64,000 nt of DNA from positions 310,001 to 374,000 of the forward strand of contig NZ_JAROCB010000005.1 in the NCBI RefSeq assembly GCF_030433675.1, read 5' to 3'. This DNA comes from Leifsonia virtsii. Lineage in GTDB: Bacteria; Actinomycetota; Actinomycetes; Actinomycetales; Microbacteriaceae. The notes under the pieces were generated by a model that was given only the letters and a program-made list of their open reading frames with translations, had not been told where the DNA came from and searched no databases. The translations under genes and the position numbers were made by a program. Shown here piece by piece: positions 1 through 64,000 of this stretch. Position 1 is the stretch's first letter. Each line of letters opens with the position of its first letter.

Positions 1-2
1 CC

Positions 3-197
3 CCGCTGACCCCGATCACCACCGCAGCATCCCAGGTCTGGGACGGCTGGGGCTTCGGGATCTTCAGTCAGGAGGCCGTCTGGGCCAAGACGATGACCCC
101 CGCCATCACCGGAGGCAAGACGATCGAGGAGCTGCTGCCGACCTGGCAGCAGGCGATCGAGAACCAGGCCAAGGTCGACGGATACAAGGTGAACTGA
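3..197 (+). CDS. Sugar ABC transporter substrate-binding protein, C-terminal end (partial)
   Basis: This is an open frame entering from the left edge and ending at TGA 195-197. The 64 visible residues include a run of aromatic residues (VWDGWGFGIFSQEAVWAK) and a helical end (TIEELLPTWQQAIENQAKVDGYKVN), as in the last helices of family 1 extracellular sugar-binding proteins. The N-terminus, and so any lipoprotein signal, lies outside the window. The next gene, a sugar permease, begins one base after the stop, so this should be the binding component of that importer. The family call rests on context and the short tail only. Confidence 0.7.
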   Translation, partial: PLTPITTAASQVWDGWGFGIFSQEAVWAKTMTPAITGGKTIEELLPTWQQAIENQAKVDGYKVN

Positions 198-198
198 A

Positions 199-1140
199 AT
201 GACCCTCGCTCCACCGAGCGACCAGCTGACCGCCGGCGCGCCCTCGCGCCGGCGGTCGGCCCGGCGAGCCGGCCGGGCGCCGGGACGGACCCCCATCGGC
301 TACGTCTTCGTCTCGCTCTACGCCCTGCTCGCCATCGCCTTCGGCATCATCCCGGCGCTCTACGCCGTGCTGCTCGCCTTCACGAACGCCGACGGCGGCT
401 TCGCCGGCCTCGACAACTTCGTGAAGGTCGTGACCGACTTCCGGTTCTGGCCGGCGGTGCTCCACGTCACGATCTACCTCGTGATCTGGCTGATCAGCCT
501 CGTGATCTTCGTCGTGTTGCTCGCCCTCGTCGTCCACGCGCTGCGCGTGCGCTGGGCCAGCACCACGCTGCGGTTCGTGTACTACCTGCCCGGCGCGCTC
601 GCCGGGGCCTCCAGCGTGCTGCTCTGGCTGTTCGTGCTCGACCCGACGGCCAGTCCGGTCAGCGGGCTGCTGCGCCTGATGGGGCTGAACAGCTTCGTGC
701 AGGTCATCCAGCCCGGCAACCTGCCGGTCATCTTCGCGATCATCGCGTTCTGGACGGGCGCGGGCGGCTGGATCGTCATCATGTACGGCGCCCTGAACAA
801 CATCAGCACCGACATCATCGAGGCGGCTCGGATCGACGGCGCCAATGCGGTGCAGATCGCGTTCCGCATCCAGCTGCCGATGCTGCGCAAGTGGGTCGCC
901 TACATGGGCGTGATGTCGCTCGCCGCGGGCACGCAGCTGTTCGTCGAACCGCAGCTGCTCAGTCAAGCGAGCAACGCGATCGTGCCGAACGACTACTCGC
1001 TGAACCAGCTGGCGTACCAGTACGCGTTCCAGCAGAACGACTTCAACGGCGCCGCCGCGATCTCGCTCATCCTGCTGATCGTCGCGCTCCTGCTCTCGTG
1101 GGTGTTCGTCACCCGCGGCGGACTGTTCGAAAAGGAATGA
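199..1140 (+). CDS. Carbohydrate ABC transporter permease (MalF/UgpA type)
   Basis: A 313-residue inner-membrane permease of a carbohydrate uptake ABC transporter. It has an Arg-rich cytoplasmic N-terminus of about 30 residues, then about six membrane segments. The EAA loop that contacts the ATPase starts at E208 (EAARIDGANAVQIAFRIQLP). It starts one base after the binding-protein stop and overlaps the next permease gene by four bases if that gene uses its upstream ATG, so the importer genes are translationally coupled. No ATPase gene is seen; as is common in actinomycetes, a shared MsiK-like ATPase elsewhere may serve it. The dehydratase, mutarotase and lactonase genes downstream suggest a 6-deoxysugar or sugar-acid substrate. 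Confidence 0.93.
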   Translation: MTLAPPSDQLTAGAPSRRRSARRAGRAPGRTPIGYVFVSLYALLAIAFGIIPALYAVLLAFTNADGGFAGLDNFVKVVTDFRFWPAVLHVTIYLVIWLISLVIFVVLLALVVHALRVRWASTTLRFVYYLPGALAGASSVLLWLFVLDPTASPVSGLLRLMGLNSFVQVIQPGNLPVIFAIIAFWTGAGGWIVIMYGALNNISTDIIEAARIDGANAVQIAFRIQLPMLRKWVAYMGVMSLAAGTQLFVEPQLLSQASNAIVPNDYSLNQLAYQYAFQQNDFNGAAAISLILLIVALLLSWVFVTRGGLFEKE

Positions 1141-1142
1141 CC

Positions 1143-2075
1143 ATGACCTCACTCACCGCAGAGCGCCGAGGCGCGGACCGTCGCGGCACCGAGCGTCGCG
1201 GCCCGAACCTCCGCGGCTGGAGCGGCCGGGCGATCGCCGGCGTCATCCTGCTCGTCTTCGTCCTGTTCTTCGCCATCCCGATCGTGTGGCTGCTGTTCGC
1301 CGTCACGAAGTCGTCGAAGTCGCTCATCGTCGACAACCCGTTCGCACTCGGCTCGTGGGCGGACTTCACGGCCAACTGGAATCAGCTGTTCGGCTTCCAG
1401 GACGGCGCGGTGACGACGTGGATCGGCAATTCGGCCCTCTACTCGGTCGGCGCGCTGATCATCACGCTGCTGGTCAGCATCCCGGCCGGCTACGCGCTCG
1501 CACTCACCGAGTTCCGGCTGCGCAAGGCGCTGCTCGTGCTCACGCTGGTCGTCATGCTCATCCCGAGCACCGCCCTCGTGCTGCCGATCTTCCTCGAACT
1601 GAACACCGTCGGCCTGATCGGGAGCCCGCTGTCGGTGATCCTGCCGATGTCGTTCTTCCCGTTCGGGGTCTACCTCACCTACATCTACTTCAACACCAGC
1701 ATCCCGCGCGATCTGCTGGCGGCGGCCCGGATCGACGGCTGCACGGAGTTCCAGGTGTTCACCCGGGTGGCCCTCCCGCTGGCGGCTCCGGTCGTCGCTC
1801 TCGTGGCCTTCTTCAGCTTCGTGCAGAACTGGAACAACTTCTTCCTGCCGTTCGTGATGCTGCCCTCCAGCGACGGGTACCCGGTCCAGGTCGGGCTCAC
1901 GTCGCTGCTCGCGGCGACACCGGCGTTCAACCCCAGCTCGGCCGGCTCCGACTCGGTCCAGCTCCCCACCCTCGCGCTGGCGACGATCGTGTCGATCCTG
2001 CCCGTGCTCATCGTCTTCCTCTTCTCCCAGCGCTTCCTCGTCGCGGGCATGACGGCGGGAGGAACCAAGGAATGA
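1143..2075 (+). CDS. Carbohydrate ABC transporter permease (MalG/UgpE type)
   Basis: The second permease of the importer, about 310 residues and six membrane segments, with the EAA-like loop LAAARIDGCTEFQVFTRVAL in the C-terminal third. Two in-frame ATGs exist, at 1137 (ATGA overlap with the preceding stop) and 1143. I chose 1143 because AAAGGA at 1131-1136 then sits 6 bases upstream. The N-terminus is rich in repeated Arg-Arg-Gly (AERRGADRRGTERRG), giving a strongly positive cytoplasmic tail. It pairs with the MalF-type protein upstream; the dehydratase gene follows after 28 bases. Confidence 0.93.
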   Translation: MTSLTAERRGADRRGTERRGPNLRGWSGRAIAGVILLVFVLFFAIPIVWLLFAVTKSSKSLIVDNPFALGSWADFTANWNQLFGFQDGAVTTWIGNSALYSVGALIITLLVSIPAGYALALTEFRLRKALLVLTLVVMLIPSTALVLPIFLELNTVGLIGSPLSVILPMSFFPFGVYLTYIYFNTSIPRDLLAAARIDGCTEFQVFTRVALPLAAPVVALVAFFSFVQNWNNFFLPFVMLPSSDGYPVQVGLTSLLAATPAFNPSSAGSDSVQLPTLALATIVSILPVLIVFLFSQRFLVAGMTAGGTKE

Positions 2076-2103
2076 CCGCGCCCGCACCGAAGGAGATCCA
2101 CCC

Positions 2104-3285
2104 ATGAAGATCACCGGCTACCGCAGCCTGCACACCGTCCACGACTGGGGCCGGGTGACCGGCGACGTGAACGGCGTGCAGACCGGCAACACGACGCCGG
2201 TGCCGGTGCTGATCCTGGAGACCGACAGCGGGCTGACGGGCGTCGGCGTCGGCGCGCACGGCGACATCGCCCGGGTGTTCCCGGCGATCGACGGCGAGGA
2301 CCCGCGCTCGGTGGTGGCCCTGTACGACCGGATGCTCGACTGGGTGTTCAAGGCGGGCCATTCGGGCTCGACGTTCGGGACCATCGGCGCCGTCGACATG
2401 GCCCTCTGGGACCTGAAGTCGAAGGCCGCGGACGAACCGCTGTGGCGGACCCTCGGCGCGCGCGACCGTTTCGTGCCCGGGTATGCGTCGGGGCTCGAGT
2501 ACGGACTGACGGACGACGAGCTCGCCGACCTGTACGGCCGGTTCGCCGACCGCGGCTTCAAGGCGGGGAAGCTGAAGGGCGGCCGCGACATCGATCGCGA
2601 CCTCCCGCGCCTGGAGCTGATGCGCGACGTGCTCAGCCGCAACGCGAAGCATCCTGCGCTCATGTTCGACGTCAACGAGACCTGGAACCACGCGCAGGCC
2701 GCCCGCTATGTCGCGGCGATCGAGGAGCGGCTCGACCTGACCTGGATCGAGGAGCCGCTGCGGCGCTGGGACGCCGCGGGCATGGCATCTCTGCGCGGCA
2801 AGATCCGCGCGGCGATCGCGAGCGGGGAGAACCTCACCGGGCTGGAGCAGTACCGGCCGCTGCTCGACGCGAACGCCCTCGACATCGTGCAGGTCGGCAA
2901 CGTGTGGGGCATCACGCACTTCCTCCGCGTCGCGACGCTGGCGCACGGGCACGACCTCCCGGTCAGCCCGGTCGCCTACAACACCAACCCGATCGCCCAT
3001 GCGGCGGCGGCTGTGCCGAACCTGCTCACCCACGAGGTGCAGGACCTCTCCTTCCCCACGGGACTGGATGTCGACCAGAGCTTCGAGGACGGCGGCATCG
3101 TCCTCGGCGACCGGCCCGGCATCGGGATCGTCGTCGACGAGTCGCTGCTTGCGGAGGCGGAAGGCGCGGCTGCCGCACCGTCGGCGACCGGGCCCCACAT
3201 CCGTCCGGAGCGCGCGGCGCTGCGCCTGGTGGCCGAGCCCGACGTGAACGACGACCCGACCGTGCCGCTGAGGCCCGTCTCGTGA
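2104..3285 (+). CDS. Enolase-superfamily (mandelate racemase/muconate lactonizing type) sugar-acid dehydratase
   Basis: A 393-residue member of the mandelate racemase/MLE group, which removes an alpha proton from a carboxylate bound to Mg2+. It shows the KxK acid/base motif (K156, K158) and metal ligands D189 (FDVNETW), E216 (WIEEPL) and E242 (ASGENL). The histidine usually found after the seventh barrel strand, in a Pro-His context, is absent: the sequence there is SPVAYNTNPIAH. With a mutarotase and a COG3618 lactonase directly downstream, the likely role is dehydration of L-fuconate, L-rhamnonate or a similar aldonate in a non-phosphorylating pathway. The exact substrate is not readable. 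The last ~40 residues are an extra variable tail. Confidence 0.85.
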   Translation: MKITGYRSLHTVHDWGRVTGDVNGVQTGNTTPVPVLILETDSGLTGVGVGAHGDIARVFPAIDGEDPRSVVALYDRMLDWVFKAGHSGSTFGTIGAVDMALWDLKSKAADEPLWRTLGARDRFVPGYASGLEYGLTDDELADLYGRFADRGFKAGKLKGGRDIDRDLPRLELMRDVLSRNAKHPALMFDVNETWNHAQAARYVAAIEERLDLTWIEEPLRRWDAAGMASLRGKIRAAIASGENLTGLEQYRPLLDANALDIVQVGNVWGITHFLRVATLAHGHDLPVSPVAYNTNPIAHAAAAVPNLLTHEVQDLSFPTGLDVDQSFEDGGIVLGDRPGIGIVVDESLLAEAEGAAAAPSATGPHIRPERAALRLVAEPDVNDDPTVPLRPVS

Positions 3286-3620
3286 GCGGGGAGCCGCAGC
3301 GCTACGCGTTCGTCGTCGGCGTCCGCCCGGAGAAGCGGGAGGAGTACCTGGAGCTGCACCGGAAAGTGTGGCCCGGCGTCGAGGCGAAGATGACGGAGTG
3401 CAACCTCCGCAACTACACCATCTACATCTTCGGGGACATCCTGTTCGCGCATTACGAGTACATCGGTGACGACCACGAGGCCGACCTGCGCCGCATCGCC
3501 GAGGATCCCGTATCGCAGGAGTGGTGGACCCACACCGATCCGTGCCAGGTCCGGATCGCGGAGGAGCGCGACCCCGGCTCCCTCTGGCAGCCGCTCGACG
3601 AGGTGTACCGCCAGCCATGA
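3282..3620 (+). CDS. L-rhamnose/L-fucose-type mutarotase (COG3254)
   Basis: A small 112-residue protein of the L-rhamnose mutarotase family, usually about 104 residues. These enzymes interconvert the alpha and beta anomers of 6-deoxyhexoses. Family features are the opening RYAFVVGVRPEKREEYLELH, the central NYTIYIFGDILFAHYEY, and the closing WW plus W of the ferredoxin-like fold. The start is GTG 3282, which overlaps the dehydratase stop as GTGA. The ATG of the lactonase gene in turn overlaps this stop as ATGA, so three catabolic genes are translationally chained. It is the best evidence that the operon handles a 6-deoxyhexose. Confidence 0.88.
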   Translation: MSGEPQRYAFVVGVRPEKREEYLELHRKVWPGVEAKMTECNLRNYTIYIFGDILFAHYEYIGDDHEADLRRIAEDPVSQEWWTHTDPCQVRIAEERDPGSLWQPLDEVYRQP

Positions 3621-4450
3621 CCGAGCGCATCGACGCCCACGTGCACCTCTGGAACCGGCGGACCGATCCGCAGGACTGGATCGACCCGGTCACGATGGCC
3701 GCCATCGACCGTGATTTCGGGAGCGACGACCTGCGAGCCATGCTCGCCTCCACCGGGATGGAACGCGCTGTGCTCGTGCAGGCGAGCAACAGCCTGGAGG
3801 AGAGCGAACGGCTGTCGCACGCCGACCCCTCGGTGGTCGCGGGCCTGGTCGCCTGGGTCGACCTGACCGGGGACGTGCCCGCGCAGCTCGACCGGGTGCG
3901 GACCGGACGCGTGCCGGTCGTCGGCGTGCGTCACCTTGCGCACATCGACCCCGACCCGGAGTGGCTGCTGCGTCCGGACGTGGCAGGGGGCCTGGCGGCG
4001 CTCGGGGGCGAGGGGCTGGTGTTCGACCTGGTGGTCCGCGACTGGCAGCTGCCGCAGGCGGCGGCGCTGGCTGAGCGGCACGGCGACGTGCGGTTCGTGC
4101 TGGACCACCTCGGCGGCCCGCTCGCCGGCGACGCGGATCCGGCCGGCTGGGAGAAGGGCCTCCGGGCCCTCGCCGCACAGGGGAACGTCGTCGCGAAGGT
4201 CTCGGGCCTCACCTCCGGCCTGGTGCCGGGGGAGTGGGACGCGGACGACCTCGGGGAGGTGGTCGACGTCGCGCTGGACGCGTTCGGTCCGGACCGGCTG
4301 CTGTACGGCTCGGACTGGCCGCTGGCCGAGCTCGGCGGAGGATCGCCGGCCTGGCGGTCGGCGTTCGACGAGCTGGTGTCCGGCCTCGCGGCGGGCGAAC
4401 GGGATGCGTTGCTCGGCGGCAACGCCGCCCGGGTCTACTCGCTCGGCTGA
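3617..4450 (+). CDS. Amidohydrolase 2 family lactonase (COG3618, L-fuconolactonase-like)
   Basis: A 277-residue TIM-barrel amidohydrolase. Metal or active-site residues are visible as D6-x-H8-x-H10, H164 (LDHLGG), K194 (VAKVSG) and D233 (YGSDWP). COG3618 enzymes open sugar 1,4- or 1,5-lactones such as L-fuconolactone or L-rhamnonolactone. Placed after the dehydratase and mutarotase, it would hydrolyse the lactone made by a sugar dehydrogenase, which is not in the window. The ATG at 3617 overlaps the previous stop by four bases. The 3' end overlaps the converging FadR-type gene by 16 bases. Confidence 0.87.
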   Translation: MTERIDAHVHLWNRRTDPQDWIDPVTMAAIDRDFGSDDLRAMLASTGMERAVLVQASNSLEESERLSHADPSVVAGLVAWVDLTGDVPAQLDRVRTGRVPVVGVRHLAHIDPDPEWLLRPDVAGGLAALGGEGLVFDLVVRDWQLPQAAALAERHGDVRFVLDHLGGPLAGDADPAGWEKGLRALAAQGNVVAKVSGLTSGLVPGEWDADDLGEVVDVALDAFGPDRLLYGSDWPLAELGGGSPAWRSAFDELVSGLAAGERDALLGGNAARVYSLG

Positions 4451-5211
4451 CTTCCGCCCTTGCGCGTGCGCGGGGCGTGGTCGGGCAGGCGACGCCGCTC
4501 CCACGAGACGTGGATGTGGTCGTGCATCGCGCGCTCGGCGGCCGCAGGGTCTCCCGCGGCGATGGCCTCGACGACCGCCGCGTGCTCGTCCAGGGTCAGC
4601 GCGACCGCATCCGGCGGGTTGATGCCCTGATAGCGGCTGGACTCGACGGCGCGCTTGTAGAGGTGCTTCGCGATGTTCTCCGCCAGCCGGTTGCCCGAGA
4701 TCTCCATCATCGCGTAGTGGAAGACGACGTCCGCCTGGCGGAACGAGTCCGTCTCCGACTCGCTCTCCCGCATCGCGGTGAGCGCGTTCTCGAGGCGGCG
4801 CAGCTCTTCGGAGGTGTGCGAGCGGGCGACGGCGCCGGCCATCGCGGCTTCCAGGCTCGCGCGCACGACCGTGAGCTCGTCGAGCACGCCGAGGCTCTCG
4901 TCGTTGTCGATGAGGGCGGAGAGCACCACCGGGTCGAGCATGTTCCAGTAGCCGGGAGCCTGCACCTGCGTCCCACGGCCCTGCGAGACGATGACGAGCC
5001 CCTTCTCCTCGAGACGCTTCACCGATTCGCGCAGCACGGTGCGGCTGACGCCGAAGTGCTCGCTCAGCGGGCCCTCGGGCGGGAGCAGGTCGCCCTCCTT
5101 GAGCTGGCCCGTGACGATCAGGTCGACCAGCTCTGCGACGACGGCGACACCGAGTCGCGCGGCGGGGAGCCGCTGCGGGATGAGCCGTGCCGCGGCCGAC
5201 GTTTCAACCAT
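4435..5211 (-). CDS. FadR-subfamily GntR transcriptional regulator
   Basis: A 258-residue regulator with a GntR winged helix-turn-helix at about residues 20-85 (PPEGPLSEHFGVSRTVLRES) and an all-helical FCD ligand domain after it (VRASLEAAMAGAVA, VVFHYAMMEISGN). FCD regulators typically sense sugar acids or other carboxylates, which fits the converging dehydratase/lactonase operon. On its own strand TAAGGT at 5223-5228 lies seven bases before the ATG with no clear Shine-Dalgarno, so it may be leaderless. A CATACGTATG palindrome covers the start codon and could be an autoregulatory site. Confidence 0.92.
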   Translation of the reverse strand: MVETSAAARLIPQRLPAARLGVAVVAELVDLIVTGQLKEGDLLPPEGPLSEHFGVSRTVLRESVKRLEEKGLVIVSQGRGTQVQAPGYWNMLDPVVLSALIDNDESLGVLDELTVVRASLEAAMAGAVARSHTSEELRRLENALTAMRESESETDSFRQADVVFHYAMMEISGNRLAENIAKHLYKRAVESSRYQGINPPDAVALTLDEHAAVVEAIAAGDPAAAERAMHDHIHVSWERRRLPDHAPRTRKGGSQPSE

Positions 5212-5218
5212 ACGTATG
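5209..5218. promoter_or_regulatory. Candidate FadR-type operator palindrome over the regulator start
   Basis: CATACGTATG is a perfect 10-bp palindrome that includes the FadR-type gene's start codon and the expected transcription start. FCD/FadR operators are short AT-centred palindromes, so autoregulation is plausible. No second copy was seen in the part of the operon inside the window, whose promoter lies outside. Confidence 0.35.
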
Positions 5219-5221
5219 ACC

Positions 5222-5794
5222 TTAGCGCTCGGGCCCGGCGATGCGGATGCCTTCCAGCTGCAGGGCGACGTGTCGTCGCCAGGCCACGTCGTCCGGCATG
5301 TTGGCCATGGCGCCGCGGGTGACGAGCACGAAGTCCTCCGCGTCGAAGTCGGGGCGGAGGAGGGAGGCGTCGACGGCGCGGGCGACGATCCGGCCGACCA
5401 CCTCGCGGAAGGCCGACTTCTGCTCCGCGATCGCCTCCCAGCGCGGTTCGTCCGGGCCGAGCAGGGCGCGCCGGAAGGCGGAGTCGCCGGCCACCGACTC
5501 CAGATAGCCGAAGAGCAGCCGGTCGAAGGCCTCGCCCGGGTCGGCCAGTTGCTCGGCCGCGAGCGCCAGCTCGGTCGCCGCCTCGAAGCGTCGGCCCACG
5601 ATCGCCGCGACCAGTGCCTGCTTGTCGGTGAAGTGGCGGTAGACCGTCCCGACGCCGAGCCCCGCGTGCACGGCGATCTCCTCGATCTGGGCGTCGTCGC
5701 CGCGCTGCCCGAACAGCTCAGCGGCGGACGCGAGGATCGCCTCGCGGTTGCGGCGGGCGTCCGCGCGGAGGGGCCTGCTCGGAACCGACGTCAT
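5222..5794 (-). CDS. TetR family transcriptional regulator
   Basis: A 190-residue TetR-type repressor. The DNA-binding domain covers about residues 10-60, with the helix-turn-helix at IEEIAVHAGLGVGTVYRHFT. The C-terminal domain carries the usual variable ligand pocket. It is divergent from the NmrA-like reductase gene with an 83-bp gap that contains a TTGACG/TATGGT promoter and an inverted repeat just after it. It probably represses that reductase, and perhaps itself. TACACT lies eight bases upstream of its ATG. Confidence 0.93.
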   Translation of the reverse strand: MTSVPSRPLRADARRNREAILASAAELFGQRGDDAQIEEIAVHAGLGVGTVYRHFTDKQALVAAIVGRRFEAATELALAAEQLADPGEAFDRLLFGYLESVAGDSAFRRALLGPDEPRWEAIAEQKSAFREVVGRIVARAVDASLLRPDFDAEDFVLVTRGAMANMPDDVAWRRHVALQLEGIRIAGPER

Positions 5795-5843
5795 GGCGCC
5801 CCAGTGTAGTTGACGACCCGGGCGCGGCGAGCGTATGGTGAAG

Positions 5844-5859
5844 CGGAATTCCGATTCCG
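5844..5859. promoter_or_regulatory. Candidate TetR operator after the NmrA-like gene promoter
   Basis: The sequence is CGGAATTCCGATTCCG. It holds the perfect palindrome CGGAATTCCG (5844-5853) and an overlapping CGGAAT/ATTCCG inverted repeat with a 4-base spacer. A promoter TTGACG (5810-5815), 18-base spacer, TATGGT (5834-5839) lies just upstream, so the repeat covers the expected transcription start. A repressor bound here would block the reductase gene; the adjacent TetR is the obvious candidate. Confidence 0.5.
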
Positions 5860-5877
5860 ATTACGAAGCGAGGAACC

Positions 5878-6771
5878 ATGATCGTCGTCACCACCCCCAC
5901 TGGCCAGATCGGCAGCGCGCTCGTCCGGAGGCTGCTCGCAGCGAACCAGGACATCCGCGTCGTCGTCCGCGATCCCGCGCGGCTCGCCGACGACGTCCGC
6001 GAGCGTGTCGAGGTCGTCGTCGGCAGTCACGGCGACCCGGTCGTCCTGGATGCCGCGTTGCCCGGCGCCGACGCGCTCTTCTGGCTGGTGCCGCCGGACC
6101 GCTCGGCCGGGAGCGCCCGCGAGCACTACCTCGGCATGGCGCGGGTCGCCGCCACGGCCGTGCGACGACACGGCGTCGGCCACGTGGTCGGCGTGACGAG
6201 CGCCGGCCACGGCTGGGCGCCTTCCGCGGGCGTGCTGTCGGCCGCGTTCGCGATGGATGACGAGCTCGCCGCCTCCGGCGCCGCCTATGCCGCGCTCTCG
6301 ATGCCGTTCTACCTGGAGAACCTGCTCGGCCAGGTGGACTCGATCGTCCGCGACGGCGCGTTCAGCCTCGCGGTGGCCGCCGACCGACCCTTCGCCACCG
6401 TCGCCACCGACGACATCGCCGTCACGGCGGCCCACCTCCTGACGGATCGCGCCTGGGAGGGCCGGCGCGACCTGCCGCTGTTCGGGCCGGACCGCCTCAC
6501 CCCGACGGAGATGGCGGAGGTCATGTCCCGTGCGCTGGGCCGTCCGATCGCATTCCGGCCTGTGTCGATCGAGGATCTGGCCGGAGCCATGCGGGCGGCC
6601 GGTGCGAGCGAGCAGGCGGTGAGGGACACCACGGAGATGTTCGTCGCCCAAGCCGACGGAATCTACGACGCGGACTGGGCCGTGGCCGAGCTCGGGGCCA
6701 CCGACGTCGCCACCTGGTGTCGCACGGTGCTCGCGCCGCGGCTTGCAGCGCATCCCGCCTGGGCGGCGTAG
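5878..6771 (+). CDS. NAD(P)-binding NmrA-like atypical short-chain reductase
   Basis: A 297-residue Rossmann-fold protein of the NmrA/quinone-oxidoreductase-2 (YtfG/QOR2) type. The nucleotide motif is T-x-x-G-x-x-G at the N-terminus (TTPTGQIGSALVRRLLA), followed by a strand ending VVVRDPARL that would hold the NADP phosphate. There is no Tyr-x-x-x-Lys catalytic pair, as in other atypical SDRs. The likely role is an NADPH sensor or quinone/aldehyde reductase. GAGGAACC lies just before the ATG as ribosome site. It is divergent from, and probably controlled by, the TetR gene. Confidence 0.87.
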   Translation: MIVVTTPTGQIGSALVRRLLAANQDIRVVVRDPARLADDVRERVEVVVGSHGDPVVLDAALPGADALFWLVPPDRSAGSAREHYLGMARVAATAVRRHGVGHVVGVTSAGHGWAPSAGVLSAAFAMDDELAASGAAYAALSMPFYLENLLGQVDSIVRDGAFSLAVAADRPFATVATDDIAVTAAHLLTDRAWEGRRDLPLFGPDRLTPTEMAEVMSRALGRPIAFRPVSIEDLAGAMRAAGASEQAVRDTTEMFVAQADGIYDADWAVAELGATDVATWCRTVLAPRLAAHPAWAA

Positions 6772-6900
6772 GCCGTCGGATCGGGGCTCGAGTGCCGCGG
6801 ACAATGCTTGTAATGCTTTTATTGAAATAACGTACGATTGCTTTCCGATTGCCGTGTCTCTAGCCTTGTGGTGCACGACCTGGATTGGAACGGACCAAGC

Positions 6901-7110
6901 ATGAGAGCACGCACCCTCACCCGCCGCGTGCCGGACCACACGGAGAACGTGAGCGGCAGCAAGCGCTGCTACGTCGTCAAGATGGGTTTCTACAATCAGA
7001 GTTGGACCTTGATCGACGCTTACAACGTGCGAGTGATCGCTGCGACGAACAGCGACCGGGTCATCACGGCCCTGCCACTCAAGGACGGGAAGTCGTTCTG
7101 CAACTCTTGA
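6901..7110 (+). CDS. Small hypothetical protein in a lower-GC island
   Basis: A 69-residue product I do not recognise. It has a basic N-terminus (MRARTLTRR), then an aromatic, beta-prone middle (CYVVKMGFYNQSWTLIDAYNV) and ends KDGKSFCNS with two cysteines overall. The frame is open from 6838, but the ATG at 6901 after AACGGACC seems more likely. Base composition around 6800-7050 is clearly less GC-rich than the rest of the window, including an AT-rich stretch at 6811-6840 that could hold a promoter. This suggests recent transfer or a fast-evolving accessory gene. A second small unknown gene follows 20 bases later. Confidence 0.45.
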   Translation: MRARTLTRRVPDHTENVSGSKRCYVVKMGFYNQSWTLIDAYNVRVIAATNSDRVITALPLKDGKSFCNS

Positions 7111-7130
7111 AGCGATGGGGCGGATTGTCA

Positions 7131-7430
7131 ATGGATGGCGAAAAGCGTGAGGTTCGCCTCTTTCCGGACTGGGGGCACCCATGGCCCCTGTGGGAATCGG
7201 ACGCCGGACCCGACATGAGTCCACAGGATTACGGTCTCTCGCCCGGCCTCACAAAGCGACTCCGCCGCTGGTACGACACGTGGTACCGAGAGACGGAACC
7301 AGGGGAGCCGTGGCGTGACCGGGCTCTTCATCGTCGGTGGCGGGAAGAGGGTGATCGATTGGCGGAGGATCTCCAGACGGAACTGGGCGACGACTTCTCA
7401 GTCACGTGGCGCACGGACCCGACGCGCTGA
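7131..7430 (+). CDS. Hypothetical protein, acidic Trp-rich small protein
   Basis: A 99-residue unknown product beginning MDGEKREVRLFPDWGHPWPLW. The FPDWG..WPLW opening and a following 'GLSPGLTKRLRRWYDTWY' helix resemble small hypothetical proteins common in actinomycetes whose function I do not know. It is rich in Trp, Arg and Asp. It follows the preceding small gene by 20 bases in the same direction, so the two may be co-transcribed. A toxin/antidote or secreted/immunity pairing is conceivable but unsupported. Confidence 0.6.
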   Translation: MDGEKREVRLFPDWGHPWPLWESDAGPDMSPQDYGLSPGLTKRLRRWYDTWYRETEPGEPWRDRALHRRWREEGDRLAEDLQTELGDDFSVTWRTDPTR

Positions 7431-7470
7431 GTCGGCGTTTCGCCGCTGATCGCTCAGTCGGGCGTCGCGG

Positions 7471-7767
7471 TCACACTGACGCGGTTCGGATCCTGACCTC
7501 TCGCTCCATGCGCTTCTCGTGGCGTTCGCGGCCCTTGACCGCCTCCAGCTCCCGGTTCTTGGGCGGGGCGCTGGTCACGAGCTGGTCGAGCATCCGGCGG
7601 GTGGCCTCCGCGATCTCGTCGATGGCCTGCTCGAAGGCGGCCGCGTTCGCGCGGGACGGGCGCGTCGATCCACTCACCTTGCGGACGAACTGGAGGGCGG
7701 CCTCCCGGACCTCGTCGTCGCTCGTCGGCGGGTCGAAGTTGTGGAGGCAGCGGATGTTCCTGCACAT
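7471..7767 (-). CDS. DUF2277 family protein
   Basis: A 98-residue conserved protein of unknown function. The opening MCRNIRCLHNFDPPTSDDEV and the central ALQFVRKVSGSTRPS followed by a helical region with paired Arg-Met-Leu-Asp are the signature of DUF2277. The C-terminus is charged and lysine/arginine rich (KGRERHEKRMEREVR). On its strand TAGGGT lies six bases before the ATG with no ribosome site, so the mRNA is probably leaderless. Nothing in the neighbourhood explains its role. Confidence 0.85.
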   Translation of the reverse strand: MCRNIRCLHNFDPPTSDDEVREAALQFVRKVSGSTRPSRANAAAFEQAIDEIAEATRRMLDQLVTSAPPKNRELEAVKGRERHEKRMEREVRIRTASV

Positions 7768-7913
7768 GCCGCGACCCTAGCCCGGTGGCGCCCGCGGCGC
7801 GACTGCGGGATTGATCGGCGGGGGCGCTGAGTGCGAGAGGCATTTGCTGTTGGAGTGATGAGCCGAAGGGCGTCTACCATCGCCAGCAGACCTCGTCACG
7901 AAAGGGAACGACA

Positions 7914-8924
7914 GTGCAGTTCAGATACCTGGGGAACTCCGGCTTCAAGATCTCCGAGATCACCTACGGGAACTGGTTGACCCACGGCTCCCAGGTGGAG
8001 AACGACACCGCGACCGCGTGTGTGCGCGCCGCGCTCGAGAACGGGATCACCACCTTCGACACCGCCGACGTCTACGCCAACACGGTGGCGGAGTCGGTGC
8101 TCGGCGAGGCGCTGAAGGGCGAGCGCCGGCAGTCGCTCGAAATCTTCACCAAGGTCTTCGGGCCGACCGGGCCGAAGGGGCACAACGACGTCGGGCTGTC
8201 GCGCAAGCACATCCTGGAGTCGATCGACGGCTCGCTGCAGCGGCTGCAGACCGACTACGTCGACCTCTACCAGGCGCACCGGTTCGACGTGGAGACGCCG
8301 CTCGAGGAGACCATGCAGGCGTTCGCGGACGTCGTGCGCCAGGGCAAGGCCCTCTACATCGGCGTCAGCGAGTGGACGGCCGACCAGCTGCGCGCCGGGC
8401 ACGCGCTCGCCAAGCAACTGGGCTTCCAGCTGATCTCGAACCAGCCGGAGTACTCGGCGCTGTGGCGCGTGATCGAGGCCGAGGTCGTGCCGACCTCGAA
8501 GGAGCTCGGCATCTCGCAGGTCGTCTGGTCGCCCGTCGCGCAGGGCGTGCTGAGCGGCAAGTACAAGCCGGGGGCGCCGCTGCCCGAGGGCAGCCGTGCC
8601 ACCGACGAGAAGGGCGGGGCCGGCGCGGTCAAGCGCTGGCTGACCGACGACGTGCTCACGCGCGTCCAGGAGCTCACCCCGATCGCGCAGGAGCTCGGCC
8701 TCACCCCCGCGCAGCTCGCGGTGGCCTGGGTGCTGCAGAACGACAACGTCGCCACCGCGATCATCGGCGCGTCCCGGCCGGAGCAGGTCGTCGAGAACGT
8801 GAAGGCGTCCGGCGTCACGATCCCCGCCGAGCTCCTCAGCCGGATCGACGAGGTGCTCGGCGGCGCCGTCGAGCGCGACCCCTCGCACACGGCGACGCGG
8901 TCCCCGAAGACGCGCGAGGCCTGA
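7914..8924 (+). CDS. Aldo/keto reductase (voltage-gated K+ channel beta-subunit-like)
   Basis: A 336-residue NADPH-dependent (alpha/beta)8 oxidoreductase. The catalytic tetrad is visible as D49 and Y54 (FDTADVYAN), K80 (EIFTKVFG) and H122 (YQAHRFD). NADP-binding segments WSPVAQGVLSGKY and AIIGASRPEQV are present near the C-terminus. It belongs to the subgroup related to potassium-channel beta subunits and YghZ/Gpr-type methylglyoxal or aldehyde reductases. It starts at GTG 7914 with AAAGGGAA upstream. It is monocistronic and ends before a strong hairpin. Confidence 0.93.
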   Translation: MQFRYLGNSGFKISEITYGNWLTHGSQVENDTATACVRAALENGITTFDTADVYANTVAESVLGEALKGERRQSLEIFTKVFGPTGPKGHNDVGLSRKHILESIDGSLQRLQTDYVDLYQAHRFDVETPLEETMQAFADVVRQGKALYIGVSEWTADQLRAGHALAKQLGFQLISNQPEYSALWRVIEAEVVPTSKELGISQVVWSPVAQGVLSGKYKPGAPLPEGSRATDEKGGAGAVKRWLTDDVLTRVQELTPIAQELGLTPAQLAVAWVLQNDNVATAIIGASRPEQVVENVKASGVTIPAELLSRIDEVLGGAVERDPSHTATRSPKTREA

Positions 8925-8946
8925 CCCGCGCCGTCGGCGCTGCGAG

Positions 8947-8990
8947 AACGGAGGAGTTCCCGGTCCTGTCGGGCCTGGAACTCCTCCGTT
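8947..8990. terminator. Bidirectional hairpin between aldo/keto reductase and GNAT gene
   Basis: A 14-bp perfect inverted repeat (AACGGAGGAGTTCC at 8947-8960 with its complement at 8977-8990) around a 16-base loop. It starts 23 bases after the reductase stop and lies downstream of the converging acetyltransferase gene. It has no clear T tract, as is usual for high-GC actinomycetes. Confidence 0.75.
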
Positions 8991-9042
8991 CGCTGTCAGG
9001 CGGCGGCGCGTCGCGCTCCGCCGCCTCCCTTTTCGTCGGCGC

Positions 9043-9555
9043 TCAGGCCGCGAGGTCGCGCACGAAGGTCAGCAGCGTGAAGCTGCGACCATCCGGCAGC
9101 TCGACCACGCCCTCCCGCTCCGACCGGCGGCTGAAGCCCAGCTTGCGGTACAGCGCGTGGGCTCCCACCATGTCCGGGCCGCTGTTCAGGACGACCGCCC
9201 GCGCGCCGCGCTCCGCGGCCAGCTCGACGGCGAACTCGGTCAACGCGATCCCGACCCCGCGCCCGCGAGCGTCCGGGTGGGTGGCCAGCAGCCGGAAGTA
9301 CAGCTCGTCCGGCCCGATCTCCCCGTGCATGTCGTGGCCGGGACGCAAGATCGCGATCGTCCCGACGAGCTCGCCGCTCGCGTCGTCCTCCGCGACGAAG
9401 AACGCGAACGAGTCGGTCAGAGCCTCGGGATGCCGCAACTCGTCCTGGTAGTTCGCCGGGAGGTCGTCGTAGTCGTGTGTGTAGGCCGCGTGCGTGAGCG
9501 CGCCGATCGCCGCGAACTCGGAGTCGGCGGCGGGCCTGATGTGGAAGCCGGTCAT
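9043..9555 (-). CDS. GNAT family N-acetyltransferase
   Basis: A 170-residue acetyl-CoA-dependent acetyltransferase. Motif A is clear (LLATHPDARGRGVGIALTEF, with the RGRGVG pyrophosphate loop) and motif B follows as HALYRKLGF. The N-terminus is HIRPAADSEFAAIGALTHAAY. The substrate cannot be told; small amines, peptides or antibiotics are all possible for this class. TACGGT lies seven bases upstream of the ATG, suggesting a leaderless transcript. A long hairpin separates it from the gene behind. Confidence 0.9.
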   Translation of the reverse strand: MTGFHIRPAADSEFAAIGALTHAAYTHDYDDLPANYQDELRHPEALTDSFAFFVAEDDASGELVGTIAILRPGHDMHGEIGPDELYFRLLATHPDARGRGVGIALTEFAVELAAERGARAVVLNSGPDMVGAHALYRKLGFSRRSEREGVVELPDGRSFTLLTFVRDLAA

Positions 9556-9570
9556 CGGTTAAACCGTAAC

Positions 9571-9615
9571 CCGGTTGCGACGGGGGTCGGGACGCCCGCC
9601 CCCCGTCGCAACCGG
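9571..9615 (-). terminator. Strong hairpin after the LAXTG-anchored protein gene
   Basis: A 16-bp perfect inverted repeat: CCGGTTGCGACGGGGG at 9571-9586 pairs with 9600-9615. It begins four bases after the stop of the large surface-protein gene and precedes the GNAT promoter, so it should end transcription of the former. Confidence 0.75.
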
Positions 9616-9618
9616 TCG

Positions 9619-12267
9619 TCAGTCGCGCTGCCCGGCCGCCTTCCGCCGCCGCACGGCCACCAGCCCGGCTCCGCCGACCAGCAGCGCGAGGGCCAGCAGC
9701 AGCGGGGCCGTGCTCACGTCCGCTCCCGTCGACGCGAGCGCCGCGGCGGGGTCGCCCGCCGAGGCACCGGATGCCGCGACCGTGAAGGCGGCGCTGGCCA
9801 CGACCGTGCCGCCGACGGACGCCGTGACCGTGTGCTGGCCGGGCGCGACCGCCGGGACGGCGAAAGTGAAGGTCAGCGTCCCGTCCGGAGCCGCCGTCGC
9901 CGTGCCGAGTGCGACCGGGGTGGAGTGGAACTCGAACGACACCCGCGTGCCCGTGGCGAAGTGGTCGCCGCGGACCGTGATGCGGTCGCCGGCGATTCCG
10001 GAGCCGAGCGACAGCGCGAGCGCGGCCGCCGGGGTCGGCGGCGTCGAGACGCCCTGACCGCCGAGGGCCAGGTCGCAGGCGATCCGGCCGCTGTAGAGGG
10101 CGTGGCCCTCGGTGGCGCTTCCGGGGCCGGCTCCGTAGACGCCGTCGTCCGACCACAGCGCCTCGCGCGTGCCGTCGCTGCAGGTGGAGGCGGGTGCGAG
10201 TGCGAAGCCCTCGAGGTTGTCCACAGGGAGGCCGGCGGGCTTGGCGTAGACCACCTGCGAGACGATCGCGCCCGTCCCGTCCACCTTCAGCACCGCCGAG
10301 GTGACGCCGCAGGTGTTGTCGCATAGGGCCCAGATGCGCTGCGTCGCCGCGTCGAACTGCACGTCCATGACGTGACCCATGCCGGTGTCCACCACGGCCA
10401 CGCGGTGGAACGAGTGGTCGCTGTTCAACGCGTAGGCGTACAGCTTGCCGTCGTTCTCCAGGGCCGCGAAGAACAGGCCGCTGCCGTGCTGCGGATAGTC
10501 CGCCGGGCGGTACGTTCTGCCGGTGGACTGGTCGACGAAGCCGTTCGCGGTCAGGTAGCTGTCGGGCACGAAGGTGACTCCCTCGAAGCCGAGGTTCGCC
10601 TCCGTCTTGTTGCCCGCGTGCAGCTCCGGGAACTCGGTGGTGAGGTCCCACTGGTCGGTCGCGACCAGCTGCGTCGCCGACGAGGACGGGTCGATGCGCA
10701 GGATGGAGTTGAGCGGGATGGTGTTGGCCGCGTTGTTGCGCTCGGTGGTGACGTAGAGCGCGCCGTCCGGGCCGACGGTCAGACCCTCGGAGTCGGGCTG
10801 GTTCGTCGCCGTGTCCGTGCTGCCCGGGAAGAAGATCTGCTTGCCCGCGCCCCAGCCGTTCGCCGTGTCGGCGACCCACAGGCCGCCCTGCTTCACCATC
10901 CGGAACACCCAGCTCTTGTTCTTGACGCTGTAGAGCACGTTCGGGTCGGCGGGGTCGAAGACCAGGCCGCTGACGTCGCGGCCCTCGGGGCCCGTGGTGG
11001 TCTCCCACGCGCATTGCTGGTCCGCGACCGCGACCGAGCCGCTGCCCGGCCACGCGATCGGCGTGAGCGCGGACGCGGGGAGCGTGCCGGTGCCGGACGG
11101 CGCCTCGGGCTGGCAGGTGAGCGTCGGGCCGCCGCCGTTCCCGCCGCCGCCCGGGTTGGTGAGCACGTTCTGGCAGGCGGTCGCGTTGGAGGCGCCGAAG
11201 CTCTTGGCGGCGACCGAGGCGAACGCGCCAGTGCCGTCCGGGCAGCGGGCGTAGGCGCCGGCGCCGAAGCCGTTCGTCTCGTCCGCCCCGGCCTCGCCCG
11301 CGGTGTAGTCCACCGAGTCCACCAGCGTGCCCGCCGTGCCGCCAGCGCCGTCCGGGAGGTAGAGCCGCACGCCGTCGCCGCCGCTGCCGAGGCCCTTGGT
11401 GGAGCCGAAGTAGACGTAGCCGTGCGCCGGGACGACTGAGGTCGCGGTGCCGTCGGCCAGCTTCGCGGCGAACGGCGCGGGCGTCGCAGTGCTGCTGTCG
11501 ACCTGCAGCCAGCCGCTGATGTCGACGTCGGTCGAGCCGCTGTTGAACAGCTCGATCGCGTCGGTCACCGGGGTGGCGGTGTTGTCCGAGGACACCTCGT
11601 TGATGTGGACGTTCGTCCAGTCGGGAGCGGCCGGCGCGAACCGGCTCGTGCCCGGCGATCCGATGTCGCCGCTCGCCGAAGTCCACGAGGCCTCCGCGTC
11701 GCCCACGGTGGAGAGCTGCCACTGCGACGCGTCGTTCAAGCCGAGCGCTGCGTCGGTCGCCGGCACGCCGGAGCGGCCCTGCGTGCGCGGGCCCTTCACG
11801 GTTCCCGTGCCCTGGTCGTTGTAGGTGAGCCTGTCGACCAGGTTCGCGACCGCGTCGGGACCGTCGAACAGGTTGATCTCGTCGGCGCGCCCGAGCGTGG
11901 CCGTGTTGCCGCCGAGAACCTTCACCCCGGCGCCGAGCGACCACTCGGTGCGGAACGCGGCAGCCGTCGACTCGGTGACGATCGCGGACTCGCCGGGCGC
12001 CAGCGTCCCGAGCGAGTCGAGGGCGACCGTGCCGGGCGTCCTGCTGTCGTCGTCGAACGACCAGCCCGTCAGGCTGATCGGGGTCCTTCCGAGGTTGGTG
12101 AACTCGATGAACTCGCCGCCGGTGGTGCCGGGGCTGTACATCCACTCGGTGATGCGGACGTCGGGTGCTGCCGCGGCCTGGGCGGCCGTCGGGAGGGCGA
12201 ACGCCAGGGTCCCGGCGGTCGCAGTGGCGGCGAGGGCCGCCACGGCTCGGGTTCTGAGAAGTCTCAT
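9619..12267 (-). CDS. Secreted lamin-tail / esterase-like-phytase surface protein with LAXTG sorting signal
   Basis: An 882-residue exported protein. It has a Sec signal (MRLLRTRAVAALAATATAG to about residue 33, AQAAAA), then two lamin-tail-domain-like beta modules (VRITEWMYSPGTTGGEFIEF and VHINEVSSDNTATPVTDAIE). A Gly/Asn-rich linker follows, then a beta-propeller esterase-like phytase region (DVSGLVFDPADPNVLYSVKN, EGLTVGPDGALYVTTER, YPQHGSGLFFAALE). An Ig/filamin-like module follows (GSGIAGDRITVRGDHFATGT). The end is LASTGADVS, a hydrophobic segment and RRRK, the LAXTG-type signal used by class E sortases. A cell-wall-anchored phosphatase or adhesin is the likely role. It is monocistronic. 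Confidence 0.85.
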   Translation of the reverse strand: MRLLRTRAVAALAATATAGTLAFALPTAAQAAAAPDVRITEWMYSPGTTGGEFIEFTNLGRTPISLTGWSFDDDSRTPGTVALDSLGTLAPGESAIVTESTAAAFRTEWSLGAGVKVLGGNTATLGRADEINLFDGPDAVANLVDRLTYNDQGTGTVKGPRTQGRSGVPATDAALGLNDASQWQLSTVGDAEASWTSASGDIGSPGTSRFAPAAPDWTNVHINEVSSDNTATPVTDAIELFNSGSTDVDISGWLQVDSSTATPAPFAAKLADGTATSVVPAHGYVYFGSTKGLGSGGDGVRLYLPDGAGGTAGTLVDSVDYTAGEAGADETNGFGAGAYARCPDGTGAFASVAAKSFGASNATACQNVLTNPGGGGNGGGPTLTCQPEAPSGTGTLPASALTPIAWPGSGSVAVADQQCAWETTTGPEGRDVSGLVFDPADPNVLYSVKNKSWVFRMVKQGGLWVADTANGWGAGKQIFFPGSTDTATNQPDSEGLTVGPDGALYVTTERNNAANTIPLNSILRIDPSSSATQLVATDQWDLTTEFPELHAGNKTEANLGFEGVTFVPDSYLTANGFVDQSTGRTYRPADYPQHGSGLFFAALENDGKLYAYALNSDHSFHRVAVVDTGMGHVMDVQFDAATQRIWALCDNTCGVTSAVLKVDGTGAIVSQVVYAKPAGLPVDNLEGFALAPASTCSDGTREALWSDDGVYGAGPGSATEGHALYSGRIACDLALGGQGVSTPPTPAAALALSLGSGIAGDRITVRGDHFATGTRVSFEFHSTPVALGTATAAPDGTLTFTFAVPAVAPGQHTVTASVGGTVVASAAFTVAASGASAGDPAAALASTGADVSTAPLLLALALLVGGAGLVAVRRRKAAGQRD

Positions 12268-12286
12268 AGAGACGGAAGCTAACGAA

Positions 12287-12315
12287 ACCGGCCGTCCAGC
12301 CGGCGACGGCCGGGT
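12287..12315 (-). terminator. Hairpin after the CDP-alcohol phosphotransferase gene
   Basis: Inverted repeat CCGGCCGTC (12288-12296) and GACGGCCGG (12305-12313) with an 8-base loop, downstream of the phosphotransferase stop on its own strand. A second short hairpin sits at 12319-12335. It also lies in the short leader of the surface-protein gene, so a role there cannot be excluded. Confidence 0.5.
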
Positions 12316-12339
12316 GAACGGGCGGGAAACGCCCGCGGG

Positions 12340-13089
12340 TCAGTGCGACCGCTGAGCGACCACGGCCTGCCGCACCACCGCGGCGTCGTGCCTGCGGCGG
12401 AACAGCCACAGCACGTCGCGGCCGAACGACTCCAGCAGCAGTGCGAGCGCCAGCGCGACGAGCAGCGCCGCGGGGCTGGGAGCCGCACCGGAGGATGCCA
12501 GGGCGAGCGCGATGCCGGCCACAGCGGTCACGACCTTGCGCCAGTAGCGGGCGGGGAGGGTGCGGTCGAGCCAGGGCAGCATCCACCCGGCGGCGACGAA
12601 CGCGTACCGCAGCAGTCCGATCGCGAGCACCCACGGGCCGAAGAGCCCGGAGACGTGGATGCTGAGCACCAGCAGCAGGAAAGCGTCCACCTCCATGTCG
12701 AAGCGGGCGCCGAGGGCACTGACCGAGCGGGTGCGGCGGGCGACCCAGCCGTCGACCGCGTCGAGAGCGAGCGCGGGCACGACGACGGCGACCAGGAAGC
12801 CGGGGGAGAGCGGCCCCGCGAACGAGCCCGCGACGAGCCCTGTGATCAGCCCGACCAGCGAGGAGCGCACGGCGGTGACCGCGTTCGCGGCGCCGAACCG
12901 CGTGGCGCCGGAACGCACCAGGCCGCGGAGCAGCAGCGCGAAGGAGACGAGGAGGTAGGCCACGAGTGCCGCCCATCCCACGACCGACGGGACGACGGCC
13001 CTGCTCGCCCCCGCGAGCGTCTGCCCGGCGAGGGCGAGCGCGGCTCCGCCCGCCGACCAGCCGATCGCCTCGAAGTGAACTCTTTCCAC
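12340..13089 (-). CDS. CDP-alcohol phosphatidyltransferase family membrane protein
   Basis: A 249-residue integral membrane enzyme with about six to seven hydrophobic segments. The complete family motif is present: D110-xx-D113-G114-xx-A117-R118-x8-G127-xxx-D131-xxx-D135. These enzymes displace CMP from a CDP-activated alcohol to join a phospho group to a second alcohol, making phospholipids or phosphoglycans. It is divergent from the pterin/glycosyl cluster with an 83-bp gap, and I infer it belongs to that pathway, perhaps building its lipid or phospho anchor. Acceptor and donor cannot be read from the sequence. Confidence 0.9.
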
Positions 13090-13114
13090 GCCTGCCTCGT
13101 GTTCCCGGGTACGA

Positions 13115-13142
13115 CCCCTTCGCTGTGTAATACGAGAAGGGG
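13115..13142. promoter_or_regulatory. Inverted repeat in the divergent promoter of the pterin/glycosyl cluster
   Basis: CCCCTTC (13115-13121) and GAAGGGG (13136-13142) are separated by 14 bases containing TGTAATACG, a possible -10 element for the rightward operon. It is the only symmetric element in the 83-bp divergent space, so it is a candidate operator or mRNA leader hairpin. Confidence 0.35.
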
Positions 13143-13172
13143 GCGCCGCAGGTTCACGCGGAGGGAGACGAC

Positions 13173-14150
13173 GTGCGGGAGGTCACAGCGTTCTGGACGG
13201 AGCGGCCGGGCGCCGGCGCGCTCCGCACCGAGGCGCTGCGCGCACCCGCCGCGGGAGAGGTCCTGGTCCGGACGCTGCACACGGGCATCAGCCGCGGCAC
13301 GGAGACGACGGTGTTCGGCGGCCGGGTTCCGCCCAGCGAGTACGAGCGGATGCGGGCGCCGTTCCAGGAGGGCGACTTCCCCGGCCCGGTGAAGTACGGC
13401 TACCTCAACGTCGGCCGCGTGCAGGAGGGGCTGGAGGCGCTGCTCGGCCGGGTCGTCTTCACCCTGTACCCGCACCAGTCGGCGTTCGTCGTCCCGGCAG
13501 ACGCCGTCATCCCGGTGCCGGACGACGTGCCGGCCCGGCGCGCCGTGCTGGCGGGCGCCGTCGAGACCGCCGTCAACATCCTGTGGGACGCGGCACCGCT
13601 TCTCGGCGATCGGGTCACGGTGATCGGCGCGGGGATGATCGGGTGCTGCGTCGCCGGGCTGGCCCGCGGCCTGCCCGGCGCGCGCGTGACGCTGGTGGAC
13701 ATCGAGCCGGGCCGCCGCGCCGTCGCCGGCCGCCTGGGGGTGGGCTTCGCCGACCCGGACGAGGCGCCACGCGACCAGGACGTCGTCGTGAACACGAGCG
13801 GGTCGGAGGACGGCCTGCGACTGGCCCTCCGGATCGCCGTCGACGAGGGCGAGATCGTCGAGGCGAGCTGGTACGGCGACCGGCCGGTGACGCTCCCGCT
13901 CGGCGGCGACTTCCACTCCCGGCGGCTGAGCATCCGGTCGAGCCAGGTGGGTGCGGTGTCGCCGCGGAGGCGCGACCGGCGGAGCACGTCCGACCGGCTG
14001 GCGCTGGCTCTGGACCTGCTGCGGGACCCGGCCTTCGATGCGCTGCTCACGGGCTCCTCGTCGTGGCGGGAGCTGCCGGAGACGATGGGCGCGCTCGCCG
14101 CCGGGCAGCGGGATGCGCTCTGCCACACGCTCGACTGGAGGGATGCCTGA
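13173..14150 (+). CDS. Zinc-type alcohol dehydrogenase-like oxidoreductase
   Basis: A 325-residue medium-chain dehydrogenase/reductase. The N-terminal GroES-like part shows [17 protein letters not shown], and the Rossmann fold begins [20 protein letters not shown] with the NAD-selective acid at VDIEP. It is shorter than typical ADHs and lacks the usual Cys-His catalytic zinc set in its expected contexts, so oxidation of a sugar or polyol carbon is possible but the substrate is unknown. It starts at GTG 13173. It is the first gene of a seven-gene operon and ends in a TGATG overlap with the pterin-synthase-like gene. Confidence 0.85.
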
Positions 14151-14545
14151 TGCCGTACACGGTGACCGTCCGCGACCACATGATGGTCGCGCACAGCTTC
14201 ACGGGGGAGGCGTTCGGGCCCGCGCAGCGGCTGCACGGCGCCACGTTCGTCGTCGACGCGACCTTCGGCGCGGACGAGCTGGACGCCGACGGCGTCGTGG
14301 TCGACATCGGCCGGGCGGCCGCGGCGCTCGCCGAGATCACCGGGGCCCTGACCTACCGCAACCTGGACGAGCTGCCGGAGTTCGCAGGCCGGAACACGAC
14401 GACGGAGGTGCTCTGCCGGACCATCGCCGACCGGCTCGCCGATCGGGTGGCGGCGGGCGACCTCGGTGGCGGGGCCGTCGACTCGATCGCGGTCACCCTG
14501 CACGAGTCGCACATCGCGTGGGCGAGCTACACGAGGTCGCTGTGA
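14150..14545 (+). CDS. 6-pyruvoyl-tetrahydropterin synthase / QueD-family homologue
   Basis: A 131-residue member of the PTPS/6-carboxytetrahydropterin synthase T-fold family, which normally acts on dihydroneopterin triphosphate. Recognisable parts are the first-strand His (MVAHSF, H15), the His-Gly segment (LHGATF, H29), [17 protein letters not shown] and the closing [13 protein letters not shown] with the substrate-anchoring Glu. Two things are odd. The third zinc His of the usual HGH is A31, and there is no catalytic Cys between H15 and H29. H10 might replace a ligand. The chemistry is therefore probably not standard. It overlaps the genes on both sides. Confidence 0.85.
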
Positions 14546-15606
14546 GCGGACGTCCCGTCGTCGTCTTCGCGGTCCCGGACGGGATCGACGACCCCGCACG
14601 CGTGAGCGGCGGCAACGTCTACGACCGGCGCCTGGCGGAGAGCCTGCGGCCGGACGGCTGGGAGGTCCGGCTGCTTCCTGTGACGGATGCCCCCGCGGCG
14701 CTCGAGACCGCGCTCGCCGGGGTGTCCGACGGCGCCCTGGTGCTCGTCGACGGGCTGCTCGTCCAGCGTGAGCCCGCGGCCCTCCCCGCCCAGAGCGGCC
14801 GACTGCGTTTCGTCGTGCTCGCGCACATGCCTCCGCCGGAGGACGGCCCGGGCGTCCGCGAGGCGTTCCGGTCCGCGCGGCGGATCGTCGCCACCAGTGC
14901 GTGGACGCGGTCGGAGCTGATCGCGCAGGATGCCGCGGAGCCCGCGCGCATCGTCGTCGCGCACCCCGGCACGGACGCGGCGCCGGCGTCCCGGCCGTCG
15001 GCGGCCGGCGGCAGGCTGCTGTGCGTCGGCGTGGTCGCCCCGCACAAGGGGCAGGACGTGCTGGTGGCGGCCCTCGCCGCCGCTCGGGACGTACCGGGGT
15101 GGACGTGCACGATCGCCGGTTCGACCGCGACGGAACCGGGGTTCGTCGCGGAACTGCATGCCGCGGTCGCTGCGGAGGGGCTCGGCGACCGCATCCGGTT
15201 CGCGGGCGTGCTCACCGGATCCGGCCTCGGCGACGCCTACGCGGGGGCCGACCTCCTGGTCGGGCCGTCGCGCAGCGAGAGCTACGGCATGGCGGTGGCG
15301 GAGGCGCTGGCGCGCGGTATCCCGGTCGTCGCGTCCGCGGTCGGCGGCATCCCGGAGGCGATCGCCGGCGGTCGCGGCGCGGTCACCGTGCCGCCGGGCG
15401 ACGCCTGGGCGCTGGAGCGTGTGCTCCGGCGCTGGTGGGCGAGCGCGGAGTGGCGCGCCGAGCTGGCCACGGCCGCGCGGGACGCGCGGGCCTCCCGTCC
15501 TGGCTGGGCGGACACGGCCGCGACGGTCGGGCGCGCCCTGCGGGAGGTCGCGGCCGAGGCCCCGGCCGCGCATCCGGGACCGGTGGGAACGGCGGCGCGA
15601 TCGTGA
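14542..15606 (+). CDS. GT4-family glycosyltransferase
   Basis: A 354-residue GT-B retaining glycosyltransferase. The N-terminal acceptor domain has the [13 protein letters not shown] glycine loop. The C-terminal donor domain has [20 protein letters not shown] and the EX7E motif ([20 protein letters not shown]), where the nucleotide sugar binds. It lacks membrane segments, so it acts in the cytoplasm or at the membrane face. The GTG start overlaps the pterin-synthase-like stop as GTGA. It likely glycosylates the product of the neighbouring enzymes. Confidence 0.92.
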
Positions 15607-16421
15607 GCGGCGTCATCGAGGTCAGCAGCGACTGGCTGGCCCTCCGGGAGGCGGAGGACGCCGCCGCGCGCTCGGCCGCGCTCGCGGGCGCCGCGGCCGC
15701 GCTGCTGCCGGCAGGGCCCGTCACCGTGCACGACCTCGGCAGCGGCACCGGGTCGATGGCGCGGTGGCTGGCGCCGTGGCTGCCCGGACCGCAGACCTGG
15801 GTGCTGCACGACTGGAACGCCGACCTCACCGCGCAGGCCGCCGCCCGCGGCATCCCCTGCGACCGCGAGGGCAGGCCCGCGACGCTGCGCCCGAGCGTCG
15901 AGCCGCTGCACGAGCTGACCGCCGCCGACCTCCACGGTGCCTCGCTGGTCACGGCGTCCGCCCTGCTCGACGTTCTCACCGCCGAGGAGGCGCACGCCAT
16001 CGTCGACGCCTGCGTGGCGGCTCGGGCTCCCGCGCTGCTCGCGCTCAGCGTGACGGGGGAGGTCGCGCTGCGGCCCCGGCATCCACTCGACCGCCGCGTG
16101 GCGGAGGCGTTCAACGCGCACCAGCGCCGGGAGGTCGACGGCCGCCGGCTGCTCGGTCCGTACGCGGGCCGCATCGTGGAGGGGCTGTTCCGGCTGGCCG
16201 GCTGGAACGTCCGCCGGGCGATCACGACCTGGCGGCTCTCCGGCCGCGACCCGCAGCTGCTCAGCGAGTGGTTCGAGGGCCGGCTGGCGGCGGCGGAGGA
16301 GCAGGAGCCGCCCCTCCGGAGCGACGCCGCGGCCTACCGCGGACTGCGCCGGTCGCAGCAGCGCCGGGGCGAGCTCTCCGCGGTGGTCTACCACCTCGAC
16401 CTGCTGGCGTGGCCGCGATGA
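15603..16421 (+). CDS. SAM-dependent class I methyltransferase-like protein
   Basis: A 272-residue Rossmann methyltransferase. The SAM-binding motif I is VTVHDLGSGTGSMARWL at about residues 37-53. The acidic residue at the end of strand 2 is in LHDWNADL, and SLVTASALLDVLTAEEAHAIV follows. The C-terminal third has YHLDLLAWPR and many Arg residues. Target unknown; in this operon it would methylate a sugar or the heterocycle. The GTG start overlaps the glycosyltransferase stop (GTGA), and its own stop overlaps the next ATG (ATGA). Confidence 0.86.
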   Translation: MSGVIEVSSDWLALREAEDAAARSAALAGAAAALLPAGPVTVHDLGSGTGSMARWLAPWLPGPQTWVLHDWNADLTAQAAARGIPCDREGRPATLRPSVEPLHELTAADLHGASLVTASALLDVLTAEEAHAIVDACVAARAPALLALSVTGEVALRPRHPLDRRVAEAFNAHQRREVDGRRLLGPYAGRIVEGLFRLAGWNVRRAITTWRLSGRDPQLLSEWFEGRLAAAEEQEPPLRSDAAAYRGLRRSQQRRGELSAVVYHLDLLAWPR

Positions 16422-17485
16422 CCGTTCGGGAGGTGACCTCGAAAGCCGGGCGGATCGTCCGCTCCCGGCGGTTCCTGCTCGTCGCACGGTTCGTCGTCGC
16501 CGGCGCCGCACTCGCGGCCGTCGTGTGGCGCGTCGGCGCGGGCCCGTTCCTCCACGGCCTGCTCAGCCTGCGGCCGGGGGTCGTCGTCGCCGCAGTCGCC
16601 CTCGCCTTCGTGGCCACCGCCGCCGCCGCGTGGCGGTGGCGCCTCGTCGCGCGCGGTCTCGGCATCGAGGTCGCCTGGCCGCGCGCCGTCGGGATGTACT
16701 ACCGCTCGCAGTTCCTCAACACCGTGCTGCCCGGCGGCGTGCTCGGCGACGTGCACCGCGCGGTCGACCACGGCCGCAGCACCGACCGCCCCGGCCGGGC
16801 TGCGCAGGCCGTGGCTGGGGAGCGGGTCGCGGGCCAGCTGGTGCAGCTCGTCATCGCGGTGGCCGTGCTGCTCGCCGGCGGCGCGGCGTTCGGCGGGGTG
16901 CTGTTCCCGGCGATCGGCGGCGTGCTCGCCGTCGTGACCGTCGTCCTCACGGCCGCGGCCCTCCTGAGCCCCCGGATGCGACGCCTGCTGCGGGCAGGCG
17001 TCCACCGGCTGCGCACCGACCGCCGCGCCGCGATCGCCCTCGCGCAGATCGCCGCCGCCTCGGTGGTCGTCGTCGCGTGCCACGTCGCGACCGTCGTCGT
17101 CGCGTCGGCCGCGGTCGGCGTCCGCCTGCAGCCGGACCGGATGCTGACGCTCGCGGTCGTCGTGCTGTGCGCCGCGTCCATCCCGGTGAACATCGGCGGC
17201 TGGGGCCCGCGCGAGGGCGTCGCCGCCTGGGCGTTCGCCGTCGGCGGCTCCACCGCCTCCCTCGGCGTCTCCGCCGCCACCCTCGTCGGCGTGCTCGCCG
17301 TCGTCTCCGTCGTCCCGGGCGTGCTCGCGGCGGCACTCGTCCCTCTGATCGTGAGGAGGACCTCCCGTGTCCGAGCGTCCCTACGTGACCGTCAACTGCG
17401 CCATCTCCCTCGACGGGTACCTCGACTCGGCCGACCCGCCGCGGCTGGCGCTGTCGAACGCGGAGGACTTCGACCGGGTGGATGA
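16418..17485 (+). CDS. Lysylphosphatidylglycerol-synthase TM / flippase-like (UPF0104) membrane protein
   Basis: A 355-residue multi-pass membrane protein with about eight segments. It contains the family hallmarks MYYRSQFLNTVLPGGVLGDV, ERVAGQLVQLV and SIPVNIGGWGPREGVAAWAF. Such domains occur in MprF and in many glycolipid or secondary-metabolite clusters, where they are thought to move lipid-linked molecules. The ATG overlaps the methyltransferase stop. The frame runs 119 bases into the RibD-type gene, and its last ~40 residues are an Arg-rich tail (RTSRVRASLRDRQLRHLPRR) read in a second frame of that gene. The tail may be real or may reflect loss of an earlier stop. Confidence 0.85.
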   Translation: MTVREVTSKAGRIVRSRRFLLVARFVVAGAALAAVVWRVGAGPFLHGLLSLRPGVVVAAVALAFVATAAAAWRWRLVARGLGIEVAWPRAVGMYYRSQFLNTVLPGGVLGDVHRAVDHGRSTDRPGRAAQAVAGERVAGQLVQLVIAVAVLLAGGAAFGGVLFPAIGGVLAVVTVVLTAAALLSPRMRRLLRAGVHRLRTDRRAAIALAQIAAASVVVVACHVATVVVASAAVGVRLQPDRMLTLAVVVLCAASIPVNIGGWGPREGVAAWAFAVGGSTASLGVSAATLVGVLAVVSVVPGVLAAALVPLIVRRTSRVRASLRDRQLRHLPRRVPRLGRPAAAGAVERGGLRPGG

Positions 17486-18113
17486 GCTGCGCGCCCGCAG
17501 CGACGTCATCCTGGTCGGTGCGCGCACCGTCCGCCGCGACAACCCGCGGCTGCTGGTCCGCAGCGCCGAGCGGCGCGGCCGGCGCGAGGCGTCGGGCGCC
17601 GAGCGCTCGCCGTGGAAGGCGACGGTGACGGCGACGGGCGACCTCGATCCGCGGGCGGCGTTCTTCACCGAGGGCGACTCGCGCAAGCTGGTCTACTGCC
17701 CGCGCCAGGAGGCCAGGCGCATCGGCCGCCGCCTGGGCGAGGTCGCCGAGGTGGTCGGGCTCGGCACGGAGGTCGTCATGGCCGACCTGCTCGACGACCT
17801 CGGCGGTCGCGGCGTGCGGCGGCTGATGGTCGAGGGCGGCGGGGTGACCCTGACGCAGTTCCTCGCCGAGGGGCTCGTGGACGAGCTGGCCGTCGCCGTC
17901 GCGCCCTTCTTCGTGGGGGACAGGCGTGCCCCGCGCTTCGTCGGCGACGCGGCGTTCCCCTGGTCGGCCGAGCGCCGTGCGGAGCTCGTGGAGGTGCGCC
18001 CGATCGGGGACGTCGTCCTGCTCCGGTACGCCCTCTCCGACCGGTTCGAGCTCGTACCCGATACCGCGGCGGCCGACGCCCGCCGCGGCCGGAGCACGCG
18101 GGAGGGCGCGTGA
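17367..18113 (+). CDS. RibD C-terminal / dihydrofolate-reductase-like pyrimidine reductase
   Basis: A 248-residue stand-alone reductase of the RibD C-terminal family, without the deaminase half. It shows VNCAISLDGYLDSADP, VILVGARTVRRDNPRLL and LMVEGGGVTLTQFL with VDELAVAVAPFFVG, the NADPH- and pyrimidine-binding motifs. In riboflavin synthesis this domain reduces the ribosyl side chain of a GTP-derived pyrimidine. A solitary copy beside a pterin-synthase homologue suggests a related heterocycle. The start is GTG 17367 with a perfect AGGAGGA at 17354-17360, six bases upstream, although it lies within the flippase-like frame. Confidence 0.88.
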   Translation: MSERPYVTVNCAISLDGYLDSADPPRLALSNAEDFDRVDELRARSDVILVGARTVRRDNPRLLVRSAERRGRREASGAERSPWKATVTATGDLDPRAAFFTEGDSRKLVYCPRQEARRIGRRLGEVAEVVGLGTEVVMADLLDDLGGRGVRRLMVEGGGVTLTQFLAEGLVDELAVAVAPFFVGDRRAPRFVGDAAFPWSAERRAELVEVRPIGDVVLLRYALSDRFELVPDTAAADARRGRSTREGA

Positions 18114-19735
18114 CGGCCCGGACGCGCCGGGTCGTCGCCCGGGTGCTCGACGTGCTCGCCGCCGTCGTGGTGGTGCTCGCGTGCCTCGCGCCCGGCCTCA
18201 TCGCGTCCGACTCCGTGCTCGCGCTCGTGCGCATCCCGCTGGAGGCTGTGCTGGCGCTGGTGCTGCTCCTCCTGCTGCCGTGGCGCCCGGCCCGCCGCAT
18301 CGTGGCCGTCCTGCTGGCGCTCGCGCTCGTCGTCGCCGCGCTGCTCGCGGCCCTCGACCGCGTGTTCGCATCGACGGTCGGCCGTCCGTTCGACCCGGTC
18401 GGCGGGTGGAAGGAACTGGCCGACGGCTACGGCGTGGTCAGCGACTCCACCGGGCCGGTCGGGGCCGCGGCCCTCGTCGTCCTGGTCGGGATCGCGGCGC
18501 TCGCCGCCGTCGCGCTGCTGGCGGCCGCACTGCTGCGCGTGACGCGGCTGCTCGTCCCGCGACGGCGACCTGCGCTCATCGGGGCCGCCGGCGTCACCGC
18601 GGGCTGGCTCGTGGTCGCCCTCGTCGGAGCCCAGCTGGTGCCGGGCGAGCCGGTCGCCGCAGCGGACACGGTGTCCACCGGGATCGCGAAGACGCGCGAG
18701 GCGGTCGAGACCGTCGGCGCGCAGGCCGCGCTGGCGCGGCAGTCGGGCTCCGACCCGTATGCGCAGGTCCCCGCATCCGACCTGCTCACGGGGTTACGCG
18801 GGAAGGACGTGATCGTCGCCTTCGTGGAGAGCTACGGCCAGGTCGCCGTCCAGGGGACGAGCTTCTCGCCCGGGGTGGACGCGGTGCTGCGGGACGGCAC
18901 GGCACAGCTGACCGCCGAGGGCTACTCCCAGCGCAGCGCCTTCCTCACCTCGTCGACCTTCGGCGGCATCAGCTGGCTCGCCCACTCGACCCTGCAGACC
19001 GGTCTCTGGATCGACTCGCAGCAGAAGTACGACCAGGTCACCGCGGGCGACCGCTTCACCCTGAGCGCGGCGTTCCGCAAGGCGGGCTGGCGCACCGTGA
19101 GCGACGTGCCCTCCGACACGAAACCGTGGCCGGTCGGCCGCTCGTTCTACCACTACGACGAGTTGCTGAACGCGACCGACGTCGGCTACGAGGGCCCGAA
19201 GTTCAGCTACGCCCGCATCCCGGACCAGTACACGCTCGCCCACTTCCAGCGGCAAGAGCTGGCGAGACCGCACGCGCCGGTGATGGCGGAGATCGACCTC
19301 GTCTCCTCGCACACCCCGTGGACGCCGCTCCCGCAGGTGGTGCCGTGGGACTCGATCGGCGACGGCTCCGTCTACGACCCGCAGCCCGCGCAGGGCCTTC
19401 CGCCGAGCGTGGTGTGGCGCGACCCGAAGCACGTGCAGCAGCTGTACGGCGAGTCGGTGCAGTACTCCCTCCGCTCGCTGTTCTCCTTCCTCGGCGCCGT
19501 CGACGACCCGAACCTCGTGCTGGTCGTACTCGGCGACCACCAGCCGGCCACCGTGGTGAGCGGCGCGGGCGCGAACCACGACGTCCCGATCAGCATCGTC
19601 GCGAAGGACCCGGCCGTGATCGACCGCATCTCCTCCTGGAAGTGGGAGAGTGGGATGCTGCCGTCGCCGTCCGCGCCGGTGTGGCGGATGGACGCGTTCC
19701 GCGACCGCTTCCTCTCCGCCTTCGGGCCGGGGTGA
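18110..19735 (+). CDS. Membrane-anchored sulfatase/LtaS-like alkaline phosphatase superfamily enzyme
   Basis: A 541-residue protein with four to five N-terminal membrane segments (to about residue 185), then an extracytoplasmic sulfatase-fold domain. Likely metal and nucleophile sites are VAFVESYGQ, the Thr/Ser region SSTFGGISWLAHSTL, EIDLVSSHTPW and VVLGDHQPA. The architecture matches lipoteichoic-acid synthase and phosphoethanolamine or phosphoglycerol transferases, so a phospho-group transfer on the outer face is likely. GTG overlaps the RibD-type stop (GTGA). It is the last gene of the coupled run and would modify the exported product. Confidence 0.85.
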   Translation: MTARTRRVVARVLDVLAAVVVVLACLAPGLIASDSVLALVRIPLEAVLALVLLLLLPWRPARRIVAVLLALALVVAALLAALDRVFASTVGRPFDPVGGWKELADGYGVVSDSTGPVGAAALVVLVGIAALAAVALLAAALLRVTRLLVPRRRPALIGAAGVTAGWLVVALVGAQLVPGEPVAAADTVSTGIAKTREAVETVGAQAALARQSGSDPYAQVPASDLLTGLRGKDVIVAFVESYGQVAVQGTSFSPGVDAVLRDGTAQLTAEGYSQRSAFLTSSTFGGISWLAHSTLQTGLWIDSQQKYDQVTAGDRFTLSAAFRKAGWRTVSDVPSDTKPWPVGRSFYHYDELLNATDVGYEGPKFSYARIPDQYTLAHFQRQELARPHAPVMAEIDLVSSHTPWTPLPQVVPWDSIGDGSVYDPQPAQGLPPSVVWRDPKHVQQLYGESVQYSLRSLFSFLGAVDDPNLVLVVLGDHQPATVVSGAGANHDVPISIVAKDPAVIDRISSWKWESGMLPSPSAPVWRMDAFRDRFLSAFGPG

Positions 19736-19809
19736 ACCATCCCGCGCCCCATCTCGTGTTCTCGACAGGGCCGGCACAGCGCCGGCGCGAACGGAAGGCA
19801 GGTGTCCTC

Positions 19810-20214
19810 ATGTCCGAACGGAGCCGCGGCCCGCTGCTGGCCTTGCGCATCCTGAGTGCGATCCTCCTGGCCGTCGCCGGCGGCATCCACCTCTACCTGC
19901 TCACCGTCGGGGTCGGCGGCCTGCTCGGTGTGCTCTTCGTCCTCAACGGGATCGCCGGCCTCGTGCTCGCGATCGGCATGCTGGTGACGCGTGGCGCCCT
20001 GCTGCGGATCACGACCGTGCTCGGCCTGCTCTTCGAACTCGCGAGCCTGGCCGCCCTCCTGCTCTCCCTCACGGTCGGCCTGTTCGGCATCCGCGAGGTG
20101 TGGAGCTTCACCCTCGTACCCGAGACGGTCATCGTCGAGTCCATCGGGGTCGTGGTGCTCGCGATCACGACGGCCGCCGTGCTGCGCCGGCCGCGGGGGC
20201 TGCAGACGGCCTAG
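19810..20214 (+). CDS. Small four-helix integral membrane protein of unknown function
   Basis: A 134-residue hydrophobic protein with about four membrane segments: ILSAILLAVAGGIHLYLL, LLGVLFVLNGIAGLVLAIGM, LLRITTVLGLLFELASLAAL and VESIGVVVLAITTAAVL. The ends are short and basic. I do not recognise a named family. It starts at ATG 19810 after GGAAGGCAGG. It lies 74 bases behind the sulfatase-like gene and 89 bases before the DUF5107 gene, so it could belong to the upstream operon or stand alone. Confidence 0.75.
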   Translation: MSERSRGPLLALRILSAILLAVAGGIHLYLLTVGVGGLLGVLFVLNGIAGLVLAIGMLVTRGALLRITTVLGLLFELASLAALLLSLTVGLFGIREVWSFTLVPETVIVESIGVVVLAITTAAVLRRPRGLQTA

Positions 20215-20303
20215 GGGGCGCCGCCGGCGACCAGAGGATTGTCCAGGTGATGCGTGGGAACGCATCTTCTCCCGGGATCGGCCCGCCGCATAGGGTCCTC
20301 CGT

Positions 20304-23300
20304 ATGTCCCACGATCTGCCCCGCTTTCCGCTCCCGCCGGTCCCCGAGGACCAGCGCGACTCCGCTGTCGCGGCGTGGAGCGAGCCCGTCGACGTCCGCA
20401 CCTACGAGCCGGGGGAGCCGGGGCGTCTTCCCGCGTTCCTGGAGTCCCGGGTCTACCAGGGGTCGTCGGGCCGGGTGTATCCCCTGCCGTTCATCGAATC
20501 CGTCAGCCATGACGCGACCGTCCGCACCTGGCAGGCGCTGCACCTGGAGAACGAGTACCTCCGGCTGGTGATCCTGCCGGAACTGGGCGGACGGGTGCAC
20601 ATCGCGGTCGACAAGACCACCGGGCTCGACTTCTTCTACCGCAACGACGTGATCAAACCGGCCCTGGTAGGCCTCGCCGGGCCGTGGATCTCCGGCGGGA
20701 TCGAGTTCAACTGGCCGCAGCACCACCGGCCGGCCACGTTCCTCCCGATGGACTGGACGATCGAACGGGAGGACGACGGCGCGGTCACTGTGTGGTGCTC
20801 CGACCATGACCCGTTCGCGCGCATGAAGGGGATGCACGGCATCCGCCTCCGTCCGGGCTCGGCCGTGCTCGAGGCGCGGGTGCGGCTGTACAACCGCACC
20901 GCCGTCACCCAGACGTTCCTCTGGTGGGCGAACGTCGCCGTGCGGGTGCACGAGGACTACCAGTCGTTCTTCCCGGCGGACGTGCACGTGGTCGCGGACC
21001 ACGCGAAGCGCGCGGCGACCGCCTTCCCCGCCGCCGACCGGCCCTACTACGGCATCGACTACCCGGCTCGGGCCGATCGGAGCAGCCCGGCCTTCGTCGC
21101 GGACGACGCGGACCGCCTCGACTGGTACCGCAACATCCCGGTCCCCACTTCGTACATGTGTGTGGCGAGCGAAGACGACTTCTTCGGCGGCTACGACCAC
21201 TCCACCGGGCTCGGCTTCGCCCACGTCGCCGACCACCGGATCGCGCCGGGGAAGAAGCAGTGGACCTGGGGCAACGCGCCGTTCGGGCGCGCCTGGGATG
21301 CCAACCTCGGCGACGACGGCAGCGCCTACGTGGAGCTGATGGCAGGCGTCTACACCGACAACCAGCCCGACTTCTCGTACCTGGCGCCGGGGGAGACCAA
21401 GACGTTCAGCCAGTTCTGGTTCCCCTTCCACGGCATCGGTCCGCTGACGCAGGCTTCCACCGACGTGGCGCTCAGCATCACGACCGAAGACGAGGGCACC
21501 GGGAGGACGGCGCGCGTCGGCGTCGCCGTCACGCGGGTGCACGAGCGGCTCGACCTGGCGCTGCTCGACGAGGACGGTACCACGCTCTGGCAGCAGCGCG
21601 TCGCCGTCGCACCCGGGCGTCCCGTCACCGCCGACGTTCCCGTCCCGGCGACGGGAGAACTGGATCTGGTGGCGTCCGTGCACGGCGGCGAGCTGCTGCG
21701 CGCCTCCACTCGGTTCCGCGATGCGGCGCCGGACGGCTTTGAGACCGCGACGGAGCCGCCGGCGCCGATGGAGATCGCCTCGATCGACGAGCTCTACCTC
21801 ACGGGAGTGCACCTCGCCCAGTACCGCCACGCGACGCGGTCGCCCGAGCCGTACTGGGAGGAGGCTCTGCGGCGCGACCCCGCCGACTCCCGCAGCAACG
21901 TCGCCATCGCCTCGCTCCGCCTCGCGGCGGGACGCCTCGCCGACGCGGAGGAGCACCTGCGGACGGCGCTTCGGCGGCAGACCCACCGCAACCCGAATCC
22001 GGCCGACGGCGAGGCGTCGTACCTGCTCGGTGTCGTCCTCACGGAGCTCGGCCGGGACGAGGACGCGGACGACGCCTTCGGCAAGGCCGCTTGGAACTAT
22101 GCCTGGCGGGCGCCGTCGGGGCTCGCACGTGCGCGCATCGCGGCGCGCTCCGGCCGCTGGGACGACGCTCTCCGCCTGGCGGAGGAGGCGTCGCGCCTCG
22201 ACGCGGACAGCCTCCAGCTGGCGGCGGTGCGGGTCGTGGCGCTGCGTGCGCTCGGCCGCGGCGGCCAGGCGGATGCGGTGCTGGCGAACGCACGCGCGCT
22301 CGATCCCCTCGACGCCTGGCTCAACGACCTCGCCGGCCTGCCGCCGGCCACCGACGCCCAGACCCTTCGCGACGTCGCCGCCGAATACCGTTCCCTCGGC
22401 CGCACCGGCGACGCGCTGCGCGTTCTGGACGATGCGGCGACCGCGGCCGTGCGGCGGCCGGTGCCCGGCGCAGGCGACCCGCTCGCGCTCATCCACTACG
22501 CCCGCGCGGAGCTGCTGGAGCAGTCGGGGCGGGTGGACGAGGCCGCCGGAGCGCTGCGGGACGCCCGCGAGGTCTCGGCCGCGCGCTGCTTCGCCGGCAG
22601 CGGTGCGGACGCCGCCATGCTCGAACGCCGCGCTGCCGCGACCGGGGACCCCCGCGCGCACGCGCTCCTCGGGCACTGGCTCTACTTCCAGCGCCGCTAC
22701 CGCGACGCCGTCCATCACCTGGAGGCCGCGGTCGCCGGGCAGCCGGACGACGCGGTCGCTCTCCGGGGACTGGGACTGGCGGCGTACAACGTCGAGGGCG
22801 ACCCTCGGAAGGCCGTCGCGCTGTACCGGCGTGCCGTCGCGGCGGCGCCGGACGACGCGAAGCTGCGCTACGAGGCCGACCAGTTGGCCCGGCGGGCGGG
22901 TGAGACTCCGGAGCGGCGGCTGGAGGCCCTCGCCGACGCAGGCGTTCTGATCGCGGCCCGCGACGACCTGGCGCTCGCATATGCGGAGCTCCTCGTGCTG
23001 GTCGGCCGCCACGACGAGGCGATCCGGCTGATGGCTTCCCGGCGGTTCAGTCCCTGGGAGGGTGGAGAGGGTGAGGCGATCCGGATCTGGACGCTGGCCC
23101 AGCGGGCGGCGGCCGGGCACGCGCTCGCCCGCGGCGACGCGAGGGCTGCGGTGGAGGCGCTGGAGGCCGCCGTCTACGTGCCGGAGACACTCGGCGAGGC
23201 GCCGCATCCGCTCGCCAACCGTTCCGACCTGCTGCTCGCCCTCGGCGATGCCCGCCGCGCGGCGGGCGACGAGTCCGGCGCAGCGGCGGCGTGGCGGGCC

Positions 23301-23690
23301 GCGGCCACGAGCGCCGGCGACTTCACGACCATGTCCGCCGTGCCGCACTCGCCGATGACGTACTACTCCATCGTCGCGGCCCGGCGGCTCGACGATGCGG
23401 AGCGATCGGAACGCCTCACGGCCGAGCTGGCCGTCTATGTCGAGCAGAAGCGCACCGAGCGCGGAAGCATCGACTACTTCGCGACCTCCCTCCCGACCAT
23501 GCTGATCTTCCGGGAGGACGTCGACCGGACGCACAGCGACCTGGTCGACGTCATGGAGGCCCAGCTGGCTCTCCTGCGCGGCGACCGTACGTCGGCGCAG
23601 CGCGTGCTGGGGGCCTTGGAGGCGCGAGACCCGGCCGATGCCCTGGTGAGGGACCTTCTCGCCGAAGCGGAGCCCGCGGCCGTCGCCTGA
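20304..23690 (+). CDS. DUF5107 domain protein with C-terminal tetratricopeptide repeats
   Basis: An 1128-residue cytoplasmic protein. The first half (about 1-510) is the beta-rich DUF5107 region, with LENEYLRLVILPELGGRVHI, WISGGIEFNWPQHH, FLWWANVAVRVHEDY and QFWFPFHGIG. It resembles galactose-mutarotase/glycosidase beta-sandwiches. From about residue 515 (EPYWEEALRRDPADSRSNVA) to about 1100 come Ala-rich helical TPR-like repeats. Proteins of this design often sit in carbohydrate loci and may be glycoside-acting enzymes; the mechanism is unknown to me. It converges on the AraC gene that faces the galactoside operon, which suggests shared control. Confidence 0.88.
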   Translation: MSHDLPRFPLPPVPEDQRDSAVAAWSEPVDVRTYEPGEPGRLPAFLESRVYQGSSGRVYPLPFIESVSHDATVRTWQALHLENEYLRLVILPELGGRVHIAVDKTTGLDFFYRNDVIKPALVGLAGPWISGGIEFNWPQHHRPATFLPMDWTIEREDDGAVTVWCSDHDPFARMKGMHGIRLRPGSAVLEARVRLYNRTAVTQTFLWWANVAVRVHEDYQSFFPADVHVVADHAKRAATAFPAADRPYYGIDYPARADRSSPAFVADDADRLDWYRNIPVPTSYMCVASEDDFFGGYDHSTGLGFAHVADHRIAPGKKQWTWGNAPFGRAWDANLGDDGSAYVELMAGVYTDNQPDFSYLAPGETKTFSQFWFPFHGIGPLTQASTDVALSITTEDEGTGRTARVGVAVTRVHERLDLALLDEDGTTLWQQRVAVAPGRPVTADVPVPATGELDLVASVHGGELLRASTRFRDAAPDGFETATEPPAPMEIASIDELYLTGVHLAQYRHATRSPEPYWEEALRRDPADSRSNVAIASLRLAAGRLADAEEHLRTALRRQTHRNPNPADGEASYLLGVVLTELGRDEDADDAFGKAAWNYAWRAPSGLARARIAARSGRWDDALRLAEEASRLDADSLQLAAVRVVALRALGRGGQADAVLANARALDPLDAWLNDLAGLPPATDAQTLRDVAAEYRSLGRTGDALRVLDDAATAAVRRPVPGAGDPLALIHYARAELLEQSGRVDEAAGALRDAREVSAARCFAGSGADAAMLERRAAATGDPRAHALLGHWLYFQRRYRDAVHHLEAAVAGQPDDAVALRGLGLAAYNVEGDPRKAVALYRRAVAAAPDDAKLRYEADQLARRAGETPERRLEALADAGVLIAARDDLALAYAELLVLVGRHDEAIRLMASRRFSPWEGGEGEAIRIWTLAQRAAAGHALARGDARAAVEALEAAVYVPETLGEAPHPLANRSDLLLALGDARRAAGDESGAAAAWRAAATSAGDFTTMSAVPHSPMTYYSIVAARRLDDAERSERLTAELAVYVEQKRTERGSIDYFATSLPTMLIFREDVDRTHSDLVDVMEAQLALLRGDRTSAQRVLGALEARDPADALVRDLLAEAEPAAVA

Positions 23691-24599
23691 TCAGCCCTTG
23701 TGCTGCTCCCGGTATTCGCGTGCCGTCATCCCGTGCACCTTCTTGAACTGGCGTGCGAAGTAGAAGGAGTCCGGGTAGCCCACCTCCGCCGCGATCGCGG
23801 CGACCGTGGCGGAGGTGGTGTCGAGCAGCTCCCGGGCGCGCCCCATCCGCAGCATCGTCTGGTATTGCAGCACGGGGTAGCCGACGTGGCGTTTGAACAG
23901 CGCGGAGAAGTGCGACGTGCTCAGGGAGGCCATCGCGGCGAGCTCCGGGACGGTCACGCGGTCGGCGATGTGCGCCCGCAGGTACTCCATGGCGTGCTCG
24001 ATCACGTCGCCGGCGTCGTCGGCGCGCGAGCGCTCCGAGGCGAGCAGAGTGAGTGCGTGCCAGGCTGCGCCGGCGGCGGCGTTGAGGCTCGTGGTCGTGC
24101 TGTCGCGCTCCATCCACGAGAGCACCTCGGACATCAGCGAGACGATCGGGTACAGGTCGCGAGGGCGCCGGACGGGGTTCTCGGCGGTCATCCCCGCGCC
24201 GGCCAGGAACGCCTCCGCCTCCGGGCTCGCCGCGTGGAACCACCACAGCGTCCATGGGTCCTCGGTGTCGGCCCCGTAGGCGTGCGCCTGGCGGGGCGGG
24301 AGCACGACGACCTGACCGCGGTGCACGGGGAATCGTCCAGCTTCGGTCTCGCACCAACCGGAGCCGTCGACGCACGCCATCACAATGGCCTGCCCGATCG
24401 GGGTGGCCCGCCGTCGCCCGTGCGAGTCGGCCCGGGGGAAGTATCCGCAGTCGGTCACCGCCAGGCGGGCCGTTCCGGGCTGGTTCAGGAACTCCCTCAC
24501 GCGCGGCCGCGGGAGGACGAGCATGCGCTGGCCGGGGAAGCCGTCGGGGATGAGCACTCGACGATCATGAGCCATGGTCGTCGGAATGTCCAGATACAC
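23691..24599 (-). CDS. AraC family transcriptional regulator with cupin sugar-sensing domain
   Basis: A 302-residue regulator. An N-terminal AraC cupin covers about residues 20-150 (GQVVVLPPRQAHAYGADTED, PWTLWWFHA). Two helix-turn-helix units follow at the C-terminus (TVPELAAMASLSTSHFSALF and TVAAIAAEVGYPDSFYFARQ). It is divergent from the galactoside importer operon (gap 114 bp) and is the probable activator of it, as for RafR/MsmR-type proteins. An internal ATG at 24575 is an alternative start. Confidence 0.92.
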   Translation of the reverse strand: MYLDIPTTMAHDRRVLIPDGFPGQRMLVLPRPRVREFLNQPGTARLAVTDCGYFPRADSHGRRRATPIGQAIVMACVDGSGWCETEAGRFPVHRGQVVVLPPRQAHAYGADTEDPWTLWWFHAASPEAEAFLAGAGMTAENPVRRPRDLYPIVSLMSEVLSWMERDSTTTSLNAAAGAAWHALTLLASERSRADDAGDVIEHAMEYLRAHIADRVTVPELAAMASLSTSHFSALFKRHVGYPVLQYQTMLRMGRARELLDTTSATVAAIAAEVGYPDSFYFARQFKKVHGMTAREYREQHKG

Positions 24600-24713
24600 C
24601 GCAGCTTTCTGCTACGGCGCCCCACCACGGCGACATACCGTGGATCAGGTTCGGCCATAGGATCTTGCCTCGGCCGAGCGTCCTGGCGATCACCTCACGA
24701 AATGGAGTCGAAG

Positions 24714-26003
24714 ATGACCCGAAAGACCACCCGCTGGCTGGCGGCGTTCGGCAGCACTGTCGCCGCGACCGCGCTCCTCGCGGGTTGCGTCGCGACCTCG
24801 GGAGAGGCGCAGCAGACCAAGTCCGGGCCAGACGCTTCCGGCCCCCTGATCCTCCAGTCGCGCTTCACCGACGCCGAGAAGGGCGGCCTGGAGCAGCTGG
24901 TCAAGAACTTCAACGCGAAGGGCGAAGGCCAGGTGAAGGTGAACACGATCCCGACCAACACCTTCAACCAGCAGCTGCCCTCGTACCTGACGGCCAAGAA
25001 CCCGCCGGACGTGTACACCTGGTACGCCGGCCAGGCCACGCGCGACTTCGCCGACCAGGGCCAGCTGCTCGACCTCTCGAGCGTCTGGAAGGACCACGGC
25101 GGCGACTTCCCCGACGCGCTCAAGACCCTCAGCCAGGACTCGTCCGGCAAGGAGGTGTTCGTCCCGACCGGCTACTACTGGTGGGGCGTCTACTACTTCA
25201 AGAGCGACTTCGAGAAGCTCGGCATCACCCCGCCGAAGACCTGGGACGAGTTCCTCGCCGCCTCCGAGAAGATCAAGAGCCAAGGCGTGACGCCGTTCAC
25301 CGCCGGCCTGTCCGACAACGCCTGGCTCGCCTCCGCCTGGTTCGACTACCTCGACCTGCGGATCAACGGCGCCGACTTCCACCTGAAGCTGCTCTCCGGC
25401 AAGGAGAAGTACGACAGCCCCGAGGTGAGGAAGGTGTTCGCGGCCTTCAAGCAGGTGCTGCCGTACTTCGACCCCGCAGTGCTCGGCACGACGCAGAATC
25501 AGGCGATGAGCGACTTCTCGCAGGGCAAGGTCGCCATGTACCTGCTCGGCGCGTGGGCGCAGCCCTCCGTCCCCGCAGACAAGCAGAGCGACCTCGCGTT
25601 CTTCCCGTTCCCGACCATCGACCCGAAGATCCCGGCGGCCGAGGAGGGCCCGACCGACGGGTTCATCGCGAGTGCGAAGACCGATAAGCCGAACCTGACG
25701 AAGAAGTTCCTCGAGTACGTGGCGAGCCCCGAGGCGCAGAGCGAACTCGCCAAGAGCCAGCAAGGCACCTACCTCCCGGCGAGCACGAAGGCGACGGCGC
25801 AGCTGGACGCCCTGTCCACGCAGGGCAAGGAGCTGCTGGAGTCTGCGAAGCAGATCACGCAGTTCTACAACCGGGATGCCGGCGACGCCCAGCAGACCCC
25901 GGCCGACACCGCGCTGACCAGCTTCTTCGCGCATCCGGAGAACCTCGACCAGATCCTGAAGGACTGGGACGCGGCCGCCAAGAAGATCCGGGCGACTTCG
26001 TGA
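24714..26003 (+). CDS. Sugar ABC transporter substrate-binding lipoprotein (family 1)
   Basis: A 429-residue exported lipoprotein. The signal peptide ends in the lipobox LLAGC (Cys at about residue 24). The mature part has family-1 sugar-binding features: PLILQSRFTDAEKGGLEQLV, LTAKNPPDVYTWYAGQATRD, YYWWGVYYFKSDFEKLG and ALTSFFAHPENL. I chose ATG 24714 because GGAG at 24704-24707 is then correctly spaced; ATG 24702 is four codons earlier. TAGGAT at 24658-24663 may be the -10 box. It is followed by two permeases, a GH36 alpha-galactosidase and an epimerase, so the cargo is probably an alpha-galactoside such as melibiose or raffinose. Confidence 0.93.
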   Translation: MTRKTTRWLAAFGSTVAATALLAGCVATSGEAQQTKSGPDASGPLILQSRFTDAEKGGLEQLVKNFNAKGEGQVKVNTIPTNTFNQQLPSYLTAKNPPDVYTWYAGQATRDFADQGQLLDLSSVWKDHGGDFPDALKTLSQDSSGKEVFVPTGYYWWGVYYFKSDFEKLGITPPKTWDEFLAASEKIKSQGVTPFTAGLSDNAWLASAWFDYLDLRINGADFHLKLLSGKEKYDSPEVRKVFAAFKQVLPYFDPAVLGTTQNQAMSDFSQGKVAMYLLGAWAQPSVPADKQSDLAFFPFPTIDPKIPAAEEGPTDGFIASAKTDKPNLTKKFLEYVASPEAQSELAKSQQGTYLPASTKATAQLDALSTQGKELLESAKQITQFYNRDAGDAQQTPADTALTSFFAHPENLDQILKDWDAAAKKIRATS

Positions 26004-26905
26004 CGACCCTCACCTCTGTTCGCGGTCGGCGGCGGATCTCGATTCCGCCGCCGATCGTGTTCGCCCTCGTCCTCATCCCGTTCCTCATCGAGGCGGTCGG
26101 TGTGTTCTGGCCGGCCTTCCAGGGGATCAGCCTCTCGTTCCTGCACTGGAACGGTGTCGGGCCGGCGAGCTCGGTCGGCGTGCAGAACTACATCGACCTG
26201 TTCTCCGACCCCATCTTCCTGACGGCCCTGAAGAACACGGCGATCTGGATCGTCCTCTTCGGCGGCATCTCGTTCGTCGCGGGCCTCGGCGTCGCGCTGC
26301 TGTTCCAGTCGGAGCGCCGCGGCGTCGGGATCTACCGCACGGCCCTCTTCCTCCCGATCGTCTTCTCGCTGGTCGTGACCGCGCTCATCTGGGGCGCCTT
26401 CTTCCAGCCGAACGGCGTGCTGAACAACCTGCTGGACGCCGTGGGGCTGCACAGTTGGACCCGCGTCTGGCTCGGCGACTCCAGCACCGCGCTGTACGCC
26501 GTGATCGTCGCGGCGCTCTGGCGAGAGATCGGCTACGTGATGGTGCTGTTCATCGCCGGTCTCAAGGCGCTCGACCCCGCGGTCCAGGAGGCCGCCCGGG
26601 TCGACGGCGCGTCCGCGTGGCAGCGGTTCCGGCTCGTCACCTTGCCGCAGCTGCGCAGCGTCAACCTGGTCGTGCTGTCGGTGCTCATCATCGACTCGCT
26701 GCGCTCGTTCGACATCGTCTGGGCGATGACCCGCGGCGGTCCGTACCACTCGACCGAGCTGCTCAGCACCTACATGTTCTCGACCGCGTTCGGCTCGCAC
26801 GCGCTCGGGTACGCGTCCGCCATCGCCGTCGTCATCTTCGTCCTTGCCATCGCGGTCATCGTCTCGTATCTCGTCCGCGCACTCTCCGAGGAGAAGGAAT
26901 CGTGA
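26000..26905 (+). CDS. Carbohydrate ABC transporter permease (MalF type), galactoside operon
   Basis: A 301-residue permease with six membrane segments and the ATPase-contact loop QEAARVDGASAWQRFRLVTL in the C-terminal half. GTG 26000 overlaps the lipoprotein stop as GTGA, and the next permease GTG overlaps this stop in the same way. Compared with the other MalF-type protein at 199 it has a short N-terminus. It works with the binding protein and the MalG-type partner to import an alpha-galactoside; no ATPase is encoded here. Confidence 0.94.
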   Translation: MTTLTSVRGRRRISIPPPIVFALVLIPFLIEAVGVFWPAFQGISLSFLHWNGVGPASSVGVQNYIDLFSDPIFLTALKNTAIWIVLFGGISFVAGLGVALLFQSERRGVGIYRTALFLPIVFSLVVTALIWGAFFQPNGVLNNLLDAVGLHSWTRVWLGDSSTALYAVIVAALWREIGYVMVLFIAGLKALDPAVQEAARVDGASAWQRFRLVTLPQLRSVNLVVLSVLIIDSLRSFDIVWAMTRGGPYHSTELLSTYMFSTAFGSHALGYASAIAVVIFVLAIAVIVSYLVRALSEEKES

Positions 26906-27795
26906 CGACCACCGCCTCCCGCACGCGCACCGCCGCGCTTCCCGCTCGCCCCGCCGTCCGCCGGCGCAGCAGCCGCAGGACGGCCGCGACCGTCGGCTTC
27001 CACACCAGCGGCATCCTGATCTCGCTGGCCTGGTTCGCACCCATCCTCGTGGTGCTGATCACGTCGTTCCGCACCTTCGACGACATCTCGGCGAACGGGA
27101 TCGCGAGCCTGCCGCACACCTTCACGCTCTCCACCTACGTGCAGGCGTGGAACCAGGGCGGCCTCTTCCAGGCGCTCGTGAACAGCATGATCGTGACCAT
27201 CCCGACCGTGGTGCTCACCCTGCTGCTGTCGGCGGCGGCCGCGTTCGGCCTGAGCCGGTTCCGGATCCCGTTCCGGCGCACCATCCTGCTGCTCATGCTC
27301 GCCGGAAACCTGCTCCCGGTGCAGATGCTGCTCATCCCGGTCGCCCGGATCACGCAGCAGCTCAACGTCTACGACACCCTCGGCGCGCTCATCGCGGTGC
27401 AGGTCGCGTTCGGCATCGGCTTCTACACGTTCGTGCTGTACGGCTTCATGCGCACCATCCCGAACGAGCTGCAGGAGGCGGCGACGCTGGACGGCGCGAG
27501 CACCGTCCGCATCTTCCTGCAGGTCATCCTTCCGCTGACCCGTCCGGCGCTCGCCGCACTCGGAGCGCTCTCGTTCACCTGGGTGTTCAACGACCTGCTG
27601 TGGTCGATCACGCTGCTTCAGACCTCGGAGAAGCTGCCGATCACGGCCGCCGTGCTGTCCTTGCAGGGCCAGTACGTCTCCAGTTGGTCCGTCATCGCCG
27701 CGGCGACCGTCGTCGCGGCCGTTCCCTCGACCATCGTCTTCCTGCTGTTCCAGCGGAGCTTCATCGGGGGCCTCGCCCTCGGATCGGTGAAATAG
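26902..27795 (+). CDS. Carbohydrate ABC transporter permease (MalG type), galactoside operon
   Basis: A 297-residue permease. It has an Arg-rich cytoplasmic N-terminus (ALPARPAVRRRSSRRTAA), six membrane segments and the EAA loop QEAATLDGASTVRIFLQVIL. GTG 26902 overlaps the previous stop by four bases. The alpha-galactosidase ATG begins directly after its stop codon with zero spacing, so translation of importer and hydrolase is linked. Confidence 0.94.
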   Translation: MTTTASRTRTAALPARPAVRRRSSRRTAATVGFHTSGILISLAWFAPILVVLITSFRTFDDISANGIASLPHTFTLSTYVQAWNQGGLFQALVNSMIVTIPTVVLTLLLSAAAAFGLSRFRIPFRRTILLLMLAGNLLPVQMLLIPVARITQQLNVYDTLGALIAVQVAFGIGFYTFVLYGFMRTIPNELQEAATLDGASTVRIFLQVILPLTRPALAALGALSFTWVFNDLLWSITLLQTSEKLPITAAVLSLQGQYVSSWSVIAAATVVAAVPSTIVFLLFQRSFIGGLALGSVK

Positions 27796-29934
27796 ATGCG
27801 CATCGACTCGGACACCGTCCACCTGAGGGCCGGCGGCACCAGCGTCGTCGTCCAGCTCGACGATCACCGCCTCCCTCGCATCCTGCACTGGGGCGAGGAC
27901 CTGGGCGATCTGGGGGAGGAGGCGCTTCAGCTCATCGCACTGACCGCTCAGCCCGCGGTCGGCGACAGCGCCGTGACGTACCCGCAGCCCGTGCCCATGC
28001 TCGGCCAGCTGCACGAGGGATGGCTCGGGCGCCCCGGTCTCGTCGGCGACTCGGCCGGACGCCGCTGGGCGCCGGTGTTCCTCACGACGGGCTCCGAGCT
28101 GACCGGAACGGCGGAGGCTGTGACCCTCACGGTCGAGGCCCGCGACGACGCCTACGCGCTGTCGTTGGTGCTCGAGCTGGAGGTGCTCCACGCGAGCGGC
28201 CTCGTCCGCCAGCGTGCACGGCTGCGCAACGGGAGTGAGGAGGTGTTCCGGGTCGACGGCCTGGAGCTGGCCCTGCCGGTCCCGGCGGAGGCGGACGAGC
28301 TTCTGGATCTGACCGGTCGCTGGTCGCTGGAGCGGGTCCCGCAGCGGCGCGCCTTCGACGTGGGCGAGTGGGTGCGGGCGTCCCGCGGAGGAAAGCCTGG
28401 GCTCGAGCACACCCTGCTGCTCGCCGCGGGCCGGCCCGGCTTCGGCTTCCGTTCGGGCAGGGTGTGGGCGACGCACCTGGCGTGGAGTGGGAACCAGACC
28501 CTGGCCGCCGAACGCACGCCGGCGAACATCCGTCGCCTCTCCGCGGTGGAGGGGCTGGCCGCCGGTGAGGTGGAGCTCGCCGAGGGCGACGAGTACGTCA
28601 CGCCGTGGCAGTACGGTTCGTGGGGCGACGGGCTCGACGAGCTGGCCGCGCGCTTCCACCGGCACCTGCGCTCCTCGGACGCGCATCCCGCGGGGCCGCG
28701 CCCGGTGCTGGTCAACACGTGGGAGGCCGTGTACTTCGATCAGGACCTTGACACCCTCCTGCGGTTCGCCGAGGAGGCCGCGGCCATCGGCGCGGAGCGC
28801 TTCGTCGTCGACGACGGCTGGTTCGTGGGCCGCCGCGACGACACCAGCTCGCTCGGCGACTGGGTCGTCGACCCGGAGCGATGGCCCACCGGCCTCGGAC
28901 CGCTCGCGGACCGCGTGCGCGAACTGGGCATGGACTTCGGGCTCTGGTTCGAGCCCGAGATGGTGAACCTGGACTCCCGGCTGGCCCGGGAGCACCCCGA
29001 GTGGATCTTCGACGCGGGCCACGGCACGGGGCTGCCCTCGCGGCACCAGCATGTGCTCGACCTCGGTCACCCCGAAGCGTACGCATACGTGCTCGATCGG
29101 ATGAGCGACCTCATCGGGGAGCTCGGCATCGCCTACGTGAAGTGGGACCACAATCGGTACCTGCTGGATGCCGGCCACACCCGGTCCGGTCGCCCTGGCC
29201 TTCGCGCGCAGACGCTCGCCGCCTACCGCCTGATGGACGAACTCCACCGCCGGCACCCGGGACTCGAGATCGAGTCGTGCGCCAGTGGCGGCGGGCGCAT
29301 CGACCTCGGCGTGCTGGAGCGCACACAGCGGGTGTGGCCGAGCGACTGCAACGACCCGCACGAGCGGCTGGAGATCCTGCGGTGGACCGGACTGCTGGTC
29401 CCGCCGGAACTGCAGGGCACGCACCTGGGAGCCGCGGAGTCGCACACGACCCACAGGACCCATCCGCTGTCGTACCGCGCCGAGAAGGCGGTCTGGGGCC
29501 ACTTCGGCGTCGAGCTCGATCTGCTGACCGTGGACGACGAGACGAAGCGCGACGTCTCCGGATGGATCGCGTTCCACAAGGAGCACCGGGCGCTGCTGCA
29601 TGGCGGGACGAGCGTCCACGCCGATCTCACCGAGACGGCCGCCCGCCTGGAGGGCGTCGTCGCACCCGCCCGCGATGAGGCGCTCTTCGCGTTCTCCATC
29701 ACCGAGCGGCCGCGCACCTGGCCCGTCGGCCGGGTGGGCCTGCCGGGCCTCGACGATGCCCGTGACTACGCTGTGCGCGCCGTCTTCCCCGTCGGAGGGA
29801 CGCCGGGTGGCGCCCAGCCGCCGTGGCTCTCCGACGGGGTGACGCTGCCCGGCCGCGTCCTGCGACTCGTGGGGCTGGAGATGCCGTCGCTGGACCCCGA
29901 CCGCTCCGTGCTCCTGCATGTCCGGGCGGTCTGA
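27796..29934 (+). CDS. GH36 alpha-galactosidase (cytoplasmic)
   Basis: A 712-residue glycoside hydrolase of family 36, the usual size for this group. It lacks a signal peptide and so acts inside the cell on imported oligosaccharides. An N-terminal beta-sandwich precedes the TIM barrel. The nucleophile is D451 in YVKWDHNRY, and the acid/base is D517 in WPSDCNDPHERLE, preceded by LEIESCASGGGRIDLG. The barrel also shows FVVDDGWFVGRRDD and LGLWFEPEMVN-type motifs. It releases terminal alpha-galactose from melibiose, raffinose or stachyose-type sugars. It follows the permease with no spacer and overlaps the epimerase gene by 17 bases. Confidence 0.94.
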   Translation: MRIDSDTVHLRAGGTSVVVQLDDHRLPRILHWGEDLGDLGEEALQLIALTAQPAVGDSAVTYPQPVPMLGQLHEGWLGRPGLVGDSAGRRWAPVFLTTGSELTGTAEAVTLTVEARDDAYALSLVLELEVLHASGLVRQRARLRNGSEEVFRVDGLELALPVPAEADELLDLTGRWSLERVPQRRAFDVGEWVRASRGGKPGLEHTLLLAAGRPGFGFRSGRVWATHLAWSGNQTLAAERTPANIRRLSAVEGLAAGEVELAEGDEYVTPWQYGSWGDGLDELAARFHRHLRSSDAHPAGPRPVLVNTWEAVYFDQDLDTLLRFAEEAAAIGAERFVVDDGWFVGRRDDTSSLGDWVVDPERWPTGLGPLADRVRELGMDFGLWFEPEMVNLDSRLAREHPEWIFDAGHGTGLPSRHQHVLDLGHPEAYAYVLDRMSDLIGELGIAYVKWDHNRYLLDAGHTRSGRPGLRAQTLAAYRLMDELHRRHPGLEIESCASGGGRIDLGVLERTQRVWPSDCNDPHERLEILRWTGLLVPPELQGTHLGAAESHTTHRTHPLSYRAEKAVWGHFGVELDLLTVDDETKRDVSGWIAFHKEHRALLHGGTSVHADLTETAARLEGVVAPARDEALFAFSITERPRTWPVGRVGLPGLDDARDYAVRAVFPVGGTPGGAQPPWLSDGVTLPGRVLRLVGLEMPSLDPDRSVLLHVRAV

Positions 29935-30832
29935 TCCGATCCTTCTGTCGCGGACCGTCGGGGGCGTCGCCGTCGAGGCGCTGGTGTCGCCGGTCGGCGC
30001 CGGCCTGCAGCGGCTCGCCGTGGACGGTGTCGAGCTGGTCTGCGGCGCGCCGGACGGCCCGGTCGCGGCGTCCGGGGCCGTGCTCGTCCCGTGGCCGAAC
30101 CGGGTGCGCGGAGGGCGGTGGACGCTCGACGGCGAACCGCAGCAGCTCGTGCGGACGGAGCCCGGTGCGGGCAACGCGCTGCACGGTCTCGTCGCGCACT
30201 CGGCGTTCTCGCCGGCCGCCCGGGGGCGGGGCGCCGTGGAACTCGCGACGGAGGTGCGGCATCCCGCCGGCTATCCGTTCGATCTCGATGTCGTCGTCTC
30301 GTACCGCCTGAGGACGTCGGGTGTCGGCTCCACCATCTCGGTCGTGAACAGGGGCCCGCGGGCCGCGCCGGTCGCCGTCGGCGTCCACCCGTACCTGCGG
30401 ATCGGCGACGCGACGCGCGACGACCTCACGCTCACGATCGATGCCGAGCGCACCCTGCTGCTGGGCGGCGACAACCTCCCGCTGGCGGAGCGGTCCGTGG
30501 CGGAGACGCCATTCGACCTTCGTGCGCCGACGCCCCTCGCCGCGGCCCCCGCCCACGCGGCGTTCACCGGACTCCGGGTCTCCGGCGGTCGGGTGCGCAT
30601 GACGCTGGCCGACCCGTCCGTCTCCCGCGCCGCGGAGGTCTGGGCGGACGCGCGTTTCCGCTGGGCGCAGGTCTACGTCACGGACGAGCTGCCCGGCCTC
30701 GCCGACGGCCGGGTGGCCGTTGCGCTCGAGCCCATGACCGCACCACCGGACGCGCTCAACTCCGGCACAGACCTGGTCTGGCTCGAGCCGTCGTCGCGCT
30801 GGGATCTGAGCTGGGGCGTCGCCCTGCGCTGA
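29918..30832 (+). CDS. Aldose 1-epimerase (galactose mutarotase-like)
   Basis: A 304-residue beta-sandwich protein of the aldose 1-epimerase family. It carries LVPWPNRVRGGRW, GNALHGLVAHSAF (substrate His), AVGVHPYLRIGD (catalytic His) and ALEPMTAPPDALNSG with the general-base Glu. It would convert the beta/alpha-galactose released by GH36 for entry to the Leloir pathway. ATG 29918 overlaps the GH36 gene by 17 bases. The operon ends at a strong hairpin 8 bases after the stop. Confidence 0.93.
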   Translation: MSGRSDPILLSRTVGGVAVEALVSPVGAGLQRLAVDGVELVCGAPDGPVAASGAVLVPWPNRVRGGRWTLDGEPQQLVRTEPGAGNALHGLVAHSAFSPAARGRGAVELATEVRHPAGYPFDLDVVVSYRLRTSGVGSTISVVNRGPRAAPVAVGVHPYLRIGDATRDDLTLTIDAERTLLLGGDNLPLAERSVAETPFDLRAPTPLAAAPAHAAFTGLRVSGGRVRMTLADPSVSRAAEVWADARFRWAQVYVTDELPGLADGRVAVALEPMTAPPDALNSGTDLVWLEPSSRWDLSWGVALR

Positions 30833-30840
30833 ACGCGCGA

Positions 30841-30871
30841 CCGGGGCGTGAGGTCGGTCCTCACGCCCCGG
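30841..30871. terminator. Bidirectional hairpin between galactoside operon and GH27 gene
   Basis: A 13-bp perfect inverted repeat: CCGGGGCGTGAGG at 30841-30853 and its complement at 30859-30871, with a 5-base loop. It is centred in the 53-bp gap between two converging genes and should stop transcription from both sides. Confidence 0.8.
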
Positions 30872-30885
30872 CTCCGATCATCCGA

Positions 30886-32988
30886 TCAGTTGCAGCTGAT
30901 CAGCGGCGCCGCCCAGTCGGCGCGGTCGTTGTAGCCGCCGTCGCCGGCATCGCCGACGTGCAGCACCAGCTCCCGGGCGCCGGTCAGGTCCACGTCGAAC
31001 GAGACGGCGGTGCCACGGGAGACCGTACCGCTCTCCCACACGGTCCTGCCGTCGGCGACCAGGGAGAAGGTAGCCGTACCGCCCTCCGGGCCGACGTTGT
31101 TCACGACGTCGTCGATCCCGGCGGCTCCGGTCAGCCGCGTGCAGACGCCGCCGACGTAGTAGCGGATGTCGGACGGGCTCGCCACGCCGAGACCGGTCGA
31201 GTACGTGGCGCCGGCGACCCGGATCGGGTTGCCGCCGCCGACGCTCTGATCGATCGCCGGCGTCATCCATCCGCTGCTGGCCGAGACCCACGGCTGGTGC
31301 GACAGCGGCTGGTCGGGACCCGACGGGGGAGCGGGCGCGATCGTCACCGTCGCGGGCGGCGAGGCGACCGTGACCTGTCCCCGGATGCCGGTGAACCGGA
31401 CCGAGGCTCCGATGGCCGACGGCCCGGTGACCGCAGCGGCGGGGATCGTCACCGCGAAGGCTGCCGTAGCCGTCCGCCCCGGAAGGAGCAGCGCGGGCTG
31501 CGAGCCGGTGGCCTTCGCCGTCCAGCCGTCCGGGACGCTCAGCGTGGTCTTCGGCGCGACGACCGGCGTGGTGCCGTCGTTGCGCAGGGTGACGCGCACA
31601 TCCAGCGTCGAGCCTGCGCTCGCCAGCAGGTCGCCGGTCGGCGCGATCGCGCTGCCGTTCACGGCGGTGACGGTCGGGGCGGCGACGAGGACACGGGGGC
31701 TCTGCGGGGCGCCGGTGCTCTTCGACACGACGAGCACCGAGACACCGTGGGCGGGAACCTGGGAGCGGATGGCGTCCTTGCTCTCTGTCACAGCGTGCGT
31801 CCACGCGTCCTTGATCGCGACGCGAGTGGCCTTGAGACCGATGGCGGAGGCCGTCGTCGCGATCTCGGCCGGGACGTCGCCGCGGTTGACCAGCGCCACG
31901 GCAGTGGAGCCGTCCGCGAGGGGCTTCGTCCACGTCTCGGTCGTTCCGGCGGATCCGACCCGAACGGCCTGCTTGCCGAGCGGATCGCGATCGATGGCGA
32001 GGAGGTCCGGGTTGGTCAGGGCCGCGATCGTCGCCTGGCTGAAGGTGCGCGGATCACTGCCGACCACGAGTGGGGCGGCCGACATCGACCACAGCGCCAT
32101 CTGTGACCGGAACTCCTCGTCCGTCATGCCCAGCTGGGGTCCGAGGTAGTCGGGGTCGTTCCAGTGGCCGGGACCGGCGGCCTCGGGGTGGCGCGCGTTG
32201 GCGTCGAAGTTCCGCAGCACGTCCGTGTACTTGATCGAGTTCACGAAGCCGACGTCCGTGTACGTGCGCCAGGACTGCGCGATCGCCGGGGCGTAGCTCC
32301 ATGTGTTCGTCGACTGCTGCGACTCGGGGTAGTTCCCCCAGTCGGGCGAGGTCACCGGGTTGCAGAGGTTGAAGATGATCGGCCGGCCGCTGCTGTTGTG
32401 CCGCAGCGCGTCGGCGAACTGCGTGTAGACCGTCTTCGGGTCGAGGTTCGCCGCGATGCCGCACAGGAAGTCGACCTTCACCGCGTCGTAACCCCACGCG
32501 GCGAAGGTGTCGGCGTCGGTCTGGTAGTGCCCGTAGCTGCCCAGACCGCACGATCCGGGGATGTACGGGCCGGCGTCGGTGTAGATGCCCGCCTTGAGAC
32601 CCTTGGCGTGGATGGCGGCGGCAAGCGCGGCCATCCCGTCGGGGAAGCGCGCGGGGTCGCCCTGGAGCAGGCCGTCCGCGCCGCGGGGCGTGGACGACTG
32701 CCAGCCGCCGTCGAGCCACACGATGTCGTAGCCCGCCTTTGCGAGGCCGCTCGACTTCAGGTGGTCGGCCACGTCGAGCACCTGGGCGGCGGTGTAGTCG
32801 CCGCCGAGACCGAAGTACGTGTTCCAGCCGGCGTACGGCGTTGCGCTCAGCACGTCCTGCGACGGCGTGGCGGCCTTCGCGGGTGCGGCGGTGTCCGGTG
32901 CGGCGGACGCCGGCAAGGCCGACGCCGTCACCGCGGTGAGGCCGAGCAGCGCCGCGGCGCCGAGCCCCAGTAGGCGTTTGGTGAACAT
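30886..32988 (-). CDS. Secreted GH27 alpha-galactosidase with NEW3 and NPCBM-like modules
   Basis: A 700-residue exported enzyme. The Sec signal is MFTKRLLGLGAAALLGLTAV to about residue 30 (ALPASAA). The catalytic barrel (about 45-330) has YDIVWLDGGWQSS, the nucleophile D173 in VKVDFLCG and the acid/base D278 in HWNDPDYL. A beta-sandwich follows. Then come a NEW3-type alpha-galactosidase-associated module (STLDVRVTLRNDGTTPVVAP) and a C-terminal NPCBM-like carbohydrate-binding module (ELVLHVGDAGDGGYNDRADW). I chose ATG 32988 because TCAGGAG sits correctly upstream; the open frame continues further. It trims galactosyl polymers outside the cell, feeding the facing importer. Confidence 0.93.
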   Translation of the reverse strand: MFTKRLLGLGAAALLGLTAVTASALPASAAPDTAAPAKAATPSQDVLSATPYAGWNTYFGLGGDYTAAQVLDVADHLKSSGLAKAGYDIVWLDGGWQSSTPRGADGLLQGDPARFPDGMAALAAAIHAKGLKAGIYTDAGPYIPGSCGLGSYGHYQTDADTFAAWGYDAVKVDFLCGIAANLDPKTVYTQFADALRHNSSGRPIIFNLCNPVTSPDWGNYPESQQSTNTWSYAPAIAQSWRTYTDVGFVNSIKYTDVLRNFDANARHPEAAGPGHWNDPDYLGPQLGMTDEEFRSQMALWSMSAAPLVVGSDPRTFSQATIAALTNPDLLAIDRDPLGKQAVRVGSAGTTETWTKPLADGSTAVALVNRGDVPAEIATTASAIGLKATRVAIKDAWTHAVTESKDAIRSQVPAHGVSVLVVSKSTGAPQSPRVLVAAPTVTAVNGSAIAPTGDLLASAGSTLDVRVTLRNDGTTPVVAPKTTLSVPDGWTAKATGSQPALLLPGRTATAAFAVTIPAAAVTGPSAIGASVRFTGIRGQVTVASPPATVTIAPAPPSGPDQPLSHQPWVSASSGWMTPAIDQSVGGGNPIRVAGATYSTGLGVASPSDIRYYVGGVCTRLTGAAGIDDVVNNVGPEGGTATFSLVADGRTVWESGTVSRGTAVSFDVDLTGARELVLHVGDAGDGGYNDRADWAAPLISCN

Positions 32989-33129
32989 CCAAGCTCCTGA
33001 CTTCTTCGTCACCCGGCGCTCGCCGGGACTCACCCATGACACCGTGCGGCGAACGGGGCTGGAAGGCAGGGGACGACGGAATACCTGGACACATCCACGA
33101 TCGGGCGCGACTGCTGCGCCGCGTCGCAA

Positions 33130-33153
33130 CTGCGGGTGCTCGCGCACCCGCAG
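33130..33153 (-). terminator. Hairpin after the MarR gene
   Basis: A 10-bp perfect inverted repeat (CTGCGGGTGC and GCACCCGCAG) with a 4-base loop, about 28 bases after the MarR stop on its own strand and upstream of the GH27 gene. Confidence 0.65.
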
Positions 33154-33180
33154 ACGTTCCGGGAGGGCGCAGTCGCGCGG

Positions 33181-33624
33181 TCAGTCGGCCGGGCGGGCCG
33201 CCGCGATCAGCTTCGTCATCGTGGCGTGCAGCTCGCGCAGTTCGTCCGCGTCCATCCCGAGGCGCTGCATCATCGTGCCGGGGATGGTCTCGGCGTACGA
33301 CCGCAGCTCGCGGCCCGACTCGGTGAGGGCGACCTCGAGCACGCGCTCGTCGCGCGAGGAGCGCTCGCGCGTGACGTAGCCCAGCGCCTCCAGGCGCTTG
33401 AGCAGCGGGGATACGGTGGCGGGCTCCAGGGCGAGCAGCTCGGAGAGCCGCCGGACGGAGAGCGCGCCGTGCTCCCAGAGTGCGAGCATGACCAGGTACT
33501 GCGGATGCGTCAGCCCGACGGGCTCCAGCACCGGCCGGTAGGCCGAGATCACCGAGCGCGCAGCCACCGAGAGGGCGAAGCACACCTGGCTCTCGAGCGC
33601 CAGCGGGTTGGCCGTCGTCGTCAC
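33181..33624 (-). CDS. MarR family transcriptional regulator
   Basis: A 147-residue winged-helix regulator: VGLTHPQYLVMLALWEHGAL, the recognition region LLALEPATVSPLLKRLEALG and the wing VTRERSSRDERVL. The start is GTG 33624, which overlaps the stop of the small zinc-ribbon gene as GTGA, so the two are co-translated. A dyad upstream of that first gene may be its operator. The class includes OhrR-like peroxide sensors, and a Cys is present near the N-terminus (ESQVCFALS) as in OhrR, so organic-peroxide sensing is possible. Confidence 0.9.
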   Translation of the reverse strand: MTTTANPLALESQVCFALSVAARSVISAYRPVLEPVGLTHPQYLVMLALWEHGALSVRRLSELLALEPATVSPLLKRLEALGYVTRERSSRDERVLEVALTESGRELRSYAETIPGTMMQRLGMDADELRELHATMTKLIAAARPAD

Positions 33625-33830
33625 GGGCAGTGGATGCGTGTGGACGTGCGCGAGTCCTCGAAGCGCTCGATGCGGTGCTGGTCGAGCGGCTTCCCGCACA
33701 GCGGGCAGGCGGCGTCGGTGCGGCGGACGTCCGGCTCCTCCGGGTGCCCCGCGCCCAGCTGCGCCGGGCCGGTGAAGGTGCGGACGACGTCGTTGGCGCG
33801 TTCGTAGAAGCGCCACATGCGGCCTGCCAT
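33621..33830 (-). CDS. Small zinc-ribbon-like protein
   Basis: A 69-residue protein with a CPLCGKPLDQH motif and a His-Cys-Pro end (RIHCP) that together could bind one zinc ion. The N-terminus is MAGRMWRFYERANDVVRTFT. I chose ATG 33830 because GGAGAGG lies seven bases upstream; an ATG at 33845 is also in frame. Function unknown; the pairing with MarR suggests a regulatory or redox role. Confidence 0.75.
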   Translation of the reverse strand: MAGRMWRFYERANDVVRTFTGPAQLGAGHPEEPDVRRTDAACPLCGKPLDQHRIERFEDSRTSTRIHCP

Positions 33831-33850
33831 GATGATCCTCTCCACGATTC

Positions 33851-33864
33851 ATTCGTGTACGAAT
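33851..33864. promoter_or_regulatory. Candidate MarR operator dyad
   Basis: ATTCGTGTACGAAT has 5-bp arms (ATTCG/CGAAT) with a 4-base spacer and sits about 20 bases upstream of the zinc-ribbon start, in an AT-rich patch (33846-33885). Position and shape fit autoregulation of the zinc-ribbon/MarR pair. Confidence 0.45.
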
Positions 33865-33909
33865 CATTATTGCACTAATTGTCTCCAGTCGTCCACGCAC
33901 GGGATCCGC

Positions 33910-34932
33910 TCAGTCCACCGGCCGCACCGAGTCGCGCGTGATGACCGGCATCGGGATGAGCGTCTCGCCGGCGGGCTCCGGCTGCAGGATGAGCTCCACC
34001 GCGCGCGAGCCCATCGCCTCGTGCGGAAGTGCGACGGTCGTCAGTCCCGGCCGCAGGTAGGCGGCCAGCTCGTCGTTGTCGAACGAGACGATCGACAGGT
34101 CCTCGGGGATGCGCACGCCCGCCTCGCTCGCCGCCTGGTAGGCGCCGAAGGCGAGCCGGTCGTTCATCGCGACGATCGCCTTAGGTGGGTTCTTCTGCCG
34201 CAGCAGGCGCTTCGTCGCCTGGTAGCCCTCGTCGGGCTCCCACAGCCACACGGAGGTCTCCGACACGAAGTCGAGCCCCAGCTCCGCCATCGTGTCCCGG
34301 ATCCCGGCAACGCGCTGGGCCACGGTCGCCGACCGGAACAGCCCCTTCTCCTTGGCGTCGCTCTGGCCGAGCAGGGCGATGCCCTCGCGGAAGCCCGCGT
34401 CGGTGAGCACGTGCACGGCCGCGCGGCCGCCGCCGTACTCGTCGGGGAGCACCGCGTGCGGGAAGCGCGCGTTGGTCGCGTTCAGCATGACCACCGGCGT
34501 CTCGATCCGGATCTCGGGCAGGAACAGCTCCCGGGCGCGCATGGTCGCGAACACGATGCCGTCGACCTGGCGGTCGAGGGCCGCGCCGATCGCCTCCGTC
34601 TCGCGCTTCGGGTCGCCGCCGGTCTCGAGCACCATCATGACGTGGCCGGCGGCCTCTGCCGCGGTCAGCGCCCCCTTGATGAGGCCCGAGGCGAATCGGG
34701 TGGTGGCGACGACGTCGGAGACGAAGGCGAAGGTGTGGGTCTTGTCGGTCTTGAGCCCGCGGGCCGCGACGTTCGGCCGGTAGCCGAGCTCGGCGGCGGC
34801 GGCGTGGACGCGGTCGTGCGCGTCCTGGGAGAGTCGCGTGTCGGGCCGCCCGTTCAGGATCATGGACGCGGCGGAGACGGACAGGCCCGCCTTCCTGGCC
34901 ACGTCGGCCAGGGTCACGCGCTTGCTCAACAT
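33910..34932 (-). CDS. LacI family transcriptional regulator
   Basis: A 340-residue repressor. The LacI helix-turn-helix is at the N-terminus (VTLADVARKAGLSVSAASMI) with the hinge helix near residue 55 (YRPNVAARGLKT). A periplasmic-binding-type sensor domain follows (HTFAFVSDVVATTRFASGLI, VMLNATNARFPHAVLPDEYG, IVSFDNDELAAYLRPGLTTV). ATG 34932 has AAGGAGGAGGA about nine bases upstream. It is divergent from a sugar importer operon whose promoter carries a LacI-like palindrome, so it should repress that operon until its sugar binds. Confidence 0.94.
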   Translation of the reverse strand: MLSKRVTLADVARKAGLSVSAASMILNGRPDTRLSQDAHDRVHAAAAELGYRPNVAARGLKTDKTHTFAFVSDVVATTRFASGLIKGALTAAEAAGHVMMVLETGGDPKRETEAIGAALDRQVDGIVFATMRARELFLPEIRIETPVVMLNATNARFPHAVLPDEYGGGRAAVHVLTDAGFREGIALLGQSDAKEKGLFRSATVAQRVAGIRDTMAELGLDFVSETSVWLWEPDEGYQATKRLLRQKNPPKAIVAMNDRLAFGAYQAASEAGVRIPEDLSIVSFDNDELAAYLRPGLTTVALPHEAMGSRAVELILQPEPAGETLIPMPVITRDSVRPVD

Positions 34933-34992
34933 CGAGTCGTCCTCCTCCTTGCGGGATCGTATCCCGCTCCCCCCATCGGTCGCGGCGGCCAG

Positions 34993-35045
34993 TTGACAAT
35001 CGGCGCGGCGTAACTCAGTATAGGGCCTGCTGAAAGCATTTAGCA
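34993..35045 (+). promoter_or_regulatory. Promoter and LacI-type operator of the second sugar importer operon
   Basis: TTGACA at 34993-34998 and AGTATA/GTATAG at 35017-35023 form a good vegetative promoter (about 18-base spacing). Directly after it, TGCTGAAAGCATTTAGCA (35028-35045) is an 18-bp near-perfect palindrome with the central GC step typical of LacI-family operators. A repressor here would cover the transcription start. Confidence 0.7.
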
Positions 35046-35088
35046 CCGGGATCGCACCGAGTCCCGGACCTCGACGAAGGAGTCCTGC

Positions 35089-36441
35089 ATGTCCACACCG
35101 ACGCGCGTGAGGCGGGTGCGCGGCACTGCCGCCGCCGGCATCATCGTCTCGCTCACCGCACTGGCCCTCGCCGGCTGCGCACCCGGATCCTCCACCGGCG
35201 GCGCCACCACGGCGACCGACGTCAGCACCACGCTCACCAAGGACAAGGTGCAGCTGACGATCGCCGACGAGACCGGCTTCCCGCTGACGGACGACCTCAC
35301 CAAGGAGTTCACCAAGCAGCACCCGAACATCACGTTCAAGATCACCCGCGACACCTTCCAGAACCTGACCGCCAACGCGCCGAAGCTGCTGGCGAGCTCC
35401 ACCCCGCCCGACCTCATCCGCCTGCCGACCCTCGGCGACACGGTGAAGGACGGCCTGGTCGCCAACCTCGACCCGTTCTTCAAGGCCTACGGATGGGACA
35501 AGTGGTCGCCCGCGCAGCTCGCGCCGCTGCGGATGACCAAGGACGGCGTCCGCGGCAGCGGCTCGCTCTACCAGCTGGGCCTCGGCTACAGCGTCACCGG
35601 CATCTTCATGAACACCAAGCTGGCGCAGCAGGCGGGCATCAGCGCGCCGCCGGAGACGCTCGCCGAGCTCGAGGACGACTTCGCCAAGGCGAAGGCGGCC
35701 GGGATCGCCCCGCTGGTCGAGGGCGACAAGGACGGCGTCGTGAACTTCACGGTCCAGGCGGCGATGAACCAGTACGCCGACAAACAGCAGTTCCTCGACT
35801 GGATGTTCAACAAGCCGGGCGCGACCTACAACACGCCGGGCAACGTCAAGGGTGCGGAGCTGATCCGCAAGTGGGCGGACGCCGGCTACTTCCCGTCCGA
35901 TATCAACGCCCTCGACTACTTCACCTTCGTGAGCCGGTTCCAGGACGGCGGCGGTGTCTTCACCTTCAACGGCAACTGGGAGGCCGCGAACTACGCGAAG
36001 AAGCTCGGCAAGGACGTCACGTTCTTCCTCGTGCCCCCGGCGAAGAAGGGCGGCGACCACGTCGCGATGGGTGCCGCGAACTCCTTCTCGGCCGCGGCCA
36101 AGTCGAAGCACCTGAACGAGGTGGCGTACTTCCTCAACTGGGTGCACACAAACGACAAGGCGCGCCAGATCGTCGTCGACGTGACCGGCGCCGCCCCCGG
36201 CGGCGACCCGTCGCAGGCGCAGCCGAAGGTCGAGAAGGGCTCCATCACCGAGCAGGTCCTGGCGGCCGCGGCGCAGATCGCGAAGGAGGATGGTCAGGTC
36301 GACTTCATGGCGAACACGACGGCGGGCATCTACGCCGGCGCGATCATCCCGGAGTCGCAGCTGCTCGTCACGAGCAAGATCAGCGGCCAGGAGTTCGTGG
36401 ACAAGGTCCAGGCCTTCTACGAGCAGGAAGTGAAGAAGTAA
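35089..36441 (+). CDS. Sugar ABC transporter substrate-binding lipoprotein (family 1), LacI locus
   Basis: A 450-residue lipoprotein with signal peptide and lipobox LALAGC (Cys at about residue 30). The mature protein shows VQLTIADETGFPLTDDLTKE, LASSTPPDLIRLPTLGDTVK, YQLGLGYSVTGIFMNTKLAQ and FTFNGNWEAANYAKKLGK. These are typical of binding proteins for oligosaccharides. ACGAAGGAGT lies upstream of ATG 35089. It is the first gene of a five-gene operon under the LacI-type operator. Confidence 0.94.
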   Translation: MSTPTRVRRVRGTAAAGIIVSLTALALAGCAPGSSTGGATTATDVSTTLTKDKVQLTIADETGFPLTDDLTKEFTKQHPNITFKITRDTFQNLTANAPKLLASSTPPDLIRLPTLGDTVKDGLVANLDPFFKAYGWDKWSPAQLAPLRMTKDGVRGSGSLYQLGLGYSVTGIFMNTKLAQQAGISAPPETLAELEDDFAKAKAAGIAPLVEGDKDGVVNFTVQAAMNQYADKQQFLDWMFNKPGATYNTPGNVKGAELIRKWADAGYFPSDINALDYFTFVSRFQDGGGVFTFNGNWEAANYAKKLGKDVTFFLVPPAKKGGDHVAMGAANSFSAAAKSKHLNEVAYFLNWVHTNDKARQIVVDVTGAAPGGDPSQAQPKVEKGSITEQVLAAAAQIAKEDGQVDFMANTTAGIYAGAIIPESQLLVTSKISGQEFVDKVQAFYEQEVKK

Positions 36442-36443
36442 CG

Positions 36444-37451
36444 ATGACCTCGACGCGGCCCCGCACGGGCGACGACACGATCCGCCCCACCCCGTCGGCG
36501 CGACGGGCGGCTCGCGACCTCGCGCGCGGGGCCGCGTCGAGCAGCACCGCCGGCCGGCCGGCGCCCCGGAAGCGGGGCGCCCCCGGCCGGGCCGGGAGGA
36601 TCGGCTGGCTGCTGGTCGCCCCCGCCCTGTTCTTCTACGCGGCCTTCGTGCTGTGGCCGCTCATCCAGGGCGTGCAGTTCTCGTTCTACGACTGGAACGG
36701 GATCGGCGCCTCCACCTGGGTCGGGTTCGCCAACTACCTGACGGTGTTCACCGACCCCGACCTGCTCGGGGCGATCCGCAACGCGTTCGTCCTGATCGCG
36801 TTCTTCACCGTCATCCCGGTGACCGCCGGTCTCGTCCTGGCGACGCTCATCCGCTCCATCCGCGCCGGATTCTTCTCCAGCTTCTCGCAGACGGTGCTCT
36901 TCCTCCCGCAGATCATCCCGCTCGCCGCGGCCGGCATCGCCTGGTCGTGGATGTACGCCCAGACCGGCGCGGTCAACCAGATCCTCGGCTGGGTCGGCCT
37001 CGGCGGCCTCGCCCGGCCGTGGCTCGGCGACTACCAAACCGCGCTCCCCGCGGTCGGCCTGATCGGCTCGTGGACGCTGACGGGCCTCTGCACCGTGCTG
37101 CTGCTCACCGGCATCGGCAAGATCGACACCTCTCTGTACGAGGCCGCCCGCCTCGACGGCGCCGGGTGGTGGCGGGAGTTCTTCACCATCACCATCCCGG
37201 GGCTCCGGCAGGAGCTGGCGGTGCTCATCACCATCACGATCATCGCCGCCCTCAGCAGCTTCGACATCATCTACACGACGACCCTCGGCGGCCCGGGCCG
37301 CGCGACGCTCGTGCCCGGCATCTCGATCTACCGGATCGGCTTCACCCAGAGCGAGGTCGGGCTCGCGTCCGCCTTCGGCATCGTGCTGATGATCCTCGTC
37401 CTCGCCGTCGTCCTCCCCATCCAGCGTCTCTCGAAAGTCGGTGACAAATGA
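36444..37451 (+). CDS. Carbohydrate ABC transporter permease (MalF type), LacI locus
   Basis: A 335-residue permease with an unusually long basic and Pro/Ala-rich N-terminal tail of about 50 residues before six membrane segments. The EAA loop is YEAARLDGAGWWREFFTITI. It starts two bases after the lipoprotein stop. Its stop overlaps the next ATG as ATGA. It imports the cargo bound by the preceding lipoprotein. Confidence 0.93.
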   Translation: MTSTRPRTGDDTIRPTPSARRAARDLARGAASSSTAGRPAPRKRGAPGRAGRIGWLLVAPALFFYAAFVLWPLIQGVQFSFYDWNGIGASTWVGFANYLTVFTDPDLLGAIRNAFVLIAFFTVIPVTAGLVLATLIRSIRAGFFSSFSQTVLFLPQIIPLAAAGIAWSWMYAQTGAVNQILGWVGLGGLARPWLGDYQTALPAVGLIGSWTLTGLCTVLLLTGIGKIDTSLYEAARLDGAGWWREFFTITIPGLRQELAVLITITIIAALSSFDIIYTTTLGGPGRATLVPGISIYRIGFTQSEVGLASAFGIVLMILVLAVVLPIQRLSKVGDK

Positions 37452-38272
37452 TCGTCAACCCGATCGAGAAGTGGACGGGCCGCGTCCTGCTCGTCCTCGT
37501 GCTCGTCCTCACCGTCATCCCGCTGCTGAACATGGTCTCGGCCGCGCTGCAGCCGGCGGACGTCAACCCGACCGGCCTCGCCTGGCCGACGAACCCGCAG
37601 TGGGGCAACTTCGTCGAGGCGTTCAACACCGGCCACGTCTGGGAGCTGCTCGGCTCGAGCCTGCTGATCGTGCTCGGCGTCGTGCCGGTCAGCCTGGTGA
37701 TCGCCGGGCTCGCCGGCTACGCGCTCGGCGCCCTCCGCATGAAGGGGTCGCAGGCGGTGCTCGTGCTGTTCGTGCTCGGGCTCACCATCCCGTTCGAGGC
37801 GCTGATCATCCCGCTCTACTACGAGATGCAGTCGCTGAACGTCCTGAACACCCAGTGGGCCATCATCCTGCCGCTGATCGGGCTGTTCATGCCGTTCAGC
37901 GTGTTCTGGATGCGCGCGCACTTCGTCGGCGTGCCGGCGGAGCTCTCCGAGGCGGCGCGGGTGGACGGTGCGGGGATGTGGCAGGAGCTCCGCCACATCC
38001 ACCTGCCGCTGGCGCGCCCGGCGCTGTCGGCGCTCGCCATCCTGCTGTTCCTCTGGACCTGGAACCAGTTCCTGCTGCCCGTCGTGCTCATCGCCGACCC
38101 GCTGCAGCGCACGGTGGCGGGCGCTCTGACGTTCTTTCAGGGGCAGTACAGCCTCAGCATCCCGCTGCTGAACGCGGGTGCGCTCATCATCATCCTGCCG
38201 ACGATCCTGATCTTCGTGATCTTCCAGCGCCAGTTCATCAAGGCGCTGATCCAGGGCGCGGTCAAGGGCTGA
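37448..38272 (+). CDS. Carbohydrate ABC transporter permease (MalG type), LacI locus
   Basis: A 274-residue permease with six membrane segments and the ATPase-contact loop SEAARVDGAGMWQELRHIHL. The ATG overlaps the preceding permease stop by four bases. The hydrolase gene begins five bases after its stop. No ATPase gene is present in this operon, as in the two other importers here. Confidence 0.94.
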   Translation: MIVNPIEKWTGRVLLVLVLVLTVIPLLNMVSAALQPADVNPTGLAWPTNPQWGNFVEAFNTGHVWELLGSSLLIVLGVVPVSLVIAGLAGYALGALRMKGSQAVLVLFVLGLTIPFEALIIPLYYEMQSLNVLNTQWAIILPLIGLFMPFSVFWMRAHFVGVPAELSEAARVDGAGMWQELRHIHLPLARPALSALAILLFLWTWNQFLLPVVLIADPLQRTVAGALTFFQGQYSLSIPLLNAGALIIILPTILIFVIFQRQFIKALIQGAVKG

Positions 38273-38276
38273 CGGG

Positions 38277-39254
38277 ATGGGCTTCAGCAAGGACGGTCAC
38301 TGGGTCTGGGATTTCTGGGTCGCCGACGACGGCGAGCTCTTCCACCTCTACTATCTGCACGCGCCCGCGTCGCTCGGCGACCCGGACCTGCGGCACCGCA
38401 ACGCCCGGATCGGGCACGCCACCTCGCGCGACCTGACGGAGTGGGAGGACCACGGCGTGGTGCTCCGACCGGGCGGGCCGGCCGACCTCGACGCCTCCGC
38501 GACCTGGACCGGCAGCGTCGTGCGGGGCGACGACGGCGTGTGGCGGATGTTCTACACCGGCTCCGCGTTCCTCTCGCCTGCCGAGATCACGAACATCGAG
38601 ACGATCGGCGTGGCCCGCTCGGAGGACCTGTTCGCCTGGACGAAGGACGCGGCACTGCGGCTGCAGGCGGACCCGCGCTGGTACGAAGTGCTGCCCGACC
38701 GCACCTGGCACGAGGAGGCGTGGCGCGATCCGTGGGTCTTCCCCGACCCGGAGGGCGACGGCTGGCACATGCTCATCACGGCGCGCTCCCGCGACGGCCG
38801 GTCGCGTCGGGACCGCGGGGTCGTCGGGCACGCGACCTCCGCCGATCTCGAGCAGTGGACGGTGCAGCCGCCGCTGACCGCGCCCGGCACCGGGTTCGCG
38901 CACCTGGAGGTGCCGCAGACGGTCACGCTCGGCGGTCGCGCGTGGCTGCTGTTCTCCTGCGACGCGGCGCACCTCGCCGGCGACCGGGAGGGCGGGACCG
39001 GCGGCGTGTGGATCGCGCCCGCCGCATCCACGACCGGCGGCTACGATCTGGAGGCGGCGGAGCTGCTCGTCGACGAGCGCTTCTACGCCGGCCGGGTCGT
39101 GCACGGCCGCGACGGGCTTCCGCGCCTGCTCGCGTTCGAGAACACCGGCGACGGCACCGGCTTCGGGGGCCGCCTCGGCGACCCGATCGACCTGGACGTC
39201 GGGGGCGAGCGACCGCGCCTCGCCGACGCAGAACTGCAGAAGGAGAACTCATGA
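38277..39254 (+). CDS. GH32/GH68-like five-bladed beta-propeller glycosidase
   Basis: A 325-residue protein without signal peptide. It has the three spaced acids of clan GH-J enzymes: D12 in WVWDFWVADDG, D151 in EAWRDPWVFPD and E211 in AHLEVPQT. The first motif (WDFW) is nearer to the levansucrase-type WDSW than to the invertase WMNDPNG, yet the protein is far shorter than GH68 enzymes and lacks the GH32 C-terminal sandwich. A cytoplasmic fructosidase or related glycosidase acting on the imported sugar is the best guess. The ATG is spaced five bases from the permease. Confidence 0.75.
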   Translation: MGFSKDGHWVWDFWVADDGELFHLYYLHAPASLGDPDLRHRNARIGHATSRDLTEWEDHGVVLRPGGPADLDASATWTGSVVRGDDGVWRMFYTGSAFLSPAEITNIETIGVARSEDLFAWTKDAALRLQADPRWYEVLPDRTWHEEAWRDPWVFPDPEGDGWHMLITARSRDGRSRRDRGVVGHATSADLEQWTVQPPLTAPGTGFAHLEVPQTVTLGGRAWLLFSCDAAHLAGDREGGTGGVWIAPAASTTGGYDLEAAELLVDERFYAGRVVHGRDGLPRLLAFENTGDGTGFGGRLGDPIDLDVGGERPRLADAELQKENS

Positions 39255-40420
39255 CGACGGAGCTGGACGGGACGGCGATCCACGGGACGGCGGAGCCCGG
39301 ATTCGAGGAGGTCGCCGAGGCGTTCGCCGACGCGTTCGCCGGGCGCCCCACGATGGGCGCCGGGCTCGCGGTGCGGGTCGACGGCCGACCCGTCGTCCGG
39401 CTCTGGGGCGGCCTGAAGGACGAGCGCGACGGGCAGCCGTGGACGGAGGACACGGCCTCCGTCGTCTTCTCGTGCACCAAGGGCGTCATGTCGGTGCTGG
39501 TCGCGCGTCTGGTGCAGGACGGCCTGCTCGACTACGACGCGCCCGTCGCCCGCTACTGGCCGGAGTTCGCCGCGGCGGGCAAGGAGGACGTCACAGTGGC
39601 GCAGCTGGTCTCCCACCGCGCGGGCCTCTCCGCCCTGCGTCGCCGGCTGACCCTCGACGAGGCGCTGGACTGGTCCGTCGTCACGGCGGAGCTCGCCGCG
39701 CAGGAGCCGCTGTGGGAGCCGGGGACCGGTTACGCGTACCACGCGCTCACGCACGGCTGGCTGACCGGGGAGCTGGTCCGCCGCGCCACGGGGCTCATGC
39801 CGGGGGAGTACCTGGCGCAGCTCGCCGCGCCCTGGTCCGACTCCCTCTGGGTCGGCCTGCCCGCCGACCGCGAGCAGCGGGTGGCCCACCTGCAGGCGTC
39901 GGAGAGCCAGCTCGAGGCCGGTCGCGACCTGGAGCGGGCGGAGTCGCCGTGGACGGCCCTCGCCATGACCCTCGGCGGCGCCTTCCCGCCGCACCTGGTG
40001 ACGCCGGACGGCGGGTTCAACGACCCGCGGGTGCACGCGGCGCAGATCCCGGGAGCCGGGGGCATCGCGACCGCCGATGCGCTCGCCGCCCTGTGGTCGT
40101 CGACGGTGGCGGAGACGGACGGCGTCCGCCTGCTCGACGACGCTGTGCTCGACCGCGCTCTCGTGCCGGAGAGCGGCGGTGAGCCGGTCTTCCCGACGCC
40201 CGGCCCGTGGCCGCGCTGGGGGCGCGGCTTCCAGCTCGACTCGGAGGCGCGCCGCTACCTCGGCGAGCACAGCCTCGGGCACGACGGCGCCGGCGGCCAG
40301 GTCGCCTTCGCCGACCGCGCCGCCCGTCTCGGCTTCGCCTTCGTGACCAACTGGATGGAGGCGGGCGCCGACGACCGCGCCACGCGCATCGTGGACGCCG
40401 TCCGCCGCGCGACCTCCTGA
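39251..40420 (+). CDS. Serine hydrolase of the class C beta-lactamase/esterase family
   Basis: A 389-residue serine hydrolase with the beta-lactamase fold. The nucleophile motif is S74-C-T-K77 (VVFSCTKGVM). The second motif is Tyr-based in GYAYHALTHGW, and the third is HDGAGG near residue 342. These resemble EstB-like esterases (COG1680) more than true beta-lactamases. No signal peptide is visible. ATG 39251 overlaps the glycosidase stop, placing it in the sugar operon, where it could deacylate acylated sugars. It is the last gene before the dyad-repeat region. Confidence 0.87.
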   Translation: MTTELDGTAIHGTAEPGFEEVAEAFADAFAGRPTMGAGLAVRVDGRPVVRLWGGLKDERDGQPWTEDTASVVFSCTKGVMSVLVARLVQDGLLDYDAPVARYWPEFAAAGKEDVTVAQLVSHRAGLSALRRRLTLDEALDWSVVTAELAAQEPLWEPGTGYAYHALTHGWLTGELVRRATGLMPGEYLAQLAAPWSDSLWVGLPADREQRVAHLQASESQLEAGRDLERAESPWTALAMTLGGAFPPHLVTPDGGFNDPRVHAAQIPGAGGIATADALAALWSSTVAETDGVRLLDDAVLDRALVPESGGEPVFPTPGPWPRWGRGFQLDSEARRYLGEHSLGHDGAGGQVAFADRAARLGFAFVTNWMEAGADDRATRIVDAVRRATS

Positions 40421-40425
40421 CCGCC

Positions 40426-40483
40426 GCGATTCGTGACGAATCGCGTCCGTTCGTCACGAATCGCCGCGATTCGTCACGAATCG
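40426..40483. repeat. Three 20-bp-phased ATTCGT(S)ACGAAT dyads
   Basis: Copy 1 is GCGATTCGTGACGAATCGC (40426-40444). Copy 2 has core TTCGTCACGAA (40450-40460). Copy 3 is CGATTCGTCACGAATCG (core 40470-40480). Their centres at 40435, 40455 and 40475 are exactly 20 bp apart. Each is a palindrome around one central G/C. They fill the gap between two converging genes, so a terminator or mRNA-stability role is possible. The regular spacing is also like an array of protein-binding sites. Confidence 0.8.
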
Positions 40484-40491
40484 GCGTGGCG

Positions 40492-42144
40492 CTACGAGTT
40501 CACGCGGATGATCTCCTCCTGGTACGGCGCGACGACGGCGCCGGAGATGCGCAGGTCGAGCACCAGGAACGGGCGCTCGGCGGCCGGCCGGGCGGTCCAC
40601 TCGCGCAGGGCGTCGAGGTCTTCGGGGGTGCGCACCACGACGCCCTCCGCGCCCGCCGCGCGGCCGAGGGCGGCGAAGTCGACCTCGGGGATGCGCATCG
40701 GCTCCTGTGCAAGGCCCTTCAGCCCGTACAGGTTGACCTCGGCGCCGTACGCTGCGTCGTTCCACACCACCGCGAGCCCGCGGCCGCCGGCGACGCGCAC
40801 GGCCGACTCCAAATCCGAGAGCGCCATCAGGCCGCCCCCGTCGCCGGTGGTGAGCACGATGGTGGACTCCGGATGCGCGAGCGCGGCACCGGCGACGCTC
40901 GGCCAGCCCAGCCCGATCGACTGGTAGGCGGTGCCGACCATGATCATGCGGTCCGGCGAGGCGACCGGCCAGTACATGTTCGCCCAGCCGATGAAGTGAC
41001 CGCCGTCGGACACGACCACACGGTCCGAGGGCAGCAGCTCGGCCAGGCGGGCGGCCGCCGTGCGCGGGTCGAGGCGGCCGTCCGGCGCGAGACCGTCGCC
41101 GGTGTGGTGGGCTCGGGCGGCGTCGACGCCCACCGACTCCCGCCAGCCCGACGGTGCCGCGCCGATCGCGCGCACCCGCTCGAGCAGCGCCTCCGAGACC
41201 AGCCGCGCGTCGCCGCGCAGGTAGGCGCCGACGTGCGGGTGGGAGGCGGCGGGCGCCACATCCACCTGGATCACCGTCGTGCCCGGTGCGAACAGGGAGC
41301 CGAACCGCATCGTGAACTGGTTGAGGGACGCGCCGACGACGAGTGCGACGTCGGCCGAACGGATGAGCTCCATCGCGCCCTCGGCTCCGAAGCCGCCGGT
41401 GACTCCGAGGTCGTAGCGCGCATCCGGGAACACGCCGCGGCCGAGCGCGGTCGATGCGGTCAGGGCGCCGGTCGCGTCGGCGAGGGCGCCGAGTGCCGCG
41501 CCGGCGCCGGAGAGCCAGGCGCCCCGTCCGGCCACGAGCACGGGGCGCTGCGCGGCGGCCAGGGCGGCGGCCGCGGCGTCGACCGCGGCCTCGGCGAACG
41601 GGCCCGCCGGTGCGAGCGGCGACGGCAGCACGGGCTCAGGCGCCTGCGGCACCGGCCCTGCCTCGCGGGTCGCGACGTCGTAGGGGATGGCGATGACCGT
41701 CGGCACCCGGTAGGTGAGTGCGTGCTCGACGGCGATGGCGGTGGTCGCTGCGGCGTCCGCGCGACCGACCGTATAGGTGCGCGCGCCGACGGCGGCGGCC
41801 AGCGAGATCTGGTCCACGTCCCACGGCCGCGGCCCCGAGGTCGGCTCGTCGCCCACCACGAGGATGAGCGGGATGTGCGCCTGCACCGCCTCCGCCAGCG
41901 CGGTCAGCGTGTTCGTGAACCCGGCGCCGTACGTCGCGGTCGCGGCCGCCAGCCGTCCGGACGCACGGTAGTACGCGTCCGCCGCGACGACGGCGCCGCC
42001 CTCGTGCCGCATGGCGCAGTACGCGACGCCGCTCTGCCGCTCGAGCGCATCCAGGAAGTAGGCGTTGCCGTTCCCCATCACGCCGAAGACGTGGCTGACG
42101 TGGGAGGACAGGGTGGCGGCGACGTGGGCGGAGACGGAGGGCAT
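40492..42144 (-). CDS. Thiamine-pyrophosphate-dependent enzyme (decarboxylase/acetolactate-synthase family)
   Basis: A 550-residue ThDP enzyme with the usual three domains. The PYR domain has the catalytic Glu E48 (MRHEGGAVVAADAY). The middle domain has QRPVLVAGRGAWLSGAGAAL. The PP domain has the cofactor motif TTGDGGGLMALSDLES...VVWNDAAYG. It is close in design to benzoylformate/phenylpyruvate-type decarboxylases, but the substrate is not clear. ATG 42144 has GAAAGGTG upstream; an in-frame extension to 42234 seems less likely. It stands alone on its strand, converging on the sugar operon across the dyad repeats. Confidence 0.9.
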   Translation of the reverse strand: MPSVSAHVAATLSSHVSHVFGVMGNGNAYFLDALERQSGVAYCAMRHEGGAVVAADAYYRASGRLAAATATYGAGFTNTLTALAEAVQAHIPLILVVGDEPTSGPRPWDVDQISLAAAVGARTYTVGRADAAATTAIAVEHALTYRVPTVIAIPYDVATREAGPVPQAPEPVLPSPLAPAGPFAEAAVDAAAAALAAAQRPVLVAGRGAWLSGAGAALGALADATGALTASTALGRGVFPDARYDLGVTGGFGAEGAMELIRSADVALVVGASLNQFTMRFGSLFAPGTTVIQVDVAPAASHPHVGAYLRGDARLVSEALLERVRAIGAAPSGWRESVGVDAARAHHTGDGLAPDGRLDPRTAAARLAELLPSDRVVVSDGGHFIGWANMYWPVASPDRMIMVGTAYQSIGLGWPSVAGAALAHPESTIVLTTGDGGGLMALSDLESAVRVAGGRGLAVVWNDAAYGAEVNLYGLKGLAQEPMRIPEVDFAALGRAAGAEGVVVRTPEDLDALREWTARPAAERPFLVLDLRISGAVVAPYQEEIIRVNS

Positions 42145-42283
42145 GGCGAACACCTTTCGAGACAGACGGAGGGGACGGGTTCCGTATGTGTCTCGCGCGC
42201 CGTCTCGGTGGCTTCGTGCCCATTTTTCGAGCACCGGCGGTCGTCCGCCGGACGGGACAATGCTACCGGCGTACGGTGTGGGC

Positions 42284-42736
42284 GTGCAGACCTTCCTGCC
42301 CTATCCGTCCTTCGCGGAGAGCGTGCGCTCGCTCGACCGCGCCCGGATGGGCAAGCAGCGCGTCGAGGCGCTGCAGGTGCTGCGCGCCATCACGGTCGAG
42401 GGGTACGGCTGGCGGCACCACCCGGCGGCGAAGATGTGGCGCGGCTACCTGCCCGCGCTGACCAAGTACGCGCTGGAGTCCGCCGACGCCTGGATCGAGC
42501 TCGGGCACGCCGACACGGTCCGCCCGCAGGTACTGGCTTTCGCGCCGGAGGTGGCGGACCTGGCGCAGGACGACCTCGAGCTGCCACCCTGGGTCGGCGA
42601 CGCGGACTTCCATCGGAGCCACCAGTCGAACCTGGTGCGCAAGGACCCGGAGTTCTACCGGCCGCTGTTCCCGGACGTGCCGGACGACCTCCCGTACATC
42701 TGGCCGGCCCCGAGCCGCGACACCCCCATGCAGTGA
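42284..42736 (+). CDS. MSMEG_6728 family protein (pyrimidine-dimer-glycosylase-like small protein)
   Basis: A 150-residue conserved protein. The opening VQTFLPYPSFAESVRSLDRA, the 'MGKQRVEALQVLRAI' helix and the 'HPAAKMWRGY' motif match the MSMEG_6728 family, which is distantly like T4 pyrimidine-dimer DNA glycosylase. Activity is unproven. I chose GTG 42284 because family members begin at Met-Gln-Thr-Phe and because TACGGT (42272-42277) then lies six bases upstream as in leaderless genes. ATG 42260 is also in frame. Confidence 0.8.
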   Translation: MQTFLPYPSFAESVRSLDRARMGKQRVEALQVLRAITVEGYGWRHHPAAKMWRGYLPALTKYALESADAWIELGHADTVRPQVLAFAPEVADLAQDDLELPPWVGDADFHRSHQSNLVRKDPEFYRPLFPDVPDDLPYIWPAPSRDTPMQ

Positions 42737-42752
42737 GCACTGAGGAGAAGCG

Positions 42753-43091
42753 ATGACGAAGTACGCGATCTGGTTCCCGAGCGAGGCGATGCAGCTGACG
42801 CCGGAGGAGATGCCGCAGGTGGTGACCGACTCGCACGCCGCCGTGCAGGAGATGAAGGACGCCGGGGTCCTCGTCTTCGCGGGCGGCATCGACGAGAGCG
42901 TCGCGCCGGTGCTGGTCGACCGTGACGGTTCCACGACTCCCGGCGGGTTCGGTGGCCGCGTGCTGGACGGCGGTCTCACCGTGGTCGATGTGCCGACGCA
43001 GGAGGACGCCCTGTGCTGGGCCGCCCGCCTCGCGCAGGCCTGCCGTTGCCCGCAGGAGGTGCGAGCCTACGGCGACGACCCCGACGCCTGA
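42753..43091 (+). CDS. YCII-related domain protein
   Basis: A 112-residue protein of the YCII/DGPF family, with an alpha-beta fold related to the ferredoxin-like dimeric barrel. It opens TKYAIWFPSEAMQLTPEEMP, has AGVLVFAGGIDESVAPVLV in the middle and ends QACRCPQEVRAY with a Cys-x-Cys. Family members are small uncharacterised or dehalogenase/sigma-factor-linked proteins. GAGGAGAAGCG is a clear ribosome site before ATG 42753. It follows the preceding gene by 16 bases and is probably co-transcribed. Confidence 0.87.
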   Translation: MTKYAIWFPSEAMQLTPEEMPQVVTDSHAAVQEMKDAGVLVFAGGIDESVAPVLVDRDGSTTPGGFGGRVLDGGLTVVDVPTQEDALCWAARLAQACRCPQEVRAYGDDPDA

Positions 43092-43116
43092 CGCGCTCGG
43101 CGGCTAGGTTCGAGGG

Positions 43117-43446
43117 GTGGAGAGTCCCCGTTTCTGCCCCAGCCGCCGCGGTGGTCGCCGCTGCGAGCGGCCGCTGGGCCATCCCGGGCTGCACCGCCGG
43201 CAGGGCCTGCTCTGGTCGGATGTCGAGGCCGACCCGCCGCGCTGCCCGGGCTCCGGCGAGCCGGGAGAGCCGGCCGCGACGCTCGATGACGGCTTCCCTG
43301 GCGGCCGTGCGCTGTGTCCGCACTGCCTCCGCTTCGTCGCGCTCGACTCCGACGGCCGGCTCGTCGAGCACGACACGACGGACCCGGGTGAGACGGACGA
43401 GGAGCGCGCCGGCTCCCGCGAATGGTTCAACACCCACGGCTGGTGA
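43117..43446 (+). CDS. Hypothetical cysteine-containing small protein
   Basis: A 109-residue protein I cannot assign. Five cysteines are spread in CPSRRGGRRC, a further Cys-Pro-Gly and the CPHC pair (ALCPHCLRFVALDSDGRLVE), which looks like a zinc knuckle. It is acidic near the end (DTTDPGETDEE). It starts at GTG 43117, with TAGGTT six bases upstream and no ribosome site, again leaderless in style. It faces the MarR gene. Confidence 0.6.
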   Translation: MESPRFCPSRRGGRRCERPLGHPGLHRRQGLLWSDVEADPPRCPGSGEPGEPAATLDDGFPGGRALCPHCLRFVALDSDGRLVEHDTTDPGETDEERAGSREWFNTHGW

Positions 43447-43464
43447 CCGCGGCGCCGGGAGGGC

Positions 43465-43968
43465 TCAGGAGGACGAGCGGCGGCGGCGCGGCGCGGCCGA
43501 CCTCGGCGGGTTCGAGCGCATGTGGTCGCGCACGAGGCCGAGCACGCGGTCGAGCTCGGCCACGTCGTCCGGCGTGAGCGGCGCGAGCAGCAGCTCCCGG
43601 AGCACCGCGATGTGGCCGGGGAAGACCGCGGCCAGCACGTCCCGCCCGGCATCGGTGATCGTCACCGTGACGCTGCGCTCGTCGTCCCGGCCGGGCGCCC
43701 GCGTCACCAGACCCCGCTGCTCGAGCACCTGTGCCTGGTAGGTGAGCCCGCTGCGGCTGTAGACGACGCCGTCCGCCAGGTCGGTCATCCGCTGGCTTCC
43801 CTCCGGCGCCTCGCCGAGCCGGGCGAGCAGCTGGAACTGCACGTAGCTGAGCTCGCCGGCCTCGCGCAGCTGCTGCTCGACCGTGTGCTTGAGCAGGCTG
43901 CTCACCTCGATCAGGGAGAAGTAGGCGCTCAGCTCTGCGGGGTCGAGAGCGGGTCGTTCGTCGGACAT
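43465..43968 (-). CDS. MarR family transcriptional regulator (repressor of adjacent oxidoreductase)
   Basis: A 167-residue MarR protein: LSYVQFQLLARLGEAPEGSQ, the recognition helix VVYSRSGLTYQAQVLEQRG, and the wing LVTRAPGRDDERSVTV. It has an extra basic, Ser/Arg-rich C-terminus. It is divergent from the quinone-oxidoreductase-like gene. The 97-bp space holds two 18-bp palindromes. TAGAAT at 43975-43980 lies six bases before its ATG, and one palindrome overlaps the expected -35 region, so it likely represses itself and the oxidoreductase. Confidence 0.94.
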   Translation of the reverse strand: MSDERPALDPAELSAYFSLIEVSSLLKHTVEQQLREAGELSYVQFQLLARLGEAPEGSQRMTDLADGVVYSRSGLTYQAQVLEQRGLVTRAPGRDDERSVTVTITDAGRDVLAAVFPGHIAVLRELLLAPLTPDDVAELDRVLGLVRDHMRSNPPRSAAPRRRRSSS

Positions 43969-43982
43969 GTCGACATTCTACT

Positions 43983-44038
43983 TGCTTCGAACTCGAAGCA
44001 GTGTTATCGTCCTTCTCAGATGCTTCGAATTCGAAGCA
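43983..44038. promoter_or_regulatory. Paired MarR operators in the divergent promoter
   Basis: TGCTTCGAACTCGAAGCA (43983-44000) and the perfect palindrome TGCTTCGAATTCGAAGCA (44021-44038) differ at one base and are 38 bp apart centre to centre. A rightward promoter TTGCTT (43982-43987), 17 bases, TATCGT (44005-44010) lies between and over them. Confidence 0.85.
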
Positions 44039-44065
44039 CACAGTCTCGAGAGAAGGAAGTCAGCC

Positions 44066-45001
44066 ATGAAGGCAGTACGGTTCCACGAGCACGGGGGTCC
44101 CGAGGTGCTGCGGTACGAAGACATCGAGCAGCCGGCCGCCGGTCCGGGTCAGGTGCTCCTCCGCGTCGCCGGCGTCGCGTTCAACGCGGCCGACGGCGGC
44201 ATCCGGGAGGGGCGCCTCCCCATCCCGGTCGCCCTCCCGCACACCCCCGGCTACGACGTGTCGGGCACGGTCGCCGCGCTCGGCGACGGCGTCGACGGGC
44301 TCGCCGCCGGGGAGGCCGTGATCGGGTTCCTCCCGATGACCGACGACGGCGCGGCCGCCGAGTACGTGCTCGCACCCGCCGAAGCCCTGGTCGCGGCCCC
44401 GGCGAGCATCCCGCTGGAGGACGCGGCGGATCTGCCGTCGGTCGCCCTGACCGCCTGGCAGGCGCTGTTCGACGACGCCGGGCTCGGCGAGGGCCAGCGC
44501 GTGCTGATCGTCGGCGCGGGCGGACCGGTCGGCGGCTACGCCGTCCAGCTCGCCGCGCGGGCGGGTGCGCACGTGATCGCGACGGCCAGCCCGCGCAGCC
44601 GTGACAGCGTCGCGGCGTCCGGAGCGGACGAGGTCGTCGACCACACGACCACCTCGCTCCTCGAGGCCGTGACCGAGCCGGTCGACGTGCTGCTCAACCT
44701 CGCACCGCTCGACCCCGACGAGTTCGCCGGCCTGCTGCCGCTCGTCGCGGACGGCGGCGTGGTGGTGAGCACCACGGCCTGGATGCCCGCCCCCTCCGAC
44801 GAGGAGCGCGGCGTGCGCGGCATCGTGGTGTTCGTCCGAAGCGACGCCGCCCAGCTGGCCGAGCTGGTCTCCCGCGTCGACCGCGGCGAGCTGCGCGTGG
44901 AGATCGCCCGTCGGGTTCCGCTGAGCGAGCTCCCCGCCATCCACGCCGAGTCGGCGGCCGGCACCCTGCGCGGGAAGGTCGTGGCCCTCCCTGGCGCGTG
45001 A
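44066..45001 (+). CDS. NADP-dependent quinone oxidoreductase-like MDR protein
   Basis: A 311-residue zinc-independent medium-chain reductase related to quinone oxidoreductase. The opening is MKAVRFHEHGGPEVLRYEDI, and the Rossmann motif is RVLIVGAGGPVGGYAVQLA (about residues 147-165). There are no structural zinc cysteines. It would reduce quinones or enals as part of a redox or xenobiotic response. AGAAGGAAG is the ribosome site for ATG 44066. It is controlled by the divergent MarR through two palindromes, and ends at a long hairpin. Confidence 0.92.
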   Translation: MKAVRFHEHGGPEVLRYEDIEQPAAGPGQVLLRVAGVAFNAADGGIREGRLPIPVALPHTPGYDVSGTVAALGDGVDGLAAGEAVIGFLPMTDDGAAAEYVLAPAEALVAAPASIPLEDAADLPSVALTAWQALFDDAGLGEGQRVLIVGAGGPVGGYAVQLAARAGAHVIATASPRSRDSVAASGADEVVDHTTTSLLEAVTEPVDVLLNLAPLDPDEFAGLLPLVADGGVVVSTTAWMPAPSDEERGVRGIVVFVRSDAAQLAELVSRVDRGELRVEIARRVPLSELPAIHAESAAGTLRGKVVALPGA

Positions 45002-45024
45002 CCGCTTGTACCTCGCGTCGCGAA

Positions 45025-45063
45025 GCGGCCCCGGAATGTACACGCTGTACATCCCGGGGCCGC
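45025..45063 (+). terminator. Hairpin after the quinone oxidoreductase gene
   Basis: A long interrupted inverted repeat: GCGGCCCCGG plus ATGTAC (45025-45041) pairs with GTACAT plus CCGGGGCCGC (45047-45063) around a 5-base loop with one mismatch. It begins 24 bases after the stop. Confidence 0.75.
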
Positions 45064-45087
45064 GCGCGTGCGGCCTAGCATTCCGGC

Positions 45088-45216
45088 ATGAGCGTGGACA
45101 TCGATGTCGACCAGGAGCGGGTGATCGTCCCCCGCGACACCGCTCGCAGCCCGTTGTGGACGGCGCCCGTGTGGCTCTCCGACGGGCTCGATTCCGTCAT
45201 CCTCGGCTACGACTGA
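45088..45216 (+). CDS. Possible 42-residue small protein
   Basis: A short frame whose product begins MSVDIDVDQERVIVPRDTAR and ends LDSVILGYD. TAGCAT lies six bases before the ATG, the same leaderless layout seen at several convincing genes here, and a terminator hairpin sits just upstream, so it would be an independent transcript. No family is recognised and the length alone gives weak support. Confidence 0.4.
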   Translation: MSVDIDVDQERVIVPRDTARSPLWTAPVWLSDGLDSVILGYD

Positions 45217-45241
45217 GGGGCGCAGGGCCCCGGCCTCCGGC

Positions 45242-45778
45242 TCATACCGGCGCGAGCGCCTCCCGCGGCGGGTCGGGCAGCAGAACCTCGATGCGGTCGC
45301 CCGGCCGGACGACGCCTCCCGCGATCACCACGGCCATCACCCCCGCCTTGCGCACCACCGCGCCGTCCTCATCCGTCGCGACGACCTGTTTGAGCAGCCC
45401 CGGCCGGAAGCGGTCGATCTGCACGCACGGATTGCGCAGCCCGGTCAGCTCGACGACGGCGGCGTCGCCGACGCTGAGGCGCGTGCCGCGCGGGAGCCCC
45501 AGGAGGTCCACCCCTTCCGTCGTGATGTTCTCGCCGAGCTGACCCGGCCCGACCTCCGCGGTGACCTCGTCGAAGAGCTCGCGGTGGATGAGGTGGACCT
45601 GGCGCAGGTTCGGCTGCGACGGGTCGCGCCGCACCCGCGAGAGGTGCTGCACGGTCGCGCCGAAGTGCGCGTCGCCTTCGACGCCGAGGCCCGCCACGAG
45701 CCGGATGGCCTCCTCCGGCTCTTTCGAGAAGCGGTGCTCCCCGTCCCGGCTGACCCCGACCACGCGCGCGCTCGTCAT
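45242..45778 (-). CDS. MOSC domain-containing protein
   Basis: A 178-residue stand-alone MOSC domain, the beta-barrel found in molybdenum-cofactor sulfurases and in YiiM-type reductases. It has GLGVEGDAHFGATVQHLSRV, the LGENITTEGVDLLGLPRGTR motif and the conserved Cys C118 (GLRNPCVQIDRF) that would carry the sulfide or contact the cofactor. It lacks partner domains, so it may act in sulfur transfer or N-hydroxylated-base reduction. It is monocistronic. Confidence 0.9.
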   Translation of the reverse strand: MTSARVVGVSRDGEHRFSKEPEEAIRLVAGLGVEGDAHFGATVQHLSRVRRDPSQPNLRQVHLIHRELFDEVTAEVGPGQLGENITTEGVDLLGLPRGTRLSVGDAAVVELTGLRNPCVQIDRFRPGLLKQVVATDEDGAVVRKAGVMAVVIAGGVVRPGDRIEVLLPDPPREALAPV

Positions 45779-45845
45779 CCCTCCATCGTGGCCCGGCCGA
45801 GACGGCGCGTCCAGCGTGGCCCGGCGCGTCGTCTCCGGGCCTGAG

Positions 45846-46307
45846 CTACGCCCGGCCGGCCCCCGCCTGAGCGGCCGGGACGGGCAGCCGCCCCGTCCGC
45901 ACCAGGATCTCGAACCGGTCGGGCACGCCCCAGTGCTCCACGATCCGTCCGTTCACGATTCGCGCGATGTCGAGCACGGTGAACCGCACGGGGAGCCCGC
46001 TGGGCGGCCCGAGGAAAGGACCGGTGTTGGTCGCCGTGCCCTCCGCCCTGACCCAGATGGTGTCGCCGCTCTCGACCCAGTCGCCGATGCTGAAGCTCAG
46101 GTCGGGCATGGCGGTATGGACGTCGGTCATCCCCTTCTTGATCTTGGCGATCGCTTCCGCGCCGTTCCCGGCGAGTCCGAACTGGTGCTCGACCAGCTCG
46201 GGCGAGCACAGTTCGTCGACGACCTCGGTGCGACCCGAGGCGAATCCTTCGACGAGCATCCGCTCCATGATGCGCAGTGCGGGCGATCCCGCGGTGTTCC
46301 CGGACAT
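45846..46307 (-). CDS. SnoaL-like polyketide-cyclase-fold protein (ester cyclase family)
   Basis: A 153-residue NTF2/SnoaL-like protein: ELVEHQFGLAGNGAEAIAKI, MTDVHTAMPDLSFSIGDWVE, IWVRAEGTATNTGPFLG and GRIVEHWGVPDRFEILVR. Such small cone-shaped barrels act as cyclases or isomerases, or simply bind small molecules. GAAGGAG precedes ATG 46307; an ATG seven codons earlier is less well placed. It is divergent from a TetR gene, with tandem operator repeats between, so it is the likely target of that regulator. Confidence 0.87.
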   Translation of the reverse strand: MSGNTAGSPALRIMERMLVEGFASGRTEVVDELCSPELVEHQFGLAGNGAEAIAKIKKGMTDVHTAMPDLSFSIGDWVESGDTIWVRAEGTATNTGPFLGPPSGLPVRFTVLDIARIVNGRIVEHWGVPDRFEILVRTGRLPVPAAQAGAGRA

Positions 46308-46330
46308 CTCGACTCCTTCGTCATGCACTC

Positions 46331-46370
46331 ATGCTGTATTGAGTGCAGTAATACTGCATTGAATGCAGTA
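46331..46370. promoter_or_regulatory. Tandem 20-bp TetR operators
   Basis: ATGCTGTATTGAGTGCAGTA (46331-46350) and ATACTGCATTGAATGCAGTA (46351-46370) are abutting direct copies matching at 17 of 20 bases. The second contains TACTGCATT-G-AATGCAGTA, a perfect 9-bp-arm palindrome. They lie between the SnoaL-like and TetR genes; TAGTAT, the likely -10 of the TetR gene, follows at 46372-46377. Confidence 0.8.
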
Positions 46371-46384
46371 CTAGTATCGACCCT

Positions 46385-46999
46385 GTGGATGCCGACGTCA
46401 AGATCACGTCGTACCGGCAGGAGCAGGCGCTGGCGACGAGGAACCGGATCGCCGTGGCGGCGCAGGCCCTGTTCGCTCGGAACGGCTATGCGGTGACCAG
46501 CATCGACGCGATCGCCCAGGAGGCCGGCGTCGCGACCCGCACGGTCTACGCGAGCTTCGGCGCGAAGCGGGAGATCCTCAACCTCATCTGCGAACGCTGG
46601 CTCGAGCGTGCTCGGGCCCGCGAGCTCGCCCAGGAGGTCCTCGCGGAACCGGACCCCCGCGCGCGCATCCTGGGCGCGGCGCACTGGCTCACGGTGCTGT
46701 ACTCCACCGACTTCGACGTCGTCCGCATCCTCGACGCCGCCGCAGACGAGGACGCCGAGACCCAGGTGCTGCTGCGGTCGAAGCTGCGCGGGCGCAACCG
46801 GGTGATGGATTCGCTCATCGCGTCGGTCGAGGATGTCCTCGCTGTCCCGCTCGCCGAGGCGCAATCCGTCTACCGCGCACTCGCGGCCACGGGGGTCTAC
46901 CGCGAGCTCGTCGTCGACTCCGGCTGGGGTGCCGACCGGTTCGAGGAGTGGCTCGGCCGGATGCTGACGGACCAGCTGCTCCCGCCGTCGGGCGCCTGA
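46385..46999 (+). CDS. TetR family transcriptional regulator
   Basis: A 204-residue TetR protein. The DNA-binding domain is at about residues 15-65 (LFARNGYAVTSIDAIAQEAG then VATRTVYASFGAKREILNLI). The C-terminal ligand domain has LTVLYSTDFDVVRILDAAAD. The start at GTG 46385 is seven bases after TAGTAT, with no ribosome site, so it is probably leaderless; ATG 46388 is the next codon. It is divergent from the SnoaL-like gene and presumably binds the tandem repeats between them. Confidence 0.93.
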   Translation: MDADVKITSYRQEQALATRNRIAVAAQALFARNGYAVTSIDAIAQEAGVATRTVYASFGAKREILNLICERWLERARARELAQEVLAEPDPRARILGAAHWLTVLYSTDFDVVRILDAAADEDAETQVLLRSKLRGRNRVMDSLIASVEDVLAVPLAEAQSVYRALAATGVYRELVVDSGWGADRFEEWLGRMLTDQLLPPSGA

Positions 47000-47002
47000 C
47001 CG

Positions 47003-48961
47003 TCAGATCTCGACGTCGCTGCCCATCGTGACCGTGCGCAGCGGCGGCAGGTCGAACCGCGCCGCCGGGTCCGCGGCGTTGTGCGCGAGCGCGACGAACA
47101 GCGACCGGCGCCAGCGCACCATGCTCTTGGTCCGGGTCGTGCGGATGGCGCCGCGCGAGATGAAGTACGACGCGTGGGTGAGATCCTCTGCCTTGATCGG
47201 CAGCGCGCCGACACGGCAGGCCGCCCGCAGCGCCTTCGGGATGTCGGGGTCGTCGGAGAACCCGAACCGGATGCCGAGGTACTCGATGCCGTCGTCCGCG
47301 TACCCGAGGTCGTCGTACTCGAACGCCTCCGCCGGCGGGACGTGCGGCACCTGCGCGAACCCGACGGAGACGATGATGACGTGCTCGTGCAGCACGTGGT
47401 TGTGCTTGACGTTCGCCCGCAGCGCGAGCGGAGTGCTGTCCTTGTTGGGGTGCGGGAACACCGCGACGCCCGGCACGCGTGGCAGCCGCTCCTCCTGCAC
47501 GTGCTCGATGAACTCCGTCAGCGAGCCCTCCTTGCGCTTCCTGTCCTCCTGCACCAGGCGGCGGCCGCGGCGCCAGGTCGTCATGATCAGGATGACGACC
47601 CCGGCGATCAGCAGCGGCACCCAGCCGCCGTTGATGATCTTGGAGAGGTTACCGGCGAGGAACGCGAGTTCGAGGCCGCCGAAGACCACGCCCGCGAGCA
47701 CGATCTTCCACGGCGCCCAGTTCCACAGCCTCCGGGACACGAGCAGCAGCAGGACCGTGTCGACGACCAGGGCTCCGGTGACCGAGATGCCGTACGCCGT
47801 GGAGAGCCGGTCGGACGAACCGAAGATGAGTGTGACCGCCATCACGCCGAGGAAGAGCAGCACGTTGACCGCCGGCATGTAGATCTGGCCGCCCTCGCGC
47901 TCGGACGTCTGCCGCACGGTGAGCGGCGGCAGCAGCCCGAGCTGCACGGCCTGCCGCGACAGTGAGAACGCCCCCGAGATCACGGCCTGGCTGGCAATGA
48001 CGGTCGCCGCCGTCGCCAGGATCACGACCGGGAGTCGCGACCATTCGGGGAACAGCAGGAAGAACGGGTTCGCCTTCGCCTCCGGACGGTTCAGCACCAG
48101 CGCCGCCTGGCCGAGGTAGTTGATCGTCAGCGCCGGGAACACCAGGAAGAACCACGCCCTCCGGATGGGCGAGCGGCCGAAGTGGCCCATGTCGGCGTAG
48201 AGCGCCTCGGCACCGGTGATGACGAGCACCACGGCGCCGAGCGCGATGAACGAGATCGCGGGATGCGCGACGATGAACGTCACGGCGAACGTGGGGGAGA
48301 GGCCGACCAGCACGGAGGGGTACTGGATCACCATCCCGAGCCCGGCCACCGCCAGCACCACGAACCACAGCACCATCACCGGGCCGAACAGCACGCCGAC
48401 CCGGCCGGTCCCGAACCGTTGCAGCGCGAACAGCGCGATCAGGATGACGGCCGCGATCGGCAGCACCAGGTGCGAGATCGCCGGCGTCGTGACGTGGAGG
48501 CCCTCGACCGCGGAGAGGACGCTGATCGCGGGCGTGATGATCGAGTCGCCGTAGAATAGCGAGACGCCGACGATGCCGATCACGAGCAGCACCCCGGCCT
48601 TGCCCGCCTTGTGGGCGTACAGCCGCTGGGCGAGCGCAGCGAGGGCCATGACGCCGCCCTCGCCGTCGTTGTCCGCGCGCATCAGGATGCCCAGGTACTT
48701 GATCGAGACGATGATCGTGATGCTCCAGAACATCAGCGACACCACGCCGTACACGTCGTCCTGGTTGGGTCGCACGGCCCCGCCGTCGAGCAGGAACACG
48801 GTCTTGAGCGCGTAGAGCGGACTGGTGCCGATATCGCCGAACACGACCCCCAGCGCCGCCAGAGCGGTCGCGTACAGCGCGGGGCGGCCGACGCCCGCCG
48901 GGTGCCGGGGGACGCTCGTGGACGGTGGGCGCGACCCGCCGGCTTTGGCTGTGACCTTCAT
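47003..48961 (-). CDS. kup: Kup-type potassium uptake transporter
   Basis: A 652-residue potassium/proton symporter of the KUP/HAK/KT family, normal in size. The first helix motif LGVVFGDIGTSPLYALKTVF is present, followed by YVFGDxxx-like DDVYGVVSLMFWSITIIVSI and GEGGVMALAALAQRLYAHKA. About twelve membrane segments are followed by a C-terminal cytoplasmic domain from about residue 460 (RVPGVAVFPHPNKDSTPLAL). It ends three bases from the converging TetR stop. TACCGT lies eight bases upstream of the ATG. Confidence 0.95.
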   Translation of the reverse strand: MKVTAKAGGSRPPSTSVPRHPAGVGRPALYATALAALGVVFGDIGTSPLYALKTVFLLDGGAVRPNQDDVYGVVSLMFWSITIIVSIKYLGILMRADNDGEGGVMALAALAQRLYAHKAGKAGVLLVIGIVGVSLFYGDSIITPAISVLSAVEGLHVTTPAISHLVLPIAAVILIALFALQRFGTGRVGVLFGPVMVLWFVVLAVAGLGMVIQYPSVLVGLSPTFAVTFIVAHPAISFIALGAVVLVITGAEALYADMGHFGRSPIRRAWFFLVFPALTINYLGQAALVLNRPEAKANPFFLLFPEWSRLPVVILATAATVIASQAVISGAFSLSRQAVQLGLLPPLTVRQTSEREGGQIYMPAVNVLLFLGVMAVTLIFGSSDRLSTAYGISVTGALVVDTVLLLLVSRRLWNWAPWKIVLAGVVFGGLELAFLAGNLSKIINGGWVPLLIAGVVILIMTTWRRGRRLVQEDRKRKEGSLTEFIEHVQEERLPRVPGVAVFPHPNKDSTPLALRANVKHNHVLHEHVIIVSVGFAQVPHVPPAEAFEYDDLGYADDGIEYLGIRFGFSDDPDIPKALRAACRVGALPIKAEDLTHASYFISRGAIRTTRTKSMVRWRRSLFVALAHNAADPAARFDLPPLRTVTMGSDVEI

Positions 48962-49057
48962 CTCTGGCCACGGTACCCCGGCGACGGCCCGCCCGCGCTA
49001 GTGTGTGGGTCGCGGCGCGCGCGCCGGCCGGCGCCGCCCCGGCGGGAGGAGGTCCGC

Positions 49058-51349
49058 GTGCGCGTCATGTCCTGGCTGAGCGGCCACGATCCCGGGCTGA
49101 TGGCGCTGCGCCGGGCCGGGCGGGCGGCGATCGCCGTTCCGCTGCTCTTCCTGCTCGGGAGCCGGGTGATCGGCAGCCCCGAAGTGGCGCTGTTCTCGGC
49201 GTTCGGCTCGTTCGCGCTGCTGCTCTTCGTCGACTTCGGCGGTCCGCTGCGGGAGCGGGTGCAGGCGCAGGTCGCGCTCGCCGTCGCGGGCGGGGCGCTC
49301 GTCGCGCTGGGGACGCTCGCGTCCTCCCCGGTCTGGCTCTCCGCGTCGGCGATGGCCGTCGTCGCGCTCGTCGTGCTGTTCGCCGGGTCGGTCAGCTCGG
49401 TCATCGCCTCGGCGGGGACCTCGCTGCTGCTCACCTTCATCCTCCCGGTGATGCTGCCGGGAACCCCGGCCTCCGTCGGCCCGCGCCTGCTCGGCTGGGG
49501 CATCGCCGCGCTGGTCAGCGTCGCCGCGATCACGCTGCTCTGGCCGGCGCCCGTCCGCGAGCCCCTGCGTGGCCGGGCGGCCGAGGCCTGCCGCGCGCTC
49601 GCGGCCCGCGTCCGTTCCCTGGCGCCGGGGGAGCTGTCGCCCGCGGCGGTCGCGGATGCCGATGCGACGGCCGCCGAGGCGCAGGCCGCGGTGACCGCCC
49701 TGCACACCGGCTTCCTCGCGACCCCGTACCGGCCGACCGGGCTCAGCGCTCCGGCCCGGACGGTGGTGCGCCTGGTCGACGAGCTGCTCTGGCTGAACAG
49801 CGTCGTCGACCAGCTCGACCGGCACATCCGGATGCCGCACGACACCCCGGCGCCCGCGCACGAGGCCGCCCGCACGGTCCGGGAGGCCGCGGCCGACGTG
49901 CTCGACCGCGGCGCCGCCCTCCTCGCCGGTCACGGCGGCGACCCGGCCGAGCTCGACGCCGCCCTCGAACGGCTGTCGTTCGCGCGCAGCTCGGTCGAGG
50001 CGGCCACGCTGTCGCCCGCGTTCGCCGAGTTCGGAGGGCGCGACGGCGGCTCCGGAATGTCGGCCGACGCCGTGATCGTCGCGCTCGGCCCCGGCTTCCG
50101 GGCCCAGGAGCTCGCCTACGCGGTGATGACCGTAGGCCGCAACATCGTCCTGACCGCACAGGCGGAGCGCCGCTCCTGGTGGCAGCGGACCCTCGGCCGC
50201 CAGCCCGGCGACCTGGCCGGTCCCGTCGCCGCCGCGGCCGAGCGCGCCTCCGGGTACGTGGGCTGGAACTCCGTCTGGCTGCGCAACAGCATCCGTGGCG
50301 CGATCGGCCTCGGCCTCGCCGTGCTGATCGCCAAGCTGACCGGCGTCGAGCACGCCTTCTGGGTGGTGCTCGGCACGCTCTCCGTGCTCCGGTCGAGCGC
50401 GCTGAGCACCGGGCAGACCGCGTTGCGCGGTGTGCTCGGGACGGTGATCGGCGTCGTCGTCGGAGCGCTGGCGCTGCTCGCGCTCGGCTCCAACCCGGTC
50501 GTGCTCTGGCTGGTGCTGCCGGTCGCCATCCTGATCGCCGGGGTGGCGCCCTCCGCGATCTCGTTCGCGGCCGGGCAGGCGGCGTTCACGGTGGTGCTCG
50601 TGCTGCTGTTCAACATCATCGCGCCCGCCGGGTGGACGGTCGGGCTCGTCCGGATCGAGGATGTGGCGCTCGGCTGCGCCGTCAGCCTGGTCGTCGGCGC
50701 GCTGTTCTGGCCGCGCGGGGCCGCCGCGTCACTCCGCTCGGCGGTCGCCGACGCGTACCTGGCCGGGGTCGACTACCTCCGGGCGGCGGTGGCCTTCGGA
50801 GCGGGCCGCTGCGATCCGTCCGCGCCGGAGCATCCGGAGCCGCACCAGCAGTCCCTTCGCGCGGCCGCTGCCTCCCGGCGGCTGGACGACGCGTTCCGCA
50901 CGTTCCTGACCGAGCGCGGGTCGAAGACGCGCCCGCTCTCCGAGGTCTCCGCGACCGTGACCGGCGTCGCGGGCGTGCGGCTGGCGGCCGACGCCATCCT
51001 GGAGCTGTGGCGCGGCCAGGCGCCCGCCAGAAGCGACCACGCCTCGACGCGGCAGGCGCTGCTCGACCCGATGGACCGGCTGCAGCACTGGTACGCCGAC
51101 CTCGCCGCCCAGCTGGTCGCGCTCGGCCCGCTGCCGGAACCCGATCGGGCGGATCCGACCGCGAGCGACGAGCTGGCCGCCGCGGTCCGCGAGGACCTCG
51201 ACGGCCCCGTGGACGCGATGGCGACGGCGGTGCGCATCATCTGGACCGCCGACTACCTGCAGGTCGTCCGCAGGCTGGAGCGCGCGATCGTCCGCCCGGC
51301 GATGCTGTTGCGGGACGACGCGTCGCCCGGCGGGCGAAGTTCCGGCTGA
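49058..51349 (+). CDS. FUSC family (fusaric-acid-resistance-like) membrane protein
   Basis: A 763-residue protein with two membrane halves, about residues 18-170 (ALFSAFGSFALLLFVDFGGP) and 420-570 (SIRGAIGLGLAVLIAKLTGV, FWVVLGTLSVLRSSALSTGQ). Each half is followed by a helical cytoplasmic domain. This is the layout of FUSC/aromatic-acid-exporter-like proteins, which are thought to export aromatic acids or other toxic organic compounds. I chose GTG 49058 because GGAGGAGG ends five bases before it; ATG 49067 is the alternative. It is divergent from kup and ends before two hairpins. Confidence 0.88.
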   Translation: MRVMSWLSGHDPGLMALRRAGRAAIAVPLLFLLGSRVIGSPEVALFSAFGSFALLLFVDFGGPLRERVQAQVALAVAGGALVALGTLASSPVWLSASAMAVVALVVLFAGSVSSVIASAGTSLLLTFILPVMLPGTPASVGPRLLGWGIAALVSVAAITLLWPAPVREPLRGRAAEACRALAARVRSLAPGELSPAAVADADATAAEAQAAVTALHTGFLATPYRPTGLSAPARTVVRLVDELLWLNSVVDQLDRHIRMPHDTPAPAHEAARTVREAAADVLDRGAALLAGHGGDPAELDAALERLSFARSSVEAATLSPAFAEFGGRDGGSGMSADAVIVALGPGFRAQELAYAVMTVGRNIVLTAQAERRSWWQRTLGRQPGDLAGPVAAAAERASGYVGWNSVWLRNSIRGAIGLGLAVLIAKLTGVEHAFWVVLGTLSVLRSSALSTGQTALRGVLGTVIGVVVGALALLALGSNPVVLWLVLPVAILIAGVAPSAISFAAGQAAFTVVLVLLFNIIAPAGWTVGLVRIEDVALGCAVSLVVGALFWPRGAAASLRSAVADAYLAGVDYLRAAVAFGAGRCDPSAPEHPEPHQQSLRAAAASRRLDDAFRTFLTERGSKTRPLSEVSATVTGVAGVRLAADAILELWRGQAPARSDHASTRQALLDPMDRLQHWYADLAAQLVALGPLPEPDRADPTASDELAAAVREDLDGPVDAMATAVRIIWTADYLQVVRRLERAIVRPAMLLRDDASPGGRSSG

Positions 51350-51365
51350 CGCGCATCCGCCCGGC

Positions 51366-51393
51366 TGTCGAGAGGGCGTGTCGCCCTTCGACA
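51366..51393 (+). terminator. First hairpin after the FUSC gene
   Basis: TGTCGA-AGGGCG pairs with CGCCCT-TCGACA around a 3-base loop with one bulged G, starting 16 bases after the stop. Confidence 0.6.
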
Positions 51394-51437
51394 CCGCGTA
51401 CAGCGCGGGCGTCCGCAGGCGCGCCTTAGCATCGCAG

Positions 51438-51477
51438 TGCGCGCGGCCGGTCGTGGAAGGCCGCGCGCATCTTCTTT
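51438..51477 (+). terminator. Second hairpin with T-rich tail after the FUSC gene
   Basis: TGCGCGCGGCC (51438-51448) pairs with GGCCGCGCGCA (51459-51469), followed by TCTTCTTT. It is a good intrinsic terminator and lies between converging genes. Confidence 0.75.
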
Positions 51478-51490
51478 GGGCCGGGACGCG

Positions 51491-52414
51491 TCAGATCGCG
51501 CGGATGGTCCAGGAGGCCGAGGCGGAGGCACCGGGCTCGAGCACGATGAGGTCGGTTCCCGAGTTGTAGGCGTCGGGCGGGCAGGTCATCGGTTCGACGG
51601 CGAGGCCGAGGCGGTTCAGCTCGGGGAGTGGCTGGTCGGCGGTGTGGACCTGGACCCACGGGCAGTCCTCGCCCCAGACCATCTCGACGCCCGTGCCGCC
51701 GGGAGCCGTGACGCGGACGACGGTCTCGCCGTCGGCCGAGCGGGCCAGGTCGGTGAAGGCGTGGTCGATGAAGGTGTCGCCGATCGGGCGCGGGGTGCGG
51801 AAGTCCCAGATCCCGCCCTCCGCCGTCTCGACGTCGGCGAGGCCGGTCGGGATGAGCCGGTCCTCGGTGACCTCGAGCACCTGACCGGCCAACAGCTCCA
51901 GCGTCCAGTCGTCGACGCGGCCGGGCCCGGCGACCAGGTAGGGGTGCGGGCCGGTGCCCCACGGCGCCGGCGTCGGACCGGTGTTGGTGCCGGTCACGGT
52001 CGTGTGCAGGCCGGTCTCGTCGAGCGCGAACGTGACGCTCACCTCGACTCGGTGCGGGTAGCCGGCCTGCGCCTCGATGGTCGCGACGAAGGTCACGCTG
52101 TCGGCCGCGCGGTCGACGGCGGCGAAGTCGAGCCAGGCGGCGAGGCCGTGCAGGGCGTGCCCGCGGTTCGGCTCGGTGAGCGGCAGCTGCTGCTCGACCC
52201 CGTCGAAGGTGTAGCGCCCGTCGACCACGCGGTTCGGCCACGGAGCGAGGGTCGCCCCGCGAAAGGCGGGCCGCACCTCGTCGGCGTCGAACGGCACGAC
52301 GAGGTCGCGGCCGTCGAACTCCAGGGTCCGCAGCGTCGCGCCCACCGACGCGATCGTCGCGTGGTAGTCGCCGGCGGTCAGGCCGAAGTGTGTCCCCGAT
52401 ACCGGAATGCTCAT
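51491..52414 (-). CDS. Aldose 1-epimerase family protein
   Basis: A 307-residue member of the aldose 1-epimerase superfamily, similar in plan to the galactoside-operon epimerase. It has LAPWPNRVVDGRYTFDG, NRGHALHGLAAWLDF (substrate His), WGTGPHPYLVAGPG (catalytic His) and LAVEPMTCPPDAYNSGTDLI with the general-base Glu. It is not in a sugar operon, so its substrate could be glucose or a hexose-phosphate. CACAAT lies six bases upstream of the ATG. It follows the PucR-type gene, 38 bases away, on the same strand. Confidence 0.92.
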   Translation of the reverse strand: MSIPVSGTHFGLTAGDYHATIASVGATLRTLEFDGRDLVVPFDADEVRPAFRGATLAPWPNRVVDGRYTFDGVEQQLPLTEPNRGHALHGLAAWLDFAAVDRAADSVTFVATIEAQAGYPHRVEVSVTFALDETGLHTTVTGTNTGPTPAPWGTGPHPYLVAGPGRVDDWTLELLAGQVLEVTEDRLIPTGLADVETAEGGIWDFRTPRPIGDTFIDHAFTDLARSADGETVVRVTAPGGTGVEMVWGEDCPWVQVHTADQPLPELNRLGLAVEPMTCPPDAYNSGTDLIVLEPGASASASWTIRAI

Positions 52415-52452
52415 CCCCCCATTGTGGCGGATGTGCGCCCATGGCGGCGGGA

Positions 52453-53904
52453 TCAGGCGGAGGCGCGGAGGGCGGCGTAGAGGTCGGCGCGGGCGGCGAA
52501 GGAGGAGAGGTCGCGGCCGAGCAGGCGCTCCGCCTCGGCCACGCGGGCGCGCAGCGTGTGGCGGTGGATGCCGAGCTGCCGGGCCGCGACGTCGTAGACG
52601 CCGTCCGCATCCAGCCACGTGCGCAGGATGCCGGGCAGGGTCGGGTCGGCGGCGAACAGCGGCTGCAGGGCTGTCGCGGCGACGGCGCGGGCGTCGGGAG
52701 TGCGGAGCAGCTCCAGCATCCCGGCCGCCGCGACGTCGTCGAAAGAGGCGACCGGGTCGTCGGCGGTGGCGCGGTTGCGGGCGGCGGCGGCCTGCTCCAG
52801 CGCGGTGGGGAGGCCGGCCAGACCGGCGGGGGAGGAGACCCCGCCGCGCAGGTCGAAGCGTCCGGCCAGCGTCGCAGGGACGGTGTCGTCGCCGAGCACG
52901 ACGAGGTCCTGGCCGTCCCGCGCGAAGAACACGTCGGCATTCGACTCGAGCCAGTCGGCCGCGGCGGCCACACCGCTGCCCGCGAGCACGGCCACGCGGA
53001 ACGGCGGCTGCGGCAGAGCGTCGAGCACGGGCTCCGCGATCGACGCCGCCACCTCGGTGTCGCCGGCGACGAGGGCCCGCCACACCGCCGTACGCAGGCG
53101 CGAGCGGGCAGCGTCGGCGGCGCGCGACTGCTCCAGCGCGAGGCCCGCGAGAGCGACGACACCGGTGACGACCTGCTGGGCCGCCGCATCCAGCCCCTCA
53201 GAGCCGACGGCCAGCACTCCTCGGAGGCGGCCGGCGGCGCCGAGGGTCTGCAGCGCGAACGGACCGGCGTCGGTGCCGACGGTCCCCGCGGCGCGCCGTC
53301 CGCTTCGCAGCAACGGGTCCGCCGCCTCCGCCAGGGCGCGGCGGGCGCGCGCGTCGACGGCGCCGGCCGGATAGGACCGCGCGACCGCGCCGTCCGCGCC
53401 GACCAGTGCCACCGGCCGCTCGATCTGACGCGACAGCTCCGAGAGCACCGCGCCGAGCGCGCCCGGGCGCAGGGCGGCGAGCGAGATCGCCCGGGAGGCG
53501 CGCAGCGCCCAGGTGTTCCTGGCGTACGCGTCGGCGGCCACCCGGTCGGCGACGAAGCGCACCACCGCGATGAACGGCGTCCGGTACGGCACCTCGAACA
53601 GCGGGAGGCCGTGCTGTGTGCACGCCGCGACGAGCGACTCCGGAGTCCCGGCCCGCACCACCTCCGTGCCGAAGCCGAGCGCCGCGATGCCGTGCGCGGA
53701 CAGTCGCGCGACGTAGGCCTCCGCGTCCTCCGGGGGCTCCGTGATGAGGAGCACCTGGCCGGGGGAGAGGAAGGGGGTCGGGTCGGGCAGGTCGGAGCTG
53801 TGCGCCCAGGCGAGGGGAGCATCCGGGTCGCCCGCGCTGTGCGGCGTGAGCAGACGGAGCCCCAGCTCGGCGCGCGCGAGGAGCTGGGTGAGGGTCGCGG
53901 GCAT
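52453..53904 (-). CDS. PucR-type transcriptional regulator of the GABA genes
   Basis: A 483-residue PucR/CdaR-type regulator. The N-terminal PucR domain is at about 1-125 (LSPGQVLLITEPPEDAEAYV, GFGTEVVRAGTPESLVAACT). A GAF-like middle follows, then the C-terminal helix-turn-helix (VYDVAARQLGIHRHTLRARV). ATG 53904 was chosen as a natural N-terminus (MPATLTQLLA); the frame stays open to 53961. It is divergent from gabT-gabD with a 92-bp gap. In Corynebacterium a PucR-type protein activates GABA genes, so the same job is likely here. Confidence 0.9.
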   Translation of the reverse strand: MPATLTQLLARAELGLRLLTPHSAGDPDAPLAWAHSSDLPDPTPFLSPGQVLLITEPPEDAEAYVARLSAHGIAALGFGTEVVRAGTPESLVAACTQHGLPLFEVPYRTPFIAVVRFVADRVAADAYARNTWALRASRAISLAALRPGALGAVLSELSRQIERPVALVGADGAVARSYPAGAVDARARRALAEAADPLLRSGRRAAGTVGTDAGPFALQTLGAAGRLRGVLAVGSEGLDAAAQQVVTGVVALAGLALEQSRAADAARSRLRTAVWRALVAGDTEVAASIAEPVLDALPQPPFRVAVLAGSGVAAAADWLESNADVFFARDGQDLVVLGDDTVPATLAGRFDLRGGVSSPAGLAGLPTALEQAAAARNRATADDPVASFDDVAAAGMLELLRTPDARAVAATALQPLFAADPTLPGILRTWLDADGVYDVAARQLGIHRHTLRARVAEAERLLGRDLSSFAARADLYAALRASA

Positions 53905-53996
53905 CGGGCTCCATCCGCCAGGGTGTCGATCGTCGGCGAACCGATTGTACGTCGCGTCCACCGTCTCCGTGGTCCGTCCTTCCTACGATTCCCCAC

Positions 53997-55358
53997 ATGA
54001 GCATCCTCGACACCGCCATCGACACCCCCGTCGGCGGACCCTCGCTCCCGCAGGAGCGCCGGCTCGTCACCCCGATCCCCGGCCCCGAGTCGCGCAAGCG
54101 CGCAGAGCGGAAGGCGCAGGCCGTCGCGGCCGGCGTCGGCGCCACCATCCCCGTCTACACCGTCGCCGCCGGCGGTGGCGTGCTGGTGGATGTGGACGGC
54201 AACTCCCTCATCGACTTCGGCTCCGGCATCGCCGTCACCGGCGTCGGCAACTCCGCCCCGCGCGTGGTCGACGCCGTGACCGCGCAGGTCGCCGCGTTCA
54301 CCCACACCTGCTTCACGGTCGCGCCGTACGACTCCTACGTCGACGTAGCGGAGGCGCTCAACCGTCTGACCCCCGGCGACTTCGCCAAGCGCAGCGCCCT
54401 GTTCAACTCGGGCGCAGAGGCCGTCGAGAACGCCGTGAAGATCGCCCGCCACTACACCGGCAAGCAGGCCGTCGTCGCCTTCGACCACGCCTACCACGGC
54501 CGCACCAACCTCACGATGGGCCTCACCGCCAAGAACCAGCCGTACAAGAACGGCTTCGGTCCTTTCGCGCCCGAGATCTACCGGGCGCCGCTCAGCTACC
54601 CGCTGCGCGACGGCGGGCTGACAGGCGCCGAGGCCGCGAAGCGCGCGATCAGCATGATCGAGAAGCAGATCGGCGCGGCCAACCTCGCCGCCCTCATCAT
54701 CGAGCCGATCCAGGGCGAGGGCGGCTTCATCGTCCCGGCCGACGGCTTCCTCCCTGCGCTCCAGGCCTGGGCGAACGCCAACGGCGTCGTGTTCATCGCC
54801 GACGAGGTGCAGACCGGGTTCGCCCGCACCGGCACCATGTTCGCGTCCGAGCAGTTCGGCATCGTGCCCGACCTCATCGTCACCGCGAAGGGCATCGCCG
54901 GCGGCCTTCCGCTGTCGGCGGTCACCGGCCGCGCAGAGATCATGGACGCGCCCCAGGTCGGCGGCCTCGGCGGCACCTACGGCGGCAACCCGCTCGCATG
55001 CGTGGCCGCCCTCGCCGCGATCGAGACCTACGAGACAGAGGACCTCGCCGCGCGCGCCCGCCAGATCGGCGACATCCTGTTCGAGAAGCTCGGCGCGCTC
55101 CGCGACGCCGACCCGCGCGTCGCCGAGGTGCGCGGCCGCGGCGCCATGGTCGCGATCGAGCTCGTCGACCCCACCACCGGGGAGCCGGACGCGGCCCTCA
55201 CCGCCAAGGTCGCCTCCGCCGCCCACGCCGCGGGCGTCGTGCTGCTCACCTGCGGCACCTACGGGAACGTCATCCGCTTCCTCCCGCCGCTCAGCATCCC
55301 GGACCACCTGCTGATCGAGGGGCTGGACGTCGTCGCGGAGGCGGTGGCCGGAGCATGA
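53997..55358 (+). CDS. gabT: 4-aminobutyrate aminotransferase
   Basis: A 453-residue class III PLP aminotransferase. The PLP lysine is K298 in VTAKGIAGGLPLSAV. Other active-site features are LFNSGAEAVENAVKIARHYT, FDHAYHGRTNLTMGLTAKNQ and FIADEVQTGFARTG, the Asp holding the pyridine nitrogen. It moves the amino group of GABA to 2-oxoglutarate, giving succinic semialdehyde for the next gene product. TACGAT (53984-53989) lies seven bases before the ATG with no ribosome site. Its stop overlaps the gabD start by four bases. Confidence 0.94.
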   Translation: MSILDTAIDTPVGGPSLPQERRLVTPIPGPESRKRAERKAQAVAAGVGATIPVYTVAAGGGVLVDVDGNSLIDFGSGIAVTGVGNSAPRVVDAVTAQVAAFTHTCFTVAPYDSYVDVAEALNRLTPGDFAKRSALFNSGAEAVENAVKIARHYTGKQAVVAFDHAYHGRTNLTMGLTAKNQPYKNGFGPFAPEIYRAPLSYPLRDGGLTGAEAAKRAISMIEKQIGAANLAALIIEPIQGEGGFIVPADGFLPALQAWANANGVVFIADEVQTGFARTGTMFASEQFGIVPDLIVTAKGIAGGLPLSAVTGRAEIMDAPQVGGLGGTYGGNPLACVAALAAIETYETEDLAARARQIGDILFEKLGALRDADPRVAEVRGRGAMVAIELVDPTTGEPDAALTAKVASAAHAAGVVLLTCGTYGNVIRFLPPLSIPDHLLIEGLDVVAEAVAGA

Positions 55359-56839
55359 CCATCGTCGACACCACCACGGAGCTGACCGCCCGCGAGAGCG
55401 AGCTCCTCGCCCGCGTCCCCGACGGCCTCTACATCGGAGGAGTCTGGGAGGCCGGCAGCCGCGAGCGGATCGGAGTGCAGGATCCCGCGACCGGCCGCGT
55501 CATCAAGCGCATCGCGAACGCGACGCCCGAGGACGGCATCCGGGCTCTGGATGCGGCCGCCGCCGCAGCCGACGGTTGGGCGGCCACCGCGCCGCGCGTC
55601 CGCGCCGAGATCCTCCGCCGCGCATTCGACCTGCTGCAGGAGCGGCGCGAGGACTTCGCCCTGCTGATGACGCTCGAGATGGGCAAGCCCCTCGCCGAGG
55701 CGAACGGCGAGGTCACCTATGGCGGCGAGTTCCTGCGCTGGTTCTCCGAGGAGGCCGTGCGCATCTCCGGCCGCTATGGGCAGAACCCCGAGGGCACCGG
55801 CACGATGGTCGTCTCGCAGCGTCCCGTCGGCCCGTGCTACCTGATCACGCCGTGGAACTTCCCGCTCGCGATGGCGACGCGCAAGATCGCACCGGCGCTC
55901 GCCGCCGGCTGCACCGTCGTGGTGAAGCCCGCCGAGCTGACCCCGCTCACCACACTGTTCTTCGCGCAGCTGCTGGAGGACGCCGGCGTGCCCGCAGGGG
56001 TGGTCAACGTCATCCCGACCAGCACCGCCCGCGCGGTGTCGGAGCCGATCATCGCCGACCCGCGGCTGCGCAAGCTGTCGTTCACCGGCTCCACCCCGGT
56101 CGGCCGCACCCTGCTCGCGCAGGCCGGCCAGAACGTGCTGCGAACGTCGATGGAGCTCGGCGGCAACGCCCCGTTCGTCGTCTTCGAGGACGCCGACCTG
56201 GACAAGGCCGTCGAGGGTGCGATGCTCGCCAAGTTCCGCAACATCGGGCAGGCGTGCACCGCGGCCAACCGCTTCATCGTGCACGAGTCGGTCGCCGACG
56301 AGTTCGCCCGCCGGGTGACCGAGAAGGTGCAGGCGCTGCGGCTCGGCCGCGGCACCGACGACGGCGTCACCATCGGCCCGCTCATCGACGACCGCGCGGT
56401 GGCCTCGATGACGGCCCTGGTGGAGGATGCGGTCGCCCGCGGCGCGCGGGTCCTCACCGGCGGTACCGCGCCGGAGGGCGACGGCTACTTCTTCGAGCCG
56501 ACCGTGGTCGTCGACGTGCAGCCGGGCAGCGACATCCTCCGCGAGGAGATCTTCGGCCCGGTGCTCGCGATCTCCACGTTCTCCACGGAGGACGAGGCCG
56601 TCGCCGCGGCCAACGGCACGGAGTACGGGCTGGTCGGGTACGTCTTCACCCGCGACCTCGCGCGGGGCCAGCGGATGATCGACCGCGTCGACACCGGCAT
56701 GATGGGCCTCAACACCGGACTGGTCTCCAACGCGGCCGCGCCCTTCGGCGGCGTGAAGCAGTCGGGCCTCGGCCGCGAGGGCGGCCTCGAGGGCATCCAC
56801 GAGTACCTCAGCACGAAGTACACGCTGATCCCGGCCTGA
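55355..56839 (+). CDS. gabD: Succinate-semialdehyde dehydrogenase
   Basis: A 494-residue aldehyde dehydrogenase of the GabD type. The general base is E267 (TSMELGGNAPFVVFEDADLD) and the nucleophile is C301 (NIGQACTAANRF). Also visible are the nucleotide motif LSFTGSTPVGRTLLAQAG and the closing NAAAPFGGVKQSGLGREGG. It oxidises succinic semialdehyde to succinate with NAD(P)+. ATG 55355 overlaps gabT as ATGA, making a two-gene GABA-degradation operon beside the PucR-type regulator. No GABA permease is present here. Confidence 0.94.
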   Translation: MTIVDTTTELTARESELLARVPDGLYIGGVWEAGSRERIGVQDPATGRVIKRIANATPEDGIRALDAAAAAADGWAATAPRVRAEILRRAFDLLQERREDFALLMTLEMGKPLAEANGEVTYGGEFLRWFSEEAVRISGRYGQNPEGTGTMVVSQRPVGPCYLITPWNFPLAMATRKIAPALAAGCTVVVKPAELTPLTTLFFAQLLEDAGVPAGVVNVIPTSTARAVSEPIIADPRLRKLSFTGSTPVGRTLLAQAGQNVLRTSMELGGNAPFVVFEDADLDKAVEGAMLAKFRNIGQACTAANRFIVHESVADEFARRVTEKVQALRLGRGTDDGVTIGPLIDDRAVASMTALVEDAVARGARVLTGGTAPEGDGYFFEPTVVVDVQPGSDILREEIFGPVLAISTFSTEDEAVAAANGTEYGLVGYVFTRDLARGQRMIDRVDTGMMGLNTGLVSNAAAPFGGVKQSGLGREGGLEGIHEYLSTKYTLIPA

Positions 56840-56872
56840 CCGGGAACGGATCGGCAGGGCGCGCCGGCTGGG

Positions 56873-57094
56873 TCAGTCGGTGCGCCCTCGCGCGTTCAGC
56901 TCCCGCTTCACGTCGTGCTCGATCAGCACCGGGACGAAGTCGCGCACGGGCGCTCCGTCGAACCCCTCGTGGTGCTTCTCGACCAGGGCGTCGATGTGGT
57001 CGCGCGGGACGTCGGGGAAGCGCTCGGCGAGCCGTTCTGCGGCGTGCTCGACGGCGAGGTCCTCTTCGCTGGCGTTCTGGCGGTCGTCGCTCAT
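56873..57094 (-). CDS. Three-helix-bundle dimerization domain small protein
   Basis: A 73-residue acidic helical protein: VEHAAERLAERFPDVPRDHI, then DALVEKHHEGFDGAPVRDFV and PVLIEHDVKREL. This matches the small three-helix-bundle proteins often found in actinomycetes, whose role is unknown. ATG 57094 was chosen because CATAAT lies six bases upstream; a longer form from 57109 is possible. Confidence 0.8.
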   Translation of the reverse strand: MSDDRQNASEEDLAVEHAAERLAERFPDVPRDHIDALVEKHHEGFDGAPVRDFVPVLIEHDVKRELNARGRTD

Positions 57095-57153
57095 GCCGCG
57101 ATTATGCACCAGCGGTCTTAACGGCGGGTATGTGCGTCTGCCAGGCTGGGACC

Positions 57154-57852
57154 ATGGATGAGACCATCGACGTCGTCGTAGTACGCGTGTTCACCAACGA
57201 GAGCGGCCGGAACGGCAACGAGCTCGGCATCGTGCAGAGCTCGGAGGCCACCGCCGCCCGCGAGCAGGAGATCGCGACCGCGCTCGGATTCAGCGAGACC
57301 GTGTTCGTGGATGCGGTCGACGAGCCCGGCCGCGCTGCGTCGATCCGCATCTTCACCCCGGCCAAGGAGCTGCCCTTCGCCGGCCACCCCAGTGTCGGCA
57401 CGGCCTGGTGGCTGGCCGACCGCCGCACCCCCGTGGACGTGCTGCGCGAGCCGGCGGGCGACGTGGAGGTCGAGGTCGACCTCGACGACGACCTGGCCTG
57501 GATCACCGCGCGGCCGGAGTGGACGCCCGAGTTCGAGTGGCTGGCGCTGGAGTCGCCCGAGGACGTCGAGGCGCTCGACCCGTTCGCCTTCACCACAGGC
57601 CAGACCTTCGCCTACGCCTGGATCGACGAGGCCGCGGGAAGCATCCGCGCCCGCATGTTCGCCCCGGCGATGGGCATCGTCGAGGACGAGGCGACCGGCG
57701 CCGCCGCCGTCGCGCTGACGGCACGCCTCGGCCGCGCCCTCAGCATCCTGCAGGGCGAGGGCTCCGACATCGCGACCGAACCGGTCGGCGACGGCCGCGT
57801 GCGGGTCGGCGGCACCACGGTCTACGACCGCACCATCGAGGCGACCCTCTAG
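57154..57852 (+). CDS. PhzF family isomerase-like protein
   Basis: A 232-residue PhzF-fold protein, shorter than the usual 260-300. The family pattern is visible in RVFTNESGRNGNELGIVQSS, FSETVFVD with the likely catalytic Glu E49, FTPAKELPFAGHPSVGTAWW and FAPAMGIVEDEATGAAAVAL. PhzF relatives act as isomerases or epimerases on cyclic acids; most, like this, have no known substrate. It is monocistronic and ends at a very strong hairpin shared with the converging catalase gene. Confidence 0.9.
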   Translation: MDETIDVVVVRVFTNESGRNGNELGIVQSSEATAAREQEIATALGFSETVFVDAVDEPGRAASIRIFTPAKELPFAGHPSVGTAWWLADRRTPVDVLREPAGDVEVEVDLDDDLAWITARPEWTPEFEWLALESPEDVEALDPFAFTTGQTFAYAWIDEAAGSIRARMFAPAMGIVEDEATGAAAVALTARLGRALSILQGEGSDIATEPVGDGRVRVGGTTVYDRTIEATL

Positions 57853-57862
57853 CCGGAGACGG

Positions 57863-57909
57863 AAAAGGGAGGTGCCCGCGGCCGGACCGGCCGCGGGCAC
57901 TTCCCTTTT
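57863..57909. terminator. Strong bidirectional terminator between PhzF and catalase genes
   Basis: A 23-bp inverted repeat with one mismatch: AAAAGGGA..GTGCCCGCGGCCGG (57863-57885) and its complement to 57909, with A and T runs at both ends. It terminates both converging genes. Confidence 0.9.
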
Positions 57910-57917
57910 CGACGTGG

Positions 57918-59411
57918 TTACTCGGCGACGCCGACGTACTCGGCGGCCTCGTCCGGGGTCTCGGTGGCCGAGTCGAGGCGGTCGCGGAGTGCGCGGCCGA
58001 GCTGGCCGTCGACGTTCGTCCAGTACTGGATCGCCCGCTCCCGGATGTCCTCGCGCTTCACGCCGCCGACCGCGCCCGCGATCGTGTCGAGGAAGCGCGC
58101 CTTGGCCGCGTCGTCGAACACCTCGCGGTAGAGGGTGCCGGCCTGACCGAAATCGTCGTCCTCCGCGTGCAGGGTCGCCGCCGAGCGCACGAGGGCGCCG
58201 TCGGACTCCCACGAGCCCTCGCCCGCGCGCTCGGGCTGCGCGGCCGGGCCGCCGAAGGAGTTCGGCGCGTAGACCGGCGCGTCGGCCGGCTTGAAGCCGT
58301 GGCGCAGCGAGCCGTCCTGCGAGTAGTTGTGCACCGGCGCGACCGGGCGGTTCACCGGCAGCTCGTTGTAGTTGGTGCCGACCCGGTAGCGCTGGGCGTC
58401 CGGGTAGGAGAACACGCGCGCCATGAGCATCTTGTCCGGGCTGATGTCGATGCCCGGGACGGTGTTGGCCGGCGAGAACGCCGCCTGCTCGATCTCCGCG
58501 AAGAAGTTCTCCGGGTTCTGGTTGAGCGTGTGGATGCCCACCTCGATCAGCGGGTAGTCGCTGTGCGGCCACACCTTGGTGAGGTCGAACGGGTTGAAGC
58601 GGTAGGTCTTCGCGTCCTCGTACGGCATGACCTGCACCGACACGCGCCAGGCCGGGAAGTCGCCGCGCTGGATCGCCTCGTACAGGTCGCGGCGGTAGTA
58701 GTCGGCGTCGGCGCCCGCGAGCTGCTCGGCCTCGACGCCCGTGATCTCCTCGTTGCCCTGCAGCGAGTGGAAGTGGTACTTCACCCAGAAGCGCTCACCG
58801 GCCGCGTTGATCCACTGGTAGGTGTGCGAGCCGTAGCCGGGCATGGTGCGCCACGAGCGCGGGAGGCCGCGGTCGCCCATGAGGTAGGTGACCTGGTGAG
58901 CGGACTCCGGGGAGAGCGTCCAGAAGTCCCACTGCATGTCGGCGTCGCGCAGGCCGGAGCCCGGGAGGCGCTTCTGCGAGTGGATGAAGTCGGGGAACTT
59001 GATGCCGTCGCGGATGAAGAACACCGGCGTGTTGTTGCCGACGATGTCGTAGTTGCCCTCGGTCGTGTAGAACTTCACCGAGAAGCCGCGGACGTCGCGC
59101 CAGGTGTCCGGCGAGCCCTGCTCGCCCGCGACGGACGAGAAGCGCTGCAGCGTCCGGGTGGCGGTGCCCGGCTGGAACACGGCGGCCTTCGTGTAGGCGG
59201 TCACGTCGCCGGTGACGACGAACTCGCCGAACGCTCCGCCGCCCTTCGCGTGGACGATCCGCTCCGGGATGCGCTCCCGGTTGAACTGGGCCAGCTTCTC
59301 GACGAGGTAGCGGTCGTGCAGGGCGGTGACCCCGTCGCGTCCCGCGGTCAGCGAGTGCGCGTCGCTGGCGACCGGGGTGCCGGTCTGGGTGGTGGTGTAG
59401 TCGTCCGTCAT
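57918..59411 (-). CDS. katA: Monofunctional small-subunit haem catalase
   Basis: A 497-residue clade-3-size catalase. The distal His is H54 ([18 protein letters not shown]), the distal Asn is in [15 protein letters not shown], and the haem-ligand Tyr is in [20 protein letters not shown]. It removes hydrogen peroxide in the cytoplasm. The start is ATG 59411, with GAGGAGAAG upstream, overlapping the stop of the Fur-family gene by four bases. Regulator and catalase are thus one transcript, a common actinomycete arrangement for peroxide response. Confidence 0.95.
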
Positions 59412-59848
59412 TCTTCTCCTCGTATCGATCTCTTCGACTGGCAGGACGGGCACAGCCCCCAGAACGTGACCTCCGCCGTGTCGATCGCGAACCCGCCGGC
59501 ATCCGAAGGATGCAGGCACGGGGCGTGACCGACGACGCAGTCGACGTCGGCGACGGCACCGCATCCGGTGCAGACCACGTGGTGGTGGTTGTCGCCGATC
59601 CGCCGTTCGTACAGCGCGGCGGAGCCCGCCGGCTCGATGCGGCGGATCAGCCCGGCGGATGCCAGGTCGCCGAGCACGTTGTGCACGTTCTGGATGGAGG
59701 TGCCGGGCAGCTCCGGAAGGATCGCCCGGAACACCGTCTCGGCGTCGACGTGCGGGTGGACCGTCAGCGCGTCGAGCACCGCCATCCGCCCCCGCGTCGC
59801 CTTGAGGCCGGCGTCGTGGAGGACGCCTTCCCACCGTGCCGTGTCCAT
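59408..59848 (-). CDS. Fur family regulator (FurA/PerR-like) of the catalase
   Basis: A 146-residue Fur-type metalloregulator. The winged helix has [20 protein letters not shown] and [20 protein letters not shown]. The metal-binding region has [20 protein letters not shown], and a second Cys pair closes the protein (LCPSCQSK), giving a structural CXXC/CXXC zinc site. Being fused to katA by a 4-bp overlap, it should be the peroxide or iron sensor that represses the pair. TAGGGT lies six bases before the ATG without a ribosome site. Confidence 0.93.
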
Positions 59849-59877
59849 GCTCCGACCCTACACGGTGTTTTGAATCA

Positions 59878-60057
59878 CTAAAAAGCAGCGGCCATCCGGA
59901 ACGGCTGCCGACGGGAGCGCACGACGGGCGAGTCGCGTGCGACGGTGACCGTGCCGATCGCGTTCTGGATGGTGCGCAGCGCCTCGTTCTCGTCGGCGGC
60001 GGTCACCGCGACCACCATGCGGCGGCCGTCGGATTCCCGGATCACGGTGAGTTCCAT
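59878..60057 (-). CDS. Small hypothetical protein
   Basis: A 59-residue protein opening [20 protein letters not shown], then [19 protein letters not shown] and a basic end ([15 protein letters not shown]). ATGAGGAGGAAC is a strong ribosome site ahead of ATG 60057. No family is recognised. It lies between the Fur gene and the antiporter gene on the same strand. Confidence 0.65.
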
Positions 60058-60150
60058 GGGTTCCTCCTCATGCCCTTCACGGGGAAAGGGCTCACCCATT
60101 CAGACGAGGCGGGCGGAGCGGTATGACGCGATCCGCCCGATCCGGCCCGC

Positions 60151-61875
60151 TCAACGCGAACGGGTGCGCAGCCGCGTCTCCTCCAGGTCGAGGAGGGATT
60201 GCGCCTCTGTGAGGACCCGTGAGGGGTAGGAGCCGCGGGCGCGCTCCAGCAGCAGGCGTGTGCGCTCGGCATCGACCACCGCGAGCCGCAGCGTCCGGTA
60301 TACGTGGTGCGGCCGCTGGTCCTCCGGCGCGTGGAGGAGGGTGCGCTCCCAGGCCGACTCGGCCCGCAGGTAGGACGACTGGCGCACCCGCTCCACGACC
60401 TCCGGGTCGACGGGTGCGGAGGTGCCCGCCGCCGACTCCGGATCGTCGAGCACGGCGAGTCCGGCCTCGCTGAGGTCGTCGAGCAGCTGCGCGAGCAGGC
60501 GGCGGTCCTCGCCGACGTCCGCGCCCTGCAGACCGAGGATCCGGATGAGCCACGGCAGGGTGCCGCCCTGCAGCACGAGGCTGACGAAGGCGACCGTGAA
60601 CGCGATCAGGATGAGCTGCGGGCGGTACGGGATGCTGGTCGGCAGCGACTGGGCGGCCGCCAGGGTGACCACGCCGCGCATCCCGGCCCAGCCCAGCACG
60701 ACGCCGCCCTTCCAGCCGATCGCCTCCTGGCGGAACTCCTCGAGGTCGCTGCGGTGCCGCAGGTAGCGCTGCTCGGCGCGCTGCTTCCGCAGCGCCTGCC
60801 AGCGGTAGCGGACCGGATGGTCGCGGAAGTAGCTGATCATCAGCCATTCCCGGAGCACGGAGCGCTCTGCGCGCTCCGCGCGTCTTCGAAGGCCCAGGAT
60901 GAGCGGCACGATCAGCACGAACCGGATGACGACGAGCGAGAGCATCGCGATCAGGCCGATCCCGATCGCGTTCCAGACGCTGATCACCTCCGGATGCTGC
61001 ACGTCGCCGATGAGCGTCCGCAGCTCGAGCCCGATCAGGAGGAACACGCCGTTCTCGAGCAGGAACTGGATGGTGCGCCAGTTGATCTGGTCGCTGATCC
61101 GCGCCTGAGCGCTGAACTGCCGCGGTGCCGCGTGCCCGGTGTACAGGCCGGCGATGACCACGGCGAGCACGCCGGAGCCGTGCATCGCCTCGGTGGGCGC
61201 GAAGGCCGCGAACGGGACGACGACGGAGAGCGCAGTGTCGAGCACCGGGTCGTTCAGCTTCGACCGCACCCAGACCGAGACGAAGCCGACGACGAGCCCG
61301 ATCACGAGGGCGATCAGCACGGCCGACAGGAAGTCGAGCACGCCGGCCCAGGGCGTGGCCAGAGTGCCGAGCGCGGCCGCCAGCGCGGTCCGCAGCAGAA
61401 CCAGAGCGGTGGCGTCGTTGACCAGGCCTTCGCCTTCGAGCACGGTCAGCAGGCGCGGCGGGAGCCCGAGCTTGCGTCCGATGGAGGTCGCGGCCACCGC
61501 ATCCGGCGGGCTGATGATGGCCCCGAGGGCCACCGCCGCGGCGAGGCTCAGCTCCGGCAGCATCGTGAACAGGACGAACCCGGAGGCGAACGCGGTGATG
61601 ATCACGAGCACGACCGACAGGCCGGCGATCGGGGCGAGATTGCGGCGGAAGTCGGTCAACGGCACGCTGATGGCCGCAGCATAGAGGATGGGCGGCAGGA
61701 GCCCGTCGAGGATCACCTCGGGCGGCACCTTGATGTCCGGGACGCCGGGGAGGAAGGAGAGGAGCACGCCGACGATGACGAGGATGATCGGGGCGGCGAC
61801 GCCGAGCTTGCGCGCGAAGGCGGCGACGCCGACGATGACCGCGACGGCGATCACCGCATAGACGCCGAGCTCCAT
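60151..61875 (-). CDS. CPA1-family Na+/H+ antiporter (NhaP-like)
   Basis: A 574-residue cation/proton antiporter. About twelve membrane segments are followed by a cytoplasmic tail of ~160 residues with helical, charged repeats (RQSSYLRAESAWERTLLHAP). The ion-binding motif VLEGEGLVNDATALVLLRTA is intact, and WAGMRGVVTLAAAQSLPT is the conserved second signature. It exports Na+ (or K+) in exchange for protons and helps with pH and salt balance. TACGCT lies six bases before the ATG. Confidence 0.94.
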   Translation of the reverse strand: MELGVYAVIAVAVIVGVAAFARKLGVAAPIILVIVGVLLSFLPGVPDIKVPPEVILDGLLPPILYAAAISVPLTDFRRNLAPIAGLSVVLVIITAFASGFVLFTMLPELSLAAAVALGAIISPPDAVAATSIGRKLGLPPRLLTVLEGEGLVNDATALVLLRTALAAALGTLATPWAGVLDFLSAVLIALVIGLVVGFVSVWVRSKLNDPVLDTALSVVVPFAAFAPTEAMHGSGVLAVVIAGLYTGHAAPRQFSAQARISDQINWRTIQFLLENGVFLLIGLELRTLIGDVQHPEVISVWNAIGIGLIAMLSLVVIRFVLIVPLILGLRRRAERAERSVLREWLMISYFRDHPVRYRWQALRKQRAEQRYLRHRSDLEEFRQEAIGWKGGVVLGWAGMRGVVTLAAAQSLPTSIPYRPQLILIAFTVAFVSLVLQGGTLPWLIRILGLQGADVGEDRRLLAQLLDDLSEAGLAVLDDPESAAGTSAPVDPEVVERVRQSSYLRAESAWERTLLHAPEDQRPHHVYRTLRLAVVDAERTRLLLERARGSYPSRVLTEAQSLLDLEETRLRTRSR

Positions 61876-61920
61876 CCTCTAAGCGTAGTCAGGGGTCGCG
61901 GGCGGCATGCGGCTCACGGC

Positions 61921-62487
61921 TCAGCGGGCGCGGAGGCCGTCGATGGCCATGGCGATCACGCGGTCGCGCTGGTCGTCGTCGTCGAACGCGACCCCGGCGA
62001 TCCCGGAGACCATCCGGATCACGTCGCCGATGGTGGCGTCACCGCGCAGCTCGCCGGCCGCCTGGGCGCGCTCGATGAGCGGCTCTCCTGCGGTGTAGAG
62101 GGAGGTGCGGCAGCTGAGCAGCACGGGCGACTCCTTGTTGAGCCCGTCGATCAGCGCGCGCTTCGTTCCGACGTACGTGACGAAGCGGCGCAGCCACGCC
62201 TCGACGGCCTCCCACGGCTCCAGGGAGGCGGCGTCGTCGGCCGCGCGGACGACCGCGGCGACCTCGTCGATGTAGACGGCCTCGACCAGCGCATCCCGCG
62301 TCGGGAAGTTGCGGTACAGCGTGCCGATGCCGACGCCGGCGCGGCGCGCGATGTCTTCGAGCGGCGCGTTCGAACCCTGTGCGGCGAACGCCTCGCGCGC
62401 CGCGGTGAGCAGCGCGTCGAAGTTGCGGCGCGCGTCCGCTCGCTGCGGGCGTACCACTCCGAGGGTGGGGGTCTCGGTGCCGGTCAC
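61921..62487 (-). CDS. TetR family transcriptional regulator of the MFS gene
   Basis: A TetR repressor of about 188 residues from GTG 62487. The DNA-binding domain has APLEDIARRAGVGIGTLYRN and FPTRDALVEAVYID. The C-terminal TetR_C domain resembles the SbtR/YxaF type. I prefer GTG 62487 (AAGGA nine bases upstream) because the alternative ATG at 62556 lies inside the operator region. It is divergent from an MFS exporter, with two identical-pattern inverted repeats in between, and is the expected repressor. Confidence 0.9.
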   Translation of the reverse strand: MTGTETPTLGVVRPQRADARRNFDALLTAAREAFAAQGSNAPLEDIARRAGVGIGTLYRNFPTRDALVEAVYIDEVAAVVRAADDAASLEPWEAVEAWLRRFVTYVGTKRALIDGLNKESPVLLSCRTSLYTAGEPLIERAQAAGELRGDATIGDVIRMVSGIAGVAFDDDDQRDRVIAMAIDGLRAR

Positions 62488-62529
62488 GAGGTCGGTCCTT
62501 CCGGGGTCGGGAGATCGGGGGTTGCGAAG

Positions 62530-62576
62530 CGGAGGCACCCTCCGGTACTGTATCAACTAACCGGAGGAACCCTCCG
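62530..62576. promoter_or_regulatory. Paired TetR operators between TetR and MFS genes
   Basis: CGGAGGCACCCTCCG (62530-62544) and CGGAGGAACCCTCCG (62562-62576) are 15-bp inverted repeats differing only in the centre, 32 bp apart. The AT-richer segment between them (TACTGTATCAACTAAC) holds the likely -10 elements for both directions. Confidence 0.85.
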
Positions 62577-62641
62577 AACGGAGCCTGCCTCCAATTCTAG
62601 CCCTTTTCGGCACTCATCTCGAGAAACGGAAACAACCGACA

Positions 62642-64000
62642 ATGTCTCGATCCCATCCCGGCCTGACCTTCGCCATCCTGGCGCTGAGCGTCGGCTCCTT
62701 CGCGACCCTGCAGTCGCTCGTCGTCCCCGTCCTCCCCGTCATCCAGGCGGACCTGCACACCACCACCGCCGGCGTGACCTGGACCATGACCGCCTGGCTC
62801 ATCGCCGCCGCGGTCGCCACCCCGCTGCTCGGCCGCGTCGGCGACCTCGTCGGCAAGCGGCGCATCCTCGTCCTCGCCCTCCTGGCCGTCGCGCTCGGGA
62901 GCGTGGTCGCCGCCGTCGCTCCGAGCATCGGCGTCGTGATCGCCGGCCGTGTCATCCAGGGTCTCGGCGGGGCCATGTTCCCGCTCGCCTTCGGCATCAT
63001 CCGGGACGAGTTCCCGGCCCATCGCCTGCCCTCCGCCATCGGCGCGATCGCGTCGATCATCGCCATCGGCAGCGGGCTCGGCACCGTGCTCGCCGGACCG
63101 CTGGCGGACGCCCTCAGCTGGCGCGGCCTGTTCCTCGTGCCCGTCGCCCTGACGGTCACCGCGGCCGTGCTCGCCCTGATCGCCATCCCCGAGTCGCCCA
63201 CCCGGGCGACCGGCGGGGTCAACCCGTGGGCGGCCGTGCTGCTCTCCGGCTGGCTGATCGCCCTCCTCCTCCCGCTCAGCACGGGCGCGCAGTGGGGCTG
63301 GGGCTCCCCGCAGGTCGTCGGCCTGTTCGTCGTGGCGGCCGTGCTACTCGCCGCGTGGGTGCTCGTCGAGCTGCGCTCCCGCCACCCGCTGGTGGACATG
63401 CGGCTCATGCGGGAGCCGGGCGTCTGGTCCATGAACGCCGCCGCCGTGTTCATCGGCGCGTCGATGTTCGCGGTGTTCGCCTACTTCCCGCGGTTCGTGC
63501 AGACGCCGGCCTCCACCGGCTACGGCCTGGGCGCCTCGGTGGCGGAGTCCGGGATGCTGATGCTCCCGATGCTCGTGACCATGGCCGTCACCGGGTTCCT
63601 GAGCGGACCGCTCGCCCGCTGGGTCGGCTTCCGGGCGCAGATCGTGCTCTCCGCCGTGCTCATGGGCGTCGCGAGCCTGTCGCTCGCGTTCCTGCACGGG
63701 TCGCTGCTCGCGGTGGCCGCGGCCTCCGGGGTCTTCGGAATCGGGCTCGGGCTCATCTACGCGGCGATCACGAGCGTGGTGGTGCAGAGCGTCCCCGCCA
63801 CCCAGACCGGGATCGCGAGCGGGATGAACGCGAACCTGCGCACCGTGGGCTCCGCGGTCGGGGCAGCCGTGATGACCGCGCTGGTGACCGGCGCCATCGC
63901 CCCGGACGGCCTGCCCGCCGAGTCCGGCTACACCGAGGGCTTCGCCACCGCCGGAGTGCTCGCGATCGCCGCAGGCGCCGTCACCGTGGTGGCCGCCCTC
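62642..64000 (+). CDS. MFS transporter, DHA2-like multidrug exporter (partial, cut by window end)
   Basis: Open from ATG 62642 to the last base, 453 codons so far with no stop. About fourteen hydrophobic segments fit the DHA2-type drug:proton antiporters. Motif A is VGDLVGKRRI after helix 2. GRVIQGLGGAMFPLAFGIIR and IASIIAIGSGLGTVLAGPLA (motif C region) follow, and later IASGMNANLRTVGSAVGAAV. The neighbouring TetR and its paired operators imply drug-inducible efflux. The missing end may be short, given the usual 460-520 residues. Confidence 0.93.
   Translation, partial: MSRSHPGLTFAILALSVGSFATLQSLVVPVLPVIQADLHTTTAGVTWTMTAWLIAAAVATPLLGRVGDLVGKRRILVLALLAVALGSVVAAVAPSIGVVIAGRVIQGLGGAMFPLAFGIIRDEFPAHRLPSAIGAIASIIAIGSGLGTVLAGPLADALSWRGLFLVPVALTVTAAVLALIAIPESPTRATGGVNPWAAVLLSGWLIALLLPLSTGAQWGWGSPQVVGLFVVAAVLLAAWVLVELRSRHPLVDMRLMREPGVWSMNAAAVFIGASMFAVFAYFPRFVQTPASTGYGLGASVAESGMLMLPMLVTMAVTGFLSGPLARWVGFRAQIVLSAVLMGVASLSLAFLHGSLLAVAAASGVFGIGLGLIYAAITSVVVQSVPATQTGIASGMNANLRTVGSAVGAAVMTALVTGAIAPDGLPAESGYTEGFATAGVLAIAAGAVTVVAAL

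Follow-up and report, generated by a model that had tools for sequence, protein, structure and literature searches.

What molecule is made by a gene set in which a PTPS-fold protein and a lone RibD_C reductase stand among a glycosyltransferase, a methyltransferase and membrane enzymes? This question is raised by positions 12340–19735 of the window, that is, the whole 64,000-nucleotide stretch of Leifsonia virtsii DNA analysed here. Among the papers listed by a literature search, which mostly did not reach subscription papers, none treated the cluster as a pathway.

Gene Organization of the Locus

The eight genes are open frames, and every junction lies where the original prediction had put it. 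First of all, one divergent gene on the minus strand (12340–13089; PF01066, 46.7 bits) encodes a CDP-alcohol phosphotransferase (CDPOH), and the other seven form a rightward chain on the plus strand. The chain starts with a medium-chain dehydrogenase (DH, 13173–14150), which scores 26 bits to ADH_zinc_N, below the cut-off of 31.8, and is joined through TGATG (14148) to the gene of a PTPS-fold protein of the SCO6650 kind (14150–14545; PF01242, 86.2 bits). After GTGA (14542) comes a GT4 glycosyltransferase (14542–15606; PF13692, 90.7 bits), and after a second GTGA (15603) a class I SAM-dependent methyltransferase (15603–16421), recognised by its predicted fold. ATGA (16418) then leads into a UPF0104/LPG_synthase_TM membrane protein (TM, 16418–17485; PF03706, 112.5 bits), whose gene overlaps by 119 bp that of the lone RibD_C reductase (17367–18113; PF01872, 137 bits), and the last GTGA (18110) opens the gene of an LtaS/sulfatase-like membrane enzyme (18110–19735), classified by family-level evidence. 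The families above their Pfam cut-offs in the window are CDP-OH_P_transf, PTPS, glycosyltransferase, LPG_synthase_TM and RibD_C.

Conservation among Actinomycetes

Gene clusters of this kind are widespread in actinobacteria, and the window holds the Microbacteriaceae-like form. Of 394 genomes sampled from the class, 57, that of L. virtsii included, carry a PTPS relative. The arrangement is far from a chance one: the identical eight-gene order recurs in all 15 further clusters taken from the genus and, of 137 other loci, in 6, each from Microbacteriaceae. The original prediction had depended on a gene order kept beyond close relatives, and such an order is seen, the DH-PTPS-GT4 core being contiguous in 129 of the 137 loci, across nine named orders. 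These loci are 57 plus 80 from two collections to which some species may be common; the second was limited to the top 80 among at least 580 relatives, two of the 57 belong to one genome, and the counts include loci cut by contig ends. Frames shorter than 61 aa or with internal stops were excluded from the protein sets, so that the tree of GTP cyclohydrolase II (GCHII) covers 101 of 103 cluster enzymes, and that of the core 136 of 138 rows, the window included.

DH and GT4 each occur in 136 of the 137 loci (for DH, PTPS and GT4 the range is 136–137), and the methyltransferase is found near 113 of these cores. That this near-universal core is soluble, while the LtaS-like gene lies near only 49 of 137, favours another reading, namely a glycosylated pyrimidine or pterin that stays soluble inside the cell and acts as cofactor or protectant, like mycothiol or glycosylated pterins, with the membrane genes as neighbours or exporters; three loci (L082, L083 and L085), in which tblastn recovered the three core genes only, point the same way. 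However, CDPOH lies near 118 and TM near 125 of the 137 cores, and we hold a soluble product to be possible but well short of probable. A lipid-coupled product is the reading followed below.

The PTPS-Fold Protein

The closest solved structure to the window protein is Streptomyces coelicolor SCO6650 (PDB 3d7j), matched over the full length (E 2.7e-50, residues 3–131), and the protein belongs to the SCO6650 subfamily. It had been called a PTPS/QueD homologue; membership of the PTPS family stands, but an ordinary enzyme of this kind it is not, as the zinc and catalytic residues are lost. Among 138 copies, the window included, the third zinc His is gone: HGH is absent from all 135 readable copies (HGA in 134, HGV in one, three unreadable). 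At what we take to be the positions of the PTPS catalytic residues, no Cys occurs within residues 1–45 in 137 of 138 copies, a few of them truncated, and the Asp-His before the NLD motif is absent from 133 readable copies, which mostly have x-Tyr. The C-terminal Glu, kept in 138 copies (one judged by eye), is common to QueD/PTPS (COG0720), as is the Pfam family.

Therefore a queuosine or 7-deazapurine pathway with a QueD homologue is extremely improbable: the protein does score to NCBIfam QueD, but at 41 bits against a cut-off of 89.25; besides the residue losses, inspection by eye of the families that recur as neighbours showed no QueE, QueC or FolE.

Two Front Ends Proposed for One Nucleotide

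A GCHII partner, sought at the suggestion of the original prediction, lies near 103 of the 137 cores. None is in the window cluster, as had been noted, and a genome-wide search placed the only GCHII of the genome on another contig, as a RibBA fusion with DHBP synthase that carries Tyr at the switch position, presumably Tyr105 in E. coli numbering. This residue is Tyr in all 22 GCHIIs read outside clusters, and non-Tyr in 62 of the 103 cluster GCHIIs and in L204. Cluster GCHIIs with Tyr go with RibD_C and have no creatininase-family hydrolase nearby (41/41, those of L140 and L150 among them); for those with Met, His, Leu or Gln the creatininase is present in 63/63, after two edge cases were resolved (in L058 the creatininase lies about 13 kb from PTPS, and in L075 the GCHII, with Leu, lies just beyond the fetched stretch). 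In L056, L071 and L073 neither gene is in the fetched stretches, and the single GCHII of each genome has Tyr.

S. coelicolor SCO6655, whose switch residue we take to be Met120, is reportedly a GCHII with the odd activity of releasing the formyl compound FAPy. The Tyr enzymes of relatives would make APy (2,5-diamino-6-ribosylamino-4(3H)-pyrimidinone 5′-phosphate), the ring-opened GTP nucleotide with which the pathway is proposed to start, in one step; on the other route GCHII would give FAPy, which the creatininase-family enzyme would deformylate. That is to say, both front ends should yield APy. On the GCHII tree the switch state changes once, so the association of Tyr and creatininase is one event and is not countable as many independent ones. 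A tree with 99 cluster GCHIIs as one clade (L084 and L086 left out) gave an AU p of 0.036, a weak rejection of a group defined after the tree was seen, so that at least two recruitments of GCHII to the cluster are probable. In L084 a single gene encodes GCHII and RibD_C, and in L086 the two lie in one 452-aa frame. A front-end swap in Actinoplanes inside the creatininase clade, suggested by a quick core tree (three changes), was dropped because keeping the creatininase loci together improves the tree by 47 log units (AU p 0.896).

The creatininase of one Streptomyces-type member matches MftE best in NCBIfam (134.6 bits, cut-off 172), and its match to ArfB is weak (40.3 bits, cut-off 180). The archaeal start of riboflavin and F420 synthesis (ArfA, ArfB, APy reductase) and bacterial BrbF would have in common with the cluster the making of FAPy, its deformylation by a creatininase-family enzyme and reduction before deamination; Sinorhizobium BrbF is a creatininase-family enzyme reported to deformylate in this chemistry (PMC9478397). 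In contrast to the archaeal route, the cluster has GCHII in place of GCHIII, a creatininase nearer MftE than ArfB, and a glycosyltransferase and membrane enzymes as neighbours instead of lumazine enzymes. An accessory module for riboflavin or F420, raising the supply of flavin precursors, would share the chemistry of GCHII and RibD_C with riboflavin synthesis, but it is very unlikely: neither lumazine synthase nor riboflavin synthase was recognised when the recurrent neighbour families were inspected by eye, no role of the core genes in such a module is known, and the core persists in loci without GCHII.

Comparison with Streptomyces Coelicolor

In toxoflavin-type pathways GCHII, a RibD-like reductase and a methyltransferase build a pyrimidine-derived heterocycle, and since these three recur together here, a secreted secondary metabolite of such a type has to be considered. 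The original prediction had mentioned a PTPS homologue of S. coelicolor near a GCHII gene, and this fits the region SCO6649–SCO6655: SCO6650 is the full-length match of the window PTPS protein, and SCO6655 is listed as a GCHII in PMC2853524, in a table whose genes mostly rise in stationary phase. The SCO6652 transcript, in PMC3610822, stands at log2 4.3 (48 h) and 4.1 (72 h) over the first mycelium. Both records suit a secreted metabolite; however, the reductase lacks a deaminase domain and the core spans nine orders, wider than expected for such a cluster, so this reading is unlikely. As for gene order, Streptomyces-type loci carry DH-PTPS-GT4-methyltransferase-TM-creatininase-GCHII, an order that would agree with the five genes SCO6650 to SCO6655 if equivalence is judged from the tag numbers; the window has RibD_C and the LtaS-like gene in place of creatininase and GCHII.

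Soluble Enzymes of the Cluster

For the envelope-directed pathway that we favour, the soluble enzymes would supply the middle steps. DH contains GxGxxG (alignment A4), no Cys/His set for a catalytic zinc was recognised in it by eye, and its best NCBIfam match is BchC (48 bits, cut-off 291). GT4 matches the exopolysaccharide enzyme EpsE best (83.9 bits, cut-off 400), though it also scores to MshA (71.9 bits, cut-off 462.5), BshA and SenB, which favours a soluble product; in three loci it is fused to the methyltransferase. To the latter, profile searches assigned no Pfam or NCBIfam family; its AlphaFold2 model (pLDDT 95) has a class I SAM-methyltransferase fold, and nearly all of the 50 Foldseek matches listed carry the title of a methyltransferase or a mycolic cyclopropane synthase, with TM-scores (query) of 0.42–0.60 among them.

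The RibD_C reductase matches the archaeal APy reductase TIGR01508 best in NCBIfam (135.4 bits, under the cut-off of 186.45), and its profile ranks 5xux, 6p8c and 2azn, structures of archaeal APy reductase type, ahead of bacterial RibD. No nearby copy exists in 44 of 62 non-Tyr loci, and when ten such genomes were searched with the Streptomyces cluster reductase, nine had nothing at 1e-15 and the tenth a single weak match (38% identity); hence the reduction may be dispensable. The L. virtsii genome itself has 15 RibD_C matches, that is, many paralogues.

Membrane and Envelope Proteins

The original prediction saw cell-envelope-type machinery in the set, and the membrane genes do travel with the core. 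The motif DxxDGxxARx8GxxxDxxxD, which we take to be that of CDP-alcohol phosphotransferases, does not vary across the 16 sequences of alignment A5. CDPOH adjoins DH in 103 of 137 loci (88 divergent, 15 codirectional) and is fused to the LtaS-like protein in 16 loci by a same-stop rule, or 18 by a looser overlap rule; both facts speak against a soluble product, and the fusions hint at an envelope role. The LtaS-like family resembles LtaS and LtaP, the lipoteichoic acid enzymes, in membrane helices, in travelling with a CDP-alcohol phosphotransferase and, at family level, in a putative sulfatase-type domain, but its sequence similarity to them is very low: of 15 aligned members, 9 reach Pfam Sulfatase (PF00884) at E values up to 1 (best 8.6e-10), the window copy has no match to Sulfatase or any other Pfam family, and the family profile found one solved structure, LtaP (4uop), at a marginal E of 2.4e-4. 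The predicted model (pLDDT 80.5) has N-terminal helices and a C-terminal alpha/beta part.

Proposed Pathway and Its Meaning

From the observed gene set, its conservation, the co-distribution of the front ends, the fusions and the residue losses, we infer for the window a GTP-derived APy pathway leading to a lipid-coupled glycosylated product, a scheme which as a whole we put at about an even chance. So far as sequences can tell, a diaminopyrimidine nucleotide is the most plausible early intermediate; as to the pterin alternative for the predicted head, nothing in the data points to the making of such a ring. In the window lineage, whose cluster has neither GCHII nor creatininase, APy would most likely come from the housekeeping RibBA. 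The lone RibD_C would then convert the ribosyl into a ribityl chain, with the 2-amino group retained, and the zinc-less PTPS-fold protein may bind the 2-amino-4-oxopyrimidine and remodel it together with DH. GT4 would attach a sugar, methylation would fall to the methyltransferase, CDPOH would couple the product to a lipid, perhaps via the 5′-phosphate, the UPF0104 protein would carry it across the membrane, and outside the LtaS-like enzyme would transfer or trim the head group. In its strongest form, which is tentative and rather doubtful, the proposal is an undescribed class of actinomycete envelope lipid or glycoconjugate with a GTP-derived 2-amino-4-oxopyrimidine head (ribityl or ribosyl), which a zinc-less PTPS-fold enzyme would build by a new kind of chemistry, and with two front ends feeding one pathway.

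In summary, the orphan crystal structure of SCO6650 and the FAPy release said to be the activity of SCO6655 are joined in one gene set, which gives a pathway with predictable first steps and a product that would bear a sugar. If the two-front-end reading is true, FAPy formation in S. coelicolor gains a purpose, and an envelope-bound product would add a new kind of lipid or wall component to the group to which the main antibiotic producers belong.

Cluster in the Window

The eight genes at 12340–19735 were recovered as originally predicted, with each junction confirmed, in a window whose GC content runs from 0.67 to 0.77 (2-kb steps) and a genome of 4.2 Mb. Each assignment is backed by family searches, with three weak points: the medium-chain dehydrogenase (DH) falls under the Pfam cut-off, and neither the methyltransferase (MT) nor the LtaS/sulfatase-like membrane enzyme found a Pfam match of its own. 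A structure model and structure comparison give MT a predicted class I fold; Pfam Sulfatase is matched by 9/15 members of the LtaS-like family, the window copy being among the non-matching ones. The genes of the UPF0104/LPG_synthase_TM membrane protein (TM) and the lone reductase (RibD_C) overlap by 119 bp at 17367–17485. Among 15 further genus clusters, 6 have an overlap of precisely this length, 7 one of 4 bp and 2 none; the TM frame enters the reductase gene, probably ending in each case at an identical out-of-frame TGA within a conserved codon pair. The adjoining minus-strand gene (9619–12243) encodes a large protein with a Lamin Tail Domain and a phytase-like esterase domain, and 20304–26003 encodes a DUF5107 + TPR protein followed by a regulator of the AraC type and an extracellular solute-binding protein.

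Distribution and Gene Order

In the class, relatives of the PTPS-fold protein (SCO6650 kind; E ≤ 1e-8) are present in 57 of 394 genomes and 26 of 138 genera; in the genus, at E ≤ 1e-15, 16 of 28 genomes have them, the own genome being counted in both. A second, named collection held at least 580 relatives, of which the best 80 were taken, giving 137 loci (57 + 80). Within 9 kb of PTPS, these contain DH (136), the GT4 glycosyltransferase (136), TM (125), CDP-alcohol phosphotransferase (CDPOH, 118), MT (113), GTP cyclohydrolase II (GCHII, 103), RibD_C (76), creatininase (64) and the LtaS-like enzyme (49). The core DH-PTPS-GT4 is contiguous in 129/137; among the 75 contiguous cores from the named collection, 74 are spread over nine named orders, the remaining one being unplaced. 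The exact window order recurs in 6/137 loci and in all 15 further genus clusters, around which 18-kb stretches contained neither GCHII nor creatininase. The gene set is real and conserved; the literature search found no function for it.

In three divergent relatives (L082, L083, L085; PTPS 47–50% identical), tblastn found only DH, PTPS and GT4; this reduced set may be the pathway in its minimal form. Families named by eye also lie nearby: a second methyltransferase-like family ("community 12") in nine loci (L033, L038, L039, L042, L048, L060, L067, L072, L087), alongside it a methyltransferase-like family (4 loci) and one resembling SRPBCC (3 loci), and, 3′ of several Streptomyces-type clusters, an FAD-oxidoreductase-like and two saccharopine-dehydrogenase-like genes, 8–9 loci each (L044, L051, L059, L061, L065, L068, L069, L070, L074).

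PTPS Protein

Two of the three zinc histidines are kept in PTPS, the third being Ala/Val in 135/135 readable copies; the N-terminal part is without Cys in 137/138, and the C-terminal Glu is conserved in all 138 (pattern matching for 137, visual inspection for L124). Judging from these residues, the protein may bind a 2-amino-4-oxo ring and must do chemistry other than the usual. Subfamilies of COG0720 have been published, one of which, PTPS-V, is described as of unclear function (PMC5041015).

GCHII and Creatininase

The GCHII partner sought after the original prediction lies near most relatives' cores, but is absent from the window and from the surroundings of the eight named Microbacteriaceae cores. 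In the core tree, the window cluster belongs to a ten-row starred set in which eight rows carry Microbacteriaceae names, suggesting that the window comes from this family. The switch residue read here, Met120 in SCO6655 and Tyr105 in E. coli, is said to determine whether the GCHII product is 2,5-diamino-6-ribosylamino-4(3H)-pyrimidinone 5′-phosphate (APy) or its formyl precursor (FAPy). Non-Tyr enzymes (62 loci) are accompanied by creatininase in 61; the lone exception and one creatininase without GCHII are edge effects, and the corrected tally is 63/63. The 41 Tyr loci (39 plus L140 and L150, read separately) have creatininase in 0/41 and RibD_C in 41/41, and all 22 GCHIIs read outside clusters (17 + 5) are Tyr. 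On a simple reading, a GCHII that leaves the formyl group in place requires a partner enzyme to remove it, so that the FAPy-stopping enzyme would be paired with creatininase. In Sinorhizobium, this deformylation has been reported for an enzyme of the creatininase family (PMC9478397); against the deformylase reading, the one creatininase tested is nearest by score to MftE. Moreover, the GCHII tree contains one change of switch state, so the Tyr/creatininase link rests on one evolutionary event.

Forcing the cluster GCHIIs into a single clade gave AU p 0.036 (n = 99, L084 and L086 excluded, the group having been defined once the tree was known). Read literally, this value means two or more acquisitions of GCHII by the core, an argument for GTP as the starting point; we regard such a start as probable.

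Reductase and the Window Variant

GCHII and RibD_C form one gene in L084 and share one 452-aa frame in L086, which ties the two together as steps in one route. The cluster RibD_C resembles archaeal-type reductases acting before deamination, with a score under the curated cut-off. The window's genome has a single GCHII (a RibBA fusion with Tyr at the switch), one creatininase unlinked to the cluster and 15 RibD_C matches; most economically, housekeeping APy would feed the cluster RibD_C. RibD_C is absent nearby in 44/62 non-Tyr loci. When the Streptomyces cluster reductase was searched in ten such genomes, nine gave no match at 1e-15 and the tenth one weak match, all three positive-control genomes being recovered; the reduction step may not be universal.

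Envelope Link

CDPOH is divergent from DH in 88/137 loci and codirectional in 15/137. It is fused with the LtaS-like enzyme in 16 loci, which argues that the two act together; GT4 and MT are one gene in 3. From their neighbourhood, CDPOH and the LtaS-like enzyme may act on this pathway's product, and we give an envelope-bound product slightly less than an even chance.

Expression and Proposed Role

SCO6652, judged by its position to be the likely methyltransferase gene, reached log2 0.8, 4.3 and 4.1 at 24, 48 and 72 h relative to the first mycelium in one study (PMC3610822). Another tabulates SCO6655 among genes that anticorrelate with predicted flux, the majority of which are up in stationary phase (PMC2853524). 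These data suggest that the cluster is used late in Streptomyces. To our knowledge Microbacteriaceae do not sporulate, so its role cannot be spore-specific. The combined account, in which GTP would be converted through APy to a ribityl pyrimidine that is decorated with sugar and methyl groups and perhaps lipid-linked in the envelope, has in our view an even chance of being correct.
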